Virus record (IMG/VR): IMGVR_UViG_3300047547_000032
Span: 1-30,460 of that record
Direction: 5' to 3' (one strand)
Length of the DNA stretch: 30,460 bases
Source of the DNA: a virus
Shown: one piece after another, positions 1 through 30,460 of the stretch
Position numbering within the stretch: the first letter of the stretch is position 1
How the letters are laid out: each line of letters opens with the position of its first letter
Translations under genes and position numbers: made by a program
Notes under the pieces: model-generated
Told to the model about the DNA's origin: nothing
The model's database searches: none
Seen by the model: only the letters and a program-made list of their open reading frames with translations

Positions 1-104
1 GTGGTGCTCTGCAAGTTGGTGCGTCAGTTGATACAACTCCTGAACTCGCACAAGTTTATGCCGATCTTAAGACACTTGGCATTTTTGCTGAAGTAACGGT
101 CTAA
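1..104 (+). CDS. Head decoration protein, C-terminal end (partial)
   Basis: The reading frame enters from outside the window (first full codon at 3) and stops with TAA at 102-104, leaving 33 C-terminal residues ending in LGIFAEVTV. Its place directly upstream of a gpE-type capsid gene, with a 19-base gap, is where lambda-like phages put the gpD/HK-type decoration protein that trims and stabilises the expanded capsid. The visible tail is too short for a motif-based assignment, so the call rests mainly on gene order and should be read as likely rather than shown. Confidence 0.55.
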   Translation, partial: GALQVGASVDTTPELAQVYADLKTLGIFAEVTV

Positions 105-123
105 ACAATAAGGAATAAATAGA

Positions 124-1143
124 ATGATTATCCGTTCATTTGCAAACGGCTTTGAAGTGGCCGATTGGACACAAGAAATCGTCACCATCCCTAATAGTTG
201 GGGAACTATCGGTCAACTGGGTCTTTTTGACGTTGAACCCGTCGCCGAGCACACTGTGTACTTTGAAGAAATTAACCACAACGGTGGTATGATTCTTGAC
301 CGTGTACGTGGCGAACGTGCTCAAGTAAGCAAGGACAGTGACCGCAAGATTCACACTTTCGCTATTCCTCATTTCCCTATTAGCGATGCTATTAGTCCTC
401 AAGACCTTCAAGGTAAGCGTGCTTACGGCAATCCTAATGCTGTCGAGACAATGGCTGCTGTTCGCACTCGTAAAATGGAAGCCCTTCGTCGGCGTCACGC
501 CATGCTACTTGAAGTAGCTCGTGCGCAGTTGATTACCGCTGGCACTGTATACGCTCCTAACGGCACTGTGTCACAAAACTGGTACACCGAGTTTGGTATC
601 ACCCGTAAGGTTGTAGACTTTGTTCTAGGTACTGGTACTACTGAAGTCATTGCTAAGATTGAAGAAGGCATTGCTCACATTCAAGATAATGCCCTTGGCG
701 AATCTGTTAGTGGTACTCTGACCCTGTGTTCGCCTGAGTGGTTTGCAAAGTTGATTGCACATGCTTCAGTCAAGACTGCATACCAGTATTACAGCAGCAC
801 ACAAGAACCTCTCCGTAACCGTCTTGCTAGTGGTTTTGGTGTTCAACGTCGTTTCGAGTATGGTGGTACAACCTTCATCGAAATGCGGGACACAGACTAT
901 GCTGGTAACCGCATGATCCCCGCTGGTGATGCTTATATGGTGCCTACTGGTACTACAGGCGTTTTCAAGACTCACTTCTCTCCTGCTAACCGTTTTGACC
1001 TTGTCAACACTCTTGGTGAAGAAGTGTATATGTTTGAGACTGCTGACATCAAGGGTACGCAGATTGACATTGACACTGAATCAAACTTTGTCAATGCTCT
1101 TTACCGTCCTGCCCTAGTTGTTCGCTTCCACTCAAGCAACTAA
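124..1143 (+). CDS. Major capsid protein, lambda gpE family
   Basis: 339 residues, close to the 341 of lambda gpE. This protein forms the icosahedral shell. Features recalled from the family are visible: an N-terminal segment with FEVADWTQEIVTIPNSWG, the ILDRVRGE stretch near residue 57-64, a central helix rich in R/K/A/E around residues 112-134 (VRTRKMEALRRRHAMLLEVA), and a C-terminal domain with an EEVYMFETADIKGTQIDIDTESN region and a NALYRP close. The start follows an AAGGAA ribosome-binding site. A strong terminator follows the stop, so the capsid gene may be the end of a heavily expressed head transcript. The call is firm at the family level. Confidence 0.9.
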   Translation: MIIRSFANGFEVADWTQEIVTIPNSWGTIGQLGLFDVEPVAEHTVYFEEINHNGGMILDRVRGERAQVSKDSDRKIHTFAIPHFPISDAISPQDLQGKRAYGNPNAVETMAAVRTRKMEALRRRHAMLLEVARAQLITAGTVYAPNGTVSQNWYTEFGITRKVVDFVLGTGTTEVIAKIEEGIAHIQDNALGESVSGTLTLCSPEWFAKLIAHASVKTAYQYYSSTQEPLRNRLASGFGVQRRFEYGGTTFIEMRDTDYAGNRMIPAGDAYMVPTGTTGVFKTHFSPANRFDLVNTLGEEVYMFETADIKGTQIDIDTESNFVNALYRPALVVRFHSSN

Positions 1144-1167
1144 AACAATAGCCCAGTGGGCGATGTT

Positions 1168-1198
1168 AAAGCCCTCCCCGAAAGGCGGGGGCTTTTTC
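1168..1198 (+). terminator. Rho-independent terminator after capsid gene
   Basis: A GC-rich hairpin is formed by AAGCCCTCCCC and GGCGGGGGCTT around a GAAA loop, with one internal mismatch and one T-G pair, followed by a run of five T. It lies 25 bases after the capsid stop. Confidence 0.85.
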
Positions 1199-1220
1199 TA
1201 TTTCTAAGATTGGATTCTAT

Positions 1221-1610
1221 ATGCCTGTTCCAGACCCGTCAACACCTATTGGCAAAGTACGTTACCGAATTGGGGATATCGGCCAGATTCCTATCCTAGA
1301 TGACGCAGTTATTCAGGGTGCTCTGGATGATGCCAACGGCAATATTCCAAGGGCCAGTTCACAGAGTGCTCAGTATATTCTTGCCACTCTTTCATTCAAG
1401 ACGCATAGGAAGTTGCAAGGACTTGAGACCTGGGGGGATCAACAATTTGCAAACTATCTTAAATTTTTGAATGCCACAATTCTTAACCCGAATCTAATGT
1501 CAGTTGCTCCAATCCCTTACGACAACACAGGCGAAGAAAATCCTCTAATGAAATTCGTAGAAGATTGGAACAAGGCTTACAGTTGTGGTTGTATAGGGTT
1601 TGTGACATGA
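1221..1610 (+). CDS. Head-tail connector (adaptor) protein, HK97 gp6-like
   Basis: 129 residues. The pattern VRYRIGDI..IPILDDAVIQGALDDANGN.. followed by an alanine/serine-rich helix that ends in LSFKTHRK is the usual layout of gp6-like connector proteins, which form the ring between the portal and the tail. It is the first gene after the capsid terminator and has only a weak Shine-Dalgarno sequence, so it probably depends on read-through and is expressed at a lower level than capsid. Its stop overlaps the next start (ATGA at 1607-1610), indicating translational coupling. The family assignment is by pattern and position. Confidence 0.6.
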   Translation: MPVPDPSTPIGKVRYRIGDIGQIPILDDAVIQGALDDANGNIPRASSQSAQYILATLSFKTHRKLQGLETWGDQQFANYLKFLNATILNPNLMSVAPIPYDNTGEENPLMKFVEDWNKAYSCGCIGFVT

Positions 1611-1999
1611 ACGAGGACTTCCATCAAGTTGTTTTGGAATTCATGGAAGAATATCCGATGACTGTGGAGTATGTTCAACAGTCAGACTCTTCCTACGATC
1701 CCAGTACAGGTGACGTCAACTTCACTGCCACGGTGCTAGAGTTACGTGGCATTGTACTTGATCTAACACTTCAAAGCAATGGCCTCGGGCTACGACCAGG
1801 AACATTGATTGAGGCGGGAGATAGACAATTGTTTGTTTACCCTCCCAACAAAAATGACCCAGACGCTGACCCATTAGTTGTTGATATTGCCAACGATAGA
1901 GTACGAATTGAAGGGATCGAATATAAGATCGTGACTTTCAAGGAATACAACCCGACAGGCAACGATACGATTGTTTTTGACTTCTACATTCGCAGATAA
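1607..1999 (+). CDS. Head closure/neck protein (head-tail joining)
   Basis: 130 residues from the ATG that overlaps the upstream stop. A longer frame opening at 1565 lies inside the connector gene and has no ribosome-binding site, so the coupled start is preferred. The protein is acidic at the N-terminus and has short beta-rich stretches (TVLELRGIVLDLT, RQLFVYPP, DRVRIEGIEYKIVTFKEY) typical of small SH3-like head-closure proteins that sit between connector and tail terminator. The function is inferred mainly from its slot between the connector gene and the tail-completion gene. No catalytic motif is expected or seen. Confidence 0.5.
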   Translation: MNEDFHQVVLEFMEEYPMTVEYVQQSDSSYDPSTGDVNFTATVLELRGIVLDLTLQSNGLGLRPGTLIEAGDRQLFVYPPNKNDPDADPLVVDIANDRVRIEGIEYKIVTFKEYNPTGNDTIVFDFYIRR

Positions 2000-2001
2000 C
2001 A

Positions 2002-2030
2002 TTGACAAAATGAGGAGTTGAATGTATAAT
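2002..2030 (+). promoter_or_regulatory. Perfect-consensus sigma-70 promoter upstream of tail-completion gene
   Basis: TTGACA at 2002-2007, a 17-base spacer, and TATAAT at 2025-2030. The spacer holds a GAGGAG Shine-Dalgarno element and the -10 box overlaps the ATG of the next gene at 2029. Transcripts from it would begin about seven bases downstream of the box, inside that gene, so they would serve the genes after it. Confidence 0.6.
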
Positions 2031-2469
2031 GGCAACTAAGAATATCAGTTTCAGCCAATCATTGAATGCAAATATTCACAAGACAATGCTCAAGGTAAAC
2101 GAAGAAGTTTACAAGATAGCCAGAGAATTGTTTTTGAAGATTGTGTCTCTAACTCCATCTCCTTCTTTCCCCGGACCATATGCAAAAGGTGTTTTAGCCA
2201 ACAACTGGTTTCCGGTAAACGGTTCTGCGTTCTCTCTTGAAAAGACAGACGAAAAGAGCAGAGTTGGCGCTGGATCAATTAGACGTATCAGTATGCTTAG
2301 AGGTTTCAACTTCATGAAGAAGGATGGAACTGTCACTTTAAGCAATAACATTGAGTATGCATATCTTGCCGAGGTAAAGGGCTGGGAAAAACCTAAGTGG
2401 TCAGGAAACATTGGCCCCTACAGAATGGTAGCCCTGTCGCTACAAGCAATTGCAGCGAGGTATAAATGA
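2029..2469 (+). CDS. Tail completion protein, HK97 gp10 / lambda gpZ-like
   Basis: 146 residues. The N-terminal amphipathic helix (NIHKTMLKVNEEVYKIARELF), the TPSPSFPGPYAKGVLANNW stretch and the later NNIEYAYLAEV-GW segment follow the HK97 gp10/gpZ pattern: helix, variable loop with a P-x-G-x-L-x-N-N-W motif, then N-x-xxYAxxxE-G. These proteins complete the head-proximal end of the tail so it can join the head. The start ATG lies 11 bases after GAGGAG, a rather long spacing, and the start overlaps a consensus -10 box. The stop overlaps the next start by ATGA. Confidence 0.65.
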   Translation: MATKNISFSQSLNANIHKTMLKVNEEVYKIARELFLKIVSLTPSPSFPGPYAKGVLANNWFPVNGSAFSLEKTDEKSRVGAGSIRRISMLRGFNFMKKDGTVTLSNNIEYAYLAEVKGWEKPKWSGNIGPYRMVALSLQAIAARYK

Positions 2470-2876
2470 GCAATTTAGTAGTGGCTTCGTACTTTGAAAC
2501 GAGGCTCAATACTTGGGCAGCCGCCCAATCTCCTGTGATTCCAGTGGCCTGGGAAGGCCAAGGATTTGCAAAACCTGCAAGTGACCTATGGCTTGAGCCT
2601 TTTCTAATCCCTAACGAAACAATGAACTATGAGGTCTCAGGAGTGAGAAAAACTCATCTAGGGCTGTTTCATGTTAACTGTTGGGGAAAGACAGGCGAAG
2701 GAATGGGTAAAGTCAGGCGGCTTGCTCAGTCAGTTGTAGACCTATTTCCGTTAGTGCCCAAGGTTGGGCTAGTTTCAATTGAATCAACACCTACTGCATC
2801 ACGTCCTATCGAGAGCGATCCTAGCGGATGGGTAGGTATTCCAGTTCTTATCAAATATCGCTATGAAGCGACATAA
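2466..2876 (+). CDS. Tail terminator protein, lambda gpU-like
   Basis: 136 residues with an alternating alpha/beta layout: an N-terminal helix (VVASYFETRLNTWAAAQ), a proline-rich strand region (PVIPVAWEGQGF), a strand with HLGLFHVNCWGKTGEG, a helix (KVRRLAQSVVDLFP) and C-terminal strands ending in PVLIKYRYEA. This matches the small tail-terminator family, which forms the ring that stops tail-tube growth and docks to the neck. It is coupled to the previous gene by a four-base overlap and precedes the tail tube by one gene. The assignment is by fold pattern and order. Confidence 0.6.
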   Translation: MSNLVVASYFETRLNTWAAAQSPVIPVAWEGQGFAKPASDLWLEPFLIPNETMNYEVSGVRKTHLGLFHVNCWGKTGEGMGKVRRLAQSVVDLFPLVPKVGLVSIESTPTASRPIESDPSGWVGIPVLIKYRYEAT

Positions 2877-2886
2877 GGAAATTTAA

Positions 2887-3243
2887 ATGGCAACTATTGC
2901 CCAGACAGTTGTGTCCACAGCGACATCGGCTGCAAACGTTACACGCACTTCAATGACTTCTTCAGATACCCTGACATTTGTCAAAGGTGGCAAGCAGAAG
3001 TTAATTCTCTTCAACACGACAGCATCGCCCGTAGTAATCACTATTGATGGCTCTGCTGGCACTACAGTAAGCCTCCCTGCTAATCTCGGCCTCGCCGGCT
3101 CTGTTAGCGTTTCAGCAGGCGCTACTGTCACTGTCCCTGCAAGCGGGACAACAATCGTTAATCTTGATGACTATGCAGCATACCTCCAAGGTACTGTAGC
3201 CATCACTGGTGGCACTGGTGTGACAGCACATCTGATTGCCTAA
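2887..3243 (+). CDS. Small beta-rich virion protein of unknown function
   Basis: 118 residues, almost entirely Thr, Ser, Val, Ala and Gly in alternating patterns (TVSLPANLGLAGSVSVSAGATVTVPAS and similar), with few charged residues and no cysteine. It is predicted to be a compact beta sandwich. A good AAGGAA ribosome-binding site precedes the ATG, and it sits between tail terminator and tail tube, a place where lambda has no extra gene. It could be an accessory tail or capsid decoration domain, because repetitive beta-sandwich proteins are often displayed on virions. I do not recognise a family, so the virion role is inference from position and composition. Confidence 0.6.
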   Translation: MATIAQTVVSTATSAANVTRTSMTSSDTLTFVKGGKQKLILFNTTASPVVITIDGSAGTTVSLPANLGLAGSVSVSAGATVTVPASGTTIVNLDDYAAYLQGTVAITGGTGVTAHLIA

Positions 3244-3260
3244 TCTTTTAAGGAAATAAA

Positions 3261-3704
3261 ATGGCTGTTCAAACCTCGGCAGGTAGTACCCTGTCAATCT
3301 CTTCTGCTCTCCCTGCCACATATGACGAAGCAGGTTTCGAGGCTCTAACCTACACTGAAGTTGGTGAAATCACTGACCTTGGTGAGTTTGGCAAGGAATT
3401 CAATCTTGTGACTCACGTTGCTCTTGGTAACCGCAAGACTCGTAAGTTCAAGGGCTCGTATAACAATGGTAGCCTCCCATTGCAACTTGGTCGCGATACT
3501 TCCGACGCAGGACAAGCTGCGATGAATCTAGCACAACATAGTGACAATGACTACTCATTCCGTGTAGTTCTGCAAGACGGCGCTTCATCTTATTTTGTCG
3601 GCAAGGTAATGAGTTTCCGTACAGTTGTCGGCTCTGTTGACCAGGTTACAGGAGCGACCAGCACTATCGAAATTTCGGACGACGTAGTAGAAGTTGCTGC
3701 TTAA
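3261..3704 (+). CDS. Major tail (tube) protein
   Basis: 147 residues. The opening MAVQTSAGSTLSISSALPATYD, the FEALTYTEVGEITDLGEFGKEF segment and the later SYFVGKVMSFRTVVGSVDQVTGATSTIEIS stretch are typical of siphovirus tail-tube proteins, whose hexamer rings stack on the tape measure to form the DNA conduit. A clear AAGGAA ribosome-binding site precedes the start, and a strong terminator follows, as expected for a high-copy structural gene. The next genes are the tail chaperones and tape measure, the normal order. Confidence is high on gene order and sequence character together. Confidence 0.8.
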   Translation: MAVQTSAGSTLSISSALPATYDEAGFEALTYTEVGEITDLGEFGKEFNLVTHVALGNRKTRKFKGSYNNGSLPLQLGRDTSDAGQAAMNLAQHSDNDYSFRVVLQDGASSYFVGKVMSFRTVVGSVDQVTGATSTIEISDDVVEVAA

Positions 3705-3713
3705 CACGTGAAT

Positions 3714-3745
3714 AATAGCCTGCCAATTTGGCAGGCTATTTCTTT
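3714..3745 (+). terminator. Rho-independent terminator after tail tube gene
   Basis: A perfect 11-base-pair stem (AATAGCCTGCC / GGCAGGCTATT) with a five-base AATTT loop is followed by TCTTTC. It begins 10 bases after the tail-tube stop and would lower expression of the downstream chaperone genes relative to the tube protein. Confidence 0.85.
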
Positions 3746-3750
3746 CTGTA

Positions 3751-3768
3751 GAGATACAAAGATATCTC
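3751..3768. repeat. Short inverted repeat in leader of tail chaperone gene
   Basis: GAGATA at 3751-3756 and TATCTC at 3763-3768 flank CAAAGA. It lies in the gap between the tail-tube terminator and the chaperone start at 3819. It could be a small hairpin or a protein site; nothing in the sequence decides which. I see no convincing promoter in the same gap. Confidence 0.3.
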
Positions 3769-3818
3769 ACTGAATAACATAAAAACAATATTTACATACT
3801 AAACACAAAGGAACAAAC

Positions 3819-4223
3819 ATGCTTAATCTAGATACCCTGGCCCTAGCCTATGACCATGAACTCCATCTTCGTCATCCTGTGACCGAAGAACTTCTTTACG
3901 ATGGTGATGACAAGAATGAAGCGAGCAAGGTCAGCATTCACATTCTCGGTTCCAGTTCAAAGGAATACCGTGATGCTATTAGTGCTCTACAGACCCGTCA
4001 ACTAAAGCGTGGTAAGAAGCAAGCTAGCCCTGAACTGCTTCGTGAAGAAGCCACGAAGATTCTGGTTGCTTGTAGCGTCAGCACCAAGAATCTTGCCTAC
4101 AAGGGCGAACCTGTTCAGCGTGCTTCTCAGTTCGAAGAAATGTATTCTGACCCACGCTTCTCGTGGCTGCGTGAACAAGTGGATGCAGCCCTAGGAGATG
4201 TTGCTAATTTTTTGACCCAGTAA
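3819..4223 (+). CDS. Tail assembly chaperone, lambda gpG-like
   Basis: 134 residues, in the slot between tail tube and tape measure where almost all siphoviruses encode the short tail-assembly chaperone. The protein coats the tape measure before tube assembly and is absent from virions. It is hydrophilic, with a central basic helix (RQLKRGKKQASPELLREEATKIL). An AAAGGAA ribosome-binding site precedes the ATG. Near its end, codons TTT TTG preceded by T make the slippery heptamer T TTT TTG (4208-4214), nine bases before the TAA, so a fraction of ribosomes should shift into the next frame. Confidence 0.75.
   Translation: MLNLDTLALAYDHELHLRHPVTEELLYDGDDKNEASKVSIHILGSSSKEYRDAISALQTRQLKRGKKQASPELLREEATKILVACSVSTKNLAYKGEPVQRASQFEEMYSDPRFSWLREQVDAALGDVANFLTQ
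4208..4214 (+). promoter_or_regulatory. Programmed -1 ribosomal frameshift site (T TTT TTG)
   Basis: The heptamer has the X XXY YYZ form in the zero frame (AAT TTT TTG ACC). A -1 slip continues as GAC CCA GTA AGG and so on, with no stop until 4670, entering exactly the frame of the downstream chaperone part. Confidence 0.8.
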
Positions 4224-4672
4224 GGGACAGACTAAAGATATACGTCAGGAAATTGGCATGGCTTCATGCCATTCCTGAAGGTAAAAAACTATCGCGATTG
4301 AAGTCAATTTCAAATGCCTATGAGGAAGATGAAAGACTCTTGTTTCCTGACCTAGAAGAAGCGGCCTACTTGATAAGCATGTTGCATGAAGTAGGAATCA
4401 CTTCCTCTAACGGAATGAGTGTGTTGCCTGTTAGTTGGCAAGAAATTGATGCTTGGGCGAGAGTAACACAATCCTCATCAACTCTTTGGGAAAGGATGTT
4501 GATGAAAGAACTTAGTGAAGCCTATGTAGCAGAGTTACATCAGGCTACAGCAATAGATAGGCCCGATCCTTACGTGCCTGAAATGCCAAAGGAAGTTGAT
4601 AGAGAGGCTGTAGTCAGTAAACTACATAACTTCTTCCGTTCAATGAAAAAGAAATCTCCAGAAGAGGAATAA
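4208..4672 (+). CDS. Tail assembly chaperone -1 frameshift extension (lambda gpGT-type)
   Basis: This frame is open from the slippery site to TGA-free end at the TAA of 4670-4672 and has no credible start of its own. The only candidate is a TTG at 4253 with AGGA two bases away. Read as a -1 fusion, the product is about 284 residues: 132 from the upstream chaperone plus about 152 from here. In lambda the gpG and gpGT proteins are made in a set ratio and both act on the tape measure, with the T part thought to recruit tail-tube subunits. The segment is mainly helical and ends in a basic-acidic tail (SMKKKSPEEE). The tape measure ATG abuts its stop. Confidence 0.75.
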   Translation, partial: FFDPVRDRLKIYVRKLAWLHAIPEGKKLSRLKSISNAYEEDERLLFPDLEEAAYLISMLHEVGITSSNGMSVLPVSWQEIDAWARVTQSSSTLWERMLMKELSEAYVAELHQATAIDRPDPYVPEMPKEVDREAVVSKLHNFFRSMKKKSPEEE

Positions 4673-7600
4673 ATGGACGTATCCACATTACAGGTACGGG
4701 TTGTCAGCGATGGTATTGCTGAGACAAGTAGAAAACTCAGTGGCCTAGGAACAACCGCTGCTAATACCGAAAAGAAAGTAGACAGCCTTACTCAGAGAAT
4801 TCAACAACTCATTGGGGCTAACTCTAAACTAAGTTCATCGTCACAATCTGCTTCAGCCGCTGCCCAATCACAGGCAGCGGCTTTTGTCAATCTGCAAACC
4901 ATTACTGCACAAATTGCATTGCAGTTGATGACGATGACTACAGCGATCACTCAATTGAATGCAGGGCTTAATACGTTGTCTGGTATTTCTGTAAGAACAG
5001 GCGATGCCTTTAGACATAAGTCAAAGTGGGGTAATGTTTTCACAAACACCCTTAAGGCAATGGCAACTGCTGCCTCTACTTACGCAGGCATTAACTTAGT
5101 CAAGAGTATTGTAGAGTCTGCTGATGCTTGGCAAAACATGAGTGCCAAGTTAGAGGTTGTTTCAAAGAGCCAGAACAACGCTGGTAGAGCAATGGAAGAC
5201 ATCTTTGAGGTTGCTCAAAGAGTACGCACACCTTTGGAGTCTGTAACACAGTTGTGGACTCGTATGGCTGCTCCTATGCAACGTATGGGGCGTACTGGGG
5301 AAGATACAACAAGAGTCGTTCAATCGGTTGCCACAGCCTTGCAATTATCCGGGGCAACTGCCGCTGAAGCATCTTCTGCAATGCTTCAACTGTCTCAGTC
5401 ATTCAATGCCGGCAGATTAAACGGTGCTGAATTTAATTCCATTGCAGAGGCTGCTCCTCTTATTCTAGAGGCAATTGCTTCGAAGATGGGTAAGACTCGT
5501 GAAGAACTGAAGAAGTTAGGCTCTGAAGGCAAGATCACCGGTAAAGTGATGGCTGATGCCTTGATTGAAGCAGGGGACAAGTGGGACAAATTGTTTGATA
5601 AACTTCCTGTAACTGTAGGTGGATCAATTACTTTGCTCAAGAACCGCTGGTTAAAAGAAATCGGTGAGATGGGCAAAGACACTCAGTTCAATGCTGAGAT
5701 TGTCAAGGGGGTTAGAACTCTGGAGAGTATGATTCCTGGGATTGCTAGGGCGCTCGGAAAGGCATTCGTAGAGATTACGAAATGGCTAGATGTTAACAGA
5801 GATAAACTAGGTCAAATCTGGGATCAAGTTACAGGGTTGTTAGGGGATTTGTGGAGAATCGGCACTGCACTTGCTTCGTGGGTTGGGAAGATCATTGGTG
5901 CCGGTGATGAAGTCAGTGTTATTGCTGCCCTAATTTATGGGATTAGAACAGGAATTGCTGCCCTGACAGACGCTACAAAGATTCTTGCTGCTGCATTCAT
6001 TCGTGTAGGAGCAGACATTGCAGACTACCTGACAGCACCTCTCGCAGGGGCTGCTAAGGCCGTAAGTTGGATTGTGCAAGGACTTGAGGCTGCTGCCAGA
6101 ATGCGAGGCCGGATGGCTGGTGCTGTAGGCAATAAACAAGACGAAAAGGCATATGCTGAGATTGCAGACGCTCTTGCAGGGTACTCTCAAAAAGTTGAAG
6201 GATTCTACTCCACCGTTTCTACTCTTGGAGATAAGGCAAGAGAAGTTGCCAGCGGTCTTACAGCAGAAATTGAAGCTGGTGGGGGCGCTCTTAGAGATTT
6301 AATGAATGAGCAAAAATCTTTTGAGGCTGCTCAAAGTAAGAAAAAGAATCCTTACGATTCAATGTGGGGCAGCGGCACTCCTTCTAAAGTTGTGGATGAA
6401 AAAGCCGTTAAAGCAGCAAAAAAAGCACTGGACGACTTCCTTGAATCCCAAGACAAATTAAACCAGAAACTCAAAGAGCAAAAAGAATTAGGTGACCGTC
6501 TTGAGATGTTTGGGCTAGGCTACGATAAGATTAGCGAAGGTACCAAGCAACGTATTAAGTTAGTTGAAGAGCTTACAAAGTTAGAAGCAAAGTCAGGAAC
6601 AGAAGAAGAGCAACGAAGAGTTCGTTCTTTAATGTTTCAGGCAGCAGAGTTAGAGTATCTTGAACAAGAGAACGAACGCACAATTGAGAAACTTCGTCTT
6701 GACAAAGCAGAACAAGATTCTGCTACAAGCAAATTAAAGACACTTCAAGAAGAGGCTGCTCAACTTCGTTATAAGGTTGAAACCTATGGCATGGTGAAAG
6801 GGGCTGTTGAAGCCTTAGAACTTGCCACTGCTCAGGCTCAGATTGATGAGTTGTCTAGACTCGGCCCATTAACTGAGGGTCAGGCTAAACTTCTCAACAT
6901 CTTGAAAGAGCAAGTCAAGGCTAGAAAAGACATTGCAGCCTCTTCACTAGAACTCGGTGGGCTAGAGGCACAAACAGCCTTAGACAAACTCTTCGACTCT
7001 AATAAAGCGATTAAGTTTGGCGAAGACTTCAAGAATGCTTTTGGTAAAGTAGGTAAAGCAATTGGTGGTGTTGCAGACGCATTCGAGAGAATGAATCAGC
7101 GTCAAGTCAAAACAATCAAGATGCGAGAAGAGTACAACAAGACTGTTGCTGCTGGCAAGGCTGATGAAAAGTCTCTTGAGAAAATCAGAGATCAGGAGTT
7201 GAAAGACTCCCTTGATGGCTACGCTGATATGGCTTCGGCTGCTAAGGGATTCTTTGATGAGAAGTCTAAAGGTTACAAAACTCTTGAAGGCATTGAAAAG
7301 ACTTTCAGATTGATGGAAATGGCAATGGAGTTGAAATCTTTTGCCACCCAAATTTCTAACACATTTGCTTTAACACAAGCTAAGGTTGCAGGCAATCAAA
7401 CTATCGCAGCATCTGCTGTCGCTTCTGCTGGTACGCAAATAGCTGCTGACCAAGCAACATCAGCGACAGGGGCTGTCGCAGGAACGATTAATCAGGCCAA
7501 GGGCGATCCATACACAGCATTCTTCAGAATGGCTGCTATGGCTGCAATTATGGCTTCCCTGGGCTATGCAGTTGGTGGAGGATTTAACAAGACAGGCTCT

Positions 7601-9727
7601 GCTCCAGTAACCAACACAGGAACAGGAACTGTCTTCGGCGATTCTTCTGCCCAGAGTGAAAGCATTGCCAAGTCAATTGATCTGTTGTCAGACATTGACG
7701 AAATGACAATGAGATACAGTGCTCAGATGGCTGCGAGTCTTCGTAACATTGAGGCAGCATTATCTGGAGTTACAAATCTCATTCTTAGAGATCAGACAGG
7801 AATTTCTTCAGGGCGAAACTTTGGAATTCAAACAGGACTCCTGAACAGAAACCAAGGTGATCCGGTTCTTAATGGACTTGGAATGAGCTTCTTGAACGAC
7901 GCCTTGTTGCGCTTACCCGTTCTTGGAAGCCTATTGAGAGGGTTGCAAGGTCTCTGGGGTAAAACAGAACAAGAAATCTCCGGAGCCGGCCTAATGGCTA
8001 GTGGCTCTCTTTCTGATTTAAGACAAGGTAGAGGATTCTCCCAGTATGCTGATGTAAAAACCACAAGAGATTCCTGGTTTGGCCTTAGAGAAGATGTGTC
8101 TTACAGTACTCTTGTACAAGGATTAGACGAAGACCTTTCACGTCAGTTTGGCCTAGTATTTGAACAACTGTCAGACGCAGTTACAAACGCTGCTGTGTCT
8201 CTAGATATGTCTTCAAAGTGGGTCGAGTCTAATCTGAAAGATGTCTTTATTGATTTAGGAAAGATTGATCTAAAGGGCTTGACTGGAGAGCAAATCAAAG
8301 AGAGGTTGTCTGCTGTGTTTGGTGCAGCAGGAGATACTTTAGCTAGTGCTGCCATTCCCGGATTAGAAGCATTCCAGAAGGTAGGTGAAGGCTATTTCGA
8401 AACCCTGATGCGAGTAAGTTCAGGTGTTGAACAAGCCAACTACGAGTTGGACAGGCTCGGTGTAGCAGCAATTCGTTATACAGACATTGTTGAAAAACAA
8501 GGAGATGTTTCGGCAGAGATTGTCAGACAGTCATTATTGGCTGTAGAAGCAGGTTCTGGTATTGCTGACATTATTGAAGTGCTGACAAGCAGTGCAAGTG
8601 ATATCTCTGAAGCCTATACAGAGTTGATTGCTGTCAGAAGAATCATGCAAGGTGTGGGTCTAGGCTCAGACCTGTCATTTGAAATGATTCGTGCAGCAGG
8701 TGGCCTAGACTCCCTCAGAGATGCATTAGAAGCTTATACTGAAGGTTTCTTTACAGAGGCTGAACAGAATGCAATGAAAGTTGCAGCCCTGACCGAAGAG
8801 TTTGACAGATTAGGTCTCAACCTACCTGCCACTAGAGACGAGTTTAAAGCTCTTGTGACGAGTTTAAATGGCTCAGGCAATGTAGACCTAGCCACGAGAG
8901 TTTTATTGCTTGCAGGGGCCTTTAATGACCTTGCAGAGTCTACAGAAGATGTGACAGCCGCAGCAATGGAGCAAGTGCAAGGTAATCTAGATGCCGCCAG
9001 AGACTCTCTAATCAGTACTTATGAAAGAGAGGCAGGGGCTCTAGAGAATGTTAGAGATAAATTTAAAGAACTTGGTAATTCTCTTAAAGACTTTAGAGGC
9101 TCGTTGTTAACAGGTGAGTTGTCCACTCTAACTGGCACTGAAAAGATGTCAGAACTGAGAAATCAATTTACCCAAGTAGCGTCTGCTGCTCTAGGAGGTG
9201 ATGAGTCTGCAATCTCTAAGTTCCAGTCTATTGCCCAAGAGTTTCTGACCTTCTCACGTTCATTCAACGCTTCTGGTTCTCAGTACACATCAGACTTCCA
9301 AAGAGTTTTGGCAGTGACTGAGCAGCTTGAGCAAATGGCGAATGGGAGAGTCAGCGTTGCAGAACAACAGTTAGTTGAAATGAAATCTCAGGTAGAAGTG
9401 CTTGTAGACATCAATGAGAATGTTATTACGCTCTCACAAGCAATCAATACATTCTTAGAGGCTCAACAAGCCGCAATTGATGCAGGTATTCTAGTTCCTC
9501 GTCCGACAGGACAAAGTGGAGATAGCAATGCAGCCTTGATTGCTGAAATGACAGCTCTACGAGTGGAAGTAATTGCTCTTAGAGAACAACAAGCAAATGA
9601 GACATCTGCAATCATTGGGGCCAACTACGATGCTAATGCTCAAAATGCTCAGACAGTGAGTGATGCAACAATGAATGCTGCTAGTGTGAACGCTTATGTA
9701 GAAAGGACAGGTGCTGAACTTGTATGA
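4673..9727 (+). CDS. Tail tape measure protein
   Basis: 1684 residues, by far the longest gene here. It sets tail length, fills the tail tube and helps DNA entry. The N-terminal third carries the tape-measure domain, roughly residues 130-335, with WTRMAAPMQRMG, QLSQSFNAGRLNGAEFNSI, LGSEGKITGKVMADAL and GGSITLLKNRW. Long coiled-coil-rich stretches follow (about residues 575-750, many E/K/L/Q). A hydrophobic patch near residues 947-969 (FFRMAAMAAIMASLGYAVGGG) could be a membrane-active segment used during injection. The start abuts the chaperone stop behind an AGAGGAA site, and the stop overlaps the next start (ATGA). At about 0.15 nm per residue the tail would be about 250 nm, longer than lambda's. 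Confidence 0.93.
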   Translation: MDVSTLQVRVVSDGIAETSRKLSGLGTTAANTEKKVDSLTQRIQQLIGANSKLSSSSQSASAAAQSQAAAFVNLQTITAQIALQLMTMTTAITQLNAGLNTLSGISVRTGDAFRHKSKWGNVFTNTLKAMATAASTYAGINLVKSIVESADAWQNMSAKLEVVSKSQNNAGRAMEDIFEVAQRVRTPLESVTQLWTRMAAPMQRMGRTGEDTTRVVQSVATALQLSGATAAEASSAMLQLSQSFNAGRLNGAEFNSIAEAAPLILEAIASKMGKTREELKKLGSEGKITGKVMADALIEAGDKWDKLFDKLPVTVGGSITLLKNRWLKEIGEMGKDTQFNAEIVKGVRTLESMIPGIARALGKAFVEITKWLDVNRDKLGQIWDQVTGLLGDLWRIGTALASWVGKIIGAGDEVSVIAALIYGIRTGIAALTDATKILAAAFIRVGADIADYLTAPLAGAAKAVSWIVQGLEAAARMRGRMAGAVGNKQDEKAYAEIADALAGYSQKVEGFYSTVSTLGDKAREVASGLTAEIEAGGGALRDLMNEQKSFEAAQSKKKNPYDSMWGSGTPSKVVDEKAVKAAKKALDDFLESQDKLNQKLKEQKELGDRLEMFGLGYDKISEGTKQRIKLVEELTKLEAKSGTEEEQRRVRSLMFQAAELEYLEQENERTIEKLRLDKAEQDSATSKLKTLQEEAAQLRYKVETYGMVKGAVEALELATAQAQIDELSRLGPLTEGQAKLLNILKEQVKARKDIAASSLELGGLEAQTALDKLFDSNKAIKFGEDFKNAFGKVGKAIGGVADAFERMNQRQVKTIKMREEYNKTVAAGKADEKSLEKIRDQELKDSLDGYADMASAAKGFFDEKSKGYKTLEGIEKTFRLMEMAMELKSFATQISNTFALTQAKVAGNQTIAASAVASAGTQIAADQATSATGAVAGTINQAKGDPYTAFFRMAAMAAIMASLGYAVGGGFNKTGSAPVTNTGTGTVFGDSSAQSESIAKSIDLLSDIDEMTMRYSAQMAASLRNIEAALSGVTNLILRDQTGISSGRNFGIQTGLLNRNQGDPVLNGLGMSFLNDALLRLPVLGSLLRGLQGLWGKTEQEISGAGLMASGSLSDLRQGRGFSQYADVKTTRDSWFGLREDVSYSTLVQGLDEDLSRQFGLVFEQLSDAVTNAAVSLDMSSKWVESNLKDVFIDLGKIDLKGLTGEQIKERLSAVFGAAGDTLASAAIPGLEAFQKVGEGYFETLMRVSSGVEQANYELDRLGVAAIRYTDIVEKQGDVSAEIVRQSLLAVEAGSGIADIIEVLTSSASDISEAYTELIAVRRIMQGVGLGSDLSFEMIRAAGGLDSLRDALEAYTEGFFTEAEQNAMKVAALTEEFDRLGLNLPATRDEFKALVTSLNGSGNVDLATRVLLLAGAFNDLAESTEDVTAAAMEQVQGNLDAARDSLISTYEREAGALENVRDKFKELGNSLKDFRGSLLTGELSTLTGTEKMSELRNQFTQVASAALGGDESAISKFQSIAQEFLTFSRSFNASGSQYTSDFQRVLAVTEQLEQMANGRVSVAEQQLVEMKSQVEVLVDINENVITLSQAINTFLEAQQAAIDAGILVPRPTGQSGDSNAALIAEMTALRVEVIALREQQANETSAIIGANYDANAQNAQTVSDATMNAASVNAYVERTGAELV

Positions 9728-11193
9728 CAGATGATGAATTTAATGAATGGTTGGCATCTCCCTCTGAGGCTAGATGCCTCCTTGCGGAGGCTAACATCAA
9801 GTCAGGCGCTAGTTTGGTCACTCGCTACCTTTCTACTCAAGCCTATTTTGACGGTGCAGCAAACATCACGTATCAGGCAAGAATTGCAGGCGGGCTGAAG
9901 TTCACAGAAAACATCTCTTTATCGGGAGATGTTTCATTGTCTTACGGTGACATCGAACTCCTGAACACAGATGGAGCGTTAGATAGTTGGTTAAATGATT
10001 ACTGGGTCAACCGAGAAGTTAACATCTATATTGGTGGCCCAGATTTCCTGAAAGCAGATTTCAGAAAGATTTTTTCAGGAGTTGCTTCAGGTATCGACAC
10101 CAGAAACAGAGATAGGGTAAATATCAAGTTAGGCGATAAGCTTCAGCGACTTAATGTGCCAGTCTCAGAGACCCGTTTAGGCGGGTCTACAGTCAACTCG
10201 GATAAGTTGATCCCTCTGTGTTTTGGTGAATGCCACAACATTGAGCCTCTATTGACAGACCCCTCTGTATACGAATATCAGGTTCATGGGGGAGCGATTG
10301 AAGGCATTATCGAGGTAAGAGACAACGGAGTCCCTGTCAGCTTTACACCCTATCTGTCTGTTGGCAAGTTTAGACTGGTAAATGCTCCAGCAGGACAAAT
10401 TACAGCGAGTATACAAGGCCACAAGCCAAGTACGTACGCAAATGACATTGTCAGTATCATCACTCAACTGGTGACAAACTACGGTAGCGTTGTTGCCAAC
10501 AGGCTGACCTCGCTTGACTTAGACACTACTTCGCTTACTACTTTTCAAACAGCACACCCTCAGCCAGTGGGAATTTACCTGAAAGACAAGACGAATCTTG
10601 TAGACGCTTGCAATCAACTTACAAGGTCTGTTGGTGCGAGAGTTGTCATGGACAAAACAGGATTGCTGAAATTAGTAAAACTGACACTCCCGCAATCAAC
10701 TTCTGGAACGACAATCACAAACGCAGATATGCTGCTTCACTCAGCCTCGATTGGCAGATTGAGTGAAGTGCAGGCTGCTGTGAAAATTGGATATTGCAGA
10801 AACTGGACACCACAAACATCCTTAGCGGAGGGTGTCCTTGCACAGCATGCAGATTTGTTCACACAAGAATGGCTTACAACAACAGCCACTGATTCAACAA
10901 CAGTGACAAACTACAACTTATTCACTGAACCGGATTTAGAAGAAACATTGTTATTGGTAGCCTCAGACGCAACAGCGGAAGCTACAAGACGACTGAATGT
11001 TTTTAAGGTTCAAAGAAAAGTTTTCAAGTATCGCGGGTTCGCCCGTTTGATGTTTGAACAGTTGGGAAACCCTCAGAGTGTGTCATTGACAGGAAGGCTG
11101 TTTGGAATTCCATCAGGCGTTGGAACAGGTCAAATCATTTCAGTCGTAACAGACTGGGTTAACTTTAAAGTAGAATTTGAGGTGCTTATTTGA
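9724..11193 (+). CDS. Tail tip/baseplate protein, family not recognised
   Basis: 489 residues, coupled to the tape measure by a four-base overlap. The N-terminal region (residues about 1-130) is strand-rich with GDVSLSYGDIELLNTDGALDSWL and REVNIYIGGPDF, the kind of sequence seen in tail-tip ring or hub proteins that cap the tape measure. The C-terminal region has LVDACNQLTRSVGARVVMDKTGLLKLVKL, a pattern also met in tail hub proteins. Lambda would place gpM, gpL, gpK and gpI before gpJ; here one long protein stands in that position, so the tail tip is organised differently. No peptidase or lysozyme motif is visible. The structural role is inferred from position. Confidence 0.6.
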   Translation: MTDDEFNEWLASPSEARCLLAEANIKSGASLVTRYLSTQAYFDGAANITYQARIAGGLKFTENISLSGDVSLSYGDIELLNTDGALDSWLNDYWVNREVNIYIGGPDFLKADFRKIFSGVASGIDTRNRDRVNIKLGDKLQRLNVPVSETRLGGSTVNSDKLIPLCFGECHNIEPLLTDPSVYEYQVHGGAIEGIIEVRDNGVPVSFTPYLSVGKFRLVNAPAGQITASIQGHKPSTYANDIVSIITQLVTNYGSVVANRLTSLDLDTTSLTTFQTAHPQPVGIYLKDKTNLVDACNQLTRSVGARVVMDKTGLLKLVKLTLPQSTSGTTITNADMLLHSASIGRLSEVQAAVKIGYCRNWTPQTSLAEGVLAQHADLFTQEWLTTTATDSTTVTNYNLFTEPDLEETLLLVASDATAEATRRLNVFKVQRKVFKYRGFARLMFEQLGNPQSVSLTGRLFGIPSGVGTGQIISVVTDWVNFKVEFEVLI

Positions 11194-11235
11194 GAGTTAC
11201 TCCTCGGGTAAGGGCACAGAGAGGTATAAGTTTAA

Positions 11236-14200
11236 ATGGCAACAATCGTTAATACGCGGGACGTTCTCTTACAAGCTGCACCATCGCGTGTTGCCAATGT
11301 TCAGATGAACCCAAACTTGCAAGTATCTCCTAATCAGGTTACAGGTTTAGGTCTAATCATCGAAAACACACGGAGTGTTTCAATCAGTGCAGATTCCCTG
11401 ATCTTTAATGTTCCGTCTGGAGGTAGTGCTACACCGTCGTCAATTACATTGACTGCAAGATTGCAAAATGTTAGTGGTACTCCAACGTTTACAGTACTAG
11501 CTGGCTCTGTTTCGACAGTACCGACATTCAGTGGATTGACTGCAAGCCTACCTTACGCAGACATGACTTCTGAGCAAGTTACTTTCAGAATGACTGTTAT
11601 CGATGGTGCAGACACTTTCACTGATGATATTAGTATCACTAAAGTTAGAGAAGGTGAGGATAGCACAACAGGTTGGCTAACAAACGAGAGTCACACTGTT
11701 CCTGGGGACTCACTAGGGAACGTTACAAACTATGCAGGCGCTACAGGAACTTTCAAGGTTTATTATGGTGCTATTGATGTTACAACAACTGCAACGTTTT
11801 CAATTGCCCCTGGTGGTAATCCAAGCGGCCTAACAACCTCGATAAACGCTTCTACAGGCGTTTATTCCGTCACAGGTGGATATCCGACAGGGAGTGATGT
11901 CGCTACGGTCACCTATAGGGCTGTATATGGCTCTGTAACGATTGACAAGGTATTCAGTGTTACCAAAGCCAGGGCTGGTGCTGCTGGAACAAATGGTCTA
12001 ACAACTGCGCTAGTCTACATTTACCAGAGAGCAGTGTCAACGCCAGCACTGCCTTCAGCAACAGTTACTTACACTTTTGCTACTGGGGCAATCACAGGTT
12101 TGAATAACGGGTGGGCGTCCACTATTCCCTCAGGGACAGCCCCATTGTACGTTTCAGCCGCTACAGCAAGTGGTAGTGGGGCTACGGACACAATTGCCTC
12201 TGGTGAATGGGCTAGTGCTGTTATTCTTGTTCAAAATGGAACTGATGGCATTGACGGTGATGATGGTATAGACGGAACTGACGGCTTAAATGCAGCAACA
12301 GTTTATTTGTTCCAACGTACAGCCTCTGCAACACCCCCATCTCTTCCATCTGCCTCCGTAACATATACCTTCGCAACAGGTGCTGCTACTGGAGTGAATA
12401 ATGGTTGGACACAAACTCTTCCAACAACTGGAGGAGCATATAGGTGGATTACAACTGCAACAGCAGTGTCGTCAACTGCGACAGATACGATCCCTTCCTC
12501 TGAATGGGCTGCTGCAAGTTTGCTGGCTCAGGATGGTGCAGACGGTGTTAACGGTACTCGTACTGCTGTTCTAGAAATGTATCAATGGGCCTCATCAAGC
12601 CCTTCTCTATTTCCTGTGGGAAGCAGTACATACACTTGGGCTACTGGACAGTTTACAAACCCCTCCACAACGAATGGCTGGTCTCAAACTCCAGGGAGTC
12701 CTGTTGCTGGTCAAACTCTGTACATTGTAAGACAAGTATATGCGGACTCGGGGACAAGTGCAACAAGTTCAGTAACCTGGAGCGCATCAAGCAGTAGTCC
12801 TGCTGGCTCTGCCGGTAACAACGGGATAGACGGTGCCAACGGTCAACGAGTAGGTATCCTGGAAGTTTACCAATGGGCTGCAACAACTCCGACAACCTAC
12901 CCTGCCGGTACTAGCACATACACCTGGGCTACAGGTGTTTTCACTGCACCTTCAACGCCTAACGGATGGAGTTTAACACCAGGGGCAGCTATTCCAGGAT
13001 ACACCTTGTGGGGTATTTCTGTTGTTGTTTCAGACAATCTAACAACTCCAACCTCAGTTGCAATTTGGAATAGTACGACACCCTATGCAGTGGGGGCAGC
13101 AGGGACAAATGGAACTAACGGTAATAATGGACAAAGAGGCTCTAGAACTTTCTATGTAGCATTGTCTGGTAGCACTGCGACTTATTCTGACGCATTGGCA
13201 ACATCAACAGCCTCTGTTGACGGAGGCCCTGTCTTAAATGACTTGGTAACTCAGTACAACAGCTCTGTAGGATTCAGCCAGTCTAAGTTCTGGAATGGAA
13301 CAAGTTGGTCGATTGTCAATGCTGTCGTGGATGGTAATTTACTTGTTAATGGCACTGTAGGTGCTCAGGCTATTGCAGCTAACTCTATCCGCACTGAACA
13401 CTTACTTGTTAAGGGAGGTGTAGGAAGTGCACTTAATAGAGACCCGACCTGTGTTGATTCTAGTGAATGGACTTTTACAGCAGGGGGCGGGCTTGTAGTA
13501 GTGACAGACGGGCTAGCAGGCTCAGGCGCAATTCAACTTACAAACAATGAAGTTGCATATAGCACTCAGATTCCTTTATCTCCTGGAGTCTACTCGCTAA
13601 GTTTTATTGCGAGAATGATTTCAGGTTCTGGTCTAGGCTACGCTAGAATCAGAATGTACGACGCAAGCAGCAATTTAGTTGCCTATCTTGTTGCCGATGT
13701 TGATACTGGAAATTACTACGAGAATTTGACGTTTCCGAATATATGGACAAGGTATAACGGCTACATTAATGCCCCCGGTAATACAAGTTTCGGTATAATC
13801 GAACTTTTTGCTGCCTACTCTGGCGTTGGAACTGGTCAGTTCCAGGATGTAAAAGTTCAACGTCAAATTGATTACTCCTTGGTAGTAGATGGCGGGCTAA
13901 AAGCAAGAAGCATTGACACTAGAAATCTAACAATCAAAGATAGTGCAGGCAACGTAATATTTAGTTCAGGTGTTAATGTTGATGCAGCTAGAGTTAATCC
14001 GGCCTCGGGCTGGTTGAACAATAACATTTCAATCTCTAGTGGAAATATCTCTGGTATCGGAACTGGCAACGGCACTGCTGTGGCTAACAGCGGGGTGAGT
14101 ATTAATGCAGACGGGACATTATCGGGAGCAGGCGGTGGGCAAGTAACTGTTGCTGGATTAGACAACACTGTGGTGCGTAGTGCCAACCCTATCACCTCAG

Positions 14201-14829
14201 GTAACATTACCACTTACATTGCCAATGCTGCAATTGGCACTGCTCAGGTTGACACCTTGAATGCGAGTGTCATCACGGCTGGAACGATTACAACTGACCG
14301 GCTTGTAGCCAATGCTGCCACAGCGATGACTGCCTCCGAAAATGTCCTAGCTTCAACAGCCCCGTCAAGTGGGGCAACATCAGGGTCAGTGAGTACTGGT
14401 GGTTCTGGCTTTTATACTTTCACCACGACCGGGGCAGCAGTTACTATTCATACACCAATGCGCATTTACTTCAACTGCTACTCTAGTACAGCTATTAGAT
14501 ACGTAAAAGTTAAATGCAGTCTTGCAATGGTCACAAGGAGTGGTACAGTTAATATTTACACTAATTATCCGCAAATGCTTGTAGCTTATGTTGAGCCAGG
14601 AGACCCGTCAAATTATTACTCTGCCTCTGGACTCATGACAGATATTTCGCATTATAGTGCAACTGCTACTCCCGGAGTTCCTATGCCTGCGGGGAACTAT
14701 CGTTTAACATTTGCAGCCAGTTTTACATGGTACGATGTAAACATGAATGCAGTGACATTGAGCACAGGCTCTGAAGGTAATTTCATTGGTTTTGGCGGAG
14801 ACTATTTAGTCATGGAAAACAAGGTTTAA
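11236..14829 (+). CDS. Large tail fibre protein with repeated domains and collagen-like linkers
   Basis: 1197 residues. It begins with two Ig-like or beta-sandwich segments (about residues 40-250). Four tandem repeats of roughly 90-95 residues follow (about 255-625). Repeats 1 and 2 share VTYTFATGA.TG.NNGW and repeats 3 and 4 share a STYTWATG.FT.PST.NGW core. Glycine-rich Gly-X-Y linkers join them (GTDGIDGDDGIDGTDGLN, GADGVNG, GNNGIDGANG, GTNGTNGNNG). After this comes a VDGNLLVNGTVGAQAIAANSIRTEHL segment of the kind found in the C-terminal part of gpJ-like fibres, then beta-rich domains to the end, probably receptor-contacting. It likely decides host adsorption. The low-complexity repeats make it a candidate for recombination with other phages. 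Confidence 0.75.
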   Translation: MATIVNTRDVLLQAAPSRVANVQMNPNLQVSPNQVTGLGLIIENTRSVSISADSLIFNVPSGGSATPSSITLTARLQNVSGTPTFTVLAGSVSTVPTFSGLTASLPYADMTSEQVTFRMTVIDGADTFTDDISITKVREGEDSTTGWLTNESHTVPGDSLGNVTNYAGATGTFKVYYGAIDVTTTATFSIAPGGNPSGLTTSINASTGVYSVTGGYPTGSDVATVTYRAVYGSVTIDKVFSVTKARAGAAGTNGLTTALVYIYQRAVSTPALPSATVTYTFATGAITGLNNGWASTIPSGTAPLYVSAATASGSGATDTIASGEWASAVILVQNGTDGIDGDDGIDGTDGLNAATVYLFQRTASATPPSLPSASVTYTFATGAATGVNNGWTQTLPTTGGAYRWITTATAVSSTATDTIPSSEWAAASLLAQDGADGVNGTRTAVLEMYQWASSSPSLFPVGSSTYTWATGQFTNPSTTNGWSQTPGSPVAGQTLYIVRQVYADSGTSATSSVTWSASSSSPAGSAGNNGIDGANGQRVGILEVYQWAATTPTTYPAGTSTYTWATGVFTAPSTPNGWSLTPGAAIPGYTLWGISVVVSDNLTTPTSVAIWNSTTPYAVGAAGTNGTNGNNGQRGSRTFYVALSGSTATYSDALATSTASVDGGPVLNDLVTQYNSSVGFSQSKFWNGTSWSIVNAVVDGNLLVNGTVGAQAIAANSIRTEHLLVKGGVGSALNRDPTCVDSSEWTFTAGGGLVVVTDGLAGSGAIQLTNNEVAYSTQIPLSPGVYSLSFIARMISGSGLGYARIRMYDASSNLVAYLVADVDTGNYYENLTFPNIWTRYNGYINAPGNTSFGIIELFAAYSGVGTGQFQDVKVQRQIDYSLVVDGGLKARSIDTRNLTIKDSAGNVIFSSGVNVDAARVNPASGWLNNNISISSGNISGIGTGNGTAVANSGVSINADGTLSGAGGGQVTVAGLDNTVVRSANPITSGNITTYIANAAIGTAQVDTLNASVITAGTITTDRLVANAATAMTASENVLASTAPSSGATSGSVSTGGSGFYTFTTTGAAVTIHTPMRIYFNCYSSTAIRYVKVKCSLAMVTRSGTVNIYTNYPQMLVAYVEPGDPSNYYSASGLMTDISHYSATATPGVPMPAGNYRLTFAASFTWYDVNMNAVTLSTGSEGNFIGFGGDYLVMENKV

Positions 14830-14849
14830 CCTAAAGGTATGTATAACAA

Positions 14850-15710
14850 ATGGCAAATCTAAGAATCGGTTATGACGATGCTAACAGACTAGGAGGGTCT
14901 TCTTCCGTTCTCAATGTGACTGGAGTCACTACTGGCAGTGTTGTTAGCGGTACTTCTATTCTTAATACAAGGAACAATCTAAAGTCAAGTGTCTTTGCTT
15001 GGCAAGGGGCTCCAGCCTGTGTTTACAGAAGAGCCTTTGGCACTGGCGTATTGAGAACAGTGCGGATGGTTGCGTTCCCACTCTCCTCGTTCACCCCTAC
15101 TGCCACAATCAAGGTAAGGGGGTTTGCAAATATTGGAGACTCTAGTGCTCTATTTGACACTGGCAATCTGATCCCTCTTATCACTACTTTTGGCAACACT
15201 CCTACACAGTCTCTAAGCCTCGGCGGAGGAAACTACGCTGTTGTGTATTTCATCGGAGGTGATTGTAGAGAAGTGGAAATCACAATGACCGATCAAGCGA
15301 GATTTGACACTGGAACAACTCGTGTCATTTCTCTTCCTTTTATCTACATCGGAGATTACTGGAGCCCACAGTACAACTGTGAGTATGGTGCAGAACTAGG
15401 GATTGTTGATCTGAGCAAGACAGAACGATCAGAAGCAGGCGATCTGTACACTGACGTTGGCCCTAGACACAGGACAATGGCTCTAGATTTCACTTTAATG
15501 CCGAAGGAGAATCGAGATGTCTTCTGGAGAATCCTGTTGCAAAACAGTGTTGTGAATCCATTGTACATTAGTCTTACACCGGACAACGATCTTGATGACG
15601 ATTCTGGAGAGGCAATGTATCAGATTTATGGGAAAATGTCGAAACAGAGTTCCATGAAGTATCAGTTCATTAATCAGTTCAACTCTAGAATTGATATTGA
15701 GGAGTTATAA
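14850..15710 (+). CDS. Minor tail protein, probable tail-fibre partner
   Basis: 286 residues, strand-rich, with no signal peptide or membrane segment. The C-terminal half contains YIGDYWSPQYN and a region reading DLTL-type strands around DFTLMPKENRDVFWRIL, a pattern common in phage minor tail proteins of unassigned role. It directly follows the large fibre gene and precedes the lysis cassette, so it most likely belongs to the tail tip or the fibre attachment. Its ribosome-binding site is weak (AAAGG about 12 bases upstream). Its stop overlaps the next start as TAATG. I do not recognise a specific family. Confidence 0.55.
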   Translation: MANLRIGYDDANRLGGSSSVLNVTGVTTGSVVSGTSILNTRNNLKSSVFAWQGAPACVYRRAFGTGVLRTVRMVAFPLSSFTPTATIKVRGFANIGDSSALFDTGNLIPLITTFGNTPTQSLSLGGGNYAVVYFIGGDCREVEITMTDQARFDTGTTRVISLPFIYIGDYWSPQYNCEYGAELGIVDLSKTERSEAGDLYTDVGPRHRTMALDFTLMPKENRDVFWRILLQNSVVNPLYISLTPDNDLDDDSGEAMYQIYGKMSKQSSMKYQFINQFNSRIDIEEL

Positions 15711-16075
15711 TGTTAATCAAAATTGGAGATACCGTATCCGCAGGATTGACTGCTGTTGCTGCTGGAGGGATAATCATTAATCCTCAGGCAGTGGCTCCCA
15801 GTTTGCCCTCACATTTACAGTGGGCAGTTCTAGCTGGCATCAGTAGCCTTATTCTATTCTTAGCAGTTGTCTTTGGATCAACATGGTGGCGCTCTGTAGG
15901 TAGAGTACTGTCTGGTTGTTTGTGGGGCACAGTACTGTTAGTGGCCCTCTGGAAACAGTGCTTTCCTGTTTTACTTATTGCAGCAGTGGTGCTGTTTGTG
16001 TTTGATTTCTTTGTGGTGTGGAGGGAGCGGTCATGGCTAAAGAGCAAGTACCCCAATTGTTCAGTGGCGAAGTAG
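15710..16075 (+). CDS. Small integral membrane protein of lysis cassette (possible holin or antiholin)
   Basis: 121 residues with three hydrophobic segments: about 9-29 (moderate), 36-57 (WAVLAGISSLILFLAVVFG) and 64-104 (two closely spaced helices ending in LLIAAVVLFVFDFFVVW), followed by a basic C-terminal tail (RERSWLKSKYP). Small size, membrane topology and location just upstream of holin and endolysin suggest a class I-type holin, an antiholin or a holin partner. It is coupled to the previous gene (TAATG) and overlaps the next holin start by 43 bases. The stop is TAG, which shows this phage uses amber as a normal stop. Which of the two membrane proteins is the true holin cannot be settled by reading. 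Confidence 0.6.
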   Translation: MLIKIGDTVSAGLTAVAAGGIIINPQAVAPSLPSHLQWAVLAGISSLILFLAVVFGSTWWRSVGRVLSGCLWGTVLLVALWKQCFPVLLIAAVVLFVFDFFVVWRERSWLKSKYPNCSVAK

Positions 16076-16395
16076 CAACATATTTGTGGGTAGCTGGAGC
16101 TACATTCTGGGGTGCAGTTGTTTCTTATTTTGATAAGGCGCAACACTTTAACTGGCGCAAGTTATTCGCTCACTTCAGCAGTTCTGCTTTTGCAGGGCTT
16201 ATGACATTCCTGCTGTGTAAAGCATCTCAAATTGATGGCCCCTTAATGGGTGTGTTGTGTGGTATTGCAGCGTACATGGGAACTCCTGCAATTATCAAGT
16301 TACTGATGCGTCACAAAGCCATCAAGGCTTTCTTTGACACTGAAGAGGAGAAGAAATCAAATGCTGAAGAGAACAGAGAGATTGAAGGGCGTTGA
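16033..16395 (+). CDS. Holin, LydA-like
   Basis: 120 residues from the ATG at 16033, which has a strong GGAGGGAG site five bases upstream; an in-frame GTG at 16018 is less likely. Hydrophobic segments lie at about 16-35 (LWVAGATFWGAVVSYF) and 48-87 (FAGLMTFLLC.. and MGVLCGIAAYMGTPAIIKLL). A charged tail rich in E and K follows. This layout and the H-K-A-I-K-x-F-F-D region resemble LydA/holin-3-type proteins, which form inner-membrane holes that release the endolysin to the cell wall. The gene overlaps both neighbours, so holin and endolysin are translated together. Confidence 0.65.
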   Translation: MAKEQVPQLFSGEVATYLWVAGATFWGAVVSYFDKAQHFNWRKLFAHFSSSAFAGLMTFLLCKASQIDGPLMGVLCGIAAYMGTPAIIKLLMRHKAIKAFFDTEEEKKSNAEENREIEGR

Positions 16396-16765
16396 TCCCC
16401 GTCTTGTGGCCGTTGTAGAGGCAGCCTCAAAGAGTGTCCCTTTCGACATTCTGGTTGTAGAGGGGCTAAGAACCCTGGAACGTCAGAAACAACTCTATGC
16501 CCAGGGAAGAACAACTCCAGGTAAGATTGTCACTTGGACTCTGAAGAGTAAACACATTGATGGCAAGGCTGTTGATATTGTGCCTTTGAAGAAAGATGGA
16601 ACAATTGATTGGAATGATGTTAAGTCTTTTGACCAACTTGCTAGCGCGATGGTTGAAGCTTCTCATCAAGTCAAAATCAAAGTTAGATCAGGAGCTGATT
16701 GGGACGGAGATGGCAAATACAGAGAAAAAGGCGAATTTGACAGCCCTCACTGGGAGACAGATTAG
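16361..16765 (+). CDS. Endolysin: L-alanyl-D-glutamate peptidase (M15 family)
   Basis: 134 residues from the ATG at 16361, chosen because GAGGAGAAG precedes it; a TTG 27 bases upstream lacks this. It would cut the L-Ala-D-Glu bond of peptidoglycan stem peptides. The M15 zinc site is complete: SKHIDGKAVD (H65, D72) and DSPH (D127, H130), with a GLRT motif near 36-38. Length and spacing match the phage T5 type endolysin. Between the motifs, D113-W-D115-G-D117-G reads as a DxDxDG loop, an EF-hand-like calcium signature; T5 endolysin is known to be calcium-regulated. It has no signal peptide, so it relies on the holin. Confidence 0.88.
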   Translation: MLKRTERLKGVDPRLVAVVEAASKSVPFDILVVEGLRTLERQKQLYAQGRTTPGKIVTWTLKSKHIDGKAVDIVPLKKDGTIDWNDVKSFDQLASAMVEASHQVKIKVRSGADWDGDGKYREKGEFDSPHWETD

Positions 16766-17197
16766 ATGAACTACACTAAACTCCTAGCAATCCTATTTCT
16801 AGCGGGAAGTGTATTTGGCTCCTATCTCTATATTTCCAGTCTTCACTCCAGAATTGAAACCCTGGAGAAAGACAAGACATCCCTGATTTCTCAGAAAGAA
16901 GAACTAGCAGGAGATAGGAAACTACTCCTGGGCAGGCTAGATATCCAAAATCAGGCAGTCAAGGATATGTCTAAAAGGGCTCAGGAGGCTTCAGAGAAGG
17001 CCCAAGCCACCCTGGTAGCAGCCAAGGCTAGAACGAAGCCTATAGAGGCTTCTAGGGGCCTTCTTGAGGCTCTGCCTCCAGCCTACCCAGAGGATAAATG
17101 CAAGAGTGCATTAGATTTGATGAATAGGAGAGAAAATGTACAGATTGGTGTTAGTGGGAATTCTGTCTCTTATGACAGCGTGTTCATCACTCCCTGA
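16766..17197 (+). CDS. Rz: Inner-membrane spanin Rz
   Basis: 143 residues with an N-terminal transmembrane anchor (about 5-25, LLAILFLAGSVFGSYLYIS), then a long charged coiled coil (SRIETLEKDKTSLISQKEEL to about residue 85), the usual i-spanin build. It spans the periplasm to meet the outer-membrane lipoprotein Rz1, and the pair fuses the two membranes at the last step of lysis. The ATG follows the endolysin TAG stop directly. The last 62 bases are overlapped in another frame by Rz1. Its presence indicates a Gram-negative host. Confidence 0.85.
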   Translation: MNYTKLLAILFLAGSVFGSYLYISSLHSRIETLEKDKTSLISQKEELAGDRKLLLGRLDIQNQAVKDMSKRAQEASEKAQATLVAAKARTKPIEASRGLLEALPPAYPEDKCKSALDLMNRRENVQIGVSGNSVSYDSVFITP

Positions 17198-17405
17198 GAC
17201 TTCTACAAAACTAGAAATCAAGACAGAATATTTACCTGTCCCCATTTATTGTAGTGTGGAAATGCCTGACAAGCCTGCTAAGAAGTTCAGCCCTCCTTAC
17301 GAGGATATCCACCTTGGGGTGAAACATTTGCTGATGGACAGGCTAGCGCAAGAATCGTATGAGATTCAACTTGAAGCTGCATTGAAATCCTGTAGCCAGA
17401 AATAA
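17136..17405 (+). CDS. Rz1: Outer-membrane spanin lipoprotein Rz1
   Basis: 89 residues, starting inside the end of Rz in a different frame behind AGGAGAG. A short signal peptide (MYRLVLVGILSLMTA) ends in the lipobox L-M-T-A-C, placing the lipidated cysteine at residue 16. The mature part is about 74 residues with scattered prolines (PVPIY, MPDKPAKKFSPPY) and a helical C-terminal end with one more cysteine near the end. This is the overlapping o-spanin architecture. A 62-base overlap rather than full nesting is a common variant. Confidence 0.85.
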   Translation: MYRLVLVGILSLMTACSSLPETSTKLEIKTEYLPVPIYCSVEMPDKPAKKFSPPYEDIHLGVKHLLMDRLAQESYEIQLEAALKSCSQK

Positions 17406-17435
17406 CAAAGCCTCCTAGCATTTCTGCTAGGAGGC
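17400..17435 (-). terminator. Leftward Rho-independent terminator at convergence point
   Basis: A perfect 11-base-pair stem (GCCTCCTAGCA / TGCTAGGAGGC) with a four-base loop. Read leftward it is followed by TTTGTTATT; rightward it has no T run. It would end transcription from the leftward block after the methyltransferase gene. Confidence 0.7.
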
Positions 17436-17477
17436 CATATAAAAGAACATTGTAGCCTGTTGCGGGCTTAGTATGTG

Positions 17478-17511
17478 AGGAGGTAGTCTTAATTGGCTAC
17501 CTCCTTTTTTT
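17478..17511 (+). terminator. Rightward Rho-independent terminator after lysis cassette
   Basis: AGGAGGTAG (17478-17486) pairs with CTACCTCCT (17497-17505) and is followed by a run of seven T. The T run carries the TAA stop of the opposing methyltransferase gene. Confidence 0.8.
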
Positions 17512-18511
17512 ATGTCTTGAGACTTTGAAGAATATGACAAATAACGTCTACCGTCCATCCGTTGCCAAGCATCTTGTATCTTTGAGAATTAGAGACACAT
17601 GAAGTATAGCCGTCTGGAACTGTTTGCAATCTCTCGCACTCCCCAGGAGTTATAAAGCCTTCGTCACAAACTCGCGCCAATTTACTTGCGTAAGAGGCAG
17701 TTAAGCAGTTAGCCAGTCCATCATCTCGAATGTTGAGTTGTTTTTCTACTCTCCCGTTAACGTACTGCCCCCTGAATGCACAGCCATTGCATGAAGTTGT
17801 ATCTCCGGTTATGTAAGTCGTATTCCATGACGGCTCGCCGCGAGCCGTCAGACACTTGGCTTTGTCAGGATTGAAAGCGACGTATCCATCCTTTTCTTTC
17901 ACTTCTCCAAATGTCTTTAGCCAAGTCAATCTACCTGCTTTTACAAAGAACTCATTTGGAACGTCGGACTCAAGAATACCTTTTAAGACGATTCCTTTGT
18001 CTTGCGGTTGCTCACTGACTTCTAAGTCTGTCCAATACAAACGATAACGATTTTGAGCAGATACAAGGTTAGAGTTGATTGCCACTGGCTCTACTCCAAG
18101 TCTTGAAGAAATCAAGCCCTTGTATTCTTTCTTCATCTTGACGTTCTCAAGAAGAAAGTGTTTTGGCTTGATTTCATTTTTAATTCTTTCAAATTCAAAA
18201 TACAATTTACTTCTAGGGTCATCAAAGGCTAATTGCTTACCAGCCATTGAGAAACCTTGACAAGGACTGCCAGCTAGCAGTAAATCAATTTGACCTACAT
18301 CATATTCTCCATTCTCAGTTTTAAGAATACCATTAGAGTAGGAAATCTTTGTAACATCTCCAATATGTGTATTGTCAGGCCAGTTGTGCTTGCTTACTTT
18401 GATAGCGTACTTGTCAATCTCACTTGCGAAATAATTGGTAACTTTGATTCCTAGACGATCAAGGGCAATTCTTCCACAAGACATTCCATCAAATAAACTT
18501 AGTACATTCAA
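17510..18511 (-). CDS. DNA (cytosine-C5) methyltransferase, orphan
   Basis: 333 residues. It transfers methyl groups from SAM to cytosine C5 in DNA. Motif I is SLFDGMSCGRIAL (5-17), motif IV GSPCQGFS with catalytic C84, motif VI LENV (121-124), motif VIII QNRYRLYW (153-160), and motif X LGNGWTVDVI near 316-325. The target-recognition region between motifs VIII and IX is short, as in many phage enzymes. It starts with TTG at 18511: a TAA lies two codons upstream in frame and motif I begins five residues in, so no other start fits; AAGGAGGGAG precedes it. No cognate nuclease is nearby, so protection from host restriction is the likely job. It is the last gene of the leftward block. Confidence 0.88.
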   Translation of the reverse strand: MNVLSLFDGMSCGRIALDRLGIKVTNYFASEIDKYAIKVSKHNWPDNTHIGDVTKISYSNGILKTENGEYDVGQIDLLLAGSPCQGFSMAGKQLAFDDPRSKLYFEFERIKNEIKPKHFLLENVKMKKEYKGLISSRLGVEPVAINSNLVSAQNRYRLYWTDLEVSEQPQDKGIVLKGILESDVPNEFFVKAGRLTWLKTFGEVKEKDGYVAFNPDKAKCLTARGEPSWNTTYITGDTTSCNGCAFRGQYVNGRVEKQLNIRDDGLANCLTASYASKLARVCDEGFITPGECERLQTVPDGYTSCVSNSQRYKMLGNGWTVDVICHILQSLKT

Positions 18512-18532
18512 TTCTTAGACTCCCTCCTTTTT

Positions 18533-18832
18533 TTATTTGTAGTATGCTCTTAAATACCCTGAGAAGTCGCTAGGAGCGTAGAAAACTGAAATTTGAGGGT
18601 AAACTTTAGTATCCGGCCACAATGCATCTTTAATCATAGTTCGTTCTTTATGATTCAGAAGTCTTGAAGAAGAGATAACACTTCCAAAAGGTTCCTTGAT
18701 ATGTTCTGTTGTAAGTGTTGCTTCTAGAACACCGAGTACAATCGTGATTTTGAACAAATTTTCTACATTCAAGATGCCCGAAAACATATCTAGAATATCT
18801 ATTAAGGTTAACTCCGATACGTCTTTAGTCAC
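18533..18832 (-). CDS. Hypothetical protein
   Basis: 99 residues with a GTG start whose first bases overlap the upstream stop (GTGA). The N-terminal half is hydrophobic-acidic (SELTLIDILDMFSGILNVENLF) and the C-terminal half ends in aromatic residues (SDFSGYLRAYYK). There is no signal peptide, zinc motif or catalytic pattern, and I do not recognise it. The tight coupling and its location between two other small genes support real expression. Confidence 0.6.
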   Translation of the reverse strand: MTKDVSELTLIDILDMFSGILNVENLFKITIVLGVLEATLTTEHIKEPFGSVISSSRLLNHKERTMIKDALWPDTKVYPQISVFYAPSDFSGYLRAYYK

Positions 18833-19026
18833 TTAGACTCCCTTCCCACTTTCCAATAAATATAAGCACGCAACATATCATAATCCTGAAACCATGTAGA
18901 AATGTCATCATCCTCAATACCTGCATCTTGCAAAGCACCTAGGTATTCTGACACTTCTTTCATGGAGTCACGGAATGCAATTTGGTCTTCAGTAGAAGGA
19001 TTAAGTATCTGTCTGAGGCTGCCCAC
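18829..19026 (-). CDS. Hypothetical small acidic protein
   Basis: 65 residues, GTG start at 19026 supported by an AAGGAAGGA site six to seven bases upstream; an internal ATG lies further in. It overlaps the upstream gene by 26 bases and the downstream one by four. The sequence is acidic and helical, with a DDDISTWFQDYDML segment and W-K-V-G-R close. No family recognised. Confidence 0.55.
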   Translation of the reverse strand: MGSLRQILNPSTEDQIAFRDSMKEVSEYLGALQDAGIEDDDISTWFQDYDMLRAYIYWKVGRESK

Positions 19027-19258
19027 GACGGATTCCTTCCTTAATACCTTCTCTCCAAATAAGGAATGAAGTTAACGCAGTGTCGTCATTCGCAAGTCCA
19101 TCTGGAAGCAGGGCTTCTTCTGATCCGCCATTCTCAATCAGTTGCCCCGTCAAGATAAGGAGACTGAGGGTGGCTTGCTTACAAGATTCTTCAAATTCGT
19201 GGTATTCCTCTGGAGAGACGATAGGGTTGTCAGCCATTTTGATTTGCTTATCACTCAT
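19001..19258 (-). CDS. Hypothetical small helical protein
   Basis: 85 residues from the ATG at 19258, which overlaps the upstream stop by eight bases. The frame is open further upstream, but that part lies within the neighbouring gene and the coupled start is preferred. The sequence is mainly helical: an acidic stretch (SPEEYHEFEESCKQATLSLLILTGQLIE), a glycine-serine turn, then TALTSFLIWREGIKEGIRRG. No motif identifies it. Confidence 0.55.
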   Translation of the reverse strand: MSDKQIKMADNPIVSPEEYHEFEESCKQATLSLLILTGQLIENGGSEEALLPDGLANDDTALTSFLIWREGIKEGIRRGQPQTDT

Positions 19259-19538
19259 CGTTCTTCTCCCGCAAGGCTTCATCAAGAATCTCAAACACTT
19301 CGCCAATTTCCTTGTCAGTCTTAGTGGCTTCCTTGTATCGAGCCTTGAAGTATTTGCTGACAACACGCTTTGTGAGGTTTGTTGTCTCTGCCACTGTTTC
19401 TACTACGAGTTTGTAATCAGCCTTGGCTACAGCCTCTTGCCCCAAGTAAGTTGCTGCCTCCGAGTAATAGCCTGCCATGACTTTAGGGTCTACAGTGGCT
19501 TCGCCCTCGGAAGTTGTGAATTTTAGTTGTTCTGTCAT
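19251..19538 (-). CDS. Small helical protein, possible DsbA-like double-stranded DNA-binding protein
   Basis: 95 residues. The second half (KADYKLVVETVAETTNLTKRVV and then KARYKEATKTDKEIGEVFEIL) resembles, from memory, the T4 DsbA pattern: a helix, L-x-x-K-x-F/V-x-K-L/Y-x-x-x-Y-x-K, then an acidic EVxEL(Y/L) end. T4 DsbA is an 89-residue protein that binds late promoter regions. The size fits, but this is a weak, unaligned resemblance. The ATG overlaps the upstream stop (ATGA), and the stop lies in the next start region. If the match is right it could bridge middle and late gene expression. Confidence 0.5.
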   Translation of the reverse strand: MTEQLKFTTSEGEATVDPKVMAGYYSEAATYLGQEAVAKADYKLVVETVAETTNLTKRVVSKYFKARYKEATKTDKEIGEVFEILDEALREKNDE

Positions 19539-19777
19539 TTAAGTTCCTCGGTTAAGATTTTTTCTAATGCACTAAATAGCGCGTCATTAATTCTTACTGC
19601 GCTTTCGCTTAGAGATGGTTTAGGTACTTCATATCTGTAGCAAGCATCAGTTAGATGTTCTTCAGTGTCATTTTTAGTTTGGTTTCCAGTCAGACCATTA
19701 AGATACAGCACCTCATCTAAGGTCTCTAAAGTAACAATAACAGGCTCAAAATCTGTCCGCTTCTGTTCAATCTTCAT
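19535..19777 (-). CDS. Hypothetical small protein
   Basis: 80 residues, ATG at 19777 directly after the stop of a 40-residue membrane protein gene, whose 3' end supplies the AAAGGA ribosome-binding site. It starts KIEQKRTDFEPVIVTLETLDEVLYL, with an alternating strand-helix character, and ends in an acidic helix (SALEKILTEELK). A second small protein three genes upstream in transcription order (19897-20106) has a similar opening and the words EFQPVSISI / DFEPVIVTL, so the two may be distant paralogues. No function is assigned. Confidence 0.6.
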   Translation of the reverse strand: MKIEQKRTDFEPVIVTLETLDEVLYLNGLTGNQTKNDTEEHLTDACYRYEVPKPSLSESAVRINDALFSALEKILTEELK

Positions 19778-19900
19778 TTACGATCCTTTCAATATTACAT
19801 AAAATGCCGAGAAAATTGCAACAGCAAGCAGCCCTGCTACGAATCCTCCCAGCACATTCATACATGCCACTCCGATGTCAGATGGGAGCATGGTTCTCAT
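19778..19900 (-). CDS. Very short single-pass membrane protein
   Basis: 40 residues from ATG at 19900 to TAA at 19778-19780. The ATG overlaps the stop of the upstream gene (ATGA), and the TAA is immediately followed by the next ATG at 19777, so the gene fills the gap exactly. After a short N-terminal part (MRTMLPSDIGVACMN) comes one hydrophobic helix of about 20 residues (GGFVAGLLAVAIFSAFYVIL) ending in a basic K-G-S tail, predicted to be a membrane anchor. The coupling is the main support. A role in superinfection exclusion or membrane signalling would be guesswork. Confidence 0.65.
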   Translation of the reverse strand: MRTMLPSDIGVACMNVLGGFVAGLLAVAIFSAFYVILKGS

Positions 19901-20106
19901 ACCTCTAACAATTTCTTGTGGATGCTGCCCATTAACCAAGCAATTACATCATAATCAGGCACTCCTTGCTTTTCTAAAAAGTCAGGAACCGTAATACTTC
20001 TGCCGAACAGACTTCTTGCAGCACACAATTCTTCTTGAGACTCAAGAAGAATCGAGATGGACACTGGCTGAAACTCTACCTCTTCTTTACAAACTTCTAC
20101 TTGCAT
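19897..20106 (-). CDS. Hypothetical small protein
   Basis: 69 residues, ATG at 20106, one base after the nrdB stop, with a GGAAG site within the end of nrdB. The first half is a strand-like stretch (EVEFQPVSISILLESQEEL), then a helix with CAARSLFGRS, and an end with WLMGSIHKKLLEV. Its opening resembles that of the protein at 19535-19777. There is no known motif. Confidence 0.6.
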   Translation of the reverse strand: MQVEVCKEEVEFQPVSISILLESQEELCAARSLFGRSITVPDFLEKQGVPDYDVIAWLMGSIHKKLLEV

Positions 20107-20107
20107 T

Positions 20108-21055
20108 TTAATACTTCCATTCTCCAGTTAATGAATCCTTTGAATACTGAGTGACAGTGGTTTCAAAGAAGTTTCCTAGTGTATTCGATGTAATCAAGTC
20201 AATCCATTCGCAGGGGTTTTCCTTGATTCCGAATTGTCGTTTCAATCCCATCTGTCTCATGCGATAGTCACAGACATACCGAATATATTGCTTCATCTCG
20301 TCTGCTGTGGTAGGGCCTTGCCCTACAGAGTGCACAAGGTCGATGAACTCATCTTCCATTGCTACCACTTGCCTAGCACTCTCATACACTCTAGCCTTCC
20401 ATGCATTTGTAACAACATGAGGATGTTCTTCCAGAAAGATACGAAGCAATTCTACAAGTCCAGTCACATGCCAGGACTCATCAGGCATGCTCCACTGGTT
20501 GACGCTCACCATACCTGGAAGTTTACCATCCTTTGCGAAGGAAAGCAACATGGCGAAGGAAGCAAACAGGTTCACCCCCTCCATCAGAATCTGCTTGGCA
20601 AGGTATTCAGCAAGACCTGCATCAGAGTCTAAGTCATGTTGTTCAAGCATATACTCGTGCTTATCCTTCATTGACTTGTAATTGAGGAATTCAGACATGA
20701 ATTCCTCTGAGTCATACCCTAGAGTATCGTTCAAGCGTTTATAGCCAAGAATGTGTGTCACTTCTCGGTTAGCAAATGACAGAAGCATCATGCGTGCATC
20801 AGCGTTCTTGAACTTAGGAAGAAGACGTTCTACATACAAAGCACAAACATCTGTATCTGCTTGAGTGAACAATCTAAGAATCATCTTAATGAATGATTTT
20901 TCAGATTCAGAGATTGTTCCGTTCTTCCATTGCTCTACATCTTGACGCATATCAGCTTCAGCTACAATCCAATGATTACGTTCATGGCCCTCTAACGTCT
21001 CTTGGAGCTTGAGATACTTAGGTACAAAGATTTCAGTTGGTGTGAGAATACTCAT
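20108..21055 (-). CDS. nrdB: Ribonucleotide reductase, class Ia, beta subunit
   Basis: 315 residues, slightly shorter than the 376 of E. coli NrdB. It holds the diiron-tyrosyl radical cofactor that starts ribonucleotide reduction in NrdA. All ligands expected from E. coli are in place: D67, E98, H101 with radical Y105 (EVTHILGY), E159 (MEGVNLF), E193 and H196 (DESWH). Spacing D67 to E98 (31) and E159 to E193 (34) equals E. coli. It ends in a short tail (TGEWKY), the region that docks on NrdA. ATG at 21055 follows nrdA by three bases. It makes deoxynucleotides for phage replication. Confidence 0.93.
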   Translation of the reverse strand: MSILTPTEIFVPKYLKLQETLEGHERNHWIVAEADMRQDVEQWKNGTISESEKSFIKMILRLFTQADTDVCALYVERLLPKFKNADARMMLLSFANREVTHILGYKRLNDTLGYDSEEFMSEFLNYKSMKDKHEYMLEQHDLDSDAGLAEYLAKQILMEGVNLFASFAMLLSFAKDGKLPGMVSVNQWSMPDESWHVTGLVELLRIFLEEHPHVVTNAWKARVYESARQVVAMEDEFIDLVHSVGQGPTTADEMKQYIRYVCDYRMRQMGLKRQFGIKENPCEWIDLITSNTLGNFFETTVTQYSKDSLTGEWKY

Positions 21056-21058
21056 ACA

Positions 21059-23311
21059 TCACCCCTCACAAGCCACACATGCACTACCATTACCACCCCA
21101 ATCAACAAGAGCCTTTCTTTCAATAGTTTTCACAGTGTCTACTTTCGACTCCTTTTCTGTTCTGTAGTAATAAAGGGTTAGTACATTCTCAGACTTGAGA
21201 AACTTGAGATGAACGCTGTTGACGTACTCTCTGCTGGCGCCGTGAGGGAAGAACAGATTTAAACTCTGAGCTTGACAGATGTACTGTCCTCGTTGGTCAG
21301 CCAGTTCTACGAGCCAATGCTGATCCATCTCCATTGCTGTTTTGAATACAGCCTTTTCGTTCTCACTCAAGAAGTCTAGGTGTTGTACACTCCCATCCAT
21401 CTCTAAGATTGAATTCCAAGTTGCCTTAGTATTCTGTCCATAACTGTCTAGCACTTTCTCAAGATACTTGTTCTTGATAACAAAGCTACCTGCACGAGTG
21501 TCCTTGACAAAGATATTACGATACCAGGGCTCAATGCTTGCACTACTGTTGGCAATGTCTGCACTATTTGCATTTGGCGCAATAGCCATCAATCGAGAAT
21601 TTCTTAGGCCAGTGCCAAGCATATCAGGTGCTTCGCCTCTTTCAATTGCCAGTTGCTTACTTTCTTCAAGTGCTCTTGATTTAATCAGGCCATAGACCTG
21701 ATGTGTCAACTGTACAGCACTATTAAAGCCTCCGCTCTCAAACGGAATCATCTTGCTTTGAAGAAGAGAATGCCAACCAAGAGTTCCTAAACCGAGTGCT
21801 CTCTCTCTTTCAGCAGAATATTTAGCCTTTGACAATGTATCTGGAGCATTGTCAATGAAGAATTGTAGCACATTGTCTAAGAATCGAATCAAGTCTTGAA
21901 CAATTCTAGTATCCTTCCATTCTTCAAATCGCTCAAGGTTCAATGAAGATAAGCAACAAACGAAGGAACGCCACTCATCAGTTGGCAAGGTTATTTCTGA
22001 ACAGTTGCCAGTCAAGATACCATTGAATACACCTCTGTTTCGTTTTGGTTCAGTGAAGCAGTAAGTTGGGCTAATTCGGCCCGTATGTTCTACATGCATA
22101 ACCTTTCGCACTTGCCAATGCCCTTCCGGGTCTCTGTAAGGCTCTAGTTCATCGCCAGCCACTAATTGCTTTGCCCTGACTTCTATTGTGCTCCAGTCGT
22201 CATAGTCTTCAATGTAGTCTTCAACGTAAAACTTGTGTTCCTTTGTACACTCTAATGTACTCCCATTGCGGAATGTCAATTTAATGAGTTCGGCAGAATC
22301 AGAAGTTTTTCTTATTGTGACTTTAGACCATTCCACTCCGTTCCAAACATTAACTTCTTGATCTTCAATATTTTGAATCGGAAATTCACCTTTATCTGTC
22401 AAAACTAGAGTCTCAGGTGCAACACAAAGATTACTGCCCTTGACTGTCAACCCTAACTTCTTCTGCGTCTCAGGCATCTTCCGATTAGCAAGATCAATCT
22501 TGAGCATATAGGGCTCACCTGTTAGTGCCCGAGTCTCGATCATCTTTTCCCAGATGCTACGAGCCTTCACTGTTTCATACACCTTGCCAGAATGAGGGCA
22601 CTTAAGATCAAAATCCTTATCTTGTAGCACTGCCTCAATAAAGTCATCTGATAGATTAACAGCAGAGTGAAATTGAGTGCGATTGTCTGAACGTCGTTTA
22701 GGGTCTCCTCCTGGCACTCTAAAGTTTATATGTTCAACAATGTCAGGATGGTCTACATCCAGATAATAGGCCAAGGCTCCTTTTCGAGTTTGCCCTTGTC
22801 TAAAGTATCCAATTGCACTATCAATTACTTTCATGTAGGGAATCGGCCCCGGGGCCTTTTCGCTAGTGCCTCTGATACTGTTGTGTGCACCGGTGCCTCC
22901 GCCACTTACAGACAACGTAGCAAGTTCTTGGAGGACTTCTGTCTGACCTACAATTGAATCTGGGATTTCAAATGCAAAACAACTAATCGGCATGCCATGA
23001 CTTTTCTCTTCCTGGATAAAGGCTTGGTTGTGCCAGTAATGCTTACCAGTTTTACTTTTATCTTCAATCCACTTACCCTTCGGGGCATTTGAAAGAACAG
23101 GAGAAGCATATGCAAACCAACCTGCGTATGCATAATCATAAATTCGTTGTGCGAGACTTAAGTCACCGTAGCAAAATGCTGTAGCTGCTCTTGCGAGGGC
23201 TTGAGGAATTGTCTCTCCCTCTCGTGTGTAGTAGCCTTCTAGAAGTGTCTTAGAAAACTATTCTGGATTCTTTCTATCAATCTGGATTCCGTTATAGTTA
23301 TATTTGCTCAT
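21059..23311 (-). CDS. nrdA: Ribonucleotide reductase, class Ia, alpha subunit, with mini-intein and in-frame amber codon
   Basis: The true start is ATG at 23311, overlapping the upstream stop (ATGA); the frame then holds 750 codons including a TAG at codon 18 (23258-23260). Without the intein, about 609 residues remain, with no ATP-cone domain at the N-terminus. Catalytic residues are present: MPISC (C111, the E. coli C225 equivalent), NLC-S-E across the intein junction (C437, thiyl-radical C439 equivalent, with the glutamate), FVCCLSSLNL (C462 equivalent), TLYYY (radical-transfer tyrosines) and a C-terminal CVAC. Residues on both sides of the amber read as normal NrdA, so TGG to TAG is the likely change. 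Translation cannot reach the rest without suppression, since no ATG, GTG or TTG follows until M107. Confidence 0.85.
22004..22426 (-). other. Mini-intein in NrdA, 141 residues, no endonuclease domain
   Basis: It begins with C (CVAPETLVLTDKGEFP, block A), has a T-x-x-H block B (ECTKEH, T61/H64 of the intein), and ends FNGILTGN before C of the extein (blocks F and G). The N-extein ends SNL and the C-extein begins CSEI, so removal restores SNLCSEI, the catalytic NrdA motif. The usual penultimate histidine is glycine and the block F histidine is also absent. At 141 residues there is no room for a LAGLIDADG or HNH domain. Confidence 0.85.
23258..23260 (-). other. In-frame amber codon (TAG) at codon 18 of nrdA
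   Basis: Read leftward: AAT CCA GAA TAG TTT TCT AAG, giving N-P-E-stop-F-S-K. The frame is otherwise open for 750 codons and the residues flanking the stop fit NrdA. A single change from TGG (tryptophan) would create it. Confidence 0.9.
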
Positions 23312-23490
23312 TCATTCTCACTTAAATTTTGAACACCAATCTCATCCTCACTAGGCGCATATTCACATTCGATTGTTAATATTCTATCCATTCCACATTT
23401 AATTGTAAATTCATAAACATGCTCTGGAAGATTAAAGAACTTCATCACTTCTACTACCTTAGGGCTTCCAGGCCACACTGGATTACTCAT
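23308..23490 (-). CDS. Hypothetical small acidic protein
   Basis: 60 residues, coupled to nrdA (ATGA overlap at 23308-23311) and overlapping the gene before it by four bases. It has no cysteine cluster and no membrane segment. A central hydrophobic part (VVEVMKFFNLPEHVYEFTIK) and an acidic end (EYAPSEDEIGVQNLSENE) are the visible features. Position directly upstream of nrdA suggests a nucleotide-metabolism accessory, but this is only proximity. Confidence 0.6.
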   Translation of the reverse strand: MSNPVWPGSPKVVEVMKFFNLPEHVYEFTIKCGMDRILTIECEYAPSEDEIGVQNLSENE

Positions 23491-23954
23491 ACATTCTCCC
23501 CTCTAATCACATCTCTAATTCTCTCAAGGCTTTCAATCTCATTGCTAATCAACTGATAGTCATCTTCCATCATTTCATCAGGATACTCTTCATCTTCCTC
23601 TGTGGCATCTTCTGTGATGTCTAGGCTTCTGCCCATTAAAGAACAGAGTTCTTTTGTAAGGCTTAGATCATACCTAGCTGAAGCTGCTACACGATCTACC
23701 ATTGTCGCTAACGGAGAATTAAGAAATTCCCTGTCAGTGGAAATCTCTCCTACTGCTCTAAACCCTACAGCAATGTGACCTTTCATGTCTCTGTGCTTCG
23801 AAGGAATGTACTCAATAGGGTGTCCAATATCAAAGCCCAGTTCCTTTAAACAATTCTTCACTACAGTGTCTAATGAGGGATGAAGTAATTCAATCTCGTT
23901 GTACTTAGACAGCGTTGGAATCAATTGGAGGTCGCGAAAACTCAAACTTCTCAT
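23487..23954 (-). CDS. Hypothetical acidic protein
   Basis: 155 residues, ATG at 23954 inside the end of the upstream gene (50-base overlap), behind GGAG nine bases away. The first two thirds are mixed alpha/beta (DLQLIPTLSKYNEIELLHPS, GHIAVGFRAVGEIS), followed by an extremely acidic linker (EDATEEDEEYPDEMMEDD), then a helix ending RIRDVIRGENV. Highly acidic tails occur in proteins that bind DNA-binding partners or mimic DNA, but nothing here proves that. No known family was recognised. Confidence 0.6.
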   Translation of the reverse strand: MRSLSFRDLQLIPTLSKYNEIELLHPSLDTVVKNCLKELGFDIGHPIEYIPSKHRDMKGHIAVGFRAVGEISTDREFLNSPLATMVDRVAASARYDLSLTKELCSLMGRSLDITEDATEEDEEYPDEMMEDDYQLISNEIESLERIRDVIRGENV

Positions 23955-24132
23955 TAGTGGTATCTCCTTCTTCTTGTTGTTCTTGCTCTGTCACCTCCCG
24001 GACAAGAGCGTTAATCATATCTAAAGCGCCTTGGGCGCATGCTCGGCTATCGCAGAGCGGCATACTTAGATTGTCTGCAAAGTATTTCGTAGCATCTGCG
24101 TTGCAGCAGTAAATCATGCACTTGACTGTCAT
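23905..24132 (-). CDS. Small cysteine-rich protein, possible zinc binder
   Basis: 75 residues with a strong AAGGAGG site four bases before the ATG. Five cysteines sit in the first 32 residues (C5, C9, C10, C27, C32), which could form a zinc site, then a helix (ALDMINALVREVTEQEQQEEG) and an acidic-polar end. The arrangement does not match a standard zinc finger that I know. It overlaps the next gene by 50 bases. Confidence 0.6.
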   Translation of the reverse strand: MTVKCMIYCCNADATKYFADNLSMPLCDSRACAQGALDMINALVREVTEQEQQEEGDTTNEKFEFSRPPIDSNAV

Positions 24133-24141
24133 CTACCCTCC

Positions 24142-24432
24142 TTACTCAAATTTTGGCATTTCTAACCGTTGTTGAAGTAACCATTGTAGCATGCCCGGCT
24201 CAGTTTTGTAAGCATATCCACGATTATATTTGTATTCTCCTAAAACTTCTCCAGCCTTTAGTAGTTCAAAACAATCAAAGAAAAATCTTGCTTCAATGCC
24301 ATCTACATAGTTTTCAACTTGGTCAAATACAGCAGCAAACGTTCCTACCTTGACAAACCCAATCTGCCCATTGCTTAGAAAAGCCAAAGCAACAGGAAAC
24401 GTAGGTGTAATATGAACTAAGACTTGGTACAT
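24142..24432 (-). CDS. Hypothetical protein
   Basis: 96 residues from the ATG at 24432, chosen because AGGAG lies five bases upstream and the metallophosphoesterase stop is two bases upstream; the frame is open further upstream inside that gene but lacks a site. It starts MYQVLVHITPTFPVALAFL, alternates strands and helices, and ends in a helix with WLLQQRLEMPKFE. There is no metal or nucleotide motif. Not recognised. Confidence 0.6.
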   Translation of the reverse strand: MYQVLVHITPTFPVALAFLSNGQIGFVKVGTFAAVFDQVENYVDGIEARFFFDCFELLKAGEVLGEYKYNRGYAYKTEPGMLQWLLQQRLEMPKFE

Positions 24433-24434
24433 AC

Positions 24435-25370
24435 TCACTCCTGCCCATATTCTCTTTGCAACCAATCGAGACTGATAAACAGAGGATCGTAGCTGCCATT
24501 CTTTACGTTATGCTTGAGAACAATGCCTCTCCAATGGTGATTGCCTTGAGGCCCCTTATAATCCTCTGAATGGAGGTAACAAGCTCCTGCCACTAACCCC
24601 CACTGTTGAGTGCCATCGGCAGGAAGGAATCGTGTAGCAACGTCTAGTGTCTGTCTGTGCCCCATGCTGAAACTCGTGCCGATTGTCTTAAGCATCGTGT
24701 TTGCAGTACCACCTAGTGGCTTGCCTGTCATCACATTAGGAAAGAAATGACTATAGGCTACTCCACTGATAACAACTGGCTTTAGATAATCATAAACTTC
24801 CCACCCCATCTCTTTGTATCCTAGGCTGTCTGTACTAACGAAACCATATAATTCGGGATTGGCATCTACGTGCCGTTCAATTCTGTTTTCGTGATTGCCT
24901 AGGGTCAATACTAACCGTGGATTGTAGACTTCTTCTCCTACTTCCTTCTGATGCGCTTGCAGTGCTCTAAGAGGAGCCAGAAGAAGCCTCATGCCTTCTT
25001 TGGCAGCATCGATATCTTCCTGAAGTCGTTTGCCCTCTGCTGTTCTCTTCCCTTTGTCATACGAGCTAAGGCTTTCCATATCTGCAAAGTCCCCGGCATG
25101 AATAATGACATCAGGCCGCTTGCGAACAATGTATTTACCGATCCATGTGAGAAATGATAAATCAACTCCAGGTCTTATTTGACTATCAGGAATGAATAAG
25201 TGTGTCTCGCCTTCTTGAGCAGTTGATTTCGTTTGTTGGCTATATTTTCGAAGAAAATCACTTACTGTGCTCTTAGGCTGTTCTACTAACTCTGCAATCT
25301 TTCTCTTACTTAGACCGTATCTGTCTAAGTTAAGTGCAAGTCCATGCCAATCTTTATTCTGTTGTGTCAA
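24435..25370 (-). CDS. Metallophosphoesterase with N-terminal helix-turn-helix
   Basis: 311 residues. Residues about 15-43 form a resolvase-type helix-turn-helix (YGLSKRKIAELVEQPKSTVS). A calcineurin-like phosphoesterase domain follows: HAGDF (D94), LGNHENR (N159/H160), SHF (H208) and MGHRQT (H238). The usual first motif D-x-H reads D62-S-Q64, so one metal ligand differs. The domain would hydrolyse a phosphoester or a nucleic-acid substrate with two metals, and the HTH suggests DNA targeting. It overlaps the HNH gene by 17 bases and sits among replication genes, so a DNA-processing role is likely. Confidence 0.8.
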   Translation of the reverse strand: MTQQNKDWHGLALNLDRYGLSKRKIAELVEQPKSTVSDFLRKYSQQTKSTAQEGETHLFIPDSQIRPGVDLSFLTWIGKYIVRKRPDVIIHAGDFADMESLSSYDKGKRTAEGKRLQEDIDAAKEGMRLLLAPLRALQAHQKEVGEEVYNPRLVLTLGNHENRIERHVDANPELYGFVSTDSLGYKEMGWEVYDYLKPVVISGVAYSHFFPNVMTGKPLGGTANTMLKTIGTSFSMGHRQTLDVATRFLPADGTQQWGLVAGACYLHSEDYKGPQGNHHWRGIVLKHNVKNGSYDPLFISLDWLQREYGQE

Positions 25371-25932
25371 TGATATTCTCCTTCAAAATTCTTGTTACAG
25401 CAGTCTTCCTCTTTTCTGCGTTTGTAAGCATTGAGGCAGAGTAGCCATATTTCTGACAAAACTCTAGTAACTCCATCTTAGGTTTCTTCATGATTTCAAT
25501 TACTTTCTTTTGCAAGGCTGCTTCCTCGAAAGATACTCCCATGCGCTGCGAATGGGAAATGATCTTGTGGCACGGTTTACACACCGGCTGCATTTTGGCA
25601 AAGTTCACCATGAACAGATGCTTCATGTACTCGTAAGCATCTTCTAACTTTCTGAATGTACCTCCAGTCTCTGAGATGTGGTCAATCTCAATCTCCGCCT
25701 GGACTTTATCTTGCATGCACACTGAACAAGTCATTCCCCACACTTCAGGAAACCTAGCATTTTTCTTAGGGTTGAGAATACGCTTACGATGTCTCTTGAT
25801 GTACTCCAACTTGAGAGGATGCTTACTCCAACCTGAGCGGAGAACTCCGCGTACCCAGATTAAAAACTGACTCTCTGTTTTCCAGGGGCTGCCCTCTTCT
25901 TCCCATGGTTTAACGTCTGCTGCTAAGGACAT
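25354..25932 (-). CDS. HNH endonuclease-like protein
   Basis: 192 residues. The HNH zinc-ribbon core is clear: C69-x2-C72, then EIDHI (D84/H85), N110, and C118-x2-C121-H122 (VCKPCHK). Such enzymes cut DNA with one metal ion, and in phages they act in homing, packaging or DNA processing. The N-terminal 60 residues are basic and aromatic (GSPWKTESQFLIWVRG and YIKRHRKRILN) and could bind DNA. It overlaps both neighbours and has no flanking repeats, so it looks like an operon member rather than a mobile insert. Confidence 0.78.
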   Translation of the reverse strand: MSLAADVKPWEEEGSPWKTESQFLIWVRGVLRSGWSKHPLKLEYIKRHRKRILNPKKNARFPEVWGMTCSVCMQDKVQAEIEIDHISETGGTFRKLEDAYEYMKHLFMVNFAKMQPVCKPCHKIISHSQRMGVSFEEAALQKKVIEIMKKPKMELLEFCQKYGYSASMLTNAEKRKTAVTRILKENIIDTTE

Positions 25933-26530
25933 TTTCTAATTGCTTCTTTGCTGCTTCAACATCATCTCCATTTTGTGCTTCTCTACGAAGCCATCCAGCA
26001 TCAAGTAAAACTGTACCATCTGGACGATAAATGACTGAACACTTGTATTTCTCTGCCCATTCAGAGTCTGATAAAGAGGTCTTGATTGTACCTGCCTGGA
26101 TTCTATTTGCTGTGATTCCACAGCTTGAAATATATGCTCCATCAAGCTCAACTTTAACAACTTTCCAAACACCATGTTTGATTGCATTAAGAACTGTACT
26201 ATTTAGGTATGTCGTATGTACTTGACCTTCATACGCCCACATGTTTTCTTTTCTTTTAGTCAATTTGAATTGTACATACTCACAGGTGTTATACCATTGC
26301 AAAGTTAATACGGTGCCTACACCATAATCTTCCTCTTCTTGGACAACCCAATAACCGTGTCTCACATGTTCTTCAGTTAATAGCTGAGAGTAAGTGGCAA
26401 TAACAGATTCTTTACCAAGGCGTTGGTTTTGATAACTTAAAACGTAGTCATCACCTTTCTTGGTTGCAGTATAAATAGTGTTATCTCCACTATCTTCTCT
26501 GTACTTAAACTTAAATTTATCTTTAAGCAT
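25910..26530 (-). CDS. Hypothetical protein
   Basis: 206 residues, ATG at 26530, overlapping the exonuclease gene by eight bases and the HNH gene by 23 bases. It has a strand-rich middle (KGDDYVLSYQNQRLGK, VGTVLTLQWYNTCEYVQFKL) and a basic C-terminal helix (EAAKKQLENVLSSRR). I see no nucleotide, metal or membrane motif. Being lodged between exonuclease and HNH genes suggests DNA metabolism by association only. Confidence 0.6.
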   Translation of the reverse strand: MLKDKFKFKYREDSGDNTIYTATKKGDDYVLSYQNQRLGKESVIATYSQLLTEEHVRHGYWVVQEEEDYGVGTVLTLQWYNTCEYVQFKLTKRKENMWAYEGQVHTTYLNSTVLNAIKHGVWKVVKVELDGAYISSCGITANRIQAGTIKTSLSDSEWAEKYKCSVIYRPDGTVLLDAGWLRREAQNGDDVEAAKKQLENVLSSRR

Positions 26531-27518
26531 ATTTCACTCCCAGTCTATTAAGTAAATCTTCCACAATCAATCTGTCCCCAGGGAATCTGCGCATCACACA
26601 GCAATCGGCATACATCTGCATAATCTCCATCCAGTTCTTTGTATATTGCTGTCCATCCCATGCTGTATATGTTATAGGTTTTTCATACCAAATGCGGTAC
26701 TTCCTTACAACAGCTTCCAGGGCTTCCTTGTCATTCTTAGCGTCCTTGAGAAGGTCATAAGCCCCTACCTCACCAAACCTAGCCTTAGCCAATTCGCAAG
26801 GCTTGTAGCCATCTACAGGGTCTCCAAACACCATCTGATACCACAAGAAGGCTCTGCCCTTCCCTTTGATGATCTTTTCAGTAGCAGGTTCCCCATTGGG
26901 CTTTAGTTTTCCTATTTCTCTCAACGTTAAGGTCAGCCCACCGTAGCCCTGGATCAACTCGGGTTCTGCCATGTTGACCCAATCATACACCAATCCGGGA
27001 CCGTGTAGGGCATCTTTATCGAGGGTGCACTGTACAATTCTCTTCTTTTCTCTCCATCCTTGGTAGGCATACCCTGTTAGCAGGTCATCAGCTTCCACTC
27101 CATCACTTACTTCAGCCTTATGCTTGTGAATCAGATATTGCTTACAGTCTTCAAGATGAATGGGCCGTAACATATCTTGACGATTGCTTTTGTATCTCGT
27201 AGGCAGGGGAATATCTTTTCTAAAATTAGTATCACCGCTTACAACAAGATGATAGCCGTCACACTTAGCTCCGGCAGTGATATTCTCACTCATTGAGTTC
27301 AGGGAATGGAAACAATGTTCAATCTTCCCTGGAGTTTGCTTAGGCACTAAGTCCCATTCTTCTGCTTCTACTCCAGCCCACGCTTTGAAGTCAGTGGCTG
27401 TATCAAACTCTAAATACTGGGCTGTCACTTTATGTGTAGCTGCTACTGTTCGTTTTTCATTGGCTGCGGCTACGCGATAGGCAAGCATGTCCGCATCGAC
27501 TACTGCAATACTAGTCAT
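26523..27518 (-). CDS. 5'-3' exonuclease (flap endonuclease/PIN-like family)
   Basis: 331 residues. Acidic active-site motifs of the T7 gp6/T5 D15-type nuclease fold are visible in order: VVDADML (D8, D10), SGDTNFRKD and YKSNR (basic, DNA-binding, residues about 94-113), EADDLL (E142, D144, D145), LDKDAL (D167, D169). It would degrade 5' ends, removing RNA primers and host or recombination intermediates. It starts at 27518 behind GGAGGAAG, just after a leftward terminator, so it gets transcripts that read past that site. It is a standard partner to the single-strand-binding protein encoded before it. Confidence 0.85.
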   Translation of the reverse strand: MTSIAVVDADMLAYRVAAANEKRTVAATHKVTAQYLEFDTATDFKAWAGVEAEEWDLVPKQTPGKIEHCFHSLNSMSENITAGAKCDGYHLVVSGDTNFRKDIPLPTRYKSNRQDMLRPIHLEDCKQYLIHKHKAEVSDGVEADDLLTGYAYQGWREKKRIVQCTLDKDALHGPGLVYDWVNMAEPELIQGYGGLTLTLREIGKLKPNGEPATEKIIKGKGRAFLWYQMVFGDPVDGYKPCELAKARFGEVGAYDLLKDAKNDKEALEAVVRKYRIWYEKPITYTAWDGQQYTKNWMEIMQMYADCCVMRRFPGDRLIVEDLLNRLGVKYA

Positions 27519-27540
27519 TAATCATTCTTCCTCCACAAGT

Positions 27541-27568
27541 AAGAAAGCCCCGCCCAACTGGGCGGGGC
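27541..27568 (-). terminator. Leftward intrinsic terminator between SSB and exonuclease
   Basis: A nine-base-pair GC stem (GCCCCGCCC / GGGCGGGGC) with a four-base loop, followed leftward by TTTCTT. It lies nine bases after the SSB stop and would favour SSB over the genes downstream. Confidence 0.8.
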
Positions 27569-27576
27569 ACATTCAT

Positions 27577-28530
27577 TTAAACAACGTAGCTGACAGTCTT
27601 GTAATAGGGCTGCATATAGGGCACGTCATCATCCACATCAGCAGGAGCACTCGCCACAGGCTTCTTAGGAGTAACAGGCTTGACAACGGCCTTTACGGGG
27701 GCTACAGCAGGCTTTGTGGGCTCTTGGCTACCCTGAACCAGGGCACCTCCATTTTCTGCCTCAAAAGCCTCGATAGCGGCCTGCATAGGGCTCCCTACAT
27801 AATTCTCAGCCTTCTTGATTTGTTGACGCAAACCATAACGAATAAACGTTACGTCTTCCTTTGTCACATCATCAAAAGTGATGCACTTCGCAGGAATTGA
27901 CAGAGGAGCCAACTCAGGAATTGCGCCATCAGGGCCTTCAGGAATCGAAGAAATGCCCTTGAAGTTTACGTTAGTGTAAACAATGACGTTGCCATCCTTG
28001 TCCTTCTTGCCGTTCTTGTCTTCAGTGCTGTTGACTTCCACATTGAACAGGGCTTGTTGATTCAGGAACAGGCTGATGTCGCCGCTGTTCTTGTTCTTGT
28101 CTACACAGACATCCTTTAAATTAACAGCATTACCAATCTTGGTCAGGAGATTGGCAGGATGGAAAGCATAAGGCTTACCTGTAATCAAATTACCGTCTGC
28201 ATCTCTCGGGGGCACCATTGAGAAGTTAATACCCTGAACTTCTCCCTTAAAATTCTTGTTAAGAAGGAGCCGATAAGGAGCCTTACCAATAGCACCACCG
28301 TAGTCTACGACATCATTCACGAGGTCTGCAAACACTGCAACTTGATGGGCTGGAGCCTGAGGTTTTACTTCCTTCGTCTTAGGGTCTTCGTAATCTTCGC
28401 GAGGCTGAATGCCCATGTCAACAATCAGGCTAATACGTCCATAACGATTCCCTGCCTTGGGAAAGACTGATACGAAGGGCTCGAATTGACGAGGAGCTGA
28501 ATTATTTGTTTGCTTAGGTTTAAATGACAT
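27577..28530 (-). CDS. Single-stranded DNA-binding protein
   Basis: 317 residues. It has a mixed beta-rich core and a long flexible Ala/Pro/Lys linker (about 260-292), followed by an acidic SSB-type tip, DVDDDVPY (about 298-305), that would recruit replication partners. Unlike the usual end, the tip is followed by about 12 more residues (MQPYYKTVSYVV). It coats exposed single strands during replication. The position just upstream of the exonuclease is typical of phage replication modules. Start is ATG at 28530 with AAAGGA. The family is inferred from layout and tail rather than a catalytic motif. Confidence 0.7.
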   Translation of the reverse strand: MSFKPKQTNNSAPRQFEPFVSVFPKAGNRYGRISLIVDMGIQPREDYEDPKTKEVKPQAPAHQVAVFADLVNDVVDYGGAIGKAPYRLLLNKNFKGEVQGINFSMVPPRDADGNLITGKPYAFHPANLLTKIGNAVNLKDVCVDKNKNSGDISLFLNQQALFNVEVNSTEDKNGKKDKDGNVIVYTNVNFKGISSIPEGPDGAIPELAPLSIPAKCITFDDVTKEDVTFIRYGLRQQIKKAENYVGSPMQAAIEAFEAENGGALVQGSQEPTKPAVAPVKAVVKPVTPKKPVASAPADVDDDVPYMQPYYKTVSYVV

Positions 28531-28567
28531 TTATGTTCCTTTCGTTGTACGCGTTTATGCGCTGTAT

Positions 28568-28936
28568 TTACATTTGAAGCCACAGACGCAACTGGGCTTC
28601 CTTTTGTTGTGCTCTCTGTTCGATGAAATCTTCATCAAGGCCAAACTCTGAAATCGTTAGACGAGATGTAGCACGGACATCTGCCAACTCTTCTTCCAAC
28701 CATTTTCGATTAGGTTTACCTGTGACAGGTTGGCTTTCGTTGATACCTTGAATGATGGCTCGATTTGTGGCTGAAGTGAGTTCTCCAGTTTCTTCTCCCA
28801 ACTTACCTAGCACTTTCAATTCTGCCGGGGCAGTTGTAGGAATCCAAGGGCTCACTAATTGCCTGATTGGAGGATTGGAATGACGGCTAGTGCCATTGGC
28901 TGTACTGGGCCATTGAATGCTTAATGGTTCCACCAT
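28568..28936 (-). CDS. MazG-like nucleotide pyrophosphohydrolase
   Basis: 122 residues. The MazG metal-binding pattern is present: EETGE (E69-E70-x-x-E73 region) and WLEEELADVRA (E-x-x-D). Such enzymes hydrolyse NTPs or dNTPs to the monophosphate and pyrophosphate, or lower ppGpp through nucleotide pools, and phages use them to keep the nucleotide supply clean. The N-terminal 40 residues (MVEPLSIQWPSTANGTSRHS) are not part of the usual fold. It begins one base after a zinc-knuckle gene stop. Confidence 0.75.
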   Translation of the reverse strand: MVEPLSIQWPSTANGTSRHSNPPIRQLVSPWIPTTAPAELKVLGKLGEETGELTSATNRAIIQGINESQPVTGKPNRKWLEEELADVRATSRLTISEFGLDEDFIEQRAQQKEAQLRLWLQM

Positions 28937-28937
28937 A

Positions 28938-29045
28938 TCATTCCTTTCTCAGCAGCCAACAAACCTTCTGCTTCTTCTTCCAGGGGCACTTATTAGAGAA
29001 ATGCCCCTTACCTCCACAAAGAGAGCATTCTTTGTTATTCTCCAT
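28938..29045 (-). CDS. 35-residue zinc-knuckle (CCHC) protein
   Basis: 35 residues from ATG at 29045 to TGA at 28938-28940. It contains an exact C-x2-C-x4-H-x4-C zinc knuckle (C7, C10, H15, C20: C-SL-C-GGKG-H-FSNK-C), then a basic stretch (WKKKQKV) and C29. Such knuckles bind single-stranded nucleic acid or zinc-dependent partners. An AAGGAAG site lies five bases before the ATG. It overlaps the upstream gene by 11 bases and is followed one base later by the MazG ATG. No other frame fills this gap, so it is an operon member. Confidence 0.8.
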   Translation of the reverse strand: MENNKECSLCGGKGHFSNKCPWKKKQKVCWLLRKE

Positions 29046-29346
29046 CTTTACTTCCTTCTGCAAAGGCTGTAAGATTGAATGAAGTCTTGGGAACTAACTT
29101 CTTCATGAATTCATTGAAGCGTTCTACGAAGTCATACAAATATTCTTCTGAAGTGTTGCCTTCGGCAACGGCAGCGTCTCCCATGAAACCAATTAGGCTG
29201 AAAGCCAAAGCAGAAAAGATGTCATCAAACATCGGGTCTTCTTCTGCCTCTACGACAGCTAGGAACTTCTCTGCTAGGGCCACAGCTTTTGCGTGTGCTT
29301 GGATATCTAGGGCAGCGGGCTCTAGGTTGTTTTCTGGATCACTCAT
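29035..29346 (-). CDS. Hypothetical acidic protein
   Basis: 103 residues from ATG at 29346 behind AAAGGAG. An in-frame GTG at 29415 also has AGGAGG nearby, but it lies within the promoter and would be upstream of the mRNA from it. The N-terminus is polar (MSDPENNLEPAALD), then helical (HAKAVALAEKFLAVVEAEEDP and DDIFSALAFSLIGFMGDAAVAE). It is acidic overall with no cysteine. Not recognised. Confidence 0.6.
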   Translation of the reverse strand: MSDPENNLEPAALDIQAHAKAVALAEKFLAVVEAEEDPMFDDIFSALAFSLIGFMGDAAVAEGNTSEEYLYDFVERFNEFMKKLVPKTSFNLTAFAEGSKDGE

Positions 29347-29406
29347 TGTTAATCTCCTTTCCACTTTCGCTGTTGAAACTTTGAAGAAGGAAATTTTGGA
29401 AAGCGG

Positions 29407-29435
29407 ATTATACACTATTTCCTCCTGTTTGTCAA
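29407..29435 (-). promoter_or_regulatory. Perfect-consensus sigma-70 promoter (leftward)
   Basis: Read leftward: TTGACA at 29435-29430, a 17-base spacer, TATAAT at 29412-29407. The spacer contains AGGAGG. The -35 box overlaps the stop of the kinase gene (TGA at 29434-29432). Transcription from about 29400 would drive the genes from 29346 down to nrdA and the methyltransferase. Confidence 0.75.
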
Positions 29436-30004
29436 TCTTTTAGATCAGGGTTAAAACCGAGGTCCCAGAGAAGGACATCAACAAAGTCGGATGGGCTGAG
29501 ATGCGAATTGCTATTGTCCCAATAAACTTTTGGGACAATTTTAAATTCAAGCAACTTGAGCACTGTTTCATAACTGTCCTCATACTCGTTGGATAGACGA
29601 GACAATGCCAATTCTTGGCTAGCACCATTGCGGGACTTCAGTGCTCTTGCTTCACGCTCACTTCGATCAGAGTGAAGAATAACGAAATGCTTTTTATAAC
29701 CTGCAAGGTAACTTTGCAGATAAGACGCCTGAGAAGGGTTTCTAGGCTGTCCATCAACCACTAATAGTGCTGCACCTTCTGCAATTGCCATGTCAACATT
29801 TTGCAGATAAATTTCCATTGCTTCGTCTTCAACATGTGCAGGAGATGCTTGCCCATTGAAATAGTTTTCCCCATACTTTGCCCGAAGTTCTTTCCCAATC
29901 TGAACGACTCTGACGCCCTTATACTTTGCAAGTTCCTCTGTTACTGTGCTTTTCCCTGAGCAAGTTGTCCCCATCAAGAATAAGATTTCTAATCGCTTAT
30001 TCAT
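29432..30004 (-). CDS. P-loop nucleotide kinase, adenylate kinase-like
   Basis: 190 residues. The Walker A loop is GTTCSGKST (residues 12-20), and DGQPRN (about 84-89) matches the DGFPR-type motif of adenylate/nucleotide kinases. A basic stretch (SDRSEREARALKSRNG) fits the lid that contacts phosphates. It likely phosphorylates a nucleoside monophosphate for phage DNA synthesis. The acceptor base cannot be told. Its start overlaps the upstream stop, and its stop lies in the consensus promoter of the next operon section. Confidence 0.78.
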   Translation of the reverse strand: MNKRLEILFLMGTTCSGKSTVTEELAKYKGVRVVQIGKELRAKYGENYFNGQASPAHVEDEAMEIYLQNVDMAIAEGAALLVVDGQPRNPSQASYLQSYLAGYKKHFVILHSDRSEREARALKSRNGASQELALSRLSNEYEDSYETVLKLLEFKIVPKVYWDNSNSHLSPSDFVDVLLWDLGFNPDLKD

Positions 30005-30389
30005 TTTCCTCCTTTAACTCATCTACTAAAAATGTATCAAATTCTCGAAGACTAAAATTTAACTGATTTTCAATTTTCATTGTCATAGAGATTTTGTTAG
30101 CTCTTATCATTGCTGTTGTGATGTGTGTATGTCCATTCTCATTTAACCAAGTGAGAACTAACTTTGCCTGATATTGCACCCAAATCAAATTCTCTCTTTT
30201 TTCTAGGATAATGCCCTTAGGAAATCCTACAGGCATTCTGGCTTTTCTACTGGCATTTCTGATAACAACAATATGCCTCTCCCCTTTGATTAGAGCCTCT
30301 ACAGATGCTTGTTCAAGCCTAAAGCATGCTCCCCGGCTTAGGGCTCTTTTTTGAGGCTTGTAGGGCTTCCTAGAGCGTTCTAGAGGCAT
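29997..30389 (-). CDS. Hypothetical basic protein
   Basis: 130 residues, ATG at 30389, overlapping the gene before it by 10 bases and the kinase by eight. The N-terminal 20 residues are very basic (PLERSRKPYKPQKRALSRG), followed by a strand-rich middle (HIVVIRNASRKARMPVGFPK, NLIWVQYQAKLVLTWL) and an acidic C-terminus (VDELKEENE). The basic start suggests nucleic acid contact. Not recognised. Confidence 0.6.
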   Translation of the reverse strand: MPLERSRKPYKPQKRALSRGACFRLEQASVEALIKGERHIVVIRNASRKARMPVGFPKGIILEKRENLIWVQYQAKLVLTWLNENGHTHITTAMIRANKISMTMKIENQLNFSLREFDTFLVDELKEENE

Positions 30390-30460
30390 CGCACTTCTGC
30401 AATCTCGAATCGCTCATAACTTTCATCATCTTCTGTATATTCGCTCACCCAATCAAGAAT
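30380..30460 (-). CDS. Hypothetical protein, C-terminal end (partial)
   Basis: The frame runs in from the window edge and stops with TAG at 30380-30382, giving 26 residues that are acidic then mixed (DWVSEYTEDDESYERFEIAE). The stop overlaps the start of the next gene by 10 bases. The fragment is too short to name. Another amber stop here supports normal use of TAG in this phage. Confidence 0.5.
   Translation of the reverse strand: MLDWVSEYTEDDESYERFEIAEVRCL

Follow-up and report, generated by a model that had tools for sequence, protein, structure and literature searches.

The large-subunit ribonucleotide reductase (RNR) gene of a viral DNA fragment carries an in-frame insert directly ahead of the codon for its presumptive radical cysteine. 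The locus raises the question of whether this insert is an intein that removes itself from the enzyme and, if so, whether the unusual residues at its C-terminal end turn splicing into a switch on deoxynucleotide supply. The window, as used here, is the whole stretch analysed, positions 1 to 30,460 of IMG/VR virus record IMGVR_UViG_3300047547_000032 (30,460 nucleotides). It is a fragment of a tailed phage. Its plus strand carries the genes for the major capsid protein, the tape measure and tail fibres; nrdA and nrdB lie on the minus strand, together with genes for a cytosine methylase, a 5'-3' exonuclease-like protein, a metallophosphoesterase and a small kinase-like protein. The small-subunit gene nrdB (20108..21055, minus strand; PF00268, E 3.8e-57, and an NCBIfam beta-subunit model) has no intein, and the small open reading frames scanned near nrdA gave no Pfam match to a free-standing endonuclease.

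Identification of the insert and its site

The insert occupies 22004..22426 on the minus strand as 141 codons in frame, between the flanks LTVKGSNL and CSEITLPT; it begins with CVAPETLVLT and ends with FNGILTGN. A sequence-only reading of the window had described a 141-residue insert running from Cys to Asn between SNL and CSEI, and was exact in coordinates and residues alike. All the nucleophiles of a class 1 intein are present (Cys1, Asn141 and the +1 Cys), and the block B TxxH motif reads T61-K-E-H64. The penultimate position (G:6) is Gly140 in place of His, and the block F histidine position (F:13) is Asn130, again in agreement with that reading. No homing endonuclease domain was found in the 141 residues; relatives with the additional region measure 239-375 residues.

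The insert was matched by the NCBIfam model TIGR01445 (intein_Nterm) at 38.1 bits, against a curated cut-off of 24.5 bits, and weakly by Pfam Intein_splicing (E 3e-5, below the gathering score). An AlphaFold (AF2) model, for which the input was the window intein together with 28 natural mini-intein relatives, had a mean pLDDT of 97.3. Its best Foldseek matches in the PDB were almost all inteins, plus the related hedgehog domain, with TM scores of approximately 0.7-0.8, in keeping with a HINT fold; they included Npu DnaB, Ssp DnaB, Mtu RecA, gp41-1 and NrdJ-1 (8ubs). A sequence search of the PDB with the intein returned a single weak match, to a bacterial intein-like domain (E 0.33). Together with the family alignments, these data identify the insert, on sequence and modelled structure, as a genuine mini-intein of class 1 type and a predicted splicer; the proposal that it lacks an endonuclease was borne out by its length.

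The C-extein (21059..22003, minus strand) starts at the +1 Cys, which was aligned with Cys439 of E. coli K-12 NrdA, the thiyl-radical residue, in an alignment that included intein-free relatives. The insert thus stands directly before the radical cysteine, as had been claimed. The catalytic residues Asn437, Glu441, Cys225, Cys462, Tyr730 and Tyr731 (E. coli numbering) are kept, the barrel domain was recognized by PF02867 (E 7.8e-91), and the protein classifies as a class I NrdA. Comparison with intein-free homologues had been proposed as a check, and the insert is absent from them: they read GSNLC[NS]EI without a break, the site was empty in all 80 of the NrdA relatives kept from one scan, and NrdA of Methylophilales phage Melnitz is likewise without an intein. 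Since such homologues continue directly through this motif, and since both the intein models and the predicted fold match the insert, the idea that the segment is ordinary NrdA sequence and no intein at all has a negligible probability.

We therefore regard the insert as a degenerate, endonuclease-free member of a widespread family of inteins at the RNR radical cysteine, most likely self-excising, with a probability of roughly 0.88. In the predicted route, Cys1 would form a thioester, the N-extein would be transferred to the +1 Cys, Asn141 would cyclize, and the peptide bond between SNL and CSEI would then be formed, leaving the +1 Cys as the thiyl-radical residue of NrdA. Because the two cysteines are the same residue, the enzyme is expected to be inactive before splicing, as the sequence-only reading had supposed.

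The intein family at the radical cysteine

Viral contigs and bacterial genomes were scanned, phage records were added and near-copies were removed, which gave 102 distinct inteins. Nearly all are located at the radical cysteine of an RNR, in class I and class II enzymes and in phages as well as bacteria. The insertion site (slash) was SNL/CxEI-like in 77, NL/CxES in 14 (a group that includes the reductase of Crocosphaera watsonii WH 8501 and of Microcystis), NP/CGE in 5, and other or shifted in 6. Mini-inteins of 131-156 residues number 29, and the other 73 members have 239-375 residues. Ten extein proteins were tested against reductase models, some being assigned to class I (NrdE_NrdA, NrdE-prime) and some to class II (NrdJ_Z, RTPR).

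The block B TxxH motif was found in 102 of 102, a Cys at F:4 in 101, and a Cys preceding the block B Thr in 91. At the penultimate position, 98 members have Gly, 2 Ala, 1 His and 1 Tyr; at F:13, 58 have His, 26 Gly, 17 Asn and 1 Ser; 71 members end in Gln and 31 in Asn. With Gly-1 so nearly universal and F:13 so variable, both states belong to the whole family, and by their distribution Gly-1 and a non-His F:13 read as family traits. The suggestion that the missing histidines mark the window intein as a conditional splicer is not upheld by these counts. Among functional inteins generally, about 5% have another residue at the penultimate His (G:6), neither this nor the F:13 His is required in all inteins, and a C-terminal Gln is able to splice (PMC4031507).

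Members of the same family were also seen in the loci L018, L011, L016, L135, L158, L180 and L024, mostly at the equivalent Cys. When tested, L018, L135, L158, L180 and L024 agreed best with models of class II (B12-dependent) reductases; the intein of L024 lies one residue further on (NPC/SEI), like NrdJ-1. Two long open reading frames, L027 (1316 aa) and L026 (1625 aa), gave multiple partial matches to the intein query, which suggests several inteins per protein. An identical 332-residue intein with identical flanks occurs at two places (L205 and L206) on the Methylophaga MAG contig PAJP01000006.1 (114.8 kb); the two are nearly identical to the viral-contig copies L168/L160, and the contig may be phage DNA with repeated ends that was placed in a bacterial bin. 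The NrdE of Corynephage P1201, in which an intein has been reported, matched the query too weakly for placement in the family.

In this survey a single intein family has colonized the radical cysteine of RNRs of both class I and class II, among phages and bacteria alike, and it dispenses with the penultimate His almost throughout. Its members offer ready-made small natural inteins with which to test His-independent cyclization of Asn or Gln. The importance of the survey is modest.

Endonuclease loss and selection

In a tree of the splicing domains, 13 changes between full-length and mini forms were needed, of which at least five are required by well supported branches, and the topology indicates that full-length and endonuclease-free forms have interconverted repeatedly. 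A clear recent case of natural endonuclease loss, judged from the tree, comes from two viral contigs, where the sister NrdA inteins L150 (331 aa, with an endonuclease region) and L120 (136 aa, without it) occupy the same site. The branch to the window intein is long (0.84), which, like its Asn at F:13, weighs against splicing of this copy. The sequence-only view that the window element is fixed is plausible.

Substitution rates were taken from the two least saturated mini-intein pairs, the other pairs being more or fully saturated at synonymous sites. For L137/L138, dN was 0.101, dS 0.853 and dN/dS 0.118; for L031/L134, the values were 0.062, 0.859 and 0.072, respectively. The related mini-inteins are thus under purifying selection, from which we infer that Gly-1 mini-inteins of the family probably still splice. 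The dN/dS range of about 0.07-0.12 in these two pairs fits constitutive, required splicing, and the window copy is likewise predicted to splice constitutively.

Asn endings were more frequent in mini-inteins (16 of 29) than in full-length forms (15 of 73; Fisher p 0.0015, on raw counts). Phylogenetically independent pairs gave no support for a link between the Asn ending and endonuclease loss, and such a link is therefore not claimed.

Nearest relatives and the question of a switch

The nearest relatives of the window NrdA are L148/L019 (extein 77% identical), which carry a 334-residue family intein, and L003 (71%), which has a mini-intein of 134 residues; Melnitz NrdA, without an intein, is 54% identical to the window extein. 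The window intein is 53% identical to the splicing domain of L148/L019 and 43% identical to that of L003. Both nearest relatives have nrdB, and the capsid and exonuclease genes of the window were not found in their records; as both records are fragments, no inference is drawn from synteny. The presence and form of the intein therefore vary among near relatives, a pattern that fits gain and loss of a mobile element and not a conserved control. With close relatives having another form or none, there is no conserved switch, and the proposal that splicing acts on deoxynucleotide supply is left without support.

A more specific version holds that splicing is slow and dependent on redox state or temperature, through Gly-1, the Asn at F:13 and the conserved residues Cys60 and Cys123, so that NrdA becomes active late and the supply of dNTPs in the infected cell is thereby controlled. 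Any intein at the radical cysteine must leave before the enzyme works, the cysteines at F:4 and before the block B Thr are conserved as counted above, and redox-sensitive inteins are known, the DnaB intein being an example (PMC6195587). We nevertheless consider this version improbable: the supposed switch residues are common to the full-length selfish forms too, Cys is the second most common residue at F:4 in inteins generally, where it occurs often (PMC4031507), and the differing or missing inteins of the closest NrdA relatives deprive a regulatory role of comparative support. Slightly less credible still is its extension to the whole family, by which splicing would be redox-gated, release of the radical cysteine coupled to the thiol state of the cell, and the endonuclease-free forms kept for that purpose. 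For the self-excising, constitutive intein that we favour, persistence would be explained by the site itself, since imprecise loss there would kill the enzyme, and not by regulation. No report of splicing of any family member was found in the open-licence literature searched.

An amber codon in nrdA

The likely start of nrdA is at 23311. The gene reads MSKYNYNGIQIDRKNPE over its first 17 codons (23261..23311, minus strand), then an in-frame TAG as codon 18 (23258..23260, minus strand), then FSKTLLEGYY onward to the end. This TAG is absent from the sequence-only reading. At its position the relatives have four codons, YVDD in L148 and YVDA in L003, and the window is nine bases shorter; the TAG was apparently left by a nine-base deletion relative to the nearest relative. 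The segment from the amber codon to the first in-frame internal ATG (22994..23257, minus strand; FSKTLLEGYY...KSHG) was recognized as N-terminal NrdA coding sequence by homology to L148/L003. The next in-frame ATG, GTG or TTG after the TAG is the ATG at 22993 (MPISCF), which lies just upstream of the Cys225 equivalent and opens the remainder of the N-extein (22427..22993, minus strand; MPISCF...SNL). With an in-frame TAG at codon 18, the window copy of nrdA is truncated as read, and as sequenced it may give no full-length NrdA precursor.

Amber recoding throughout the phage was considered and rejected: reading TAG as sense lengthens nrdA alone among the confidently identified genes, and some predicted open reading frames end in TAG. 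A tRNA search of the 30 kb fragment found none. The TAG may represent a recent loss, a codon suppressed by a tRNA encoded elsewhere, or a population or assembly variant.

The nrdA of this phage could be a pseudogene whose intein has been freed from the need to splice. The lack of any ATG, GTG or TTG between the TAG and MPISCF, the nine missing bases, the absence of a tRNA from the fragment and the lack of general TAG recoding in the window all favour this explanation. We consider it unlikely, if a good deal more credible than a regulatory switch, because the remainder of nrdA forms an open frame of 732 codons with every catalytic residue in place and 77% identity to the nearest relative, and because the catalytic residues of the intein are intact; moreover, the TAG could have arisen recently, be suppressed by a tRNA of the host or of the phage from outside the fragment, or be an assembly variant. 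A pseudogene would concern the state of the window copy and is compatible with the insert being a mini-intein.

Comparison with known systems

Phage RNR genes have repeatedly been found to contain inteins (PMC3653736; PMC7344957). No paper on this mini-intein, or surveying the radical-cysteine site, was found in the open-licence literature searched, and a search for the named RIR1 inteins came back nearly empty. The window element is an ordinary member of an already known intein type.

Inteins of the same family and site occur in Escherichia phage SelmaRatti, Curvibacter phage P26059A, Vibrio phage ICP1, Rheinheimera Barbavirus and Crocosphaera watsonii WH 8501. They share with the window intein the CVAPET start, VWNG or IWNG, TxxH, YCFxE, the FNGxL(T/A)G[NQ] end and the penultimate Gly; they differ in having an endonuclease region, 328-347 residues and mostly a Gln end, as against 141 residues and an Asn end in the window. 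The mini-inteins of Nitrincola phage 1M3-16 (136 aa) and Burkholderia phage FLC6 (139 aa) are like the window intein in site, missing endonuclease and penultimate Gly, but end in Gln, have approximately 41-45% intein identity to it, and belong to other hosts and NrdA types.

The heavily used split intein NrdJ-1 (PMC13123727; 8ubs) also comes from the radical-cysteine region of an RNR and has the HINT fold, with a TM score of 0.74 to the window intein. Its native junction, NPC/SEI, lies one residue later, however, with Ser at +1, and it is split and has a published splicing rate (PMC13123727). The NrdB intein of Aquifex aeolicus (PMC8772380) lies inside an RNR active site, like the window intein, but in the R2 subunit, between metal ligands; it has 346 residues with an endonuclease, and its removal was shown experimentally. 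The same paper cites work on splicing without the penultimate His (PMC8772380). The RNR intein of Chilo iridescent virus (cited in PMC4031507) has an atypical C-terminal Gln, as do most family members, whereas the window intein ends in Asn.
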